DNA from: Phycisphaerales bacterium Planc_01
GTDB lineage: Bacteria; Planctomycetota; Phycisphaerae; Sedimentisphaerales; Anaerobacaceae
Length of the DNA: 53,080 nt
NCBI GenBank assembly: GCA_001603075.1
Contig: LVBB01000060.1
Span: 1 to 53,080, forward strand
Direction: 5' to 3'
Part shown: positions 1 to 53,080 of the stretch, piece after piece
How positions within the stretch are numbered: the first letter of the stretch is position 1
How the letters are laid out: the number at the start of each line of letters is the position of its first letter
The notes under the pieces: generated by a model
Told to the model about the DNA's origin: nothing
Databases searched by the model: none
Seen by the model: only the letters and a program-made list of their open reading frames with translations
Program-made: the position numbers and the translations under genes

Positions 1-99
1 GTCATCAACGTGGATGACTCTGCCCCACCCGGCCGCCGTGAGCCCCGCAACAAGGACGCACGCGGCCACCATGATTTGCTTGCTCCCTAACCTGTCCAT
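1..99 (-). CDS. Beta-helix surface protein, second copy, N-terminal fragment cut by window edge
   Basis: The visible 33 codons are identical to the start of the complete gene at 147-1970: a start codon at 97-99, a basic N-terminus, a hydrophobic signal segment and then VIHVDD. The same ribosome binding site (AAGGAG, about 8 bases upstream) is present. The complete neighbour stops at 147, so only 47 bases separate the two genes. They lie head-to-tail and could be co-transcribed. The rest of the protein lies outside the window. It is either a real tandem paralogue or the product of an assembly that broke inside a repeat. An exact repeat at the very end of a sequence is what a graph assembler leaves in that case. 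Confidence 0.75.
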   Translation of the reverse strand, partial: MDRLGSKQIMVAACVLVAGLTAAGWGRVIHVDD

Positions 100-119
100 G
101 TTCCGCTCCTTTCGATATG
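1..119. repeat. Exact 119-bp direct repeat, copy 1
   Basis: Bases 1-119 are identical to 1872-1990. The repeat covers the Shine-Dalgarno region, the start codon and the first 33 codons of the beta-helix protein on the minus strand. The two copies diverge immediately upstream of the leader (position 120 versus 1991). Copy 1 is cut by the window edge, so its real length may be greater. Confidence 0.97.
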
Positions 120-146
120 AAGTGATGCGTATGATGCCGCACTATA

Positions 147-1970
147 TCAGCGTGCCATATCCGGGGCAGTCCCTTCCGACCATTGCAGCAACACGATCCG
201 CAAGTCCTCGAAGTCGACCTTGCCGTCGCCGTTGATATCGCCGGGCGTGCGCATCTCGGGTACCGGGCCGTCGAACCAGGACTTGCTGGCTTCAGCGGTG
301 CCGCCGTAGGCGCCGAGGTTGACGATGCCGCCGTTGGGGATCGGCTCGTCGCCGACCGGAGCGGTCGGATCGCCGGCATCGATGCACGGACTGGTCACAT
401 CATCCTGGACCCAGCTTTGCGCGACCGGGTCCCAACGTCCGGCTTGGCTGCGGAGGTGATAGTCCCCATCGACCCACACATCCTCGTCGGCATCCCAATA
501 CCCAGGAGCGGCAAACAACGGATCGACGTCGAGATTGCCCTCGCCCGGCCAGCCGCCCAGAGTATTGCTGTAGCTCACCGACACATTCATGTAACGGACG
601 CGTCCATCTTCAAACATCGGTGTCTCGTCCCATACGATGCTGTTGAGGAGGACCACACTCGCCGGCGCACGGCTTACCACGCGAAACAGCGAACCGTTGG
701 GTGTCCGATTGTCGGCGATCGTGGTGTGTGTCAGCAGCAGAGGAGTCTGGGATTCGATCACGGCGCCGGCATCCAGCACCCTGTTGCCCACGAAGAGGCA
801 TTGCTCGCTGGACAGGCCGCCAAAACCATAGAAGGCCGCCCCGCTTTGGTAGGCGGTGTTGCCGCTGAAGCGACAACGCACGACACGGTTCAGGTTCCCT
901 GAAATGGCGCCACCTCGATCGGCCCAGTTGTCGCGGAACACGCAGTCGGCCACAGACACCCTGCAGTTGGACGCGACGCTGATTGCCATGGCCCCGCCCG
1001 AACTGCGAACGCCTGGTGCCGTCTGTGGTTGGAGCGTATTCGCTGCGAAGGCGCAGTCCGTCACACTCAGGTCGCCGTTGACGTGATGCAGTCCTCCCCC
1101 CGTGTTGACGGCCGCATTCCCCCAGATCACAGAACCGGACAGGGACAGATCGACCCATTCGGTGTACATCGCTCCGCCTCTGGCGGAGTAGGCCATGCCC
1201 AATTCGCAATCCACCAGTGCCAGACGCCCCCCCTGCGCGAACAAGGCCCCACCATACTCTTTTGAGGCATTCACGAGGAATCTGCTGTCATGGATCTCTG
1301 AAAGGGTCTCCATGTCTCCCCGAGCGTGACGGACAAATATGGCGCCGCCTTCCGGACCCCAATTGCGTGTGAACGTGCAGCGTCGCACGGTCAGACTGCT
1401 ACCGATGATACGCAGACCTCCGCCCCCGTCTGTTGCATGTCCGCCGGTGACGTCGGGCGAGTGTCCGTCTCGAACAGTGAATCCATCGAGTACAGAGGCA
1501 AGTACGCCTTCAGCCACAACGACGCTGACGCTGTTATCGACTCGTCTCGGCGACTCGGCAAGGTGATGCGCTTCCGCAACCTCGCCGTCGTCGCCGTTCA
1601 GGTCGCCGCTGAGGACTGTCTCGTAGCGTTCGACGTCGCGCTCGTCGGGATCGTCGCCGGTCAGGCCGGCGTAGCCGCCCGTCAGCGTCACCCCGCTGAT
1701 GAGGTGAAACGACGCGTTGCGGTCGCCTGGAACGATGCCGACGCCGCGGTCGGGCGTGTAGACGCCCTGGGCCACGCGGATTTCATCGCCTGCGCAGGCG
1801 ATAGCCAAGGCGTCTTGGAGATGCGTGTAGGCATCGGTCCAGGATGAGCCGTCGCCGGCGCCGGCGGCATCGTCATCAACGTGGATGACTCTGCCCCACC
1901 CGGCCGCCGTGAGCCCCGCAACAAGGACGCACGCGGCCACCATGATTTGCTTGCTCCCTAACCTGTCCAT
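147..1970 (-). CDS. Secreted right-handed beta-helix protein with dockerin-like C-terminus
   Basis: This is a predicted exported surface protein of 607 aa. The start chosen is the ATG at 1968-1970, with AAGGAG just upstream; a longer reading from 2075 has no ribosome binding site. Residues 1-25 form a signal peptide. The segment after VIHVDDDAAG is a motif typical of planctomycete and PMP-like beta-helix proteins. Residues of about 60-540 hold many short Gly/Asn/Val-rich turns such as GGAIF, GGAMY and GGGLH, the pattern of a parallel beta-helix. The C-terminus carries one EF-hand-like dockerin half-repeat, DINGDGKVDFEDLRIVLLQW, found at the end of many secreted Phycisphaerae proteins. A polysaccharide-binding or surface-display role is an inference; no catalytic motif was recognised. 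Its first 33 codons are duplicated at the window edge. Confidence 0.85.
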   Translation of the reverse strand: MDRLGSKQIMVAACVLVAGLTAAGWGRVIHVDDDAAGAGDGSSWTDAYTHLQDALAIACAGDEIRVAQGVYTPDRGVGIVPGDRNASFHLISGVTLTGGYAGLTGDDPDERDVERYETVLSGDLNGDDGEVAEAHHLAESPRRVDNSVSVVVAEGVLASVLDGFTVRDGHSPDVTGGHATDGGGGLRIIGSSLTVRRCTFTRNWGPEGGAIFVRHARGDMETLSEIHDSRFLVNASKEYGGALFAQGGRLALVDCELGMAYSARGGAMYTEWVDLSLSGSVIWGNAAVNTGGGLHHVNGDLSVTDCAFAANTLQPQTAPGVRSSGGAMAISVASNCRVSVADCVFRDNWADRGGAISGNLNRVVRCRFSGNTAYQSGAAFYGFGGLSSEQCLFVGNRVLDAGAVIESQTPLLLTHTTIADNRTPNGSLFRVVSRAPASVVLLNSIVWDETPMFEDGRVRYMNVSVSYSNTLGGWPGEGNLDVDPLFAAPGYWDADEDVWVDGDYHLRSQAGRWDPVAQSWVQDDVTSPCIDAGDPTAPVGDEPIPNGGIVNLGAYGGTAEASKSWFDGPVPEMRTPGDINGDGKVDFEDLRIVLLQWSEGTAPDMAR

Positions 1971-1990
1971 GTTCCGCTCCTTTCGATATG
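1872..1990. repeat. Exact 119-bp direct repeat, copy 2
   Basis: Identical to bases 1-119. This copy spans the leader, start codon and signal-peptide codons of the complete beta-helix gene. Confidence 0.97.
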
Positions 1991-2329
1991 TATGATGACT
2001 ATGACATCGCATGGGCCCACACCCATGCCTGCTTCCGCGCAGACCGCAACCGCTGTCGCTCCGTGCAAACGTCAAAACGCGACCAGATTAGAGGTTCTCC
2101 GCGCATGTCGCACCTCATTCGCCGGGAGGCCCTGATTGCAGAGCGTCCGGGCAGCAGAGAAACTCACCGGGTCACAAAGGCAGGCGGGTATGAACGAAAC
2201 AGATGATATGATAGCAGATCAGAATCTTATGATAGATGCTTCTGCCCGCCTTCATGTCTCATTTCCCGGATTCTACCAAGGAGCAGGCGAGCTCTGCAAG
2301 GAATTTCTTCTCGCCGCGGCCAACTTTTC
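1991..2329. other. Intergenic region with a 7-bp stem-loop
   Basis: These 339 bases lie between the beta-helix gene leader and the MFS transporter stop, both on the minus strand. They contain a perfect stem-loop at 2009-2028 (GCATGGG, 6-nt loop, CCCATGC). Its left half resembles a palindrome at 45538-45557. No convincing gene, and no terminator with a T-tract for the transporter, was seen. Confidence 0.6.
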
Positions 2330-3574
2330 TTAGCTTGTTTGGCGACGCGCCGCCCGACAGGAGGACGTGAAGTGGATTGCCAGTTGGGCGATCAGGCCGA
2401 GGCCGATCAGCGCGACGGCGAACCAGTACGGCGCATAGGGTCCGACGTGCCGGGCCAGATGGCCGCCCGTTCCGGCGCCTGTGACGATGCCGATCGAAAT
2501 CACCATTTCGTGGATGGTCATGCGGGCCGAGCGGTTGCGGCTGGTCGAGACGCCGTAGTAGAGATGGCTGCTGTACGCGAATCCGAACGGCAGACCGAGC
2601 ACGATGGCTGAGATGACAAAGACGCTCAGTGTCCGTCCGTAGATCATCATCAGCAGGGCTGCCAGCAGCATCACCTGGCCCATCAGAAGCGGCGCGAGTT
2701 TGAAATGCCAGAAGGCCCAGCGGCCTGATGTCGTCAACGACAGGAAATTGCACAACGCAAAGACCGCATAGTAGATGCCGAACTGGGCTTCGGAGTGCCC
2801 CAACGCCACAAAGAGCAATGCGAATTGCGACCGCACGATCGCCTGTGAGGCCCACGCACAGAACAGGGCCACCCGCGACATCCAGCGGTAGGCCGCCAGA
2901 GACCGTCCATTCTGCGGCGGCTCTGCCACCGGCCCGGGTCGCGTGGTCTCGTCGGTATGCCCTGTGTTGTTTCGTGCCAAGCCCAACAGCGCCAGCGACG
3001 CCACAAAGCACACCACCGCTGCGACCATCGGCCAGATGGGATTCTGCTCGACCAGCCAGGCTCCGATCACCGGCCCGATCAGGCCGCCGCTCGACCAGGA
3101 GCCATTGTACCGCCCGAGTTGGCGATTGAGCTCGAGTCCCTCGAAATGGGCGGAGACCCAGCTCATCAGGAACGGCCAGAACAGGGCCATGGCCGCCCCG
3201 CCGCACCCCCCTGCCGCGATGATCATCCAGATCCATGCCCGTCCGTCGGAGGTACCCTGTCGCCCAGAGCCAAACACCGCCGCGACCATCATCACGGCCG
3301 CGATCAGCGCTATCGTCGTTGCCAGGCGCGTCGCCCAACGGACATCCAGATGCCCCAGCAGCGAACCGGCGAAGACCAGGGCGGCCATATACGCCAGGCT
3401 GTTGCCCGCCAGGGCATAGCCCACGTGCGTTTCGGTGCCGCCGATGGCGGTCAGGACGAAGGGCATGGCCGTCCAGCAAATGCCCAGGCTCAGGGCGGTG
3501 GCAAAGGCCGCGCCGTACAAGGGCCAGTTCCGGCCGGTCCCGACCGAATCAGTTGTCTGGTGCTCTCGTATCAT
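2330..3574 (-). CDS. MFS transporter
   Basis: A polytopic inner-membrane protein of 414 aa with about 12 hydrophobic helices arranged as two six-helix halves, matching the major facilitator superfamily by length and pattern. The start chosen is the ATG at 3572-3574 (MIREHQ). The longer open frame to 3676 would add about 34 residues that do not look like transporter sequence. The first helix follows NWPLYGAAFATALSLG. Basic loops such as RWATR lie between helices 2 and 3. The central cytoplasmic loop (residues of about 190-220) is rich in Asp, Pro and Gln. The substrate cannot be told from sequence. The gene is divergent from the ECF sigma gene, with 162 bases between the start codons. Confidence 0.8.
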   Translation of the reverse strand: MIREHQTTDSVGTGRNWPLYGAAFATALSLGICWTAMPFVLTAIGGTETHVGYALAGNSLAYMAALVFAGSLLGHLDVRWATRLATTIALIAAVMMVAAVFGSGRQGTSDGRAWIWMIIAAGGCGGAAMALFWPFLMSWVSAHFEGLELNRQLGRYNGSWSSGGLIGPVIGAWLVEQNPIWPMVAAVVCFVASLALLGLARNNTGHTDETTRPGPVAEPPQNGRSLAAYRWMSRVALFCAWASQAIVRSQFALLFVALGHSEAQFGIYYAVFALCNFLSLTTSGRWAFWHFKLAPLLMGQVMLLAALLMMIYGRTLSVFVISAIVLGLPFGFAYSSHLYYGVSTSRNRSARMTIHEMVISIGIVTGAGTGGHLARHVGPYAPYWFAVALIGLGLIAQLAIHFTSSCRAARRQTS

Positions 3575-3736
3575 CCCTATTGGGCTCCAAGCCCGGCGAT
3601 TGTAACACCGGCTCGCCAGTTCGCCAGCCGTCGCCCGCAAGAAAACGACGAACCGCCAGAAGATCGCCATACCCAATCACAGTGCATTGGTGTGTAATAG
3701 GCCGAACAGCGATCGTGTTTCAGTCAGGTGCGCAGG

Positions 3737-4300
3737 ATGGTCGAGGAAAGACTGTTGATTCTCCGGTTCAAGAGAGGCTCGCCGCAGGCCCTGCGCCGGA
3801 TCTATGACAAGTACAAGGTGGAACTGCTCAAGCTGGCCACGGTGCTGCTGGGCGACGGCAACGCCGCCGAGGACATCGTGCACGACGTCTTTGTGTCGTT
3901 CGCCGGCTCGGCCGAGCGGATCAAACTGACCGGCAGCCTCCGCAGCTATCTGACTACAAGCGTGGTCAACCGCGTCCGCAACCACAGGCGAAACAACGGC
4001 CGACATGGGGGAATCAGCCTGGAAGCTGCGTCGCTGCCTGCGTCCGGCGGCCCGGGGCCCGCGCAGTGGGCCATTCTCAGCGAGCAACTCGCCCTGTTGA
4101 CCGAGGCGCTGCAACAGTTGCCCTACGAGCAACGCGAAGCGGTTAGCCTTCGCATGGAGATGGACATGAGCTTCCGCCAGATCGCGGCGGTGCAGCGCGT
4201 GCCGCTGAACACCGCCAAAGGCCGATATCGGTACGCCATGGAACGACTGCGGTCTCTGCTGAACAGTGAGGTACAACGATGCGATCCGCAGACCACATAA
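3737..4300 (+). CDS. ECF-type RNA polymerase sigma factor
   Basis: A small sigma70-family protein of about 187 aa. Region 2 is visible at residues 10-80 (LRRIYDKYK, AAEDIVHDVF, LRSYLTTSVVNRVRNHRR). Region 4 is at residues 120-180, where LPYEQREAVSLR, SFRQIAAVQ and TAKGRYRYAMERLR give the helix-turn-helix that reads the -35 box. The length and the lack of regions 1 and 3 fit the extracytoplasmic-function class. The start at 3737 is an ATG; a GTG three codons upstream is also possible. The last 22 bases overlap the next gene, indicating translational coupling with a likely regulatory partner. Target promoters are unknown. Confidence 0.92.
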   Translation: MVEERLLILRFKRGSPQALRRIYDKYKVELLKLATVLLGDGNAAEDIVHDVFVSFAGSAERIKLTGSLRSYLTTSVVNRVRNHRRNNGRHGGISLEAASLPASGGPGPAQWAILSEQLALLTEALQQLPYEQREAVSLRMEMDMSFRQIAAVQRVPLNTAKGRYRYAMERLRSLLNSEVQRCDPQTT

Positions 4301-5598
4301 GAAAACTCTTTCGAGACGCCAGGCTGGGCATTGGGCCCCAGGCCGATGAGCGGGTCTTTCGGGATATGCTCGGGGCCCAGCAGGAACACGCAAAGAAACC
4401 AGAGACGTTGATTGTGAAAGGGAGATCGATCATGAAGAGTCCATTCGCCAAATTCGCTATCGCCGCCGCCGTTGTCGTCGCCTGCGTCATGGGCCTGTTC
4501 CTGTGGACGGGCACCCAATCCAGCGTGGCCCTGGCCGACGTCCTGGCCCGAATGCACGAGGTCAGAGCCTACGTATTCCGCTGCACCGCGACAATCACCG
4601 GGCTGAAAGCTGGTAACACAACAATAGACACAGAGTCCCACAGCATCATCGTGACATCGCAGGACCACGGAACCAAGATGGTCATGGAGACCGTCGATCC
4701 CAACGGGACGAGAACCATGACTCAAGAGATGTACATGTCGCCCCAGAATGGGACCATGCTGGCGATCATGCCCAAAGAGAAGAGGTACATCCGCATGGAA
4801 TACGACGAGAGCATGGCCGAACGCATGCGCAAACAGAATCACGACCCGAGCGCCATCGTTCAGCTCGCCGTAGGACAGGGCTATGAGAGCCTGGGACGGG
4901 TCATGCTCGACGGTGTCGAGGTCGAGAAGTTCCGCAGCACGGACCCCAACTTCCTGGGCAACGTGATGGATCGGCCCGAAGTCATGATCTACGTGGACGT
5001 GCAGACCCAACTGCCTGTGCGCATGGAAATCGACGCCCGGATGGGCGAAGGGACGCGCATTCATACGGCGATGCACGATTTCCAGTGGGACGTGGTGGTC
5101 GACGCGGCCGAGTTCAATCCGGTCATCCCGGACGACTACACACCTTTGGCCGGCGGACCGCTCAAGATGCCGGCCATAAATGAGGAGACGGCCATTCAGG
5201 GGTTGAAGCTCTGCGTGGAGTTGACGGGCCGCTACCCGGAGAAGCTCGACATGATGAGCCTCATGTCGCAGATGGGACTCGCCCAAAACCGTGAGAACTC
5301 GCTGTTCAAGCAGCTTCAAGACGAGAACAAGAACCTCACGGAGGACGAGAGGATCAGGAAGCTCACAGATATTCTGATGCCCATCCAGGCCATCGGCACC
5401 TTCCACGCCATGCTCCTCGCGGATGACAAGGACCCGGCCTACTACGGTGACGTCGTCACGCCCGAGGACAGCGATCAGGTTCTGATGCGGTGGCAGGTTT
5501 CCGAGACGGAATATCGTGTGATTTTCGGCAGTCTGCACGTCGAAACCGTCAGCGCTGAAGCGCTGGCGGAGCTTGAGAAGATGCTGCCTCGCCCATAG
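4279..5598 (+). CDS. Membrane-anchored putative anti-sigma / LolA-like protein paired with the ECF sigma gene
   Basis: A 439-aa protein whose first 50 residues are cytosolic, followed by IMKSPFAKFAIAAAVVV, a single transmembrane helix at residues of about 54-72. A large exported domain then begins with VALADVLARMHEV. This layout, directly overlapping an ECF sigma gene, is common in Phycisphaerae. The exported part (residues of about 80-290) resembles the outer-membrane-lipoprotein-sorting (LolA-like) fold by its alternating Met/Thr-rich beta strands. The role as sigma antagonist is inferred from position and topology; no zinc-binding anti-sigma motif is present. An internal ATG at 4432 has a very good ribosome binding site (GGGAG, 7 bases upstream) and could give a shorter product. 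Confidence 0.7.
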   Translation: MRSADHIRKLFRDARLGIGPQADERVFRDMLGAQQEHAKKPETLIVKGRSIMKSPFAKFAIAAAVVVACVMGLFLWTGTQSSVALADVLARMHEVRAYVFRCTATITGLKAGNTTIDTESHSIIVTSQDHGTKMVMETVDPNGTRTMTQEMYMSPQNGTMLAIMPKEKRYIRMEYDESMAERMRKQNHDPSAIVQLAVGQGYESLGRVMLDGVEVEKFRSTDPNFLGNVMDRPEVMIYVDVQTQLPVRMEIDARMGEGTRIHTAMHDFQWDVVVDAAEFNPVIPDDYTPLAGGPLKMPAINEETAIQGLKLCVELTGRYPEKLDMMSLMSQMGLAQNRENSLFKQLQDENKNLTEDERIRKLTDILMPIQAIGTFHAMLLADDKDPAYYGDVVTPEDSDQVLMRWQVSETEYRVIFGSLHVETVSAEALAELEKMLPRP

Positions 5599-5622
5599 CA
5601 TGCTGTTGGTTCAGTTCACGAC

Positions 5623-5651
5623 GGGCCGGGTCTTCGGATCCGGCCCTTTTT
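5623..5651 (+). terminator. Rho-independent terminator after the sigma/anti-sigma operon
   Basis: A 10-bp stem (one G-T pair) capped by a TTCG tetraloop, 5623-5646, is followed directly by TTTTT. It lies 24 bases after the stop codon at 5598 and separates this operon from the convergent gene ending at 5676. Confidence 0.92.
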
Positions 5652-5675
5652 CGTTGTCGTCGAATGGTGCGGCGC

Positions 5676-8600
5676 TCAGCGCGCCTGTCCGTCGATCAAT
5701 TGCTGGATCTTCTGCCGCCGGGCGATGAAGACCTGCTGCATAGCCCGGTCGCCGGCGGCCAGTTCGATCGCCCGGTCGAGATGCCGCACCGCCAGGGCGT
5801 GGTCCTGTCGCCGGAAGCTCAACTGAGCGAGCATGTCGTGCGTGCGAGCCTGCCCGTCGCGGGGCAACAGGGGCAGCATGCGTTCCAAGGCCGCCATCGC
5901 TCCGGGCAGATCGCCCTGGGCGTCGCGGGTTTCGGCCAGATTCGTGTACGCACCGAGCAGGCCGGGGTTTCGTTGCAGGGCATGCTCGAAGGCGGCTGCC
6001 GCCCGGTCAAACGAACGGATGCGCCGGTAGCAGATCCCCAGGTTGTTCCAGCCCGCCGCGTCGCGGGGCGCCAGCCGGACGAAATACTCGTACTGCTCGA
6101 CGGCGCGGGGATAATCCTGTGACAGCATGTAGCGTTTCGCCAGGCGGCCCCGCAACTCGGCGACGCCCGGCGTTCGCTCGACCGCCTCTTCCAGGGCCCG
6201 AATCTCCATGCGTAACTCTTCGAGAATGCTGTCCACGTCCCGGTCGTGGGGATTGACCCGCTTGGCGGCGGCGAACTGCTCGTTCATGATGTCCGGATCG
6301 CCGAGCAGGGCGCCGACGACACCCTGCAACACGTGGGTGGTCGCCTGGCTGTATTGCTGGAGGACGACCCTCGGGTCCTCCTGCTCGTCCGGCAACGGGC
6401 CGACGTTGGTCACGTGGGTCAACAGAGGCGTGCAATGCTCGCTGATGGCCTGCATGATCTCCAGCCACGAGCCTTCCACGTCCCGCTTGATAGCGGCGCC
6501 GAACTCCAGATAGGGCTTGTCGTCGGTGTGCAACGGCCCCTGCCCGGCGAGCTTTCGCAGGTCCTCCTCGCCCACGATCAGGCAGTCCAGGAAGTCGTAG
6601 ACCGAGTACACGTTGATCTCTTCGAGGTCTTTGGCGATGTCGGGCCGTTCGGCGATGGCCTTGATCCGCCGGAAGTCCAGTTGCATCGGCTCCAGCGTCG
6701 CCAGGAGTACGGCGTGCTTGTTCACGCAGTTGTTGACGAACCACAGCGAACAGTGCGGCATCGCCGCCTGGAAGCTGCGCAGGATGAGCCGGAAGTCCTC
6801 CGGACGAAGGTCCAGCGGAAGCCAGCAGGAGACGACGCCGTTCGGCTTGAGGCGTTCGCGACAGGTCTTGAAATGATCGTATGTATAGAGGGCCGAGCTG
6901 CCGGTGGTGCCCGGATAGGTCGAGTCGTTCATGATGACGTCGAACTTCTCCTCGGTCATCTTGATGAAATTCTTGCCGTCCATGATGATCTTGCGGAGGT
7001 TCGGGTTGGCGTACGAACGGCGGTTGATTTCCTCGAAGAACACCCCCGCCTCGAAGACGCCCGGACAGATGTCGACGATCGTGTAGCGTGCGATCCCGAA
7101 ATCCAGTCCGATGCCGCATGTCTCGCCGCTGCCGTAACCGATCTGCACCACGTCCTGCGGGTTTTCGTGAACGAACAGCGGGGCATACGCCTGGAGCTTC
7201 TGCGTCGTGCGCAGCATCAGGTCCATGCCCGCGACGTCCACGCCGTCGACGGCGATCAGGCGGTCGCCGTCCGGCAGGTCGTGGACGGTTACCGTTCCGG
7301 TGGCGTCGTCATGGATGAACACGATCTTGCTGGGGTGGTGATAGGTGTTCATGGTTTGCAGGAACACATCCTGCGGGATCGCGAGGGCTGACACGGCGAT
7401 CAGCACCGTCGAGACCACCGCCCCTCCGGCGGCCAGCGCAAGGCGCCGTTTGTCCGAGAGAACGACCAGTACGGTCGCCAGCACAAACAGGACCGCCACG
7501 ACCACGAGGAAGCTGTTGCGCAGCCCGAACCACGGCACCATCAGGAAGCCGGCGGCGGAGGCCCCCAGGACGCTGCCCACCGTATCGGCGGCGTACACCT
7601 GCCCCACGCGCCGCCCCACCGTTTCCCACGCCGGCGCGCAGATCCGTACTGCAAGGGGAAAGACCATCCCCATCAGCACCGTCGGCACGAACATCACGAG
7701 CAGCGTGTCGATGAAATGGACCACAGTATCGCCCGCAAACGAGATCTTCCAGTCCACCACGTGCTTGAGGATCAGCGCATCGACGTGCCAGAGCCAACCG
7801 AGCATCCCGATAGACCCCAGCAGAGACAGCGCCAGCGCGAACTCAATCGCGGCGAACCCGAAGATCGGGTCCTTCAGACGGGGCACCAACACCATGCTCG
7901 ACAGCAGACTGCCCAGGGCGATGCCGAGAATGAAGCACGTCAGCATGCAGGCGAAGGCGTAGGCGGATGTCTCCAGGACAAACACGAGCACCCGGGTCCA
8001 GAGCACCTCCATCGCCATCCCGCAGAACCCTGCGACAAGGACGCCGCCCAGGACGATCGTCCTGACGCGTTCGGAGTACACCGCGGGCGATTCCTGCGCC
8101 CGGTCGATCCGTTCCTTGAGCGAGGCGAGCCCTTTCTGCTTGCGTTTGGCCGAACCCGCAATCACCGGTCGCGGCCCGATGCCCAGAGAGACCAGCCAGA
8201 CTGTAGAGGCGATCGCGATGTTGGTGGCTGCCGTCGCGTAGATCGAGGCATTGACGCCCAGCAGCCGGATCAGATAGTAGCCGGCCAGGAACGTGCCCAG
8301 GACGGCGCCGAACGTGTTGGCCGCATAGAGATAGCCGACGCCCTGCCCGGTCCGCTGCGTGGACTTCTTCTCGCTCGCCGAAGTCGCCCAGAACCCGCTC
8401 AGGATCGGCAGGGTCCCGCCCATCAGGGCCGTGGGAAGCAGAAGAATGAGGACCGAGACGATGAAACGAACCAGATTCAGCGTGTAGACGCCCGGCTCGT
8501 ACGTCTGGAAGAACCAGAGGTAAAATCGATCCACGAGACTGAGGATGGTCGGAAAGGCGAAGCCGTACGCGCCGATGCCCAGTTCCAGGGCGGCGTAGAG

Positions 8601-8843
8601 CCGCACCGGTCGCGTCACGCGGTCGGCCCGGTGCCCGATCCGCCAGCTTCCAATCGCCAGCCCCAGCATAAAGGCCGTCAGGACCGTGCTGGCCGCGTAG
8701 ACCGTATTGCCGAAGACCGTACCGAGCGACCGCATCCACGTCACCTCGTAGATCAGACCGGTGGCGCCGGAAACCAGAAACAGGGGGAGGATCAGTCTGC
8801 GGTGAACGGCCCGAACCGGGCGGCCTTGCGCTGTCGCTTTCAT
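5676..8843 (-). CDS. Fused MFS-type membrane protein / spermidine-synthase-like domain / TPR protein
   Basis: A 1055-aa three-part protein. Residues 20-500 carry many transmembrane helices with loops such as GATGLIYEVTWMR, MGGTLPIL and MGMVFPLAVR, known from the fused MFS/spermidine synthase family. Residues of about 510-790 form a Rossmann methyltransferase-like domain (IGYGSGETCG, IVDICPG, then DVIMNDSTYP, where the Asp aligns with the catalytic Asp of spermidine synthase). Residues of about 850-1050 hold tetratricopeptide repeats (WNNLGICYRR, AYTNLAETRD). Whether it makes polyamines is unproven; membrane-fused members may modify other substrates. The start at 8843 has GGAAGG seven bases upstream; an ATG two codons earlier is also possible. 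A strong promoter sits at 8899-8927. It converges on the sigma operon. Confidence 0.85.
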   Translation of the reverse strand: MKATAQGRPVRAVHRRLILPLFLVSGATGLIYEVTWMRSLGTVFGNTVYAASTVLTAFMLGLAIGSWRIGHRADRVTRPVRLYAALELGIGAYGFAFPTILSLVDRFYLWFFQTYEPGVYTLNLVRFIVSVLILLLPTALMGGTLPILSGFWATSASEKKSTQRTGQGVGYLYAANTFGAVLGTFLAGYYLIRLLGVNASIYATAATNIAIASTVWLVSLGIGPRPVIAGSAKRKQKGLASLKERIDRAQESPAVYSERVRTIVLGGVLVAGFCGMAMEVLWTRVLVFVLETSAYAFACMLTCFILGIALGSLLSSMVLVPRLKDPIFGFAAIEFALALSLLGSIGMLGWLWHVDALILKHVVDWKISFAGDTVVHFIDTLLVMFVPTVLMGMVFPLAVRICAPAWETVGRRVGQVYAADTVGSVLGASAAGFLMVPWFGLRNSFLVVVAVLFVLATVLVVLSDKRRLALAAGGAVVSTVLIAVSALAIPQDVFLQTMNTYHHPSKIVFIHDDATGTVTVHDLPDGDRLIAVDGVDVAGMDLMLRTTQKLQAYAPLFVHENPQDVVQIGYGSGETCGIGLDFGIARYTIVDICPGVFEAGVFFEEINRRSYANPNLRKIIMDGKNFIKMTEEKFDVIMNDSTYPGTTGSSALYTYDHFKTCRERLKPNGVVSCWLPLDLRPEDFRLILRSFQAAMPHCSLWFVNNCVNKHAVLLATLEPMQLDFRRIKAIAERPDIAKDLEEINVYSVYDFLDCLIVGEEDLRKLAGQGPLHTDDKPYLEFGAAIKRDVEGSWLEIMQAISEHCTPLLTHVTNVGPLPDEQEDPRVVLQQYSQATTHVLQGVVGALLGDPDIMNEQFAAAKRVNPHDRDVDSILEELRMEIRALEEAVERTPGVAELRGRLAKRYMLSQDYPRAVEQYEYFVRLAPRDAAGWNNLGICYRRIRSFDRAAAAFEHALQRNPGLLGAYTNLAETRDAQGDLPGAMAALERMLPLLPRDGQARTHDMLAQLSFRRQDHALAVRHLDRAIELAAGDRAMQQVFIARRQKIQQLIDGQAR

Positions 8844-8898
8844 GTTCATACCTTCCCAGGAGAACCCGAAACCACAACACACAGACGGTTAGGTACAC

Positions 8899-8927
8899 AG
8901 TATATCCACTTTGCACGCATCGGTCAA
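8899..8927 (-). promoter_or_regulatory. Sigma70-type promoter for the MFS/spermidine synthase fusion
   Basis: Minus-strand reading: TTGACC at 8922-8927, a 17-bp spacer and TATACT at 8899-8904. The expected transcription start is near 8892, giving a leader of about 45-50 bases. Confidence 0.75.
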
Positions 8928-9001
8928 GTCGCCGTCCGAAGAACGTGCCGGCCAGCGGCGGAGCTCAGGGCATCATGGAGGTGGGGACACGAAGCGGACG
9001 G

Positions 9002-9517
9002 CTACGCCAGCAGCGCCGTCAGATCGATCGCGCATGCGCGAAAGTGCTCGGCCGACAGCGTTACCGTCTGCCATCGAGGACTGCGCTGTCTCATGTGCCG
9101 CCGATAGTCTTCCAGGCGAATGCAGAAGAAGACGTACCATTCCGAGTCCAGGCAGAGGACATCATGCCCGTCGAAATCCACGTCGACGTTGGCCATGCGG
9201 TAGGCGAAGACAAAGGCCGCCTCATGGCCGGATCCGAGGGCCTTCTGCCACGCCTGCAGGCCCCGGACGTCGTCCCGCGTGACCCAGCATTCCAGCCCTT
9301 TGCGCCCGGCCAGCGTGGTCCCGCCGAACGTGCGTCCCTTGACCTCGACGATGATGCGTCGTCCGAGAGGGGCGTAGAGCAGGAAGTCGAAATTCTTGAC
9401 GGACTGGCGCATCGTGCCGATCCGCCTGTGCTCGTCGGCGCGAACGTACGGCACCTGATGATCGATCAGCCAGCCTTCGAACGCGCGTTCGTACTGATTG
9501 GCCGAAGAGTCCCGCAT
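9002..9517 (-). CDS. HYExAFE-family protein, PD-(D/E)xK nuclease-like
   Basis: A 171-aa protein. Its N-terminal NQYERAFEGWL closely matches the motif that names the HYExAFE family, described mainly in planctomycetes and of unknown function. Residues of about 43-62 read FDFLLY, then about ten residues, then IIVEVKGR. This Asp...Glu-x-Lys spacing is the signature of the PD-(D/E)xK nuclease fold, so a nuclease-related activity is plausible but inferred. No signal peptide or membrane helix is present, so it is probably cytosolic. The start at 9517 (ATG) has GGAG about 11 bases upstream; an in-frame GTG at 9538 is less likely. It follows the esterase gene's strand but is separated from it by the esterase's own stop at 9583. 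Confidence 0.75.
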   Translation of the reverse strand: MRDSSANQYERAFEGWLIDHQVPYVRADEHRRIGTMRQSVKNFDFLLYAPLGRRIIVEVKGRTFGGTTLAGRKGLECWVTRDDVRGLQAWQKALGSGHEAAFVFAYRMANVDVDFDGHDVLCLDSEWYVFFCIRLEDYRRHMRQRSPRWQTVTLSAEHFRACAIDLTALLA

Positions 9518-9582
9518 TCCACTCGCCGCTCCTCTCACAGGTCGGGCCGTCGGCGCCGCCCGTTCGCTCTATGGCGATGCGG

Positions 9583-10701
9583 CTACTTGCCCGCGTCGAA
9601 CAGACGCGGCAGCACCTCGTTGAGGTAGTGTCTCCAGAGAGGCCATTCGTGGCCTCCGTCCGTGATATGGGCCGTGTGCCGAATCGCCTTGGCATCGAGC
9701 GCCGCCAGGAGCTTCTGATTGGCCTCGAACAGGAAATCCTTCCTGCCGCAGCCGATCCAGAGGAGCCTCAGTTTCTCATTCAGCTTCTCCGGCCTGGCCA
9801 GCAGCGTGTCGAGTTCTTCGCCGGACGGTGCGCTCGAGCTGAATGCGCCGATCCAGCCGAACATCTCCGGATGTCCGAGCCCGATCCGCAGCGATTGGCC
9901 GCCTCCCATCGACAGCCCGACAATCGCCCGATGCTCCGAGCCGCCGTGCGCTCGGTAGTTCTTCTGCACGAAGGGGATGACATCACCGATCAGGTCGTTC
10001 TCGAAGCTCTTCCAGTTGCGAGGCTGCGTTCGGTCGGAGGTGATGTTCGGCGTGTGTCCGTATGGCATCACGACGATCATCGGCCTGGCCCGCCCGGCGG
10101 CCAGCGCGTTGTCGGCGATCCGATTGGCCCGTCCAACGACGGTCCAGGCGTCTTCCGTGTCTCCGCTGCCGTGCAGCAGATAGAGCACGGGATACGTCAG
10201 CGGCGCAGACGTCTCGTAGCCGGGCGGCGTATAAACGTACAGGCCCCGCGTGACATCGAGCGACTTCGAACGATAACGGTGGACGTGCACGGTCCCATGA
10301 GGAACGTCCTGCTCCTCGTAGAACATGGGCGGATCGCCGGGAACCAGGACCATGCTCCGCGCGCTGCGCCGCCAGACCTTGACGAACGGATTCATCGGAT
10401 CGGCGATCGCCAGAGCGTCCACCTTGAAGTTGTACTCGTAGATTTCGGCTGCGAGCGGCCCGACGGTGACCGACCAGAGCCCCTCGGCGTCCTTCGTCAT
10501 CGGCGCGGGCTCCGAGAGGAAGCTCGCCTCAAGCGTCGCCTGGTGAGCGGCTGGGGCGCGAAGGTAGAACGTCACCCTGCGATTCGAATGCACCTGAGGC
10601 CAGAATTCCGTGCCTCCCTGCTGGGCCGCGGCCGGCAGCCCAACCACGCTCAACAGCAGGGCAACGGACGCGATGAATCGACACCGATCATACCCGCTCA
10701 T
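9583..10701 (-). CDS. Secreted CE1-type esterase with N-terminal CBM48-like domain
   Basis: A 372-aa exported esterase of the feruloyl/acetyl-xylan/enterochelin esterase-like group. A signal peptide ends near GLPAAAQQ. Residues of about 28-115 form an E-set/CBM48-like domain (VTFYLRAPAAHQ, GLWSVTVGPL, IYEYNFKVDG-like). Residues 130-370 are an alpha/beta hydrolase with the nucleophile elbow GLSMGGGQS, an acid at GRKDFLF and the histidine in GGHEWPLWR. The oxyanion region YLLHGSGD is also visible. It would release ester-linked groups from plant or algal polysaccharide; the exact substrate is unknown. The ATG at 10701 has GGGAG six bases upstream. It lies 49 bases after hisS on the same strand. 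Confidence 0.88.
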   Translation of the reverse strand: MSGYDRCRFIASVALLLSVVGLPAAAQQGGTEFWPQVHSNRRVTFYLRAPAAHQATLEASFLSEPAPMTKDAEGLWSVTVGPLAAEIYEYNFKVDALAIADPMNPFVKVWRRSARSMVLVPGDPPMFYEEQDVPHGTVHVHRYRSKSLDVTRGLYVYTPPGYETSAPLTYPVLYLLHGSGDTEDAWTVVGRANRIADNALAAGRARPMIVVMPYGHTPNITSDRTQPRNWKSFENDLIGDVIPFVQKNYRAHGGSEHRAIVGLSMGGGQSLRIGLGHPEMFGWIGAFSSSAPSGEELDTLLARPEKLNEKLRLLWIGCGRKDFLFEANQKLLAALDAKAIRHTAHITDGGHEWPLWRHYLNEVLPRLFDAGK

Positions 10702-10749
10702 TGCGATCTCCCACACTTTGCGGGACGCGTGAACAATGCCCCGCCGAAC

Positions 10750-12045
10750 CTATGTCGTGCCCAGTTCCGACAGGAACCGATCCACATGAATCTGTGTTTG
10801 CTCGCCGCTGGTCATGTCCTTGACGACCAATTCCTGACGGTCAAGGTACTCCTGGCCAATGATAATACACCGGCTGGCGTTCTGGGAGGAGGCCTCCTTC
10901 AACTGCTTCGAGAGCCCGCCCAGCTTGTAGCTGAAATTGGCCGACCGCCCACAGGCACGCAGCCTGGCCGCAACCGAGTACATCGCCTTGGTGAACGCCC
11001 CGTCGGCGCACGCTACGAAATAATCGAGCCGCCGCCGGGGAACCTGGCTGTCCAGAAGCCCCTTCTGATGCAGCAGGATTTCGAGAACGCAGTCGCCCAT
11101 CCCCATGCCCGTGGCAGGGATCGAAGGGCCGCCGAAATCGCGAAGAAGGTTGTCGTAACGCCCCCCGCCGCAGATGGCCCGCAACTCGCCGACGATATCG
11201 TGGATCTCGAACACCACACCCGTGTAGTAGGCCAAGCCGCGCACGATGGTCGGATCGAAAGCGCAGTAGTCGGCCACGCCCATCAGTTCGAGCGTCGCGA
11301 AGACGTTCTGCATTTGCTCGATGGCCACGCGAATCTCGTCACCGAGGGCCACCACGCGTTGGATTTCATGGATGGAGTCCAACGCCATGAAATCGGATAT
11401 ACGAGCGGCCTGCCCCTTGTCCGGGACCTGCTCGGCCAGCATCGCATCGAACGTATCGGCCGGCAGCTTGGCCTTTTTGTCCAGCAAGGCGTACATCCCG
11501 TCGAGCCGGCCCTCGTCGATGCCGATCCCGCGCAGCACCGACGCCAGAAGCCGCCGGCTGGAGATTTTCGCGCGGACGTCGGCGGCGGTCAGGCCAACCC
11601 TGCGCAGGTAGTCCAGCGACGTGAAGATCACCTCGGCGTCCGCCTCCGGACTGTCGATGCCGATGATGTCGATGTTCCACTGAAAGAACTCGCGCAGCCG
11701 CCCCTTCTGGGGACGCTCGGCCCGGCACAGCCTGGGTACGGAAAACCACTTGATCGGCCGGGGCAGAGAGTTGATCTGTTGATTGACCATGCGCGCCAGG
11801 GTCGGCGTGATTTCCGGCCGGATGGCCAGATCGCGACCGCCGCGGTCCTGGAGCGAAAAGAGCTGCTCGACGATCTCGTCGCCGCTCTTGACCTGGTACA
11901 TCTTGAGGTATTCGAAGATCGGGCCGTCGTACTCCTCGAACCCGTTGCGAATCGAGACGCTCTTCCATCCGTCGATGATCCAGTTCCGCCGGGCCATCTC
12001 GGGCGGATAGAAATCCCGCGTTCCTTTGACCGGTGGTATCTTCAT
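10750..12045 (-). CDS. hisS: Histidyl-tRNA synthetase
   Basis: A 431-aa class II aminoacyl-tRNA synthetase that charges tRNA-His in the cytosol. Motif 1 lies after VKGTRDFYPPEM. Motif 2 is seen as FSVPRLCRAERPQKGRLREF, where family members usually have RYERPQxGRxREF. The histidine-binding segment GLAYYTG and CGGGRYDNL are intact, and residues of about 330-430 form the anticodon-binding domain. The length is normal. The start at 12045 overlaps the stop of the upstream YkgJ-type gene in an ATGA junction, so the two genes are translationally coupled. A tRNA-His gene is present elsewhere in the window, at 37259-37333. Confidence 0.96.
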   Translation of the reverse strand: MKIPPVKGTRDFYPPEMARRNWIIDGWKSVSIRNGFEEYDGPIFEYLKMYQVKSGDEIVEQLFSLQDRGGRDLAIRPEITPTLARMVNQQINSLPRPIKWFSVPRLCRAERPQKGRLREFFQWNIDIIGIDSPEADAEVIFTSLDYLRRVGLTAADVRAKISSRRLLASVLRGIGIDEGRLDGMYALLDKKAKLPADTFDAMLAEQVPDKGQAARISDFMALDSIHEIQRVVALGDEIRVAIEQMQNVFATLELMGVADYCAFDPTIVRGLAYYTGVVFEIHDIVGELRAICGGGRYDNLLRDFGGPSIPATGMGMGDCVLEILLHQKGLLDSQVPRRRLDYFVACADGAFTKAMYSVAARLRACGRSANFSYKLGGLSKQLKEASSQNASRCIIIGQEYLDRQELVVKDMTSGEQTQIHVDRFLSELGTT

Positions 12046-12449
12046 GCCTTCCTGGTCTTCCCTTTGTGCTTCGTGGCGCGCTGCTTCTCGGTCACGTTGT
12101 TTTCGAACTTGATCCGGATGTACTCTTCCATCTCCTTGTCGTTGGTGAAGTGCAGTTCGTAGTCGTATTCCCCATCGACGAAATCGCAATCCGAGTGCTT
12201 GTACTTGCGGCAGATGTGCGGCCGTTTCTCATAGATCCCGCACCGGTAGTCCGTCTCGGACAGGTGGCGGCACTTGTTCTTGATGTTCACATACCAGTCG
12301 CCGTCCTCGACGAACACCGTCACGTCCTTGTGGCACAGGTACCATCGGATGTCGTCGAAGTCGTCCTTGGTCTCCGGCGTCTCGATCGGCAACGCAAAAT
12401 AGCGGCAACACAATCCCGTACACTTGTCGCATTGACTCTTTTGGGTCAT
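12042..12449 (-). CDS. YkgJ-type cysteine-cluster protein
   Basis: A 135-aa cytosolic protein with the YkgJ-family cysteine pattern: CDKCTGLCC near the N-terminus, CRHL and CGIYEKRPHICR in the middle, and a further Cys in DCDF. Such clusters are thought to bind zinc or an iron-sulfur centre; the function is not known. The C-terminus is Lys/Arg-rich. It is the first gene of an operon with hisS (4-base overlap), and a promoter is readable at 12500-12528. The context gives no more than a loose link to translation. Confidence 0.88.
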   Translation of the reverse strand: MTQKSQCDKCTGLCCRYFALPIETPETKDDFDDIRWYLCHKDVTVFVEDGDWYVNIKNKCRHLSETDYRCGIYEKRPHICRKYKHSDCDFVDGEYDYELHFTNDKEMEEYIRIKFENNVTEKQRATKHKGKTRKA

Positions 12450-12499
12450 CCAGCATCCCCTTCGGTTCGTATTCGTGAAGCACCCTTTGAAAGCCTCCC

Positions 12500-12528
12500 T
12501 ATATAAGGCGTTGAAGCCGCTTCGTCAA
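12500..12528 (-). promoter_or_regulatory. Sigma70-type promoter for ykgJ-like/hisS operon
   Basis: Minus-strand reading: TTGACG at 12523-12528, a 17-bp spacer and TATATA at 12500-12505. The expected start is near 12493, about 45 bases before the coding region. Confidence 0.75.
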
Positions 12529-12591
12529 GAAAAGCGATGGGATCGAACCGGCGGTGCGCCCGACCCGACATCGCGCCGCCGGCCGCTACCG

Positions 12592-12605
12592 CCAGAATAT
12601 TCTGG
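12592..12605. promoter_or_regulatory. Perfect 14-bp palindrome, possible operator
   Basis: CCAGAATATTCTGG is a perfect inverted repeat in the divergent region between the ykgJ-like/hisS promoter and the promoter at 12626. It is a plausible protein-binding site for one or both promoters; no regulator is identified. Confidence 0.4.
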
Positions 12606-12625
12606 GAAAAATTCCGTCCGAAGTC

Positions 12626-12654
12626 TTGACCGGACCGCGATCCTCGGATAACAT
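12626..12654 (+). promoter_or_regulatory. Sigma70-type promoter upstream of the propeller/DUF6057 operon
   Basis: TTGACC at 12626-12631, a 17-bp spacer and TAACAT at 12649-12654. The expected start is near 12661. It drives either a short RNA ending at 12731 or a 190-base leader of the gene starting at 12852. Confidence 0.65.
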
Positions 12655-12660
12655 TGCGGG

Positions 12661-12731
12661 TGAAAATATCGTCCACAGGCCCCCGCAAAGTCTCGCTTCC
12701 TCTCCCTCATCAAACGCGGGGGCTTCTTTTT
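12661..12731 (+). ncRNA. Candidate ~70-nt small RNA or attenuator leader
   Basis: This is the interval between the promoter at 12626-12654 and a hairpin with T-tract ending at 12731. It holds no start codon followed by a plausible ORF. The hairpin loop is C/U-rich (TTCCTCTCCCTC), a sequence able to pair with purine-rich ribosome binding sites. It could be an independent RNA or a terminator-type attenuator for the operon at 12852-16343. Confidence 0.35.
12679..12731 (+). terminator. Hairpin plus T-tract in the leader of the propeller/DUF6057 operon
   Basis: GCCCCCGC (12679-12686) pairs perfectly with GCGGGGGC (12716-12723), followed by TTCTTTTT. The 29-nt loop is large for a terminator, so this may be a regulated attenuator. 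No gene on this strand ends just upstream. Confidence 0.5.
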
Positions 12732-12851
12732 GCCTGTTCCGTGATTTCCTTGCGTCCGATGCCCCTTGAGGCTTGAATTCTCGGCCCACACCTGACAGAC
12801 TGTCACCATAGGCATCGCGCCAGCCAGCCGGACAGAGATGGGAAGCACCAC

Positions 12852-14405
12852 GTGAAACATCGGTGGAAAAGACGATTCGTCGGCACCGCTGCATGGGGCA
12901 GCGTCTTCGTCGCGCTAACTTGCTGTTTGACGTCCTGCGGCCCAGAAGCCATCGAATCCTACATCGAGGTCGATTGTGAGCCGAACCTGAGCCCCGACTA
13001 CACGGGTGCGACGATCCCCCCTAACATCGCACCGGCGAATTTCCAGGTTCTCGAAGAGGGTCTTGCGTATCTTCTCAAGGTGCACTCCGAACATGGCAAG
13101 CCCATCACCGTGTTCAGCAAGACCGGGCAGATGCGCATTCCGCATCGCCCGTGGCGAGTCCTGCTCGATGCCAACCGGGGCTCTGAACTGCGTTTCGAGG
13201 TCTATGTGAAGGGTGCAGATCGGCACTGGCGGCGTTTCCGGCCCGCGACCAACAGCATTGCCCGGGAAGACATCGACCGGACCCTGGTGTTCCGGCTCAT
13301 GAAGCCGCTCTACAATTGGTGGAAGGACATCGGCATCTACCAGCGGGACCTCGCCGGCTTCGCTACCTCGCTGGTCCTGCACGGCCGATCGTTCGGCGAA
13401 GGGTGCCTGAACTGTCACAGCTTCGCCGGCAACGACCCAGACACCCTGTCCATCAGCCTGCGTAGCGCCACATACGGCAGCCACACGCTGCTGGCCCAGG
13501 ACGGGCAGGTCGAGAAGGTCGGCGCCAAATGGGGCTACACGGCGTGGCACCCGAGCGGTCGGCTGGCGGTGTATTCGATCAACAAGGTGATTCAGTTCTT
13601 CCGCGCCGGGGCGCTGGAGGTGCGTGATGTGGCCGATCTGGACTCAGCGCTGGTCTGTTACGACGTTGAAAGCCGCACGGCGACCTCTCCGCCGGAGTTG
13701 GCCGACAAAGACCGGCTCGAAACCTACCCGGCGTGGTCTCCGGACGGCAAGTTCCTCTACTATTGCAGCGCCCCGATCCTGTGGAAGGACCGCAACAAGG
13801 TGCCCCCCGACAACTATGAGACTCTCAGGTACGATCTTCTGCGTATCCCCTATGACATTGAGACGGGCCAATGGGGTCAGGCGGAAACCATCCTCTCGGC
13901 GCAGGAGACGGGCCTGAGCATCCTTCTGCCGAGAGTCTCGCCGGATGGGCGGTTCCTGCTGTTCTGCATGTGTCGCTACGGCTGCTTCCCCGTATATCAG
14001 CCCAGCAGCGACCTCTACATCATGGACCTGGCCACCCGGCAGTACCGCAGGCTGGCGATCAACAGCGAGTTCTCCGAATCGTGGCACAGTTGGTCGAGCA
14101 ACAGCCGCTGGATCGCCTTCAGCAGCAAGCGTCAGGGCGGCCTGTTCACACGGACCTATCTGAGCTACGTCGACGAGGCCGGGACGGCGCACAAACCCTT
14201 CGTCGTGCCCCAGAAAGACCCGGCCTACTACGATTCGCTGCTGGAAACCTACAGCGTCCCCGAACTGGTCACCGGACCGGTCAACGTCCGCAAGTGGCGA
14301 CTCGCCCGGGCGGCCCGGGCCGCGCCATCCATCACGACGGACATCCCCATCACCGGCGCCAGCCCGAAGACTGTGCCGTCCGATCCGTGGCAGGAACGGG
14401 AGTAG
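12852..14405 (+). CDS. Lipoprotein PD40/TolB-like beta-propeller with a CxxCH motif
   Basis: A 517-aa exported protein starting at GTG with GGGAAG six bases upstream. The N-terminus is a lipoprotein signal ending LTSC (Cys about residue 29), so it should be lipid-anchored. Residues of about 230-470 carry WD40-like PD40 repeats: YTAWHPSGRLAVYS, YPAWSPDGKFLYY, PRVSPDGRFLLF and WHSWSSNSRWIAFSS. In front of the propeller is EGCLNCHSF (residues of about 193-201), a CxxCH sequence of the kind that binds haem c. Haem attachment is inferred. A single-turn motif in an exported protein is suggestive, but there is no clear surrounding cytochrome fold. The stop is six bases before the DUF6057-type gene, indicating one operon. 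Confidence 0.8.
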   Translation: MKHRWKRRFVGTAAWGSVFVALTCCLTSCGPEAIESYIEVDCEPNLSPDYTGATIPPNIAPANFQVLEEGLAYLLKVHSEHGKPITVFSKTGQMRIPHRPWRVLLDANRGSELRFEVYVKGADRHWRRFRPATNSIAREDIDRTLVFRLMKPLYNWWKDIGIYQRDLAGFATSLVLHGRSFGEGCLNCHSFAGNDPDTLSISLRSATYGSHTLLAQDGQVEKVGAKWGYTAWHPSGRLAVYSINKVIQFFRAGALEVRDVADLDSALVCYDVESRTATSPPELADKDRLETYPAWSPDGKFLYYCSAPILWKDRNKVPPDNYETLRYDLLRIPYDIETGQWGQAETILSAQETGLSILLPRVSPDGRFLLFCMCRYGCFPVYQPSSDLYIMDLATRQYRRLAINSEFSESWHSWSSNSRWIAFSSKRQGGLFTRTYLSYVDEAGTAHKPFVVPQKDPAYYDSLLETYSVPELVTGPVNVRKWRLARAARAAPSITTDIPITGASPKTVPSDPWQERE

Positions 14406-14411
14406 TTCGCG

Positions 14412-16343
14412 ATGGCTGAAACCACGCAAGCCCGGACAAGCAAGAGCATAGCGATCAGAGCCCAATGGCTTCCGCAGAACCTGCTGTTTTACGTTCTATG
14501 CTTCCTCTACCTGTGGCTGGTTGTCGAGCCCAACCTGCTTTACCACTGCTTCGGAACGATCCTCCCGGATGCCCCGTTGTTCGCCAGAGGCCGGGCCTTT
14601 CTGCTGGACCGCCTGGCCGTGCCCGGCGGCGGTGTCCTCTATTTGGCCGGCCTGCTGTCGCAAGGCTATTACCATGCATGGCTGGGGGCTGCGATTATCG
14701 TATTGGTGGCCTTGGGGATCGGCGAATCGCTCCGGCGGCATCTGGCCCTTGCCGGTGCCGCATGCACCGGCCCCCTGACCGCCCTGCCGGCGGTCGCCTT
14801 CTTCCTGATCTACGACCACTACAAGCATCCCCTGCCGGCCGGTCTGACCGTCTGGCTGGGACTCGTGCTGGCCCTTGCCTTCGAGAAGCTCGCCTCTCGC
14901 CGCACCTGGGTGCGCGTTGCGACCTACGGCCCGACGGCTGCCTTTGCCTTCTGGATGGGCGGGTCGGGGACGCTGCTGGTGTTCGCGACAATGGCTGAGA
15001 TCCGTGCAGTCTTCCTTCGGAGAGACTGGACGACGGCCATCCTGATCCCGCTGACAAGCGTCGCAGTCGTCTGGCTCCTCGCCCAGTATGCGTTCGTGAT
15101 CGCCCCGCGCCAGGCGCTCGCGATCTTGACGCCGTTCGCCTCGTCGGCAGTTGCCGGCACCGGAGCATTTCTGGGGGTACTGGTCTACTGCCTTTACGGG
15201 CTGGCGCCCCTGGCCCTGCTGCTGACGTTTGTCGTCAGCCGCCTGGTCGCCTGGAGGAGGCAGAGGTCCGCCGGCCGTTCGAAGAAGACCAAGAGACGGG
15301 ACAAGCATGGCGATTCACGACCCGGCAGGTCGTTCCCGGCGGTGGTCTTGAAGCCGGCCCTGGCCATCGTGCCGGTCGTCTTGATGGTCCTTGGGCTGTA
15401 TTTCGACCGTGATGATCTGCGCAAGCCCTATGTCCTGTCAAACTACTATGCGTGCGAGAGGCGATGGGACGACATCCTCGAACTTGGTCGCCGGCTGCCT
15501 AAGGGCAAGAGCAACGTCTTCGTCAATCACGACATCCTTCGGGCCCTGTATCACACCGGCCGGCTGCCCTACGACATGTTTACCTTCCCCCTGAACCCAC
15601 ACGCCCTGCTTCTGACGCACGAGAAACGGGAGTCCGATCTGGCCCTGTACAAGCTCAGCGACGCCTTTCTTGAGCTTGGCCACGCTAACATGGCCCAGAA
15701 GCTGGCCTCGGAGCTTCTGGCGACCAAGCACCATCTCGGCTCTGTGCTGGAGACGCTGGGGCAGATCAGCCTCGTCAAAGGCCAGCCCGATACGGCGCGG
15801 GTCTACCTCAACGCCCTGAAAGGGGACCCGATCCGCCAGGAGACCGCCGAATCGTGGCTGCTCGATCTGGATCGCGGCCTGTCACCCGATCGGGCGGCCC
15901 GGATCGAACGTATCCGCTCCTGCATGCCCGACGACCCTCTCGCGGTGGCCGGTCCTGAGCCCCTCGAACAGACCCTGGCCGGACTTCTTGAACAGAACCC
16001 GCGTAACAAGATGGCCCTTGAGTACCTTATGGCGTGCTATCTGCTGACCGGCAAGGTCGACAAGATCACGGAGAACCTACACCGCCTCGATGACCTTGGC
16101 TACCGTGCGATCCCGACCCTCTATGAAGAGGCCGTGCTGATCCACTACGTCTCGCAGAAGCCCAAGCCGGATCTTGGCCGGATCAAGATAAGTGCTGAAA
16201 CGATAAAGAGATACCAGCGGTTCGTGCATATCCGAGGCGCCATGACATCCCAGAACCAGCGGGAGACGCTAAGTCAGTTAATCAGTGAGTTCGGCACCAG
16301 CTACTTCTTCTACTCTGCCTTCGGCGCAGTGGGCCAGTTGTGA
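14412..16343 (+). CDS. DUF6057-type polytopic membrane protein with TPR-like C-terminus
   Basis: A 643-aa protein with an N-terminal membrane part (residues of about 15-330, roughly 8-10 helices) beginning LLFYVLCFLYLWLVVEPNLLYH, which resembles DUF6057-family proteins. After a basic loop (RSKKTKRRDKHG) and one more helix (VVLMVLGLYF), residues 350-640 are helical, with TPR-like pairs (FLELGHANMAQKLASELL, LISLV-like, ALEYLMACYLLTGK). Function is unknown. Its six-base spacing from the lipoprotein propeller implies that the two proteins work together at the envelope. The first codon is an ATG preceded by a GGGAG-type site. Confidence 0.7.
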   Translation: MAETTQARTSKSIAIRAQWLPQNLLFYVLCFLYLWLVVEPNLLYHCFGTILPDAPLFARGRAFLLDRLAVPGGGVLYLAGLLSQGYYHAWLGAAIIVLVALGIGESLRRHLALAGAACTGPLTALPAVAFFLIYDHYKHPLPAGLTVWLGLVLALAFEKLASRRTWVRVATYGPTAAFAFWMGGSGTLLVFATMAEIRAVFLRRDWTTAILIPLTSVAVVWLLAQYAFVIAPRQALAILTPFASSAVAGTGAFLGVLVYCLYGLAPLALLLTFVVSRLVAWRRQRSAGRSKKTKRRDKHGDSRPGRSFPAVVLKPALAIVPVVLMVLGLYFDRDDLRKPYVLSNYYACERRWDDILELGRRLPKGKSNVFVNHDILRALYHTGRLPYDMFTFPLNPHALLLTHEKRESDLALYKLSDAFLELGHANMAQKLASELLATKHHLGSVLETLGQISLVKGQPDTARVYLNALKGDPIRQETAESWLLDLDRGLSPDRAARIERIRSCMPDDPLAVAGPEPLEQTLAGLLEQNPRNKMALEYLMACYLLTGKVDKITENLHRLDDLGYRAIPTLYEEAVLIHYVSQKPKPDLGRIKISAETIKRYQRFVHIRGAMTSQNQRETLSQLISEFGTSYFFYSAFGAVGQL

Positions 16344-16391
16344 GCATGGCCTGCAGGCCGACCGGCCCGCAGGACGTCCGAGAAAATAGGA

Positions 16392-16420
16392 TTGCAGCCG
16401 ACCTTCTGATCTGCTATAAA
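16392..16420 (+). promoter_or_regulatory. Sigma70-type promoter for the LamG mosaic gene
   Basis: TTGCAG at 16392-16397, a 17-bp spacer and TATAAA at 16415-16420. The expected start is near 16427, giving a leader of about 400 bases before the ATG at 16835. Confidence 0.75.
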
Positions 16421-16653
16421 TAATTGTAATCGTGAGGAGTAGTATCTCTGCGCCGTTTGGCCTGGCGAGCCCGTCGAGGGCCCGGACGTTGCAGACACCT
16501 CGGCAAACTTGGATTCGCACATAGAGTCAGCGTCGGAGGACCTGACGCCGTGTGTCCTTGGCACGCAGAAAGCAGAGGGGGGTGTGGAACGCATGGTTCT
16601 TGCACATGCCGGGGCCATTACGTCCTTCTGACGCCGCGCCGTTCTTCTTCAGG

Positions 16654-16670
16654 AAGGAGGTGATCCGGCC
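16654..16670 (+). promoter_or_regulatory. Extended complement of the 16S rRNA 3' tail in the leader
   Basis: AAGGAGGTGATCC (16654-16666) is the exact complement of the universally conserved 16S 3' end GGATCACCTCCTT. The next bases, GGCC, extend the likely match to 17. It lies 165 bases before the gene start, and no ATG follows at normal spacing. It could be a ribosome standby or trap site. Confidence 0.55.
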
Positions 16671-16778
16671 GATACCATCTCTTGGAGTCTCCGGAGGGGG
16701 AAAGGTGGGTCGTAGTCCATCGTGGCTACGCGGGTACTCGAAGAAGTCTGATAATCGCTGCGACAAGGGGGGATGGGT

Positions 16779-16799
16779 GCTCTGATACGTGGTCAGAGC
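16779..16799 (+). other. Stem-loop in the LamG leader
   Basis: GCTCTGA (16779-16785) pairs perfectly with TCAGAGC (16793-16799) around a 7-nt loop, 35 bases before the start codon. No T-tract follows, so it is not a terminator. Confidence 0.5.
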
Positions 16800-16834
16800 G
16801 CTGGTTGTGTGGTCTCTTGTGAAGGAGAATTCCT

Positions 16835-19783
16835 ATGTGGAAGCGATGCACCTGTTTCGCATTCCTGATCGTCTTGTTGGCCCTGATCCAGGGCGGCGCT
16901 GCCTCGGGAGCGTTCAATGCCCTTAAAGACCCGGCCATTATCGGCTGGTGGGCTTGTGATGAGGGAACCGGCACCGTCGTGGCCGATTCGTCGCCCAACG
17001 GCAACGACGGCGCGTTCATCAACGGCGACCCCATCTGGACGACAGGCGTCTACGGCAGTGCCATCACCATAGTCGGGCCGACGCTGGTCAGGGTTGAGCC
17101 GATGGGCCTGTCGCTGAGCCAGGCCACCATGGCCGGCTGGCTGTTTGCCCCGGCGGCACAACCCGAGTGGGCGTCCATCATCATGCACCGCGATCCCGGT
17201 CCCGCCTCCGGCTTCAATCTGCTGGCCGACCGCCAATTGGCTTATCACTGGAACGACGCTTCCAACACCTGGAGCTTCCGCGGCAACGTCCTGCATCCGC
17301 TGAACGAGTGGGCCCACTGCGCGGTGACGGTCGAGCCCGACAAGGCAACGTTCTACCTCAACGGCGTAGCCTCGGCCGTGAACAATGTTGCTCACGGAAC
17401 CATTGCTTGGGACGGCCCCACGCATCTCGGTGGTGACGGCGGCTCCTCCTGGGTGGCACGCCGGATGAATGGCGGCTCGCTGGACGACGTGTGCTTCTTC
17501 AGCCGAGCGCTAACCGATGCCGAGATTCTGGCGATCATGGGAGGTCTCTTTGACCCGGCGCAGGCCAGCAATTCGATGCCCGTCGATGGGGCAACGGACG
17601 TTCCTCGTGACATCGTCCTGAGTTGGGCGGCAGGCGAGTCGGCGACAACGCATGACGTCTACTTCGGCACGAGTTTCGAGGACGTCAATACGGCCAGCCG
17701 CACGAATTCGATGGGCGTTTTGGTCAGCCAGGGCCAGGCGGCCTTGACGTACAATCCCGGACGCCTTGAGTTCAGTCAGACCTACTACTGGCGGGTCGAT
17801 GAAGTCCAAGCAGGCGGTACGATTGTCAAAGGCCTGATCTGGACCTTCGAGGTCGAGCCGTTCGCCTATGCGGTCGCCAACATCATGGCCACGAGCAATG
17901 GTCTGTCCGATGCGACGTCGGGCCCGGAGAACACGGTCAATGGCTCCGGCCTTGGCGCCGCCGACGGACACTCCCTCGAACCGTTCGATATGTGGACCAC
18001 CAAACCCCCGGAGGACGGATCGGCCCTGTACATCCAGTACGAGTTCGACAGCGTCTACAAGCTCTATCAGCTCCTGGTCTGGAACTACAACGTCCAGTTC
18101 GAGAAGCTGCTCGGCTTCGGTCTCAAGAACGTCACGGTCGAATACTCCGTGGACGGCGAAGAGTGGACGGCCCTGGGTGATTTCGACCTGAACCAGGCCA
18201 CCGCCAAATCGGGCTACATCTACAACTCGACGATCGATTTCGGCGGTCTCGCCGTCAAGTTTGTCAAGCTCACCGTCAACAGCGCCTTTGGCGCGATGGG
18301 CCAGTACGGTCTCAGCGAGGTCCGCTTCACGTACATCCCCGTCCAGGCGCGACAGCCGCAGCCGGCCGACGGAGCGACAAACGTGGCGACTGCCCCCGTC
18401 CTGAGCTGGAGAGCCGGGCGAGAAGCCGGATCGCATGAGGTGTACTTCGGCACCGACGCCGAGGAACTGCCCCTGCTGGGTACGGTCTCGCAGGCCAGCA
18501 TCGCCGCCGGCACCCTCGATCTGGCCAGCACGTACTACTGGAAGGTCGTCGAGGTCAACAACGTCGAGGCGATCAGTACATGGGAAGGCAACGTCTGGAG
18601 CTTCGCGACCCGTCTGTACGCGGTGGTCGAGGATTTCGAGAGTTACACCGACGACATTGAAGCCGGCGAGGCGATCTTCGATACATGGCTCGATGGCTGG
18701 ATCAACAACACCGGTTCGACCGTCGGCCACATGACCTCACCGTTTGCCGAGCAGTCGGTCGTCAACAGCGGTCGGCAGTCCATGCCGTTGTTCTATGAGA
18801 ATACGGGCGGTAAGACTGTCGCCGAGGCCGAACGGACCTTCGCGGCGCAGAACTGGACTGCCAGCAGTATCAAGACTCTCGCCGTGCACTTCTACGGCGC
18901 CGAGGGCAACACCGGTCAATTGTATCTGAAGATCAACAACACCAAGGTCGTCTACAACGGCCAGGCCACCGACATCGCCCAGGCGCAGTGGCAGCAGTGG
19001 CTCGTCGATCTGACCGCGCTGAGTGGTTTGCAGAGCGTCACGAAGCTGACGATCGGCATCGAGGGCGCCGGTGCCAAGGGTGTCGTGTACATCGACGACA
19101 TCCGGCTCTATCCCGACGAGATCGAACTGATCGAGCCGGTCCAGCCGGACCCCGCCGGACTGATCGTCCAGTACACCTTTGACGCAGGATCGGGCACAAC
19201 GGTGGCTGATGCATCCGGCAGGGGCAACACGGGCACCATCAATGGCACGCCGCAGTGGGTCACCGGAGTCTCCGGCTCGGCCCTGGCCTTTGACGGCGGC
19301 CGCAACTACGTCAGCACCGGTAAGAGCCTGCTCAACAGCCTCCCGGAGTTTACGATCGCCTGCTGGATTAAGGGCGATATGTCGCTCGGTAATCGCAGCG
19401 GCCTGGTCGGCCAGAACGACTGCGTCGAATACGGCGTTGTCAGCGCCAACACGCTTCAGATCTATACGGCCGGCGGCGGCACGGTGGATCTGCCTTGGCC
19501 GTACGGCGCGTCCGCCGGCTGGCACCAAGTCACTGTCGTAGCGGACGGCACATCCATCACGTTCTATCTGGATGGCAAGCCGGTGGTCTCGGGCGGCACA
19601 GCCACTGAGAGCTACGGTACGTCCACCTATTTCCTCAATATCGGTGGCGGTGGAATCTTCGATGCCACCGACAACTGGTTCACCGGACAGATCGACGAGG
19701 TCTACGTCTACCAGCGGGCCCTCTCGGCGGCGGAAGTCGCCGGGCTTGCCGGCAGAACGGTCGCAATCCCCGTGGCGTTCTAA
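16835..19783 (+). CDS. Secreted LamG / discoidin-like / FnIII-like mosaic protein
   Basis: A 982-aa exported protein. Signal peptide residues are 1-25. Residues 30-235 are LamG-like domain 1 (IIGWWACDEGTGT, LNEWAHCAVTVEPDKATFYLNG). Residues of about 240-335 are an FnIII-like repeat (PVDGATDVPRDIVLSWAAG, TYYWRVDEV). Residues of about 345-500 are a discoidin/F5-8C-like domain (MWTTKPPEDG, YIQYEFDSVYKLYQLLVWNY). A second FnIII-like repeat follows (PADGATNVATAPVLSWRAG). Residues of about 605-765 form a carbohydrate-binding-like module (VVEDFESYTDD ... YIDDIRLYPDE), and residues 775-970 are LamG-like domain 2. It is a non-catalytic glycan-binding or adhesion protein by inference. The start has AAGGAG seven bases upstream. 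A terminator lies 75 bases after the stop. Confidence 0.85.
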   Translation: MWKRCTCFAFLIVLLALIQGGAASGAFNALKDPAIIGWWACDEGTGTVVADSSPNGNDGAFINGDPIWTTGVYGSAITIVGPTLVRVEPMGLSLSQATMAGWLFAPAAQPEWASIIMHRDPGPASGFNLLADRQLAYHWNDASNTWSFRGNVLHPLNEWAHCAVTVEPDKATFYLNGVASAVNNVAHGTIAWDGPTHLGGDGGSSWVARRMNGGSLDDVCFFSRALTDAEILAIMGGLFDPAQASNSMPVDGATDVPRDIVLSWAAGESATTHDVYFGTSFEDVNTASRTNSMGVLVSQGQAALTYNPGRLEFSQTYYWRVDEVQAGGTIVKGLIWTFEVEPFAYAVANIMATSNGLSDATSGPENTVNGSGLGAADGHSLEPFDMWTTKPPEDGSALYIQYEFDSVYKLYQLLVWNYNVQFEKLLGFGLKNVTVEYSVDGEEWTALGDFDLNQATAKSGYIYNSTIDFGGLAVKFVKLTVNSAFGAMGQYGLSEVRFTYIPVQARQPQPADGATNVATAPVLSWRAGREAGSHEVYFGTDAEELPLLGTVSQASIAAGTLDLASTYYWKVVEVNNVEAISTWEGNVWSFATRLYAVVEDFESYTDDIEAGEAIFDTWLDGWINNTGSTVGHMTSPFAEQSVVNSGRQSMPLFYENTGGKTVAEAERTFAAQNWTASSIKTLAVHFYGAEGNTGQLYLKINNTKVVYNGQATDIAQAQWQQWLVDLTALSGLQSVTKLTIGIEGAGAKGVVYIDDIRLYPDEIELIEPVQPDPAGLIVQYTFDAGSGTTVADASGRGNTGTINGTPQWVTGVSGSALAFDGGRNYVSTGKSLLNSLPEFTIACWIKGDMSLGNRSGLVGQNDCVEYGVVSANTLQIYTAGGGTVDLPWPYGASAGWHQVTVVADGTSITFYLDGKPVVSGGTATESYGTSTYFLNIGGGGIFDATDNWFTGQIDEVYVYQRALSAAEVAGLAGRTVAIPVAF

Positions 19784-19858
19784 CCCGGTGGAGCGAACAG
19801 GCGTCGTCTGCGGCGATCAGGCTGTGGTTGGCCGCTTGTTGTGTCTCGCAATGTTTCA

Positions 19859-19900
19859 GGGCCTATCCCGATGACTTCGGGATAGGCCCTTCTTCTTTCT
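19859..19900 (+). terminator. Rho-independent terminator after the LamG mosaic gene
   Basis: A perfect 13-bp stem (19859-19871 with 19877-19889) with a 5-nt loop is followed by the T-rich TTCTTCTTTC. It separates this gene from the convergent gene ending at 19925. Confidence 0.92.
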
Positions 19901-19924
19901 GTCAGTGCCGATCGAAGGTCGCGA

Positions 19925-20941
19925 CTACGCGCACCAGGGACGCGACCTGTGAAGGTCGCCGGCGAGCGTCTGCTGGGCAAGGATCGCGTTCTCGCGAAGC
20001 TGGAAATCGAACATGCCCACGCAGATGAAGTCCGCGCCACCCTCAAAGGCGAACTTGAACCCGTCGCGCGGGTGCAGAGCCCCGGCGGCCAGCACCTTGA
20101 AGGCGATCCAGGGCTCCTTGAGGCCCTTCATGTACTCGATCGTTTCAGCGGGATTGCGGCACCACATGTTGTCGTGGTGCTCACCGTGCTTCCGCCCGTA
20201 GGGCCCCACCGCGTCGAACGGCTTGCGATTCTCCTGTGCCGTAGCGGACCAGTAATTGTCCGGGTGCAGGGTCTTGACCCAGAAATCCGGCTTGAACCCC
20301 GCCTCGACGAAGGCCTTGATCGTCTCCAGATCGTGGGCACCGAGCCCGCTGGGCAGACCAAACTGCCTCATGTATTCCAGCGCCTCGCCGACCAGGTCGG
20401 TCTTGCCGTCGCGAACGGCGGCGTCGGCCAACCCGCCCTGCACGTACACCGCATGCGCCCCGCTGTCCACGGACCGCTTGACGCCCTCTTTGATGCTGGC
20501 CCCGGCGGCGCAGTCGGAGATGAACTGGATCTGGCCGCCCCGCTCGTTCCAATAGCGATTGAGCACACGGTCGGCGGTGGGGTTGCCCAGGATTGTGTTG
20601 ATGCCCATCTCCTCGGCCAACGCCAGCGTCTCAAAGACCTTTTCATCGCTGTGATAGGCCTTGACCAGACTCGACACGTAGATCAGGTCGCGGCTATGGG
20701 CCCATCCGCCGATGAGGTTGCCGCCACAGAACATGCGGCTGATCGTCAGGTCCTTGATCTTCCCGGTGGGCGTCGGCGCACCGCTCGACTGCGCCCGATT
20801 TCGGGCCGCCCCGCCACCGCCCTCGGCCATCTGGGCGCGGAGATTCTGCTCCTCAAAGCTCTGGAGGCCCAAGGCCATACCGGCCGAAGCCACCATGGAT
20901 TTCTTGATGAACCGGCGTCGATCGACTTGTCTGTCAGCCAT
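19925..20941 (-). CDS. Tat-exported TIM-barrel (aldo/keto reductase-like) protein, paralogue B
   Basis: A 338-aa protein beginning with the twin-arginine signal DRRRFIKKSMVASAG. The mature part reads GKIKDLTISRMFCGGNLIGGWAHSRDL. Glu/Asp-rich repeated beta-alpha units follow, giving a TIM-barrel impression related to aldo/keto reductases, but the classical catalytic Tyr/Lys pair could not be assigned. It is clearly homologous to the gene at 20955-21932: the CGGNLIGGWAHSRDLIYVSSL segment, the GGADFICVGMFDFQ(L/V)REN segment and the RSRPW C-terminus are shared. The start has GGAG six bases upstream and lies 13 bases after its paralogue's stop, so the two form one operon. The substrate is unknown. 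Confidence 0.75.
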   Translation of the reverse strand: MADRQVDRRRFIKKSMVASAGMALGLQSFEEQNLRAQMAEGGGGAARNRAQSSGAPTPTGKIKDLTISRMFCGGNLIGGWAHSRDLIYVSSLVKAYHSDEKVFETLALAEEMGINTILGNPTADRVLNRYWNERGGQIQFISDCAAGASIKEGVKRSVDSGAHAVYVQGGLADAAVRDGKTDLVGEALEYMRQFGLPSGLGAHDLETIKAFVEAGFKPDFWVKTLHPDNYWSATAQENRKPFDAVGPYGRKHGEHHDNMWCRNPAETIEYMKGLKEPWIAFKVLAAGALHPRDGFKFAFEGGADFICVGMFDFQLRENAILAQQTLAGDLHRSRPWCA

Positions 20942-20954
20942 GCGCTACTCCATT

Positions 20955-21932
20955 CTAAGCGTGCCACGGACGGGACCGGTCCAACGGGCCGGTCAAGACG
21001 TTCCTGGCGATAATCGTGTTTTCTCGAACCTGGAAATCGAACATCCCGACGCAGAGAAAATCGGCGCCGTTCTCGAAGGCGAACTTGAAACCATCGGCGG
21101 GATGGACTGCCCCGGCCGCCAGCACCTTGTAGGCGATCCAGGGCTTGCCGACCTTCTGCATATACCGGGCCGTCTGCTCGGGGTGCTTGTCCCAGTAGTT
21201 GTCGACGGCGTAGTTGTCGATGACGTCCTTGTGCTGATCGGGCCGCCGGGTGGACCAGTAATTCGTACCATGATGGGTCTTCATATAGAAGTCCACCGGC
21301 AGGCCCGCCTCTTCGCAAGCCTTGATGGTCTCAAGCTCGTGGCCGCCGACGCCGGCGATCACGCCGTTCTGCTTGATGAACTCGACTACTCTGGCGATCA
21401 GATCGATCCGGCCGGCTCGTGCCCACTGGTCGCCCACATTGCCGATGAGATAGGCCCCGGTTGCACCGGCGTCGATGGCCTTTTGCACGTCTCCGGTCAG
21501 GTCGTCCACGGAGGGAACGCACTGGGCCAGCCACCGAATCTCGCCGCCCCGCTCGTCCCAGTACCTCTTGAGGACGCCGAGCGAACTGGTGCCCGCATTG
21601 ATCGTATTGATGCCGCTGTCCTCGCAGAGTCGCAGCGTCTCGAAGATCTTCTCGTCGGTGAAATAGTGCTTCAGAAGCGATGAGACGTAGATCAGATCGC
21701 GGCTGTGGGCCCATCCGCCGATGAGATTGCCTCCACAGAGGATCCGGCTGAGCGTCACGTTGCCGATCTTACCGGTTGGCATCCCCTCGACGGCAGGTTC
21801 CTGCGACCGGGGCGGACCGTCCCTCATCGCCGCCAGCAAAGCCCGCTCTTCAAGGCTCATCACCGACGCCAACGCTGCCGACCCGGCCAGAGAACCTCTT
21901 AGAAACGTTCGACGATCCAGATCTTTCGACAT
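20955..21932 (-). CDS. Tat-exported TIM-barrel (aldo/keto reductase-like) protein, paralogue A
   Basis: A 325-aa protein with Tat signal LDRRTFLRGSLAGSAALAS and the same core as paralogue B. It is the first of the pair on the minus strand; AAGGAG precedes the ATG at 21932. Shared blocks include CGGNLIGGWAHSRDL and ERGGEIRWLAQC (ERGGQIQFISDC in B). PWIAYKVLAAGAVHP (PWIAFKVLAAGALHP in B) is also shared. Differences concentrate in the surface loops and the region at residues 205-250. The duplication is old, since identity is only moderate. A role in periplasmic sugar or sugar-acid metabolism is a guess from the neighbouring exported hydrolases. Confidence 0.75.
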   Translation of the reverse strand: MSKDLDRRTFLRGSLAGSAALASVMSLEERALLAAMRDGPPRSQEPAVEGMPTGKIGNVTLSRILCGGNLIGGWAHSRDLIYVSSLLKHYFTDEKIFETLRLCEDSGINTINAGTSSLGVLKRYWDERGGEIRWLAQCVPSVDDLTGDVQKAIDAGATGAYLIGNVGDQWARAGRIDLIARVVEFIKQNGVIAGVGGHELETIKACEEAGLPVDFYMKTHHGTNYWSTRRPDQHKDVIDNYAVDNYWDKHPEQTARYMQKVGKPWIAYKVLAAGAVHPADGFKFAFENGADFLCVGMFDFQVRENTIIARNVLTGPLDRSRPWHA

Positions 21933-22068
21933 CCGGCTCCTTTCCCATGACGGCCTGACCGAATCCCCACGTACGAGGGCCGTTTCAACACCCTTTCATG
22001 GTATCAGAAAAGGCGGTCCGATCCAAGAGGCAAGTGGCATGGGCCGGCCACGCCCGTCGGCACCCGCT

Positions 22069-23778
22069 CTACGGCCTCAGGGAAATCTCAGCCCAGTATG
22101 CCGCTTCGTAGCGCCAGCCGGTCGGTTCATTGACCAGTTCGATCTTGACGGTGCGACCGGCGTATGGCGACAGATCAACGACCACATCGGTCCATCCCAC
22201 GGTGGTCGTCTCCGGGCCGATGGTTTTCCGCAACGACTCCTTTTCGTCGACTCGCACGATCAGATCCCAGTCGCCCCGTGGGTCATGGCCCACGACGAGC
22301 TTCAATGAGGCGTCCCTGTTGACCGGCAGCTTGACTGTCCGGGTGATGACGCAGCCGATTTCCGGGTTCAGCGGGTGGGTCACCAATACGTTTCGCCGTC
22401 CCCGCAGTTCATCCCTGAGCCCCGGATCCATATCCTCGCCGCAACGGACCACTTTCCAGCCGGGAGCGAACTTCTCGATGGCCTCGGACAGGTCCTTGCC
22501 AAGCAGGGCCGTGATCTTGGCCATCTCCCGTTTGGAGTACCGTGTTTCGCTGGCCGGACCGGGGGCCCACGATCGCTCCAGACGGCTCGGTCGCGGGCTC
22601 TGAACGGGAAACACAAAGGACTCCTCGCCTTGCTCGTTCGTCTGGATCCTGCCACCGCAATTGACCACGGCATCCCGGGCCAGGTCTTCGCAGACCCGGA
22701 CGAGCGTCGGGAAATTGTACGGCGTGTGGCTGAACTTGCCCCACGGATCGAGTGCGATCTTGTACTTCTCGGGCAGGTCCCTGAACCCGATCGTCGTAAA
22801 CAGGATGCCGGCGGCGTTCGACGGATTGCAGTCGGAGTCCTGGCCGCATCGCGTCGAGATGATGATCGTCTTGTCCGGATCGCCCTGCCCGTAGAGCAGC
22901 CCCATAACGATGTACGCCCCGTTGATCTTGGCGTCGATGTTGAAGTCGGCTTCGGGACCGGAGCACGAAAAGCGACGATATGCCGGGTTCAGATGATACT
23001 TTTCGTTGACCAACTGCCACGTCTTGGTCCAGTCGTCCGGATACTGTCCGTGCCAGCGCAGTACGTCGCTGATGCATTCGTGATACTGGCTTTCCTTCGG
23101 AATGCAGCGAAGCCCCGCCTCGATGATCTTGATGATGTCCTTCTCGAAGAAGGCCTCGGTGTACATCCCGGAGACGAATTGCCCGCCGTAGAGGCCGTCT
23201 CCGTAGTTCATCAGCCGGCCGAACTTCTCGCCCAGTTGGATCGCCACGTTGGGCATGCCGGGAGCGATGAGCCCTGCGAAGTCCGCTTCGATCTGATAGT
23301 CGATGTCGTCGGCGTGCTTGTTGTACTTAGGGTGGCCCGAGTCCGGCGGCGCAATGCCGCTGCGCAGATTGTCGCGACCGGCCTTGTTGGCGTGCCAGAG
23401 CTGATAGCCGCTGTTGGCGAAATCGATGCCCGCCTGACGGATCGACACGTCGAACCCGTGCAACTCCAGGGTCCGTAGAAAGGTCATCTCGACATAGAGA
23501 TCGTCCTGGTGGAACTGATTGATCAGTCCGGGTTTCCATTCGGGCATCTCGCTCTCGGGAATGATGACCCCGTTGTAGCGGAACTCCGTGGGGCCGCCCC
23601 AGCCGACGCCGGCCATCTGGCCGATCCACCCGGCTTTCATCTTGTCGACGTACTCCGCCACCGGAATCTGCCGCACGTTCTGCTTGCCCGGCGTCAGATT
23701 CGCGAGACGCGCACGCCCGCAGCCAAGTCCTCCGCCAACGGTGAAAATGGCAACCGCCAGTACCCAACGTCGCTTCAT
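22069..23778 (-). CDS. Exported ADP-ribosylglycohydrolase-family protein
   Basis: A 569-aa protein with a signal peptide (possible lipoprotein site near GGLGCGRA). The ADP-ribosylglycohydrolase domain spans residues of about 45-370. It has AGWIGQMAGVGWGG, the metal-site segment FHQDDLYVEMTF and the second metal motif GQDSDCNPSNAAGIL, where family members usually have GxDxDTxAA. The aspartates are kept, while the Thr is replaced by Cys-Asn. Residues of about 440-569 form a beta-rich, probably galactose-binding-like domain (LVVGHDPRGDWDLIVRVDEK, VDLSPYAGRTVKIELV). Family members act on ADP-ribose linkages, but exported relatives may act on other glycosides. AAGGAGG precedes the start by seven bases. 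Confidence 0.82.
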   Translation of the reverse strand: MKRRWVLAVAIFTVGGGLGCGRARLANLTPGKQNVRQIPVAEYVDKMKAGWIGQMAGVGWGGPTEFRYNGVIIPESEMPEWKPGLINQFHQDDLYVEMTFLRTLELHGFDVSIRQAGIDFANSGYQLWHANKAGRDNLRSGIAPPDSGHPKYNKHADDIDYQIEADFAGLIAPGMPNVAIQLGEKFGRLMNYGDGLYGGQFVSGMYTEAFFEKDIIKIIEAGLRCIPKESQYHECISDVLRWHGQYPDDWTKTWQLVNEKYHLNPAYRRFSCSGPEADFNIDAKINGAYIVMGLLYGQGDPDKTIIISTRCGQDSDCNPSNAAGILFTTIGFRDLPEKYKIALDPWGKFSHTPYNFPTLVRVCEDLARDAVVNCGGRIQTNEQGEESFVFPVQSPRPSRLERSWAPGPASETRYSKREMAKITALLGKDLSEAIEKFAPGWKVVRCGEDMDPGLRDELRGRRNVLVTHPLNPEIGCVITRTVKLPVNRDASLKLVVGHDPRGDWDLIVRVDEKESLRKTIGPETTTVGWTDVVVDLSPYAGRTVKIELVNEPTGWRYEAAYWAEISLRP

Positions 23779-23984
23779 GGTGTGCCTCCTTCATTCCGTG
23801 CTTTCTTGCCGGGCCACTCACACCCGGCCCGAGACTGTATCCGCCCGCAGAATGATCGGGCGCCGGAACCGTGCCCGTCGAACACTTATATCGCACCGAT
23901 GTGGGACGGTAAAGTCAAATCGGGACGGTCCATGACACTTGCTGTGAGGCGCGCCTGCGGTCGCGGCATATTTGAAAGTGTGCG

Positions 23985-24012
23985 TTGCAATGAGCGCGCC
24001 GGCCGGTATAAT
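23985..24012 (+). promoter_or_regulatory. Sigma70-type promoter for the bamD-like operon
   Basis: TTGCAA at 23985-23990, a 16-bp spacer and TATAAT at 24007-24012. The expected start is near 24019. This rules out the much longer reading of the downstream frame that begins near 23509. Confidence 0.8.
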
Positions 24013-24054
24013 GACGCCTGTTTGAGGCGGTTGAAATGCCTTTTCTCGCGACAG

Positions 24055-25068
24055 ATGACGAATCGGATGGAAATGAACAGTCGAGTACAAGAGATTGCCG
24101 TGGCCGTCTTCATGACGTTGTGCTGCCTGGGCGCTGCGGCGACGGAGAGCCCGCGAGTCCAGACCGACGGGCGCGCGCCGTCGGTCCCCGGCGGTCCGCA
24201 GGAGCGGTATCTGCTGGCGATCTCGGAACTCAAGGAGTCCGTTCGCAGCGCCAGCGTCGCGGAAGTCAAGGACACCCTCGCCCGGCTCAAGGAAGACTTC
24301 CCTCAGCATGTGGGGCCCGACCTCGAACTGTTCGCCATGGGGGAGCTGGAGTACTGGAAAGACCGATACGCCAGAGCGATGGTGAAATACGAGAAGCTGC
24401 TGAAGGACTATCCGGGCAGCGAGTTTGCCGGGGCGACCATGGACCGACAGTTCGAAATCGCCACCGCGTATCTGGGGGGCCGCAAGAAGACTGTGCTGGG
24501 GCTGTTTCGTATTCGCGGCTATGCCGAGGGCGTGGAGATCATGGAGCGGCTCAGCGACCGGGCCGGCCTGGATGAGCCGAACAGCGTCGGTCTCAAAGCC
24601 GCGATTGCCGTTGCCGAACACTATGAAGGCAGGGAGAAGTACATCGATGCCTATCTGAAGTGGTCCGAGATCGCGTCGTACTGGGAGATGGGGCCGATCG
24701 GCAAAAGAGCGATCCTGCAAATGGCGGAGAACAACTTCGCCGCCTACAACAAACCTCGGGAGAAACGGCAGCCGCTTCTGGACGCGTCGAAACTGGCCAC
24801 GGCCAAGACCTACTACGAGCGGTTTGCCATGCGCTATCCGGAGGACGCTGCCAAGCACGACATTCCGGCCAAACTCAAGCGCATCGACGAGCAAATGGCA
24901 TACAAACAGTACACCATCGGTCGGTATTACCATCGCGTCGAAAGGATCGAGGCCGCCAACCTCTATTACGACATGGTCATTGAGAACTGGCCCAACACGG
25001 AGGCGGCTGAGATGGCCAGACAAGCCCGACAGGAAATCGCCGACAGGACGAAGGACCGTGCAGAATAG
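24055..25068 (+). CDS. TPR protein, BamD (YfiO)-like outer-membrane assembly factor
   Basis: A 337-aa exported protein with a signal peptide (EIAVAVFMTLCCLGAAA). It has tetratricopeptide-type helices: ELEYWKDRYARAMVKYEKLLKDYPGSEF, GLKAAIAVAEHYEGREKYIDAYLKWSEIA, KTYYERFAMRYPEDA and EAANLYYDMVIENWPNTEAAEMA. The spacing and the KYPxxxY-type motifs match BamD, which docks on BamA. No canonical lipobox is visible, unlike most BamD proteins. The start is the ATG at 24055; ATGs at 24067 and 24073 are also possible. It overlaps the LptE gene by 11 bases. Being in an operon with lptE supports an outer-membrane biogenesis role. Confidence 0.75.
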   Translation: MTNRMEMNSRVQEIAVAVFMTLCCLGAAATESPRVQTDGRAPSVPGGPQERYLLAISELKESVRSASVAEVKDTLARLKEDFPQHVGPDLELFAMGELEYWKDRYARAMVKYEKLLKDYPGSEFAGATMDRQFEIATAYLGGRKKTVLGLFRIRGYAEGVEIMERLSDRAGLDEPNSVGLKAAIAVAEHYEGREKYIDAYLKWSEIASYWEMGPIGKRAILQMAENNFAAYNKPREKRQPLLDASKLATAKTYYERFAMRYPEDAAKHDIPAKLKRIDEQMAYKQYTIGRYYHRVERIEAANLYYDMVIENWPNTEAAEMARQARQEIADRTKDRAE

Positions 25069-25594
25069 GCGGTGTACAATCCGAAGATACTCGCCTCTGC
25101 TGTTGGCGGGTATGTTGACAACGCTGGGCCTGACGGGTTGCGCCGGAATCGGCGGCTACTCGAACCGGAGCCTGTATCCGGACGATGTCCACAGCGTGTG
25201 TCTGGAAATGTTCGACAATCGCAGTTTCCGGCGAGGGGTCGAATACACGTTGTCCGATGCGCTGGCCAAGCGGATCGAGGCGACGACGCCGTATAAGATT
25301 GTCTCCAGTCAGGACCGTGCCGACAGCGTGATGAGCGGGCAGTTGCTGTCGATCGAGGAGTCGTCCCTCGTTACCGAGCGAGAGCTGGCCCGGCCGCTGG
25401 AGAAGGAAGTGGTGCTGACTGCCGTGGTCAACTGGAAGAACCTCAATACCGGCCGGCTTATGATCAATCGCAGGACGGTCACGGCGGCGGCAAGCTATTC
25501 CGACTTCCAGAATCAAGACTTCACCTATGCCTCCGCATTGGCGGCAAACAAGCTGGCTCAGAAGATCGTAGAGCTAATGGAAACCAACTGGTAA
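25058..25594 (+). CDS. lptE: LptE-like LPS-assembly lipoprotein
   Basis: A 178-aa lipoprotein. The GTG start at 25058 gives a basic N-terminus, a hydrophobic stretch and the lipobox LTGC at residues of about 26-29. The rest is beta-rich with VCLEMFDNRSFRRGVEYTLSDAL and AKRIE, a helix-strand pattern like LptE, the plug partner of the LptD translocon. The overlap with the BamD-like gene (11 bases) shows coupling. It implies a Gram-negative type outer membrane in this organism. FtsH follows 76 bases downstream. Confidence 0.8.
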   Translation: MQNRRCTIRRYSPLLLAGMLTTLGLTGCAGIGGYSNRSLYPDDVHSVCLEMFDNRSFRRGVEYTLSDALAKRIEATTPYKIVSSQDRADSVMSGQLLSIEESSLVTERELARPLEKEVVLTAVVNWKNLNTGRLMINRRTVTAAASYSDFQNQDFTYASALAANKLAQKIVELMETNW

Positions 25595-25669
25595 TCTGCG
25601 CAAGATGGGCGCTGGCCGGAGGGGGGCATCCACAGGCTTGCCCCTTGGCATGGAATCGAACGCTACCAT

Positions 25670-27694
25670 ATGAAGAACGACCAGGATAATTCGTCGTCGC
25701 AGTCCCCACGCGATGGCAACAGGCGTCTGACCAAGAAACCGCCCCTGCCGAGCTATCGGCGCGGCCCCTTCAGTTGGCTGATCATTGCGATCCTTGTTTT
25801 CACGATCATGATGATGCTCCAGCAGGGTCTGGCAACGAACACCCTGCGATGGGATGAGTTCCGCACCCACCTCGAACGGGGAGATGTCGAGCAGATCGAC
25901 ATCGGCGACACCCAGATCGTCGGCAAGTTCAAGAAGGAAGCAGCGCCCGATCCGAAGGCGATCTCGTTTCAGGTCAACTATCGTCCCGAGAGCGGGGCCA
26001 AGGAACAGCTCAACGCCATTATCGAGGTCCTTGACCAGAAGGCCGCCGAAGACCCGAGATTCGCGCTGAAATGGGAGTACACCAAGCAGCAGGTCTGGTT
26101 GATCATGCTGATCAACTGGGTGCTTCCGATCCTGCTTCTGGTGGGTTTCTTCTACTTCTTCTTCGCCCGCAATCTTCGAGGCGGCGCCGGCGGTATGCTC
26201 ATGTCGTTCGGCCGCAGCCGGCACAAGGTCCAGGGCAAGGACCGCGTCCGGGTCACCTTCAAGGACGTGGCTGGAATCGAAGAGGCCAAAGACGAGGTCG
26301 GCGAGATCATCGAGTTCCTCAAGAACCCCAAGAGGTTCCAGCGTCTCGGCGGACGCATCCCGCGGGGTGTTCTGCTGATCGGTCCTCCCGGCTGCGGCAA
26401 AACGCTGCTGGCCAAGGCCATCGCCGGCGAGGCCGACGTGCCGTTCTTCAGTATCTCCGGCAGCGACTTCGTCGAGATGTTCGTCGGCGTCGGGGCCTCG
26501 CGCGTCCGCGATCTGTTCAAACAAGCCAAGGACAATTCGCCCTGTATTATCTTCCTCGACGAGATCGACGCGATCGGCCGCCGTCGCGGTGCCAGCTTCG
26601 TCGGTGGAGGCCACGACGAACGCGAGCAGACGCTCAACGCGATTCTGGTCGAGATGGACGGCTTCGATACGAACGACCAGGTGATCGTCATCGCCGCAAC
26701 GAATCGCGCCGATATCCTCGACAACGCTCTGACCCGACCGGGCCGATTCGACCGGCAGGTGATCGTGCCCCTGCCGGACCTGAAGGGCCGTGCCGAGATC
26801 CTGCGGGTCCACGCCAAGAAGGTCAAGATCGGTCCGAACGTGGACCTGAGCCGGCTGGCCCGGGGCACGCCGATGTTCAGCGGTGCCGATCTCGCTGCCA
26901 TCATCAACGAAGCGGCCCTGGCCGCCACGATGTCCAACAAGGACTTCATCGAGATGGCCGATCTCGAAGAAGCCCGCGACAAAGTCCGCTGGGGACGGGC
27001 CAAAAGGAGCCGGGTTATCGACGGCAAAGAGCGAGAGATCACTGCGTACCACGAAGCCGGCCATACCCTCGTCCAGTCGCTCCTGAAAGACGCCGACCCG
27101 CTGCACAAGGTCAGCATCATCCCGCGAGGCCCGATGGGCGGCGCGACGTTCGCCCTGCCCGAGAAAGACCGCACGATGTTCACCCGGCGATATTGCACGG
27201 CCCTGCTCCAGGTTTGTTTTGGGGGGCGCATCGCCGAGGCGATGTTCTGCGACGACATCTCCAGCGGCGCCCAGTCGGATATCGAGCAGGCCACGCGAAT
27301 TGCCAAGCAGATGGTCCTGACGTGGGGAATGAGCGATCGACTCGGTCCGATCAGCTACGGTCCGGACGGGACCCGGGATATGGGCTTCTACCTGCAGGCC
27401 GAACGCGAATACTCCGAGACGACCGCCCAGGCGATCGACGCCGAGATCCGGCGCATTATGGACGAGGCCTATGCAGAGGCCAGACAACTGATCGAAGAGA
27501 ACAAGGCGCGCCTGGAAGGCATCGCCACGGCCCTGCTCAAATACGAGACGCTCGATGCCGACGACGTCAAGCTCATCCTCGCGGGCGGCCAACTGGACAA
27601 GCCGACAGTCGGCGATCTGCTCGCCGCCGAGCAGGCCAGGAGCGGCAACGGGGCCGTCAGCGAACAGAAGACGGTGCCGACGCCGAAAGAGTGA
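25670..27694 (+). CDS. ftsH: ATP-dependent zinc metalloprotease FtsH
   Basis: A 674-aa membrane-bound AAA protease. The N-terminal helix is at residues 34-52 and the second helix at about 143-165, with a periplasmic domain between them. The AAA module holds Walker A GPPGCGKT (Cys in place of the common Thr), Walker [10 protein letters not shown], and the second region of homology with [18 protein letters not shown]. The zinc site HEAGH is at about residue 462, with the third zinc ligand in the later QSDIEQAT segment. FtsH degrades misfolded membrane proteins and, in many bacteria, LpxC. The start at 25670 is an ATG without a strong ribosome binding site. It follows lptE in the same orientation. 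Confidence 0.96.
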
Positions 27695-27729
27695 CAGGCT
27701 CGCCCCTTTGCATGGGCAGGGATACCGAA

Positions 27730-29574
27730 GTGAATGCGAACAGGAAGATTCTCTCGTGTGTGATATGGATCGCGTTGTTCGGCCCTGCCATCTTCGGCGC
27801 CGAGGGGCAGAAGGGCATCGAACTGGCTCGGGTCGACCAGGAGCATTCGCGTGTGCTCCTGCAAGTCGTCCCGGTCGACGGACAGCCACACTTGGCGGTG
27901 GCGTTCGCGGGCACCGACGATCTGCACTACTATGCCAAATCTGAGACGGCCCCGGCCCCACAGTTCAACCTGAGGGTTCGGCCGTCGGCCGAAGACGCAG
28001 CGTTCGGCGAGCCGATCTTCCCGGCGTGGAAGATGTTCTACGACGTCGGCCTCGAGAAACAGGTAGAGGTCTTCGTCGGTGATTTCCAGGTTCTTATCCC
28101 TCTGACGTCCGTTCCCGATGGCCCCGTGCGAGTCCACGTCCAGATCACCGGCATGGCCTGCACCAGCCAACTGTGCCTGCCTCCGTTCGACAAGACGCTG
28201 ACCGCCCTCGTCGATTTCTCCGCTGAGACGGTGCAGCAACTGACGGAGGGCAAACCGTCCGGAAGTCCACAACCCACACAGACGGTCTTCCCCGCACCCG
28301 AGCCGGTCGCCGAGCGGTCGGCGGCCCAAGAGACGGCCGAGCGGCAGGCGGTCCTGCCCTACAGCACCACGGTCTACTATCTGTTGGCGATCGTCGCAGG
28401 CATCTCGATCAACCTCATGCCGTGCGTACTTCCAGTCATCCCGCTGATTCTGATGCGTTTGATCGACCAATCCAAGCGATCCGGCGGCAACCGTCTTGCG
28501 ACCGGCCTGGCGTTTTGCATCGGCGTGATCCTGTTCTTCGCCGCGTTTGCTCTCGTCTCGGCTGTCATCAACCTCTCAACAGGTGCGGTCCTCGACCTCA
28601 ACAGCCTGTTCCGCTACCCCGGCGCGGTGATCGTGCTGTTCCTGGCCATCGTGTTGTTCGGCTTGGCCATGCTGGACGTGGTCACGATCTCGCTGCCGTC
28701 GGCGCTTACGAGCCAACAGGGTTCGGGCTCCGGCCTGCTGGGCACGGCGGGCATGGGGTTCTTCGCTGGCATCCTCAGCACGCCCTGCAGCGGAGCCTTG
28801 CTTGGATTTGTCCTGGTCTGGGCTCAGACCCAGCCCCTGGCGGTCAGCAGCACCGCCATCATCCTGATGGGGGTGGGCATGGCGCTGCCCTATGCCGTGA
28901 TCGTCTCGGTTCCGTCGCTGCTGGAACGCGTCCCGAAGCCGGGGACGTGGATGGAGATCTTCAAGAAATCGACGGGTTTTCTGCTGTTCCTCATTGCGGC
29001 CAAGCTCACGTTGGCGGCCCTGCCCAAGGATCGCCTCCTGAACGTGCTGACCTACGGCATCGTCTTCAGCTTCTGCGTCTGGATGTGGGGGGCGTGGGTC
29101 GGGTTCGCGACACCAGCCGGCAAGAGGCGGCTCGTCCGCTCTGTCGCCCTTCTGATCGCCGTCGCCGCCGCCGTCTGGCTGCTCCCGGCCGGGGGACCGC
29201 CGGGGGGAGTGTCTGTCGACTGGCAATCCTACGACCGTGACGTCGTCAGTCGTGCGACATCGCAGGGTCGCCCCGTATTGCTGAAGTTCACCGCCGACTG
29301 GTGCACCAACTGCAAGATCGTGGAACGAAGAGTGTATCACGATCCCGATGTCATCCGACAGATCGAAGAGAAGAACGTTCTGTCGATCCTGGCCGACACA
29401 ACGCTCATCGACTACCCGGCGACGAAGGACTTCCAGCAGATCTATGGCGAGGCAGGCAACGTGCCGGTCACCATCGTCGTCATGCCGGGCGGTGACGTGC
29501 GCAAGCTGCGCGGCATCTTTGACAAGCAGGAACTGCTCGATCTGCTTGAGGGACTGCCGGGGGGACGAAAGTAG
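27730..29574 (+). CDS. dsbD: Thiol:disulfide interchange protein DsbD
   Basis: A 614-aa inner-membrane reductase that passes electrons from cytosolic thioredoxin to periplasmic disulfide partners. A signal peptide (KILSCVIWIALFG) is followed by the DsbD-alpha domain with the CTSQLC pair, then about eight helices of the CcdA-like core with NLMPCVLPV and STPCSG (the two redox cysteines). The C-terminal thioredoxin domain has DWCTNCK. The start chosen is the GTG at 27730, with AGGG eight bases upstream. An ATG at 27712 in the same frame has no ribosome binding site. The stop abuts the nth start with no gap. The open frame continues far upstream through ftsH only by chance. Confidence 0.93.
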   Translation: MNANRKILSCVIWIALFGPAIFGAEGQKGIELARVDQEHSRVLLQVVPVDGQPHLAVAFAGTDDLHYYAKSETAPAPQFNLRVRPSAEDAAFGEPIFPAWKMFYDVGLEKQVEVFVGDFQVLIPLTSVPDGPVRVHVQITGMACTSQLCLPPFDKTLTALVDFSAETVQQLTEGKPSGSPQPTQTVFPAPEPVAERSAAQETAERQAVLPYSTTVYYLLAIVAGISINLMPCVLPVIPLILMRLIDQSKRSGGNRLATGLAFCIGVILFFAAFALVSAVINLSTGAVLDLNSLFRYPGAVIVLFLAIVLFGLAMLDVVTISLPSALTSQQGSGSGLLGTAGMGFFAGILSTPCSGALLGFVLVWAQTQPLAVSSTAIILMGVGMALPYAVIVSVPSLLERVPKPGTWMEIFKKSTGFLLFLIAAKLTLAALPKDRLLNVLTYGIVFSFCVWMWGAWVGFATPAGKRRLVRSVALLIAVAAAVWLLPAGGPPGGVSVDWQSYDRDVVSRATSQGRPVLLKFTADWCTNCKIVERRVYHDPDVIRQIEEKNVLSILADTTLIDYPATKDFQQIYGEAGNVPVTIVVMPGGDVRKLRGIFDKQELLDLLEGLPGGRK

Positions 29575-30285
29575 ATGGCGAAACGGAGAGCTGCCGAACC
29601 GGCAGACAAGAGACCGAAGGCCAGGGCCGCCGCATTCGACAAAGCCGCGGCGAAGCAGCGCGTCAAGGAGATCTTCGCGGTCCTGCGAAGGACCTATCCC
29701 GAGGCCAAGGTGGCGCTGAACTTCACCAATCCGCTCGAACTGCTCGTCGCCACGATCCTGTCCGCCCAATGCACCGACGTGCGTGTCAACATCGTAACCA
29801 AGGAACTCTTCAAGAAGTACACCTCGGCTTCCGGCTGGGCTCAGGCGGACGTCAAGGAGATCGAAGAGGACATCCGGAGCACGGGCTTCTTCCGCAACAA
29901 GGCGCAGAACATCAAGGGCGCCTGCACCCGAATTGCTGCGGAATATGACGGCCGGGTGCCGGCAACGATGGAAGAGCTGACGGCCCTTCCCGGCGTCGGT
30001 CGTAAGACCGCCAACGTCGTACTGGGCAACGCCTTCGGCATTCCGGGAATCGTGTGCGATACGCACGTTATCCGGCTTTCACGCCGGCTCGCATTGTCCG
30101 ATAACTCGGACCCGGTAAAGCTCGAGTTCGATCTGGCCGATATCGTTCCCAAGAAGGACTGGACGCTCTTCAGCCATTTGCTGGTGTTTCACGGCCGCAA
30201 CATTTGTAAGGCGCGAAAGCCCAATTGTCCCGGGTGTCCGATCGCGGCGTGCTGTCCGGCTGCGGAGCGCCCCGATCGCTGGTAA
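29575..30285 (+). CDS. nth: Endonuclease III (base-excision repair glycosylase)
   Basis: A 236-aa DNA glycosylase/AP lyase. The helix-hairpin-helix LPGVGRKTANV contains the catalytic lysine, and the Asp lies in CDTHVIRLSRR. The iron-sulfur loop at the C-terminus has Cys spaced x6, x2, x5 (C-KARKPN-C-PG-C-PIAAC-C). The N-terminal 25 residues are a basic Ala-rich extension not found in shorter members. It starts immediately after the dsbD stop, so it is translationally coupled. Confidence 0.95.
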   Translation: MAKRRAAEPADKRPKARAAAFDKAAAKQRVKEIFAVLRRTYPEAKVALNFTNPLELLVATILSAQCTDVRVNIVTKELFKKYTSASGWAQADVKEIEEDIRSTGFFRNKAQNIKGACTRIAAEYDGRVPATMEELTALPGVGRKTANVVLGNAFGIPGIVCDTHVIRLSRRLALSDNSDPVKLEFDLADIVPKKDWTLFSHLLVFHGRNICKARKPNCPGCPIAACCPAAERPDRW

Positions 30286-30324
30286 CGAAACGAATGGGAA
30301 CCCGAATCACTGGAAACGACCGAA

Positions 30325-31056
30325 ATGATTGATACTCCCGACAAACCCGTGCAAGACCTCTGGCGGATGTTCCGGATCATGGCCGAATTCACCGAGGGGT
30401 TTGAAGAACTGGCCTCGGTCGGCCCGGCGGTTTCGATCTTCGGCTCGGCCCGGACGCATCCCAACCACCGCTACTACAAGATGGCCGTCCAGACCGCCTG
30501 CCAGGTCGTGAAGGCGGGGTTCTCGGTCATCACGGGCGGCGGCGGCGGCATCATGGAAGCGGCCAACAAGGGCGCCGCCAAGGCGGGCGGGACCAGCATC
30601 GGCCTGAACATTGAACTGCCGATGGAGCAGATCCCCAACGACTATCAGAATCTCTCGCTGCACTTTCGTTACTTCTTCGTGCGCAAGGTCATGTTCCTCA
30701 AGTACGCACACGGGTTCATCGTCTTCCCGGGCGGCTACGGAACGATGGACGAGCTTTTCGAAGCGCTCGTCCTGATCCAGACGCTCAAGCAGATTCAGTT
30801 CCCGGTCGTCCTGATGTGCAGCGATTTCTGGAACGGGCTGATCGGGTGGATCAGGGACACGATGCTCGGCGAATATGAGTACATCGCGCCGGAAGATCTC
30901 GATGTCTTCACGGTGACCGACGACCCGACCGCCGCGGTGAAGATCATCACGGATTTCCGCGACAAGCACGGCCAGAGCGGCCTGGTCATGCCTCCCGGCA
31001 TGAAAAAGGAATCCGGGGGCGAGCCGCGTCACGACGCCAGTCCTTTCACGGGCTGA
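30325..31056 (+). CDS. LOG-family protein (TIGR00730, Rossmann fold)
   Basis: A 243-aa cytosolic protein with a Rossmann nucleotide-binding fold. It has VSIFGSART, the GGGGGIMEAANKGA loop and the family signature PGGYGTMDE with RKVMF. LOG proteins are nucleoside-5'-monophosphate phosphoribohydrolases; in bacteria the substrate is often uncertain. It lies 39 bases after nth on the same strand and converges on the MacB-type permease gene, with only 22 bases between the two stops. Confidence 0.92.
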   Translation: MIDTPDKPVQDLWRMFRIMAEFTEGFEELASVGPAVSIFGSARTHPNHRYYKMAVQTACQVVKAGFSVITGGGGGIMEAANKGAAKAGGTSIGLNIELPMEQIPNDYQNLSLHFRYFFVRKVMFLKYAHGFIVFPGGYGTMDELFEALVLIQTLKQIQFPVVLMCSDFWNGLIGWIRDTMLGEYEYIAPEDLDVFTVTDDPTAAVKIITDFRDKHGQSGLVMPPGMKKESGGEPRHDASPFTG

Positions 31057-31078
31057 GACACCGGCCAGCGAATCCGGC

Positions 31079-32386
31079 TCACTCGTGTCGGAGAGACTCG
31101 ATCGGGTCCATATTCGCGGCACGGTACGCCGGATAAAGACCGAAGGCGATTCCCACGGCCCCGCTGATCCCGAAGGCCAGGATCAGTGAACTGCCGGTGA
31201 TCACGGTCCGCATCTGACCGAAATGCGTCACGAAGAACGGGATCAGAGCGCCCAACGCCATTCCGAGAAAGCCGCCGGACAGCGTCAGGATCAGTGTCTC
31301 GGAGAGGAACTGAATCACGATGTCTTTCTTCTTGGCCCCAAGGGCCCGACGGATGCCAATCTCCCGCGTACGCTCGCTGACGGTGGCCATCATGATGTTC
31401 ATGATCCCGATGCCGCCCACCAGCAGGGAGATTGCCGCAATGGAACCGAGAACGATGGTGAAGATGCGTTGAAAGTCCTTCGCCTGCCGCATCAATTCCA
31501 GCGGAACGACGATCTCGTAGTCGTTCTTCTTGTGGAAACGCGACAGAAGCGTCTGGACGCTCTGACGCGTCCCCATGACCATATCGACATCCTGCACCTG
31601 CACGATGATTTCCTGCAACTCGATGCGTTCGAGCGTCTGACCGCTGCTGGAGGACATCTGCATCGACATCTCGCCGAACCGCTCACGCACGGTCGTCAGC
31701 GGAACGTACATGGCGCCCACATTGGCGCCGGAGGCCTTCTTGGCCCCGGTGGCGTCCTTGGACTCCAGATCCGCGGAAGCCGGCGTCTGGCTCTGTTCGG
31801 TGGCGACACCCACCACGCGATAGTAATCCCCGCCGATCTTGACGTCCTGGCCGATCGGGTCGTCGAGGGCGAACAACTCCCTGACCACACGTTCGTCGAG
31901 GACGCAGACGCCCTGCCTGTAGTGCATGTCGGTGGTGCTGAGAAACCGGCCGAACCGAACGCGGGTCGGTGAGATCTCCGGATACCAAGGCACGGTCCCG
32001 ACCACTTCGAGAGACGTGCGTCGGTTGCGATAGAGCGCCTGCTGCGAGATTCGGCGATTCGGCACGATCACCTGCACGTCGGGAATGCCGTTCTGGAATC
32101 GCTCGGCATCTTTGTAGGTCAAGCCGTATTCCATCAGGGTCTGCTGCTGGCCGCCGGCGGCCTGATCTTCCGGGGGTTTGATGGTCTTGATGATGATGTT
32201 GCGGCTGCCGAGCTGAGCGATCTTCTCCTGCGCATCCCGGCTGGCCCCCTCCCCGATCGCCAGCATGGCGATCACGGAGGAAACGCCGAAGATGATCCCC
32301 AACGTCGTCAGCGTCGAGCGCAAACGGTGCATCCAGAGGCTCTTGAACCCGAGCTTGACCGTGCGTTTCAGGCGAAAAATGAACAT
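31079..32386 (-). CDS. MacB-type ABC transporter permease
   Basis: A 435-aa permease of the MacB/FtsX class. One N-terminal helix (LTTLGIIFGVSSVIAMLAIGEGA) is followed by a large periplasmic domain of about 270 residues and three C-terminal helices (IVLGSIAAISLLVGGIGIMNIM, LILTLSGGFLGMALGALIPF, LILAFGISGAVGIAFGLYPAYRAA). In contrast to E. coli MacB, the ATPase is a separate protein, encoded seven bases upstream. The neighbouring adaptor and TolC genes indicate a tripartite efflux or lipid/peptide export pump. The substrate is unknown. Confidence 0.92.
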   Translation of the reverse strand: MFIFRLKRTVKLGFKSLWMHRLRSTLTTLGIIFGVSSVIAMLAIGEGASRDAQEKIAQLGSRNIIIKTIKPPEDQAAGGQQQTLMEYGLTYKDAERFQNGIPDVQVIVPNRRISQQALYRNRRTSLEVVGTVPWYPEISPTRVRFGRFLSTTDMHYRQGVCVLDERVVRELFALDDPIGQDVKIGGDYYRVVGVATEQSQTPASADLESKDATGAKKASGANVGAMYVPLTTVRERFGEMSMQMSSSSGQTLERIELQEIIVQVQDVDMVMGTRQSVQTLLSRFHKKNDYEIVVPLELMRQAKDFQRIFTIVLGSIAAISLLVGGIGIMNIMMATVSERTREIGIRRALGAKKKDIVIQFLSETLILTLSGGFLGMALGALIPFFVTHFGQMRTVITGSSLILAFGISGAVGIAFGLYPAYRAANMDPIESLRHE

Positions 32387-32392
32387 AACGTC

Positions 32393-33118
32393 CTACCGTC
32401 GATTGAACTCTTCTTTGTCGATGCGACCGTCGAAAAGGCGAACCACCCGCTCGGCGCGCGTGGCGATGTGCTCGTCATGGGTCACAACGATCAACGTCTT
32501 GCCCTCATTGTGAAGACGATCCAGAATCGCCAGGATGTCGGCTCCGCTCGACGAGTCCAGGTTGCCCGTCGGCTCATCGGCCAGGATGATCAGCGGGTCG
32601 TTGGACAAGGCGCGGGCGATGGCCACCCGCTGCTGCTGGCCGCCGCTCAGTTCCGAGGGGCGGTGGCCGAGCCGTTCCCCCAGGCCGACCATGGTCGCCA
32701 GCTCTCTGGCCCGCTCGTCACTCTCGTGCTCGCTGTAGCCCTGGTAGTACATCGGGATCTCAATGTTCTCGACGACGTTCAATTGGGCGATCAGGTTGAA
32801 CGACTGGAACACGAACCCGATGCGTGCTCCGCGGATCATGGACAACTCATCGTCATCCAGCGCCGAGACGCTCTGGCCGCCAAGCCGGTAGTCGCCGCTG
32901 GTCGGCCGATCAAGGCAGCCGATCATGTTCAGCAGGGTCGATTTGCCCGAGCCGCTCGGCCCCATGATGGCTACGTATTCACCGCTTTCGATGGCCAGAT
33001 TGATCTCTCGCAACACCCGTAGTTCGGTGTGTCCGAGCTGATAGCTCTTGCAGAGATCCTCCATCACGAGGATGGGACCATCGGTACCGAATTTGGGCTC
33101 TTGGCGGAACTCTATCAT
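32393..33118 (-). CDS. MacB/LolD-type ABC transporter ATP-binding protein
   Basis: A 241-aa ATPase with Walker A GPSGSGKS, signature LSGGQQQR, Walker [10 protein letters not shown] and H-loop VVTHDEH. The sequence ends with a short charged tail. It energises the permease encoded downstream (gap of six bases). The adaptor gene ends 36 bases upstream of its start. Confidence 0.95.
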
Positions 33119-33153
33119 CGTTGTTCGTATCCTTGGGTTCTTCCGGTCGGGCC

Positions 33154-35355
33154 CTATCTCGTCTGATCGTCCGTTGCCGGAGCCGGGCTCGGCGTCGTCG
33201 CCGGCGTGCCATTGGACTGGCCGCCGCCCTGCTCTCCGCCGGGCTCGACGCCGCGACGACCGCGACCGCCGCCCTGGCGCTGGAAACGCTCCATCATCTG
33301 CTGCCTTTGCTCCGGCGTCATCTCGCCCACCTCGCGGCGCAGTCGTTCCATCATCTGCTGTCTCTGCTCGGGCGTCATCTCCGCCCCACCCGGCATTCCG
33401 GGGCCGCCGCCCTGGCGCTGAAAACGCTCCATCATCTGCTGCCTCTGCTCGGGCGTCATCTCCGCGCCGCCGGGCATCTCCCCCTCGCCCCGCGGACGGC
33501 GCGACGGTCGCGTCTCGTCTGTCATTTCGGTCGCGCCCGGCGCCGCCGGACTGCCCGTTGAGGGCGTCACAACCGCCTCGGTCCGAGGCGCCGCCGCTGC
33601 GTCCCCTGTGCCGTTCTCGCCTGGCAGGGTCCTCTGCGGGCGTTCGCGGAACTGCGAGGTCGTGCCAGACTCGGTGAACAGCGGCGGATTCAACAGCACC
33701 TCCTCGCCGGCTTCCAGGCCACTGACGATCTGCACGAATGTGTCGTTGAAGGCACCGGTCTGGACTTCACGCGGCTGAGGCCCTTGCGGCGTGGCGACGT
33801 AGCAGACCTTCCGCCCCTGGCGATTGGCCACCACCTGGATGGGCACGACGATGACATCGTGCAGCTCACGCACCAGGATCTCCACCTTGCAGGACATCCG
33901 CGTTCGGAGGAAGTCGTGTGTCCCGTCGATCTGGACCAGGGTCGTATAGATCTTCAGGTCGGGATTCATCCAGCCACGTTGCTGGTCCGGCAGCGGCGCG
34001 ACTTCGAGCACTTTGCCGTGCAGCACGCGGTCAGGAAACGCATCCATTACGATCGTGGCCGGCTGCCCGGGAGTAACCTTGTCCACCTCCGTCTCGTGCA
34101 CGCCGATCTCGGCCACCATGGCGGCGGTATCCGGCATCGAGATCAGCGTCTGCCCCTGGAAAACCACCTCCCCTTCGGCGATGATGCCGCTGCCGCCGGC
34201 CCCTCGGCCTCGCATGGCCCGGAACGCATCGCCGGCCCCGCCGGTCCCGTAGATGACCAGTCCGGGCGCCTTGGCGCGGATGGTACAGTTGGTGATCTGC
34301 CGTTCGAGATCGTTGACCCGTGTCTGTTGCGCCCGGAACCGCTCCTGCGCGTTGGAAAGTCGAGCTTGGGCCTGCGCCAATCGGGACCGGCACTCGGCGT
34401 GCGTTCGTTCCAGGCGACGACCGGCCTCTACGTAGTCGCTGACGCGTTGCTCGGCGTTCTTGGGAAAGTCGTATCGGAGAAACAGATCCAAATTGACCTT
34501 GGCATTCTCCGCGGCAAATCCGCGATTCATAACCGTCAGGCGGTCTCCGTCCAGATCCAGATCGGAGACGTAGTTGGCGTCGTGAAGCTTCTCCGTACCC
34601 GCCAACCTCGATCGCGCGGTCTTCAGGTTGCCCTCGGCCAGAACGATGTCATCGTTAAGCCGTTTCAACTCTTGCCCGGCGGCCGAGCCGTCCAACATGT
34701 TCGGGTCGTCGCGCACCTCCGTGAGAAACGGAGCGACGTGTTCCGTCAGATCGACAACCGAATTGGCGTCCCGCGTCAGACGGTGCGCCAGCGGCGCGCC
34801 GAGATACTTCTGGAGGTCCAGCAGGGCAAAGCGGACACGGAGACGACCATCGGCCACGTCGCTCTCGTTCTGGATCACCTGAATGTCGTAGGCTTCTTTG
34901 GCGCTGGTGACGCTTTCCTGGTTGCTGGCCAGTTCCATCTTCTCCCGGACCAACTGCTCCTCAAGCGACGAGGAATCGAGCTTGACCAGAACCATACCCT
35001 CGTCAACGTCCTTTTGCCTGATATACGTGCCGGGCGGCACGATGCTCAGGATCGTCGTCTGGGCCCCGCGCGATTCGACCTCGCAGCGATACTCGATCGA
35101 CTTGTGCGCGCGAATGCTGCCACCTTCGGTTACCGTGATGATCAGGTCGCCCTGCCGCGCCGTGAACGTACCGCCGGTGGTCGTCGAGCCCGTTTCCCGC
35201 CGGATCGACGCGACAAGCACCGACACGCCTGCGACGGCCACCAGAAGGACCAGCGGGATGATCCATCGCCGCTTCCTGGGCCGTTGGGTCCCTTTCGCCT
35301 GACGAGGTTGACTCGGCGAGGTTTGCTTCGCTTGGTTGCCCGTTTCATGTCTCAT
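33154..35355 (-). CDS. MacA/HlyD-type periplasmic adaptor with a repeated Met/Gln-rich tail
   Basis: A 733-aa membrane-fusion protein. One N-terminal helix (IIPLVLLVAVAGVSVLV) is followed by a barrel-sandwich/lipoyl part and a very long coiled-coil region (residues of about 110-340), then beta-barrel and proximal domains. The final 130 residues are unusual: three copies of EMTPEQRQQMMERF/L with Gly-rich linkers, reminiscent of the LTxxQ motif of Spy/CpxP chaperones. The start at 35355 is fixed by an ATGA overlap with the upstream tolC-like stop. It is longer than typical MacA (about 370-400 aa) because of the coiled coil and the tail. Confidence 0.88.
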   Translation of the reverse strand: MRHETGNQAKQTSPSQPRQAKGTQRPRKRRWIIPLVLLVAVAGVSVLVASIRRETGSTTTGGTFTARQGDLIITVTEGGSIRAHKSIEYRCEVESRGAQTTILSIVPPGTYIRQKDVDEGMVLVKLDSSSLEEQLVREKMELASNQESVTSAKEAYDIQVIQNESDVADGRLRVRFALLDLQKYLGAPLAHRLTRDANSVVDLTEHVAPFLTEVRDDPNMLDGSAAGQELKRLNDDIVLAEGNLKTARSRLAGTEKLHDANYVSDLDLDGDRLTVMNRGFAAENAKVNLDLFLRYDFPKNAEQRVSDYVEAGRRLERTHAECRSRLAQAQARLSNAQERFRAQQTRVNDLERQITNCTIRAKAPGLVIYGTGGAGDAFRAMRGRGAGGSGIIAEGEVVFQGQTLISMPDTAAMVAEIGVHETEVDKVTPGQPATIVMDAFPDRVLHGKVLEVAPLPDQQRGWMNPDLKIYTTLVQIDGTHDFLRTRMSCKVEILVRELHDVIVVPIQVVANRQGRKVCYVATPQGPQPREVQTGAFNDTFVQIVSGLEAGEEVLLNPPLFTESGTTSQFRERPQRTLPGENGTGDAAAAPRTEAVVTPSTGSPAAPGATEMTDETRPSRRPRGEGEMPGGAEMTPEQRQQMMERFQRQGGGPGMPGGAEMTPEQRQQMMERLRREVGEMTPEQRQQMMERFQRQGGGRGRRGVEPGGEQGGGQSNGTPATTPSPAPATDDQTR
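33290..33462 (-). repeat. Three 35-bp units coding the adaptor tail repeats
   Basis: Near-identical units at 33290-33324, 33347-33381 and 33428-33462 encode the MTPEQRQQMMER-type repeats. The spacing is unequal (57 and 81 bases) and they lie in frame within the adaptor gene, so this is not a CRISPR array. Confidence 0.85.
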
Positions 35356-36986
35356 TGTGCTGTCTGCTCCCACATGCCATCCGGTCGGACCTGTAGCACC
35401 CCAATATCTCGAAAGAAGCTCAGCTTCGCAATCATGTGATCGACCAAGGCCCCAAGCACGTCGTTCTGCGCCCGAACGAGTGCGTCCTCCGAATCGAGCA
35501 GCAGTCGCACCGTGCCGCGGCCGTACTGAAGCGACAGTTTCTCGACCTCCACGCGTCTCCGCGCCAGATTCAGGCCGATCTGCTGAATGCGATGGCTCTC
35601 GGCCGTCTCCGCCAGATCCCGATATGCCTGGCGCACGCCGAGTTTGACTTCGTCCACCTGTTCGTCGTAGCTGCGGTAGCGCTGCTGGACCGTGATCAGG
35701 GCCTCGCGATAGGCGTTTCGCTCGGCCTTGCGGTCCAGGGGCAGGTCGGCCTCCATTCCGAGGCGGTAGCGACCCTCGTCGAACTGGAGCGACGCGAACT
35801 TCGTCTCCGGCTCCGAAGCGACGTTGGCGCTGCCGATCAGATTCAACTGGACCCCCAGCCCCTTGGCGGCCAATTCCAACTTGCGCTCGGCATCGTAGAG
35901 CCCATCCCTCGTATTGGCCAGGTCCAGACGCCGGTCCAGGGCCAGTTCGGTGGCCTCAACTTCGGTATACTCCGGCGGACTGATGCCAAGGTCGGCCAGC
36001 GCCGTCAATTCATTGGGATCGAGCGACACGTCAATATCGGTCGGCAGGGCCAGACGGACCTTGAATCGATCCAGGGTCTGCTCGTAACGCTGGCGCGCCG
36101 AAACCAGACTCTGCTCGGCCGACAGCAGCCGCTGCTCGGCTTCGCCCAGATCGTAGGCGGGTCGTTGGCCGACCTCCACCTCCATCCGCAACTGGTTCGT
36201 CGATTCCACCAGTCGGCGGTAGCTCGCCTGCTGGATCGAGACGGTCTCCCTTTGCTGCAAGACCCGGTAATAGTCGCTGATGATCGAGACCACAAAGGTT
36301 TGGCGGTAGCGATTGAAGGTGCGGATGCGGTACAGCACATTCCGCTCGGCCTGCGTCAGGTTCTCCCAGGCGGACAGGCCGGCGCCGGAGCCCAGCAGCG
36401 GAAACGCCAGCGTTGAGGTGAGCACCGAGCCCAGCGTCGTTTGCGGATCGCCCGTCAGGAACCGCGCCCAGTCCACCGCCAACCCACTGGTGACCTGCAT
36501 GCCGTTGGCGAACAGGAAGGTCTTGTTGACGCCTGCCTCGGCTCCGGCGGTGATGTCCTCGCCGGCGCCGCTGCTGGCATAGAAGGCATCGAACGTTCCG
36601 AACCACTGGGGCGCATAGCGATGCCGCGTCAGCGTCAGATCGAGCGCAGCGAGGTACAGCGACTCCTTCTGCGACTGATACTCCCGGCTGAATTGCGTCG
36701 CGATCTCCACCGCGTCCGCCAGTTTCAAGACGCCACCCGGCGGGACCACCTCCAGGACCCTCAGGTCGTTCGGCCCCGTGTCCTCGACGCGGTAATTGGC
36801 CATCTGCCCGAAATCGTCCTGCCACTTGCTCTCAAGGATCTTATAGACTTCCTCGTCCGCCTGCGCCTTGTACTGCTCGCGACTGCATCCGCCGGCCAAG
36901 CCGAGGACCACACAGAGCCCCCCGATCCACAGAGCGCCCCACCTCAACCGACACAACGGCAGGCGTTTTCGCCACTCGGTCCTCAC
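35352..36986 (-). CDS. TolC-family outer-membrane efflux lipoprotein
   Basis: A 544-aa outer-membrane channel protein. The start chosen is the GTG at 36986, which has AGGGAG seven to eight bases upstream and yields a lipoprotein signal (LCVVLGLAGGC). The ATG at 37037 has no ribosome binding site. The body has two TolC-type alpha-helical repeat pairs, with long helices such as RLVESTNQLRMEVEVGQRPAYDLGEAEQRLLSAEQSL, and beta strands flanking VNKTFLFANGMQVTSGL. It is the first gene of the tolC-macA-macB(ATPase)-macB(permease) operon. A promoter is readable at 37064-37091. Confidence 0.9.
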   Translation of the reverse strand: MRTEWRKRLPLCRLRWGALWIGGLCVVLGLAGGCSREQYKAQADEEVYKILESKWQDDFGQMANYRVEDTGPNDLRVLEVVPPGGVLKLADAVEIATQFSREYQSQKESLYLAALDLTLTRHRYAPQWFGTFDAFYASSGAGEDITAGAEAGVNKTFLFANGMQVTSGLAVDWARFLTGDPQTTLGSVLTSTLAFPLLGSGAGLSAWENLTQAERNVLYRIRTFNRYRQTFVVSIISDYYRVLQQRETVSIQQASYRRLVESTNQLRMEVEVGQRPAYDLGEAEQRLLSAEQSLVSARQRYEQTLDRFKVRLALPTDIDVSLDPNELTALADLGISPPEYTEVEATELALDRRLDLANTRDGLYDAERKLELAAKGLGVQLNLIGSANVASEPETKFASLQFDEGRYRLGMEADLPLDRKAERNAYREALITVQQRYRSYDEQVDEVKLGVRQAYRDLAETAESHRIQQIGLNLARRRVEVEKLSLQYGRGTVRLLLDSEDALVRAQNDVLGALVDHMIAKLSFFRDIGVLQVRPDGMWEQTAQ

Positions 36987-37063
36987 AGATTCGTCTCCCT
37001 TGAACAGTTCCTGTTGCCCTACAGACGAGCGCCCCATCCCCGCCGTATGGTGCCGCCCCGTTC

Positions 37064-37091
37064 ATTGTATGTGGAGGCACCGCCGCGACAA
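37064..37091 (-). promoter_or_regulatory. Sigma70-type promoter for the efflux operon
   Basis: Minus-strand reading: TTGTCG at 37086-37091, a 16-bp spacer and TACAAT at 37064-37069. The expected start is near 37057, about 70 bases before the GTG start. Confidence 0.65.
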
Positions 37092-37258
37092 AGGGTATTT
37101 CCGTGCTAATCGACGCTTCCTGTTGCACTGATATTGCACAAAATCCGAGATACCGCTCAAGGAAGGCGGATTGCCGGGCGATTCGAATGCCTCAACCGAT
37201 CGCCGATGCGCAGACGGCCGCCTGCTGCGAAGCGGCACACTACCGGGGACTTCCCAAG

Positions 37259-37333
37259 GGTGAAAGACGGGATTCGAACCCGCGACCCCCAGAACCACAA
37301 TCTGGTGCTCTAACCAGCTGAGCTACTCTCACC
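37259..37333 (-). tRNA. tRNA-His (anticodon GTG)
   Basis: A 75-nt tRNA with an extra 5' G (-1) opposite C73, the hallmark of tRNA-His. It has a 7-bp acceptor stem GTGAGAG/CTTTCAC (one G-T pair), D arm AGCTCAGCTGGTTAGAGC, anticodon GTG in TTGTGGTT and T arm GGGTTCGAATCCC. No encoded CCA is present. The 5' end lies three bases after the T-tract of a terminator-type hairpin that follows ppdK. A consensus promoter is at 37374-37401. Confidence 0.97.
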
Positions 37334-37335
37334 AC

Positions 37336-37372
37336 AAAAACAAGGTGCGCCGAGGAATCCCGACGCACCTTG
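37336..37372 (-). terminator. Terminator hairpin between ppdK and tRNA-His
   Basis: On the minus strand, CAAGGTGCG (37364-37372) pairs perfectly with CGCACCTTG (37341-37349), and the next bases are TTTTTGTGG. It should stop transcripts coming from ppdK. It overlaps the predicted start of the tRNA-His transcript. Confidence 0.85.
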
Positions 37373-37373
37373 C

Positions 37374-37401
37374 ATTGTACCGCCGAGACGGTGTCTGTCA
37401 A
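37374..37401 (-). promoter_or_regulatory. Sigma70-type promoter for tRNA-His
   Basis: Minus-strand reading: TTGACA at 37396-37401, a 16-bp spacer and TACAAT at 37374-37379, starting eight bases after the ppdK stop codon. The expected start is near 37367, inside the upstream arm of the ppdK terminator hairpin. Confidence 0.75.
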
Positions 37402-37408
37402 TACCGTC

Positions 37409-40120
37409 TTACTTGTTTCTGACCGCCGCCTGGGCCGCCGCCAGCCGGGCGATCGGCACGCGGAACGGCGAGCAGGACACGTAGTTCATGCCCACCCGAT
37501 GGCAGAAGTCGATGCTGCTGGGCTCGCCGCCGTGCTCGCCACAGATCCCGACCTTCAGGTTCTTGCGGGTCTTGCGGCCGAGCTTCGTGCCCATCTCGAC
37601 GAGCTTGCCGACGCCGGTCTGATCCAGCTTCTGGAACGGATCGTCGCTGTAGATGCCCTTGCGGACGTACTCGCCGAGGAACTTGCCGGCGTCGTCGCGA
37701 GAGAAGCCCATCGTCATCTGGGTCAGGTCGTTGGTCCCGAAGCTGAAGAACTGAGCCTCCGTGGCGACCTCGTCGGCCGTCAGGGCCGCCCGGGGCACCT
37801 CGATCATCGTCCCGACCATGTAGGGGATCTTCGCTTTGCGCTCTTTGAAGACGGCGTTGATCTCATCGATGATGTCGTCTTTGACGATCTTCAGTTCGGC
37901 GACCGTGCCGACCAGCGGGATCATGATCTCGGGCAACACCTTCTTGCCCTTCTTTTTCACGTTCAGAGCCGCTTCGATGATGGCACGCCCCTGCATGCGG
38001 GCGATGGCCGGATAGGTGATCGAAAGCCGGCAGCCGCGATGACCCAACATGGGGTTGAACTCATGCAGCGAAGAGACCTTTTCCTGGACGACCTTCGGCT
38101 TGACCCCCAGCCGTCGGGCCATCTCGGCCTGGCTGGCGGCGTCCTGAGGCAGGAACTCGTGCAGCGGCGGATCGAGCAGACGAACTGTCACGGGCAGCCC
38201 GGTCATCGCCGTGAAGATTCCCTCAAAGTCGCCCCGTTGCAGCGGCAGAAGCGCCTTCAGAGCGCCTTCGAACTGCTTCTTGGCGACGCCGTACTCCTTC
38301 TCCACCGCTTTCTTGGCTTTGTCGTCCTCGGCGGTTTCGACGGCTCGGAGATACGCGGCGTAATCGTCGGCCGCCAAAATCATCTGCCGAACCGGCCAGA
38401 TACGATCGCCCTCGAAGAACATGTGCTCGGTCCGCGTCAAACCGATGCCCTCGGCTCCGAAATCGCGGGCCCGCTGTGCGTCGGCCGGCGTGTCGGCGTT
38501 GGTGCGGATACCCAGGGTGCGAATCTGATCGCACATCTTCATGAACTTGCCGAAATCACCGCTGAGCGACGCGGAAACCGTCGCCAACTGGCCGTTCATC
38601 ACCTCGCCCTTGGAGCCGTCCAGGCTGATCCAGTCGCCCTCTTTCAAGGTGACTTTTCCGACGCTCAGCTTCTTCGCGGCGTAATCGATGCTCAGGTTGC
38701 TCACGCCGGCGACGCAGCACTTGCCCATGCCGCGAGCGACGACGGCCGCGTGGCTGGTCATGCCGCCGAACGCGGTCAAGATGCCTTGAGCCGCATCCAT
38801 CCCGCCGATGTCTTCCGGGCTGGTCTCCTTGCGGACCAGAATGACCTTCTTGCCCTTGTCTCTCCACTCTTCCGCCACCTCGGCGGTGAAGACGATCTGA
38901 CCGACCGCCGCACCGGGCGAGGCCGGCAGACCCGTCGCAATGACGTCCCGCTTGGCCTTCGGATCGAATTGGGGGTGCAGCAACTGATCCAGTTGATCGG
39001 GCGTGACGCGCATCACGGCGTCTTTCTTGGGGATCAGCCGCTCGTTAACCATGTCTACCGCGATCTTCACGGCGGCCGGCGCCGTGCGCTTGCCGGTACG
39101 TGTCTGAAGGATATAGAGTTTCTTTTCCTGGATGGTGAACTCCATGTCCTGCATGTCTTTGTAGTGCTTCTCCAGTCGCGTCATCAGCCGGGTCAGCTCG
39201 GTGTACGCCTTCGGCATCACCTTGCTGAGCTTGCTCAGTTCGATGGGTGTGCGGATGCCGGCCACGACGTCCTCGCCTTGGGCGTTCATCAGGAATTCGC
39301 CGTAGAATTCCTTCTGGCCCGTGCTGGGATTGCGAGTGAAGCAAACGCCCGTGCCACAGTCGTCGCCCATGTTGCCGAAGACCATCGCCTGGACGTTGAC
39401 CGCTGTGCCCAGCAGCCCGGTGATGTTGTTCAACTCACGATAGCGGACGGCGCGAGCGCCGTTCCACGAACCGAACACGGCGTTGATCGCGTGGGTCAAC
39501 TGGACCTTCCCGTCCTGCGGAAACATCTCGCCGACGTGTTGCTTGTAGACCTTCTTGTATTCCTCGACGACGCCGTGCAATTGCTCGGCGTTCAGATCGC
39601 TGTCCACTTCCACGCCGGCCTTCTTCTTGGCCGCGTGAATCTTCTCTTCGAAGTAGTCATGGTGACAGCCGATCACCACGTCGCCGAACATGTCGATGAA
39701 CCGACGGTAGATGTCATAGGCGAAACGGGCGTTGCCGGTCTTCCTGATGATGCCTTCCACGACCTCGTCGTTGAGGCCCAGGTTCAGGACCGTATCCATC
39801 ATGCCGGGCATCGAGGAGGCCGCACCGCTTCGAACGCTGACCAGCAACGGACGATCCGGGTCGCCCAAGCGCATCCCCATCGCCTTCTCGAGCTTGGCCA
39901 GGTTGTCGTCCACTTCCTTGTCCAGCCCCTTCGGCCACTTGCCGCCGGACTTGTAGTACTCGCCGCAGACCTTCGTGGCGATCGTGAAACCCGGAGGCAC
40001 AGGCACGCCCAGGTTGGTCATTTCAGCGAGATTGGCCCCTTTGCCCCCCAAGAGTTCTTTCATCTTGGCATTGCCTTCAGCCTTTCCGTTGCCGAAGAAA
40101 TACACCCGTTTTTCTGCCAT
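37409..40120 (-). CDS. ppdK: Pyruvate, phosphate dikinase
   Basis: A 903-aa enzyme interconverting pyruvate, ATP and phosphate with PEP, AMP and pyrophosphate. The N-terminal ATP-grasp part begins [22 protein letters not shown]. The swivelling phosphohistidine domain has [16 protein letters not shown] (the phospho-His). The C-terminal PEP/pyruvate barrel ends with [13 protein letters not shown], containing the catalytic Cys. The length is normal. The ATG at 40120 has AAGGAG eight bases upstream. In anaerobes this enzyme often works in glycolysis to save ATP, or in gluconeogenesis. A promoter with an overlapping dyad lies at 40242-40275, and a terminator follows at 37336-37372. Confidence 0.96.
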
Positions 40121-40420
40121 GCTTGCTTTCTCCTTCTTGCTCGTGTTGTCTGTTCGAGAGCGTTTTCGTTTCCGGATTGGCTCCGCCGATTTCCCCCTTG
40201 CTGCGGCCTATCGTCTTCTGCCGTGCAGACAAAGGCCCGTCAATCTATAGTACCCCGTCGACGTTGTCAACGGGGAAAAGTGGATTTTTGTCTTCGGCTT
40301 CTTCCGTGCCGCAGGGCGATCTCGGGGGTTCCCTTTCGGCTCCCGCGTCAGGTCGGTCCCCCGCATGTGGATGAGAAGGCCCCACAATCCAGGACTGGCA
40401 ACCGCCCCGGATGCGGGGAA
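40121..40420. other. Intergenic region between ppdK and tatC
   Basis: These 300 bases hold the ppdK leader (about 115 bases) and its promoter (40242-40275). The remaining part follows the tatC stop on the minus strand. I see no terminator with a T-tract and no additional gene. Confidence 0.6.
40242..40275 (-). promoter_or_regulatory. ppdK promoter with a dyad over the -35 box
   Basis: Minus-strand reading: TTGACA at 40265-40270 with TAGATT at a 17-bp spacing (40242-40247) or TATAGA at 15 bp (40244-40249). The 23 bases at 40253-40275 form an imperfect palindrome (9 of 11 pairs) with outer arms CCCCGT/ACGGGG, lying across the -35 box as a repressor site would. Confidence 0.65.
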
Positions 40421-41419
40421 TCATGCCTTGTCTTGGGTGTCGCGGCTGCTCTTCTGAGCCTTCTTGAGCGACATGCGAGCCAACAGCATCCCCAGTTCAT
40501 AGAGGGCGTACAATGGGACCGCCAGCGTGATCTGCGAAATGACGTCCGGCGGTGTAACGACCGCTGAGACGACGACCGTGCCAAGGATGACGTACTTGCG
40601 GACACTGCGGAGGGTCTCCAACGACACCAGACCCGTTCGCACGAGAATGAAGATCGCGATCGGCGTCTGGAAGGCCAGACCGAACACCAGCATCAGAACC
40701 GTCACGAATGAAATGTACTTCTCCAGCGTCCAGTTGGCCGCCACGCCGACGATATCGCCGAACACCAGGAAAAACTTCAGCGACAGCGGCGCGACAACGA
40801 ACAGGAAGAACAGGGCGCCGGCGATGAAGAGGATCGCGGAGAACGGGACCGCCTGACGCACGTAACGCTGTTCGTGCTCGTAGAGACCCGCGGCGACGAA
40901 CATCCAGAGCTGGTAGAACACCCACGGGCAGGTCAGGATCAGGCCGGAGATCAGAGCGATCTTCATGTATGCCGTAAAGGCCTCCGGGATGCCCAGCACC
41001 TTCAGACGCGCATCGCGTGGGAGGTCTTTGCCCCCGGCGGCGCCGTACATCTGCTCCGTCCAGGTCTGGACGGCATTGACCGAAACCTCCCGGATGAACC
41101 GGACGCGGTCCGGATCGATCGCCGGTGCGTTCGGATCGGACGCCAGCCGTTCCGTCAGATCGGTGAAGAACAGGTTGAGGAAGGCGAGGGTCTCCGATTG
41201 CACGCGCGGCAGTTCCGTCTTCTCGATCCGCTCACGCATCGCAATTTTGTAGGGCTTCTCGATGAACCGCAGTACAAAGGTACCGAAGATCAGAGCCACG
41301 ATGGAACCGACCGCCAGACCCAGAATCGCCAGGATCAGTCGCGCGCGCAGCTCTTCGAGATGATCGCCTAAACTCATCGTGCAGCTTAGGGGATCCTGCT
41401 TCTTCATGGTATCGCCCAT
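40421..41419 (-). CDS. tatC: Twin-arginine translocase subunit TatC with an enlarged first periplasmic loop
   Basis: A 332-aa six-helix membrane protein. The N-terminal DHLEELRARL is the TatC signature that contacts Tat signals. After helix 1 (LILAILGLAVGSIVALIFGTF) the protein has about 80 extra residues (EKTELPRVQSETLAF through AAGGKDLPRDARLKVL) before the conserved PEAFTAYMK. A typical TatC is 240-260 aa, so this insertion accounts for the extra length. The remaining helices are regular (YQLWMFVAAGLYEHE, LVFGLAFQTPI). The start is at 41419, or at 41407 (MKKQ). It is co-oriented with tatA, 38 bases downstream of its stop. Confidence 0.94.
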   Translation of the reverse strand: MGDTMKKQDPLSCTMSLGDHLEELRARLILAILGLAVGSIVALIFGTFVLRFIEKPYKIAMRERIEKTELPRVQSETLAFLNLFFTDLTERLASDPNAPAIDPDRVRFIREVSVNAVQTWTEQMYGAAGGKDLPRDARLKVLGIPEAFTAYMKIALISGLILTCPWVFYQLWMFVAAGLYEHEQRYVRQAVPFSAILFIAGALFFLFVVAPLSLKFFLVFGDIVGVAANWTLEKYISFVTVLMLVFGLAFQTPIAIFILVRTGLVSLETLRSVRKYVILGTVVVSAVVTPPDVISQITLAVPLYALYELGMLLARMSLKKAQKSSRDTQDKA

Positions 41420-41457
41420 CTCGGTCGACAGCGAAGGTGTACCCGGTCAGACGGGCG

Positions 41458-41727
41458 TCAGCTTTTCAGATCGGGATCGTCGATGCCCGAAGCGTTTTTC
41501 GCGTCCTTCACGACGTCGTCTTTGACCTTGCGGACGTCATCGACCAGTTCGTCGGAGGACTCCTTCGCTTCGTTGATCCCCTTCTTGAATTCGGTGAGAC
41601 TCTTGCCGACACTGCGGGCGATCTCGGGCAGACGCCTGCCGAAGATCAGAAGTGCAACGATGAGAATAACCAGCCACTCCCAATGGCCGGGCATCCACGC
41701 CAGGACGTACTGCGTCGAATCAATCAT
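41458..41727 (-). CDS. tatA: Twin-arginine translocase subunit TatA/E
   Basis: An 89-aa protein with one N-terminal helix ([16 protein letters not shown]), the conserved FGxxxLPE segment (FGRRLPE), an amphipathic helix ([19 protein letters not shown]) and an acidic/basic tail. The start at 41727 has AGGAG six bases upstream. It assembles the pore for folded proteins with TatC; at least four likely Tat substrates are encoded in this window. No separate TatB gene is seen. Confidence 0.93.
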
Positions 41728-41866
41728 GGTCATCTCCTAACTGCCTTGCTGCGTGCTCCCGTGCAAAATGGGGCATAGCATCCTGATGTCAACTCCTGGT
41801 AGTTTTTTGCCCTCCGCAGCGTTCGGTACTTCGCGTACCTAGGGGAGGCGACAACGCCATGGTGTT

Positions 41867-41895
41867 ACTGTACCGGCATGCCAAGACCGCGTCAA
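41867..41895 (-). promoter_or_regulatory. Sigma70-type promoter for tatA-tatC
   Basis: Minus-strand reading: TTGACG at 41890-41895, a 17-bp spacer and TACAGT at 41867-41872. The expected start is near 41860, giving a leader of about 130 bases. Confidence 0.65.
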
Positions 41896-42079
41896 CGGAA
41901 ATATACGCCGGTCTGCGACGCGGGTTCTGGCTGCCGCACCGCGTTGGAACGCCAGGGTTCCCGCCGACGCGGATGTCCAAATCTGCCCCACAGGCCATAT
42001 CGGACCTTTCGGTGGATGCGGTCTGGGCCGTGTCACGCCGAGTATTACGGCTCGGCGATGCCGTAAGCTAATGTAAAAC

Positions 42080-42105
42080 AATCACTTATGTATACACTGG
42101 TGATT
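42080..42105. promoter_or_regulatory. 26-bp two-part symmetric dyad upstream of a promoter
   Basis: AATCAC (42080-42085) mirrors GTGATT (42100-42105), and the inner TGTATACA (42089-42096) is a palindrome with exactly the same centre. Twenty of 26 positions are symmetric. The centre is about 55 bases before the predicted start, a usual position for a transcription activator. Confidence 0.55.
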
Positions 42106-42111
42106 TTCTTC

Positions 42112-42141
42112 TTGCCATGGAGCATCCGTTTCGGCTATAAT
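42112..42141 (+). promoter_or_regulatory. Strong sigma70-type promoter with no annotated gene downstream
   Basis: TTGCCA at 42112-42117, an 18-bp spacer and a perfect TATAAT at 42136-42141. The predicted start is near 42148. The next gene (folP) is on the opposite strand, so this promoter must serve a short transcript. Confidence 0.75.
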
Positions 42142-42185
42142 ACACACGTCGAAGTTGATGGAAACTTGGGGGGCAGAAACGAACC

Positions 42186-42281
42186 ATGAACAGCTTCTAT
42201 TACGAAACGTGGCTTCCGTTTGTCATCAGCAAGAGACGCATCCTTGTTCTGGCCATTGCCAGCTACCTTGCTCTGTGCTGA
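42186..42281 (+). CDS. Candidate 31-aa hydrophobic small protein
   Basis: An ATG 38 bases after the predicted transcription start opens a 31-codon frame. It has an aromatic N-terminus (MNSFYYETWLPF), a basic centre (SKRR) and a hydrophobic tail (ILVLAIASYLALC), so a single membrane-associated segment is possible. Translation signals are not ideal, with a run of six G about 12 bases upstream. Alternatives are a truncated signal-peptide remnant or a non-coding RNA. No homologue is recognised. Confidence 0.35.
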   Translation: MNSFYYETWLPFVISKRRILVLAIASYLALC

Positions 42282-42407
42282 GCGGTTGACCAATCGCAGG
42301 CAGCCAGGACAAGTTTCCAGTGGCTGCGATCCGCAAGTTCCGTGCGGGTCGAACAATGCAGGATTGCCGCGTCGTAAGCCGATACCCTTCTGATCAAAAG
42401 CACAGAC

Positions 42408-43259
42408 TCAACATTCCCGGACTGCTCGAACGACCCTGAGCACGTCCTGCATCGGCGCAACATCGTGGACCCGCACGACAGAGACCCCCGCCGCCGCACA
42501 CATCGCCACCGTTGCCGCCGTGCCGAAGAGGCGATCAGGCGGCTCAGCACGCCCGGTAATCATCCCAATAAACCGCTTGCGACTGGTGCCGACCAGTACC
42601 CGATAATCTGTCGATACGAATCGTCCTATGTGCTTTATCAGTATAAGGTTATGGTCAACGGTCTTGCCGAACCCGATCCCCGGGTCGATCCAGATTCGCT
42701 CGCTGGCGATACCGAGTGATTCGGCCCGCCTGGCCCGCGTCAACAGGAAGTGCAGGACCTGCCCAACCACATCGTCATACGCCGGGTCGGCCTGCATCGT
42801 CCGGGGTGTTCCCTGCATGTGCATCAGCACGACCGGGACCTGCATTTCGGCCGCCAACTCGGCCATGCCATCGTCGGCCAGGGCGGTGATATCGTTGAGG
42901 ATCGACGCGCCGGCCTCCAATGCCGCCCGCGCCACCGCGACGTCGCAGGTATCGACGCTGATCGGAACATCGACCTGATGCGCCAATGCTTCGATCACCG
43001 GAGCCACGCGACGAATCTGCTCCGCCGCCGGGACCGCAGCGGCGCCGGGCCGGGTGGATTCGCCCCCGATGTCGATGATGGCTGCCCCCTGTGAAGCCAT
43101 CTCCAGGCCGCGCGCGACGGCCTTGCTGACATCGAGGAATTGGCCCCCGTCGCTGAAGGAGTCGGGCGTGACGTTGAGAACTCCCATTATCAGACAACCC
43201 GCGGAGAAGTCCAGACGGCCACTGGGCCACTGTAGCATGTCGTCAGACGTCGTCTTCAC
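42408..43259 (-). CDS. folP: Dihydropteroate synthase
   Basis: A 283-aa TIM-barrel enzyme joining 6-hydroxymethyl-dihydropterin pyrophosphate and p-aminobenzoate in folate synthesis. All signatures are present: NVTPDSFSDGG, GGESTRPGA, VSIDTC-like SVDTCDVAVA, DPGIGFGKT and GTSRKRFIG. The start at 43259 overlaps the pdxB end by 17 bases; an ATG at 43238 is also possible. It is the last gene of the amrS-pdxB-folP run. No clear terminator was seen. Confidence 0.96.
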   Translation of the reverse strand: MKTTSDDMLQWPSGRLDFSAGCLIMGVLNVTPDSFSDGGQFLDVSKAVARGLEMASQGAAIIDIGGESTRPGAAAVPAAEQIRRVAPVIEALAHQVDVPISVDTCDVAVARAALEAGASILNDITALADDGMAELAAEMQVPVVLMHMQGTPRTMQADPAYDDVVGQVLHFLLTRARRAESLGIASERIWIDPGIGFGKTVDHNLILIKHIGRFVSTDYRVLVGTSRKRFIGMITGRAEPPDRLFGTAATVAMCAAAGVSVVRVHDVAPMQDVLRVVRAVREC

Positions 43260-44412
43260 GCCGGCGCCCTCTCACCCTGAAACCGATCCCCAGAAGCTTG
43301 CGCACCAAGGCCCCTCCCGGCTCGGGCACGACGACCGTCGTGTTATGGAACTCGCGGCGCACCGGGTAGTTCTTTCGCAGAGTATCGAAGAACCGTCCCC
43401 TCGCCTCGGGCGGCTCGTCGGCGATCCGCCTCAGGTCCCGGTCGTCCCGGAGGATGCTGTAGACCTTCTCCACGGCCGACGCGATGGCTTCCTGCTCGTC
43501 GCCCACGTCGTCGGGCATCTCGATTGTCGCCACGTCGGGGGCGGGCAGAAAATCGCCCACGTCGAACTTCGCCGGAAGGCCGAAATGCTCGCACAGGGCC
43601 TGGTAGATCATAATCAGACCAGCGATCTTGCCGTCCAGCGAGTAGCCGGCAATGTGCGGGGAGCCCAGATCGACCGCATCGAGCAGGTCTGCGTCGATGT
43701 TCGGCTCGTTCTCCCAGACGTCCAGAGCCACGGCGCGCAGACGCTTGGCCCCGATGGCGGCCTTGAGTGCCTGTGAATCCACGACGGCGCCGCGTGAGGC
43801 GTTCACGAAGACCGCCCCCTGCTTGAGCGACGAGAAGAACCTCTCGTCCGCCAGATGATAGGTCTTGTCGGTCCCTTCCCGCGTCAACGGCGTGTGCATT
43901 GTGATGAAGTCGCAGTCAAACAGGGCCTCGATGGGCACGTATTTCGGGTCGCCGGTCCGCCGCTGGAGAGGCGGATCGTTGCGTCGCACGTGCATCCCCA
44001 GCGCCTCGCACTTGGCCGCGACGCGCCCGCCGACGTTGCCGACCCCAATCACGCCGATGGATCGGCCGTCGAGCCGGATGCCGTGGCGTCGGCCGATCTC
44101 GAGCAACGCCGTGATCACGTACTCGGCCGCCGAAGTGGCGTTGGAGCCCGGCGCCGAGGCGAAGCCGATGTGGCGCGAGTCAAGATAGTCGAGATCGACG
44201 TGGTCGAAGCCGATCGTGGCGGTCGCAACGAACTTCACCTCGCTGTCCGCCAGGAGACGCTCGTCAACACGGGTAATGCTCCGCACGAGCAGCGCATCGG
44301 CGTCCGCGACCGCCTCCGGCGTCATCTCGCGCCCGCCCATGATCTCCACATCTCCAACGGACGAAAAGCACTCCCGAACGAAAGGGATATTTCCATCTGC
44401 GACAATCTTCAT
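43243..44412 (-). CDS. pdxB: 4-phosphoerythronate dehydrogenase (pyridoxal phosphate synthesis)
   Basis: A 389-aa D-2-hydroxyacid dehydrogenase. It begins KIVADGNIPFVRECF, a PdxB-type N-terminus, with the NAD-binding loop GVIGVGNVGGRVA. The catalytic Arg is in VNASRGAVVD, the Glu in WENEPNID and the His in SPHIAGYSLDGK, which is PdxB-like rather than SerA-like. The C-terminal part (residues of about 290-380) fits the PdxB dimerisation domain. GAGG lies four bases before the start. It sits six bases after the amrS stop. This points to the DXP-dependent vitamin B6 route. Confidence 0.9.
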   Translation of the reverse strand: MKIVADGNIPFVRECFSSVGDVEIMGGREMTPEAVADADALLVRSITRVDERLLADSEVKFVATATIGFDHVDLDYLDSRHIGFASAPGSNATSAAEYVITALLEIGRRHGIRLDGRSIGVIGVGNVGGRVAAKCEALGMHVRRNDPPLQRRTGDPKYVPIEALFDCDFITMHTPLTREGTDKTYHLADERFFSSLKQGAVFVNASRGAVVDSQALKAAIGAKRLRAVALDVWENEPNIDADLLDAVDLGSPHIAGYSLDGKIAGLIMIYQALCEHFGLPAKFDVGDFLPAPDVATIEMPDDVGDEQEAIASAVEKVYSILRDDRDLRRIADEPPEARGRFFDTLRKNYPVRREFHNTTVVVPEPGGALVRKLLGIGFRVRGRRREDDV

Positions 44413-44418
44413 AGGACC

Positions 44419-45453
44419 TCAAAGCTCGAAACCTGCAATCTCCGTGCCGCACTGCGGGCACCTGGAGTCCTGAATCTCGTTGGCGACGACGCGGAAGCCG
44501 ACCCGTTCGATCAGCATGCGCCCGCACTTGTAGCAGAATGTGCTCTCCGACCGGGCGCCGGGCACGTTGCCCAGATAGACGTAGCGAAGCCCCGCCTCTC
44601 TGCCGATCCGTTCGGCCCGCTGGAGGCTTTCCATCGGCGTCGGGCGCCCGTCGGCATACCGGTACTGGGGATGGAACCGGCTGATGTGCCAGGGAACGTC
44701 GGGGCCGGCCTGCCGGACGAGGAAATCGGCAAGCTGCTTCAGCTCGTCCTCCGAGTCGTTCTCGCCCGGAACCAGCAGCGTCGTAACCTCGATCCAGATA
44801 TCGGTGTGGCGGGCGATGGTCGCGATCGTGTCCAGCACCGGCTGCAATCGGGCCTTGCACAGCCGCCGATAGTAGTCGTCGGTGAACGCCTTGAGATCGA
44901 CATTGACCCCGTCCAGCCAGTCGGCCGCGAAGTCGATGGCCTCGCGCGTCATGTACCCGTTGCTTACGAAGACGTTTGCCAGGCCCTTTTCCTTCGCGAG
45001 CCGGCCGCAATCGGCGCACAGTTCCATGAATACGGTCGGCTCGGTATAGGTATAGGCGATGCTCCGGCAGTCGCTGCGCAGGGCCGCCGCCACGATCTGC
45101 TCGGGCTTCACCGCCTGCCCGTCGATCTGCCCGCCGTCGACCGCCACCTGGCTGATCTGCCAGTTCTGGCAGAACTCGCAGCGGAAGTTGCACCCCATCG
45201 TGGCGACCGAGAAGCTCCGTGTGCCCGGCTGGAAATGGAACAGCGGCTTCTTCTCGATCGGGTCGGGATTGGCGGCGCAGACCTTGTCGTAGTTGAGCGA
45301 GTACAGCGTGCCGCCCACGTTCTGCCGCACGCAGCAATGCCCCAACTTGCCGTCGTCGATCCGGCAGCGAAAGCCGCATAGCTTGCAGCGGACCCGCTTG
45401 CCCTCCGCAGGCTCCCACAGCACCGCTTGCTTGCGTTTGTCCTGGTTTTCCAT
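44419..45453 (-). CDS. amrS: AmmeMemoRadiSam-system radical SAM enzyme
   Basis: A 344-aa radical SAM protein. The N-terminal zinc-ribbon-like CKLCGFRCRIDDGKLGHC is followed by the cluster motif CNFRCEFCQNW (CxxxCxxC). Further family features are KPLFHFQPG, TYTEPTVFMELCADCGR and GVNVDLKAFTDDYYR. The C-terminus ends with a CGRMLI...CPQCGTEI cysteine pair. Its usual partners (MEMO1 and AMMECR1 proteins) are not in the window. It heads the run with pdxB and folP. The biochemical role is still unresolved in the family. Confidence 0.92.
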   Translation of the reverse strand: MENQDKRKQAVLWEPAEGKRVRCKLCGFRCRIDDGKLGHCCVRQNVGGTLYSLNYDKVCAANPDPIEKKPLFHFQPGTRSFSVATMGCNFRCEFCQNWQISQVAVDGGQIDGQAVKPEQIVAAALRSDCRSIAYTYTEPTVFMELCADCGRLAKEKGLANVFVSNGYMTREAIDFAADWLDGVNVDLKAFTDDYYRRLCKARLQPVLDTIATIARHTDIWIEVTTLLVPGENDSEDELKQLADFLVRQAGPDVPWHISRFHPQYRYADGRPTPMESLQRAERIGREAGLRYVYLGNVPGARSESTFCYKCGRMLIERVGFRVVANEIQDSRCPQCGTEIAGFEL

Positions 45454-45477
45454 CGCGAATTTGCCCGAAAATTGCGT

Positions 45478-45506
45478 TTGCCACCGACCGAGCCACTATA
45501 TAGAAT
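45478..45506 (+). promoter_or_regulatory. Sigma70-type promoter for the SIS-domain gene
   Basis: TTGCCA at 45478-45483, a 17-bp spacer and TAGAAT at 45501-45506. A CGGCCG...CGGCCG hairpin (45511-45529) and a palindrome (45538-45557) follow within the leader. Confidence 0.65.
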
Positions 45507-45537
45507 GCCACGGCCGAAATCAACGGCCGCAAAAACC

Positions 45538-45557
45538 GCATGGGCCCAAGCCCATCC
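45538..45557. repeat. Short palindrome resembling the element at 2009-2028
   Basis: GCATGGGCCCAAGCCCATCC contains a perfect 6-bp stem (ATGGGC/GCCCAT) and shares its first 11 bases with the stem-loop at 2009-2028. It may be a dispersed intergenic repeat. Confidence 0.4.
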
Positions 45558-45599
45558 TACGGACTACGAAGATACGGACCGAACCAACAAGGAGCACGA

Positions 45600-46535
45600 A
45601 TGAGCGACTTCGCCCCGAATTCTCTGATCGATCTCGATGTGTGCGTACTCAACGCGTTGGACCTCTTCGCCGACCCCAAGACGGTGTTCCCGCGCCCCAA
45701 CCTGGCCCGATTCGAGCGGCCCTTGGTTGTCGGCAGCGGCAATGCTATCGCCACCGGCAAGATCATCTTCGACGACAAGGACGCCGTGCTGGCCGACGAA
45801 GGCACGTTCCAGAATAAGCTGGACGCCGTCGGGGACATCGATGGCGTCGCGCTGTTCTCGGCCTCCGGCGGCAAACACGCCCCGATCATCGCCGAGGCGG
45901 TCAAGCCCAAGGGCCTCCCCGTCGTGCTGTTCACGTCGAATCCGTCCAGCATGGCCAAGGACTACGTCGATGAGACCTACGTGTTCCCCAGCCTGCCGGA
46001 ACCGTACACGTACAACACCTCCACATACATGGGCATGATGATGGCGAGCCTCGTGGACGATCCGAAGGCCGAAGCTGCGAAGATCCGCGCGTACATCAAA
46101 GACGTCATCGATCCGACGCTTGCCGTGTATGACAAGAAACCCGGCGGCTTCGAGGCATACTACCTGCTCGTGCCCGAGCAGTTCGAGTTGATCCGAATCA
46201 TGTTCGCCACGAAGTTCGTCGAACTGTTCGGCCGGCGCGTGGCCCGCGACGTGTTCACCTGGGAACAGTCCAAACACGCCACCACCGTGGTCGATGCCCC
46301 GAGCGAGCTGTTCATCGCCTTCGGCCGCGAGAACGATTCGTTCGGCAAGGACCGCCTGAACATCCCGCTTCCGGACCATTGCAGCTATCCGGCGATCATG
46401 GCCATCGGCTACTACGTGATCGGCAAGATCCAGGCCCAGAAGCCCGCTTGGTTCAAGCAGGGTGTCGGGCCGTTCGTCGAACGGGCCTCCAAGCTCTTCG
46501 GCCAGACGATCAAGCCCCTCGTCGAATTCAAGTAG
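45600..46535 (+). CDS. SIS-domain sugar-phosphate binding protein
   Basis: A 311-aa cytosolic protein. The sugar isomerase fold is seen in PLVVGSGNAIATGKIIF and in VALFSASGGKHAPIIAEAVK, with VVLFTSNPSSMAKDYVDETYVFP. These correspond to the phosphosugar-binding loops of SIS domains. The C-terminal half contains a helical part with FVELFGRRVARDVFTWEQSKHATT. It does not match the full length of glucose-6-phosphate isomerase; the substrate is unknown. AAGGAG lies five bases before the ATG at 45600. A promoter is readable at 45478-45506. Confidence 0.8.
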   Translation: MSDFAPNSLIDLDVCVLNALDLFADPKTVFPRPNLARFERPLVVGSGNAIATGKIIFDDKDAVLADEGTFQNKLDAVGDIDGVALFSASGGKHAPIIAEAVKPKGLPVVLFTSNPSSMAKDYVDETYVFPSLPEPYTYNTSTYMGMMMASLVDDPKAEAAKIRAYIKDVIDPTLAVYDKKPGGFEAYYLLVPEQFELIRIMFATKFVELFGRRVARDVFTWEQSKHATTVVDAPSELFIAFGRENDSFGKDRLNIPLPDHCSYPAIMAIGYYVIGKIQAQKPAWFKQGVGPFVERASKLFGQTIKPLVEFK

Positions 46536-46598
46536 TCCCAGGGCCGCCCCGTCCTCCGGTCGGACCATACCGCCGTCTACGGCATTGGTACGCGCAGA

Positions 46599-48077
46599 CT
46601 AAATCGTGCGCATCGGGTCCATCAGTTTGAGGAGGGCCTCGTCGGGACCGCCGCCGAACTGCCGCCAGTAGCGTTCTTTGAATGGATTGATCGTCGGGCC
46701 GACGGCGTCCTCGTTCACCATACACGGCAGGACCTCGTCCCACCATCGGTCGTAAGCGGCTCGCATCTTCGCGACGACCTCGGGGTGCTGGTCGATGACG
46801 TTCGTCGTTTCGCCCGGATCGTTGGCGATGTCGTAGAGTTCGGTGTTGTTGACCAGCCGGAACCGGGTGTTCCGCACGGCGCAGTCGGCGTACCTGCTCT
46901 CGGCGGCCTTGCCACGCGCCCAACGGCCCTTGTGAATGAAGAGATAGCGGTCGGGCCAATTCGCCTTCGCGTCCAGCAGCAGCGGCACGAGGCTGCGCCC
47001 GTCCAGTTCCACGGACTCCGGGATCTTGGCGCCGGCGATCTCGGCCAGCGTGGGGAACAGATCGATATGGGCCGCCAAGGCATCCACATCGACTCCCCTG
47101 CCGAGTGTGCCGGGCCATCGGAAGAACACCGGGACACGTGTGCCGCCTTGGTAAGGGCTGCCCTTTGCAGCCCGCATGCCGGCGTTGTAGAGGTGGCCGC
47201 GGCAGTGGCCGTTGTCGGTCATGAAGATCAGCAGCGTACGCTCGCTCAGCTTCCACTCGTCCAGTCGGGCGACCAAACGGCCGACGTTGTCGTCGATGTT
47301 GGCGATCATCCCGTAGTACGCGGCATCGGCCGCCGCCAGGCCCGCGTCGAGATAGGGCCTCTGGTAGGCCTCCGGGCAAACGTAGGGGCTGTGCGGTGCG
47401 TTCGTCGATATACAGGCGAAGAACGGTCCACTCTTTCGCGCCTGTGTGCCGATCCAACCGAGCGCCCGATCGAAGAAGACGTTGGTACAGAAGCCCTCGG
47501 TCTTGACGAACGTGCCGTTGTGCAGGATGGCGGGGTCGAAATAGCTGTTGCCCGGCGCATCGCCACAACTGCCCGGATAGGTCTGGCCGATCCCGCCGGC
47601 CCCGTGGATGAAGACCTCATCGAAGCTGCGCTTCTGTGGCTGGTATGCCTCCTCGTCGCCAAGGTGCCACTTGCCGAAGATCCCTGTGGCGTAGCCGGCC
47701 TCCTTGAGCGCCTCGACGATCGTCGTCGCCTCCAGGCGGAGCCGCTCGCGTTCGTAGATCGTGTGCGTAACGCCCGAGCGGAACTCGTGCCGGCCGGTCA
47801 TCAGCGCCGCCCGCGTCGGCGCGCACGTCGGACTCACGTGAAAATCGGTGAAGCGAACGCTCTGCGCGTGCAGCCGGTCCAGATGGGGCGTCTTGAGGAT
47901 CGGGTTGCCGTGACAGGACAGTTCCCCATACCCCTGGTCGTCGGTGATGACCAGGACGATGTTGGGCCTGCCTGCGGTCAACGACGCGGTCCGAGCCCAG
48001 GCCAATCGCGGCATCACGGCGGCGATCCCCGCGACACCGGCCGCCTTGACGAAATCCCGACGGTTCATCGTCTCCAT
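46599..48077 (-). CDS. Tat-exported sulfatase (type I, formylglycine)
   Basis: A 492-aa sulfatase with Tat signal MNRRDFVKAAGVAG. The metal-binding ITDDQGYG, the formylglycine site CAPTR (in SPTCAPTRAALMTGRHEFRS), the GKWHLG segment and TDNGH are all present, so it should be active after Cys oxidation by a formylglycine-generating enzyme, which is not in the window. The substrate is probably a sulfated polysaccharide. The start chosen is the ATG at 48077 (METMNRR); 48068 is also possible. It converges on the SIS gene. A likely promoter is at 48181-48210. Confidence 0.93.
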   Translation of the reverse strand: METMNRRDFVKAAGVAGIAAVMPRLAWARTASLTAGRPNIVLVITDDQGYGELSCHGNPILKTPHLDRLHAQSVRFTDFHVSPTCAPTRAALMTGRHEFRSGVTHTIYERERLRLEATTIVEALKEAGYATGIFGKWHLGDEEAYQPQKRSFDEVFIHGAGGIGQTYPGSCGDAPGNSYFDPAILHNGTFVKTEGFCTNVFFDRALGWIGTQARKSGPFFACISTNAPHSPYVCPEAYQRPYLDAGLAAADAAYYGMIANIDDNVGRLVARLDEWKLSERTLLIFMTDNGHCRGHLYNAGMRAAKGSPYQGGTRVPVFFRWPGTLGRGVDVDALAAHIDLFPTLAEIAGAKIPESVELDGRSLVPLLLDAKANWPDRYLFIHKGRWARGKAAESRYADCAVRNTRFRLVNNTELYDIANDPGETTNVIDQHPEVVAKMRAAYDRWWDEVLPCMVNEDAVGPTINPFKERYWRQFGGGPDEALLKLMDPMRTI

Positions 48078-48180
48078 GCGTCCTGCCCTTCTGCTCCACG
48101 GGTGCGAGCCCTCTGACTGTACCCGACCGAACAGACCACGTCCAGACCCGCATCTGGAAGATTGACGCCTCCCGGCCGGC

Positions 48181-48210
48181 ACTATATGCTTGCCGTCCTG
48201 AACGGCGCAA
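48181..48210 (-). promoter_or_regulatory. Possible sigma70-type promoter for the sulfatase
   Basis: Minus-strand reading: TTGCGC at 48205-48210, an 18-bp spacer and TATAGT at 48181-48186. It lies about 100 bases before the start codon. Confidence 0.5.
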
Positions 48211-48266
48211 ACGGCTGAGCATCATGCCGCGCCGATTGGTGAAAAGACACTGAGGGCTCCCTCGAT

Positions 48267-49076
48267 ATGGCATCAGGGTTGTACATGAGTGTTCGCCGAC
48301 GCGTGCACGAGATTGTGGCCGTCGCCGGTCCGGGCGACACGCTCAGTCGGGTGTTCGACGTCTCGATCATCGCGCTGATCCTGCTGAACGTCGCAGCGAT
48401 GATCTTCGAGTCCGTTGCGGTTATCCGCGAGGCGATGGGCAGTGCCTTCACGGCATTCGAGTACATCTCCGTGATCATCTTCTCGCTGGAGTACCTGTTT
48501 CGGATCTGGTCGTGCGTCGAGGACCCGCGGTATGCCCATCCGGTATTTGGGCGACTCCGCTTCGCCCGCACCCCGCTGGCGCTGGTGGACCTGCTGGCGG
48601 TACTGCCCTTCTATCTTCCATTTGTCCGCATGGACCTGCGGATGCTCAGGATCCTGCGGATCATGCGAATCGCCCGGCTGGCCAAGCTGGGCCGCTACTC
48701 CGACTCCCTGCAGACGCTGGGACGTGTCGTCGGCACCAAGAAGGAGCAGCTCATCAGCACGGTGTTCATCCTGCTGATCCTGCTGGTGATTGCCTCATGC
48801 CTGATGTACTACGCCGAGCACGACACCCAGCCGGACAGCTTCTCCAGCATCCCGGTCGCCATGTGGTGGGCCGTCACCACACTCACCACCGTCGGCTACG
48901 GCGACGTCCTTCCTGTGACCCTCATCGGCCGACTCATGGGCGCGGTCATTGCCGTCCTGGGGATCGGCATGTTCGCCTTGCCGACGGGCATTCTCGGCGC
49001 CGGGTTCGTCGAGGAGATGGAACGCCGCAAGCAGTCTCGATGCTGCCCCCATTGCGGCAAGGAACTGCCGAAGTAG
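48267..49076 (+). CDS. Voltage-gated K+ channel-like ion transporter with a C-terminal zinc ribbon
   Basis: A 269-aa six-helix channel subunit. S1 begins SRVFDVSIIALILLNVAAMIF. The S4 voltage sensor is rich in regularly spaced Arg (RMDLRMLRILRIMRIARLAK). The pore loop has TTLTTVGYGD, the K+ selectivity filter. S6 ends LPTGILGAGFVEEM. The C-terminus closes with CCPHCGKELPK, half of a zinc ribbon, so it may bind metal only in a multimer. Start options are the ATG at 48267 or 48285. Similar small Kv-type channels are common in bacteria. Confidence 0.88.
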   Translation: MASGLYMSVRRRVHEIVAVAGPGDTLSRVFDVSIIALILLNVAAMIFESVAVIREAMGSAFTAFEYISVIIFSLEYLFRIWSCVEDPRYAHPVFGRLRFARTPLALVDLLAVLPFYLPFVRMDLRMLRILRIMRIARLAKLGRYSDSLQTLGRVVGTKKEQLISTVFILLILLVIASCLMYYAEHDTQPDSFSSIPVAMWWAVTTLTTVGYGDVLPVTLIGRLMGAVIAVLGIGMFALPTGILGAGFVEEMERRKQSRCCPHCGKELPK

Positions 49077-49214
49077 ACCCGATCGGCCCGCGCAGGCTCG
49101 TATAGGGCTCGCCCTGGGAGAGACGAGATGGTACCATCGTTCCAGTGGGCCGACGGCCGTCGGCACAAGCAGACCATTGACACGATCGCAACACGGCGAC
49201 AGCAAGGGCGTTGA
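49077..49214. other. Intergenic region with two perfect palindromes
   Basis: GATGGTACCATC (49127-49138) and GCCGACGGCCGTCGGC (49149-49164) are perfect inverted repeats of 12 and 16 bp between the channel gene and the rhomboid gene. No clear promoter or terminator was seen. Confidence 0.5.
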
Positions 49215-50129
49215 ATGCGACAGATTGGCCGATTGGACGATGAGAAGCAGGCAAGGCGATTCGGAGACCTTCTGTACGGTCGCCGGATCGAAAACCAGGT
49301 GGACCCCGCCTCCGATGGAGGGTGGGACATCTGGGTCCTCGACGAGTCGCAGGTCGAAGAGGCCGCGTCGCTGTTCGAGCGGTTTGCTGCGCGGCCCGAC
49401 GATCCGACGTTTGCCGGGGCGGCCGAGAAAGGCGCCCGGCAGCGACAGAGCGACGCCCGGGCGAGCGTTCCCAAGCGGGCTCGCATCGTGGACGGCCGCA
49501 CCGCGTTTTACAGGCCCCCGATCGGCTACGGAGTCTTGACGGTGGCGCTGCTCGCAATCAGCGTGCTCGTGACACTCGCCACCGGCCTCGGCGACAACGA
49601 TCGTATCGTCGCCTATCTGTCGATTACGCACTACTCCTTCGACGGACAGTACGTCGAATGGGATTCGGGCCTTCCCGAAATCCGCAGCGGTCAGCTCTGG
49701 CGGCTGTTCACGCCCATGTTCGTGCACTTCGGCCTGCTGCACATCTTCTTCAACATGATGTGGCTGCGGGACCTGGGCAGCATGATCGAGACCCGCAAAG
49801 GAACGTGGCAACTGCTGGTGCTGGCGCTGGTGATTTCGGCCGTCTCCAATCTCGGCCAGTACCTCGTGAGCGGGCCGACCTTCGGAGGCATGTCGGGCGT
49901 GGTGTTCGGCCTGCTCGGCTACATCTGGATGCAGGGCAAGTTCAACCCATCCTCCGGCCTGGAACTGCACCCGCAGACCGTCATGCTCATGATCGGATGG
50001 TTCTTTCTGGGCCTGTCGGGCATGGTCGGCAACATCGCCAACACCGCCCACGGCGTCGGCGCCGTCGTCGGGATCGCATGGGGCTTCCTCGCGGCCCAAT
50101 GGGCCGTCCGTCAGCGCCATCATCGATGA
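49215..50129 (+). CDS. Rhomboid-family intramembrane serine protease
   Basis: A 304-aa protein with a cytosolic N-terminal domain (residues 1-95) of the NRho/GlpG kind and six membrane helices. The catalytic Ser is in GMSGVVFGLLGY and the His in NTAHGVGAVVG; the HxxxN segment HIFFNMMWL is intact. It cuts membrane proteins inside the bilayer; targets are unknown. AAGGG lies six bases before the ATG. Its stop is 12 bases before the GH43-like gene, so the two are probably co-transcribed. Confidence 0.92.
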   Translation: MRQIGRLDDEKQARRFGDLLYGRRIENQVDPASDGGWDIWVLDESQVEEAASLFERFAARPDDPTFAGAAEKGARQRQSDARASVPKRARIVDGRTAFYRPPIGYGVLTVALLAISVLVTLATGLGDNDRIVAYLSITHYSFDGQYVEWDSGLPEIRSGQLWRLFTPMFVHFGLLHIFFNMMWLRDLGSMIETRKGTWQLLVLALVISAVSNLGQYLVSGPTFGGMSGVVFGLLGYIWMQGKFNPSSGLELHPQTVMLMIGWFFLGLSGMVGNIANTAHGVGAVVGIAWGFLAAQWAVRQRHHR

Positions 50130-50141
50130 AGGGACAATCGC

Positions 50142-51140
50142 ATGAAGAGCAGAATCATCGTGTGTCTGTGTCTCGTGGCTCCCGCGTGCGGCCTGTGCGA
50201 CGCCGTTGAAGAGCGAACGTTCGACCTGGCCGGCGCCCCGGCCCCATTGTTCCGCGACCCGATCTGGGACGGGGCCGCCGACCCGGCGCCCGTCTGGAAC
50301 CATCAGACGAAAGAATGGTGGGTCTACTACACCCAGAGGCGCGCGACCCTCCAGCCCAACAAGGGCGTCGAGTTCTGCCACGGCTCAGCCATCGGCATCG
50401 CCGCCTCGAAGGATGGACGGCAGTGGCGCTACCTCGGCATCTGCCAGGGCGATCGAGGGCTCGGCGATCCCATGGCGAGCAACTGTAGCTGGTGGGCGCC
50501 GGGCGTCCTGCATTACGAGGGCCTCTATCACATGTACGTCTCCTGGGTGGACGGCATCTACACCGAGTGGATCGGCAAGCGATTCATCAAGCACTTCACC
50601 AGCACCGACGGTAAGACCTGGGCCTATCAATCGACGCTCGATTTGTCCTCGGACCGGTGCATCGACGCCGGTATCTATCGCGTGGGCGGCACGTGGTGCA
50701 TGCTCTACAAGGACGAGGTCCACGGGTCGCATTCCTACCTCGCTCAGAGCGACGACCTCTATCATTGGAGAGTGGTCGGGCCGGCTGTCACGGACGTCAG
50801 TCACGAGGCGCCGTTCGTCTGGCAGTGGCACGGCGCCTACTGGCTCGTCGTCGACTCCTGGCAGCGCGGGATACGGGTCTATCGGTCGCAGGACGGTCTG
50901 ACCGACTGGCAATACACCGGCAGCCTGCTCCGCGAGCCGGGCAAACGCGACAAGGACAACGCCCAGGGAGGCCATCCCGGCATCATCCTGCTCCGAGATC
51001 GGGCCATCATCCTCTATCATGTGCACTATCCGCCCGCCCATCCGCTCTTCGGCACCAACCGCACGATCTTGCAGGCGGCCGAACTCGAATACCACGACGG
51101 CAGGATCACCTGCGACCGCGACAAGTACGCCGACCGATGA
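50142..51140 (+). CDS. Secreted GH43/GH117-like beta-propeller glycoside hydrolase
   Basis: A 332-aa exported protein with a signal peptide (IIVCLCLVAPACGLCDA). Five propeller blades are suggested by repeats of the type WWVYYTQRRA, YHMYVSWVDG, GTWCMLYKDEVHG, FVWQWHGAYWLVVDSW and GIILLRDRAIILYHVHYPP. The first-blade FRDPIWDGAADPAPVW carries Asp residues at a place usual for clan-F beta-propeller glycosidases. The exact family and substrate cannot be settled by eye. AAGGGA lies seven bases before the ATG. It converges on the mannonate-dehydratase-like gene. Confidence 0.75.
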   Translation: MKSRIIVCLCLVAPACGLCDAVEERTFDLAGAPAPLFRDPIWDGAADPAPVWNHQTKEWWVYYTQRRATLQPNKGVEFCHGSAIGIAASKDGRQWRYLGICQGDRGLGDPMASNCSWWAPGVLHYEGLYHMYVSWVDGIYTEWIGKRFIKHFTSTDGKTWAYQSTLDLSSDRCIDAGIYRVGGTWCMLYKDEVHGSHSYLAQSDDLYHWRVVGPAVTDVSHEAPFVWQWHGAYWLVVDSWQRGIRVYRSQDGLTDWQYTGSLLREPGKRDKDNAQGGHPGIILLRDRAIILYHVHYPPAHPLFGTNRTILQAAELEYHDGRITCDRDKYADR

Positions 51141-51146
51141 CGCCGA

Positions 51147-52478
51147 TTACGGACGGACCGCGGTCCCGTCGGGCCGGCGGACAGGGTTCCAGTAGCCTGG
51201 GTGCTCGGGCAGCGGGAATTGGGCCGCCAGAGTCTCGTTGATGTCTACGCCCCATCCGGGCGCTTCGTTGATGTGCATGTAGCCGTTCTCGACCGTCGGC
51301 GCGCCGGGGAAGACCTCGCGCGTCTGCTCGTTGAAGTGCACCGCCTCCTGGATGCCGAAATTCCAGATCGCCAGGTCGAGGTGCGCGTTGGCGGCGTGCC
51401 CGACCGGGGAGACGTCGCCAGGCCCATGCCAGGCGCTGCGGACGTTGAACCACTCGCCCAGCGCTGCGATCTTGCGGGCCACGCTGAGCCCGCCGATCTG
51501 CGAGATGTGAACGCGGATGAAGTCGATCAGACGCTCGCTCATCAGGCCGACCCATTCGTGGGGGTTGTTGAACAGCTCGCCCATCGCAATCGGCACGCAG
51601 GTCTGCTGGCGGAGCAGCTTGAAATAGCCGATGTCTTCGGGCGAGAATGGGTCTTCAATGAAATACGGGCGACAGGCCTCCAGCCGCTTGACCAGGTTGA
51701 TCGCCTCGATCGGGGGGATGCGTTCGTGGATGTCGTGCAGCAGCTCGACGTCGTCGCCGCAGGTGCTGCGGATGTGCTCGAACATCTCGATCGTACCCTT
51801 GACATACGGCCTGACCGCCATATTCGAATCGACCGACGCCCCGAAGCCGGCCTCCTTGAAGTCGGCCTGTTTCGACAGGTGCGGCGAGCCATAGCCGCCC
51901 CGCTGGATGCGGATGTGCCGGAACCCTCGATCCATCGCCTGCCGGACGCTTTGCTCGATCTGTGCCAGCGTCCCGCCCCCACAGTGCGTGTAGCAATCGA
52001 CCGCGAATCGGCACTTGCCGCCGAGCAACTGGTAGACGGGCATGTTCGCCCGCTTGCCCTTGATGTCCCACAGGGCCTGGTCGAGCCCGCTCAGGGCGTT
52101 GTTGAGCACCGGACCGTTCCGCCAGTAGGAGCTCGTGTAGGCGTTCTGCCACATGTCCTCGATGTTGTCGGCGTCACGGCCCTGCGCAAACGGCTTGAGA
52201 TACTCGTTGACGGCCGAGACCACGGGCAATGTCCTCTGATTGAACGTCGCGCAGCCCAGCCCATACAGGCCGGGTTCGCTCGTCTCGACCTTCACCACGC
52301 ACAGACGGATGCCCTGCGGAGCAGTGACGATCGCTTTGACATCGGTGATCTTCAGAGCAGGCAGCCCCTTCGTCGCCTGGGCGTACTGGGCCGCCGAGGC
52401 ATCCTCCTGCCGGCCCGCCAGTCCAAGCAGCCCCGCCGCCCCCAGTCCGATGGTCCCCAGCATCTCGCGTCGATCCAT
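51147..52478 (-). CDS. Tat-exported mannonate-dehydratase-like (ManD/RspA) enolase-superfamily protein
   Basis: A 443-aa enolase-superfamily protein. An N-terminal Tat-like signal (MDRREMLGTIGLGAAGLLGL) replaces the plain start of cytosolic ManD. The family blocks are intact: TFNQRTLPVV, YWRNGPVLNNALSGLDQALWDIKGK, LLHDIHERIPP (metal site), IEDPFSPED, MGELFNNPHEW, HISQIGGL and WHGPGDVSPVGHAANAHLD. It should dehydrate D-mannonate or a related sugar acid. Export is unusual for such an enzyme. AAGGAGG lies six bases before the ATG at 52478. It sits between a GH43-like gene and an FHA gene. Confidence 0.88.
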   Translation of the reverse strand: MDRREMLGTIGLGAAGLLGLAGRQEDASAAQYAQATKGLPALKITDVKAIVTAPQGIRLCVVKVETSEPGLYGLGCATFNQRTLPVVSAVNEYLKPFAQGRDADNIEDMWQNAYTSSYWRNGPVLNNALSGLDQALWDIKGKRANMPVYQLLGGKCRFAVDCYTHCGGGTLAQIEQSVRQAMDRGFRHIRIQRGGYGSPHLSKQADFKEAGFGASVDSNMAVRPYVKGTIEMFEHIRSTCGDDVELLHDIHERIPPIEAINLVKRLEACRPYFIEDPFSPEDIGYFKLLRQQTCVPIAMGELFNNPHEWVGLMSERLIDFIRVHISQIGGLSVARKIAALGEWFNVRSAWHGPGDVSPVGHAANAHLDLAIWNFGIQEAVHFNEQTREVFPGAPTVENGYMHINEAPGWGVDINETLAAQFPLPEHPGYWNPVRRPDGTAVRP

Positions 52479-52513
52479 GCGTGCCTCCTTGTCCCGATTC
52501 GTCCGTTGGGTCG

Positions 52514-52945
52514 TCACCACTTGATCGGGTGCCCGGTCTCCCCCTGGCCGCGATCGACCTGGTCGATCTCCTGCGGCCCGTACACCGTGACGCGCATCCG
52601 CTCGCCCACCTTCCGGTAGTGCAGCAGCGCACTGTCTTTGTCCTTGAAATCCTTGTCGAGAAACAGCAGGCTCGTCAGGCCCACCAGGATGACGTCGCCG
52701 TCGGCCAGAGGCGTCTCGCCGGAGATCCGCTGGTTGTTGACATACACCCCATTGCGGCTCTTCATGTCGTAGGCATAGTACTTGCCCGTCTTCTCGTCAA
52801 ACCGGATCTGCAGATGCTTGCGGGACACCATGTTGTCCAGGACCTGGATCAGCAACGCCTCGTCCCGCCCGATCACGTTGGTCCGCCGCCCAAGCGGATA
52901 GTAGTCGCCTTCCTGCCTTCCCGACGTCACAATCAGCGATGCCAT
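52514..52945 (-). CDS. FHA-domain protein
   Basis: A 143-aa cytosolic protein made mainly of one forkhead-associated domain. It has NVIGRDEALLIQVLDNMVSRKHLQI (GR, then SRKH, the phosphothreonine-binding residues) and YDMKSRNGVYVNNQRI (SRNG...N). The C-terminal 45 residues are charged. It reads phosphothreonine, pointing to Ser/Thr kinase signalling, which is common in planctomycetes; no kinase is in the window. The start chosen is the ATG at 52945, with a GGGGA site eight bases upstream; the open frame continues upstream to 53056. Confidence 0.87.
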   Translation of the reverse strand: MASLIVTSGRQEGDYYPLGRRTNVIGRDEALLIQVLDNMVSRKHLQIRFDEKTGKYYAYDMKSRNGVYVNNQRISGETPLADGDVILVGLTSLLFLDKDFKDKDSALLHYRKVGERMRVTVYGPQEIDQVDRGQGETGHPIKW

Positions 52946-53080
52946 AGCTGTGGTCCCCGGTCTTCTGTCCATGCAACCGATCTGTCTCAGTAGGATGATC
53001 GTAGGAGTCCGATGCGGCCCTGTCAACCCTCGACCGGCGATGGGCAACTGTCCCATGGAGAGTGGTGGGGTGATAGAAAC

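Follow-up and report, generated by a model that had tools for sequence, protein, structure and literature searches.

The window, by which we mean the whole 53,080-nucleotide stretch of DNA analysed here (a contig of Phycisphaerales bacterium Planc_01), contains a 31-codon open reading frame preceded by a promoter and two overlapping inverted repeats and followed by a convergent gene (Table 1). An initial annotation, made from the letters alone, had read the segment as either a regulated small membrane protein or a small RNA. Comparison with relatives argues for the protein. It also moves the probable control site from the inverted repeat singled out at first to a second, conserved dyad that begins further upstream.

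Table 1 Features of the microprotein locus, in coordinates of the window.
Feature	Position	Strand	Basis or remarks
Conserved dyad, window copy TAAGCTAATGTAAAACAATCACTTA	42064..42088		10/14 matches to consensus TAAGTGC-N11-GCACTTA; presumed activator or repressor site
Two-part dyad of the initial annotation	42080..42105		AATCAC-N4-GTATAC-N4-GTGATT; overlaps the right arm of the conserved dyad
Sigma-70-type promoter TTGCCA-N18-TATAAT	42112..42141	+	11/12 matches; form and position kept in relatives
5' leader	42142..42185	+	G-run GGGGGG at 42168-42173, present in all six aligned genus members
31-codon ORF, TGA stop, Cys-tailed microprotein	42186..42281	+	Conservation, class-wide matches, codon statistics
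Inverted repeat 3' of the ORF	42293..42330	+	Without T-run; not conserved
Hairpin named in the initial annotation	42328..42350	+	8 pairs, one G-T; without T-run; not conserved
Convergent neighbour, folP-like	42408..43259	-	ORF list; separate from the microprotein gene

Coding evidence for the 31-codon frame

Protein searches with the 31-residue product matched 82 of 99 genomes (the window's own genome counted), with a single match in 80 of these 82. Two genomes, G053 and G077, have two strong matches apiece, on different contigs. The DNA of positions 42060-42410 matched 34 of the 99 genomes, again counting its own, and outside the closest relatives these matches were mostly reduced to the ORF; in other genomes they end at query positions 213-225, close to the stop codon at query 220-222.

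The frame was located in each of 81 order-level loci (the window and 80 others), and all loci were scored across the same 31 columns. Not one of the 81 shows an indel. K16 and L22 are kept in all 81, Y5, F12 and C31 in 80, A29 in 79, and W9, P11 and Y27 in 78. The reading ends in Cys-stop at 80 loci and in Leu-stop at the sole exception, L079. Column 1 is other than Met in 16 loci, where the start lies one or a few codons away; this column was left out when pS and pN were computed. Stop codon usage is mixed (TAA 37, TGA 35, TAG 9), and pairwise differences at codon positions 1, 2 and 3 are 0.27, 0.19 and 0.58, the third varying most. Comparison with five genus members gives pS/pN values of 0.195/0 (closest relative), 0.238/0.014, 0.443/0.029, 0.746/0.063 and 0.711/0.167. 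Because the columns are free of indels, the stops vary, pS far exceeds pN and the third positions are variable, selection acts at the level of the protein. From these codon patterns it is nearly certain that the 31-codon frame, as marked in the initial annotation, is a real protein gene with its codons under purifying selection.

The same statistics bear on the other reading proposed at the outset, a small regulatory RNA in which the ORF is incidental. A short transcript between promoter and terminator would suit such an RNA, as would the leader motifs conserved in one family of the order; the dominance of third-position changes and the low pN, however, largely refute it. When codons are weighed against RNA structure in relatives, a comparison that had been suggested as a check, the codons prove conserved and the RNA structure does not: the protein is kept although wobble positions change. 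The ORF yields no consensus fold (alignment energy 0 for 40 of the 79 distinct ORFs, a value that makes a synonymous-shuffle control of the consensus fold uninformative), leaders fold like their shuffles (mean z 0.06), and Rfam returned no matching family. Single-sequence folding of the ORF does lie slightly below synonymous shuffles (mean z -0.43), too little to carry an RNA reading to which we give next to no credence.

Transcription signals, conserved dyad and gene neighbourhood

The promoter proposed for the window has counterparts throughout the order. Matches of at least 9/12 occur within 130 nt in 68 of the 81 loci, compared with a mean of 16.6 (maximum 24) in shuffles that, here and for the dyad and leader, preserved base composition only. 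The best -10 element is exactly TATAAT in 54 loci, and the median distance from promoter to frame is 52 nt. In the leaders, GGGG lies at most 40 nt before the start in 37/81 loci (17.8 in shuffles). Two further leader features were observed: GGCTTC appears in 17/81 loci compared with 0.7 in shuffles, and the leaders of L077, L092 and L094-L099, from one family of the order, share a near-identical ATGGCTTCGGTCATG with a C-UUCG-G hairpin followed by a G-run.

Downstream, a terminator made of a hairpin and T-run was found in 64 of the 81 loci, compared with 5.4 in control windows (maximum 10), with the hairpin at a median of 51.5 nt past the stop across the set. A hairpin with a T-run was seen in none of the six genus members, window included. 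The hairpin noted earlier at 42328-42350 does form in the fold, but it is not kept in relatives, and with no T-run it was rejected both as a terminator and as an RNA element; taken overall, the segment 42145-42407 is not more stably folded than its shuffles (z -1.06).

A tail, TTTTTTTATGCGC, was considered as a mark peculiar to the microprotein gene and rejected, since it trails other hairpins in the same genomes. Twelve genomes together contain 52 matches, each having it at several places, compared with 1 for the reversed control string, and a terminator-like hairpin precedes it at 15 of 20 retrieved sites (L289-L308); L055, L112 and L118 are examples downstream of the ORF. The ATGCGC tail after the T-run seems to be a general terminator-associated mark in the order.

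Upstream of the promoter, the initial annotation had placed a 26-bp two-part dyad at an activator-like distance. This inverted repeat is present, centred on 42092/42093, and its pattern, even with 3 mismatches allowed, matches nowhere else in the window and in none of 100 shuffles, the pattern having been drawn post hoc from the site itself. Its palindrome is intact, however, in just one of six aligned genus members, the window; the closest relative reads AATCCTTTATGTGCATATTGGTGATT. We therefore reject it as a conserved operator. Loss of both frame and dyad in close relatives had been named as an outcome that would speak against the original reading: the named dyad is lost, but the frame is kept.

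A second dyad, which starts 16 nt upstream of the first and has only an ACTTA stretch in common with it, is conserved across the order. ACTTAY occurs upstream of the 68 promoters in 24 loci (4.2 in shuffles), lying 27-28 nt ahead of the -35 element in 19, and exact inverted-repeat arms of at least 7 were found in 13/68 loci compared with 4.75 in shuffles, several of them sharing one form. The right arm of the consensus TAAGTGC-N11-GCACTTA ends 22-23 nt before the -35 element. With the geometry fixed, at least 9/14 positions match in 46 of 68 loci (0.6 in shuffles) and at least 10 in 37 (0.05), the consensus having been derived from the same loci that were then scored. Alternative spacings of 13-17 and 19-24, in place of 18, gave 0 to 17 of the 68 loci at the threshold of 9 and at most 8 at that of 10. 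The flanks prolong the symmetry, giving a consensus of about CGTAAGTGCTT-N7-AAGCACTTACG, and arm-to-arm complementarity is just slightly over column expectation. Scores within the genus are weak (10 of 14 for the window; 8, 9, 9, 10 and 4 for its relatives), and class loci from other orders give no clear sign of the dyad: 2/40 of them reach at least 11, against a background of 0.3.

The dyad would be bound by a dimeric regulator. The position of its centre, about 36 nt ahead of the -35 hexamer or about -71 from the presumed start, makes an activator most likely; a centre at such a distance is usual for activators that contact polymerase from upstream. The activator-like position claimed at first is true of the conserved dyad but not of the named one as a conserved site. 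Judging from these alignments, regulation through the conserved dyad is very likely in the order; we are less sure of it for the degenerate copy in the window.

One genome, G044, has 11 dyad sites at no more than 1 mismatch, compared with 1 for a control pattern, and ten of them lie away from the microprotein gene. The 17 other genomes scanned have 13 sites and 3 control matches; three sites overall, G044 included, are microprotein loci. The dyad's regulator may therefore govern more genes in G044. Three G044 sites of the L344-L353 set have a similar promoter-like pair, GTGTCA-N16/17-GATA[AG]T, 38-40 nt off, which hints at a regulon and perhaps at an alternative sigma factor. Ten proteins encoded beside dyad sites (nine in G044, one in G041) were compared with Pfam: six have no family below 0.001, and the remainder include VTC, PEP-CTERM twice (once with Laminin_G_3) and a DksA zinc finger. 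A common regulon theme was sought among the ten and none was found.

The genes around the frame change from group to group. The opposing gene, which we take, with the earlier naming, to be folP, is found in 4/81 loci, all in the window's genus (the window and three more of its six members). Genes that we presume to be tatA and tatC adjoin the frame in the window, and a TatC-like cluster (C5) is seen in 12/81 loci. An epimerase cluster (C0), presumably HldD-like as judged by eye from its sequence, occurs in 41/81 loci, in 40 of which its ORF comes next on the same strand, mostly 110-290 nt off. Neighbours differ again in other orders, where a gene that looks Fur-like by its sequence accompanies 9 of 40 class loci. 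At L161, L166, L169, L176, L177, L180 and L187 this opposing gene is the next ORF, end to end with the microprotein gene.

Short ORF, terminator and downstream gene, in that order, are also the layout of an attenuator, in which a ribosome on the ORF would control the gene behind the terminator, in many relatives the epimerase. The 40 loci with C0 next on the same strand fit this, as does conservation that extends to the stop codon. The other 41 loci, however, have a different next gene or none within reach, an opposing gene comes next in the window and three more of its six genus members, downstream genes are different in other orders, and it is the entire protein that is conserved, not just its end. 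We consider a leader peptide improbable. Having its own promoter, mostly its own terminator and varying neighbours, the microprotein gene stands alone.

Distribution in the order, class and phylum

With a profile built from the order (A1), matches were obtained in 144 of the 397 class genomes, 85/95 in the order and 59/302 elsewhere; all 59 out-of-order matches align through the last profile position. Forty of these 59 were retrieved as first-round class loci. All 40 end in Cys-stop with the same spacing between basic residue and Cys, in a motif that is roughly RRKx[RK]IxxL[AT]xx[TS][YF]xA[LM]C-stop; an automatic recheck passed 39, and L164 fell short only on what may follow the basic residue, yet ends in Cys-stop. 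A wider profile (A2) matches 251/397 class genomes: the same 85/95 in the order and 166/302 elsewhere. In a phylum-wide sample of 392 genomes, A2 matches 23/41 class members and 2/351 others; the alignments of the latter two both stop short of the last profile position, the C terminus. The order, class and phylum splits for both profiles were read off kinship-ordered listings, and E-values are per genome, with about four chance hits expected over 397 genomes at 0.01. At that threshold 136/302 out-of-order class genomes have no match, which either sensitivity or absence may explain.

As a held-out check, 20 class hits unused in A2 were inspected, and all 20 have the cysteine followed immediately by a stop. 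The profile contains no stop, and the chance of one at that place is about 1 in 20 per locus. The 20 span 14 genera, three come from a genus already represented among the A2 rows, and they represent the stronger hits only (E 1.2e-11 to 4.1e-8). A pattern scan of 84,980 named genomes, one per species, used the order form of the sequence, which puts distant members out of its reach; it found 76 loci titled as planctomycetes and two titled just 'uncultured bacterium'. The titles include Planctomycetota, Phycisphaerae, Phycisphaerales, Sedimentisphaerales, Planctomycetales, Anaerohalosphaeraceae and uncultured planctomycetes; going by them, we equate the order with Sedimentisphaerales and the class with Phycisphaerae.

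No match was found in ten of the 95 order genomes; three of the ten (G062, G067 and G071) are nearly complete and assembled as single contigs. At E up to 10, the places listed for these ten and for two further class genomes include no Cys-stop frame of the family form. The microprotein gene can therefore be lost, or diverge past detection. The three single-contig genomes belong to one family of the order, of which other members, G075 and G079, carry the gene.

Taking position, signals and distribution together, the locus is best explained as a free-standing gene, under regulation, that encodes a 31-residue microprotein present across much of the class Phycisphaerae. The gene is present in 251 of 397 class genomes and yet unannotated, which implies that a piece of conserved planctomycete membrane biology has probably been missed; 31 codons is shorter than gene finders usually accept.

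Membrane reading of the microprotein and comparison with known systems

The basic centre and hydrophobic tail described in the initial annotation are both there. Residues 16-18 are basic (K16-R17-R18), residues 19-31 are strongly hydrophobic, and the net charge is +2 to +6 in all 81 loci. AlphaFold predicts a single helix over residues 3-30 (mean pLDDT 81, pTM 0.35), and a structure search gave 0 matches, as expected of a lone helix. The claim that no known gene is involved also held in family searches: there was no significant profile match for 19 members in Pfam (best E 0.2) or NCBIfam (0.096), no family for 40 members in PHROGs (best E 0.025) or PADLOC (none), and none in the PDB (1.4). In a search of the open literature, nothing on the microprotein appeared among the matches listed.

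Hydropathy, charge and predicted helix agree in giving a hydrophobic helix with a basic flank, the form of a small single-helix membrane protein. Our best reading, built on sequence and a structural model, is a membrane microprotein of one helix, under regulation and ending in a cysteine, its location, topology and function all being read from these features. In substance this upholds the first of the two original readings, in that the gene and a conserved dyad are supported; the dyad then named as its site is not, and the membrane location is a prediction.

The peptide would form a single inner-membrane helix that has the K16-R17-R18 collar on the cytoplasmic side, runs into the membrane with residues 19-31 and carries the thiol and carboxylate of Cys31 at its distal end. 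Since 13 hydrophobic residues are short for a full crossing, the helix may instead be half inserted or lie along the membrane surface. The microprotein may pack against a larger membrane partner and present its terminal cysteine to it. We are evenly divided on whether it is such a small accessory or regulatory subunit, with a partner encoded elsewhere than next door. A more specific proposal, which we put forward tentatively and consider rather doubtful, is that the cysteine, with its free carboxylate and at a fixed 13 residues from the collar, serves as a ligand, as a redox site or as an acceptor for lipid, in a protein that is produced when needed under the control of its own conserved regulator. 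We know of no other family with a bare terminal cysteine on a membrane helix of about 30 residues that is kept class-wide in bacteria. The almost invariant terminal cysteine, the collar and the control site offer separate testable handles on this biology.

A basic start, a short hydrophobic stretch and a cysteine are also the parts of a type II lipoprotein signal. Some peptide pheromones arise from lipoprotein signal peptides, and the ORF might be nothing but such a signal, with the cleaved peptide or the lipidated cysteine as its product. The 13-residue distance from collar to cysteine and the net positive charge resemble such signals; a comparison set drawn from the group's own lipoproteins gave 20 candidates, too few and too mixed to use and contaminated by one family. 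In a lipobox, however, the residue preceding the cysteine is Gly, Ala or Ser. In the microprotein this residue is Leu in 65 and Met in 16 of the 81 loci, and no mature protein follows downstream. We give this explanation little credence.

Type I toxins such as Hok, TisB and Ibs are of comparable size and hydrophobicity. The microprotein resembles them in these respects and in having its own promoter and terminator, so a small hydrophobic peptide silenced by antisense RNA has to be weighed against the membrane-subunit reading. Size, hydrophobic tail and a monocistronic layout with a strong promoter would all suit a toxin. Antisense promoters are not in excess over shuffles, however: antisense matches of at least 10/12 occur in 3/81 loci compared with 3.6 in shuffles, and of at least 9 in 15 compared with 22.8. 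Unlike such toxins, the gene is mostly single copy (as counted above for the 82 positive genomes) and present class-wide, and PADLOC had no match. A toxin has, in our judgement, a slim chance.

The single-helix membrane microprotein finds its nearest likeness in CydX, KdpF and AcrZ, which have about 30-40 residues, one hydrophobic helix, few key residues kept, and are often unannotated. KdpF and AcrZ are single-helix accessory subunits of membrane complexes. To our knowledge, the conserved terminal cysteine has no counterpart in CydX-type subunits. CydX is described as going with cydAB (PMC4325964), and in this the microprotein differs, as no operon partner accompanies it consistently. Among the genomes searched, PF01654 (cytochrome bd subunit I) was present in 0/12 carriers of the gene and 2/10 non-carriers; cytochrome bd thus does not follow its distribution, and the microprotein is not a CydX. 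TatC (PF00902) does not follow it either, with 9/12 carriers and 8/10 non-carriers, and the TatC-like cluster accompanies few of the loci, so a role as a Tat accessory was likewise rejected. The main text describing the global small-protein catalogue GMSC (PMC11364881) does not contain 'Planctomycet-', 'Phycisphaer-' or 'cysteine'; catalogues of this kind may hold these sequences as anonymous clusters. We rate the microprotein as a new family within the familiar general kind of tiny membrane proteins, set apart by its unusual reach, its terminal cysteine and its dedicated control site.
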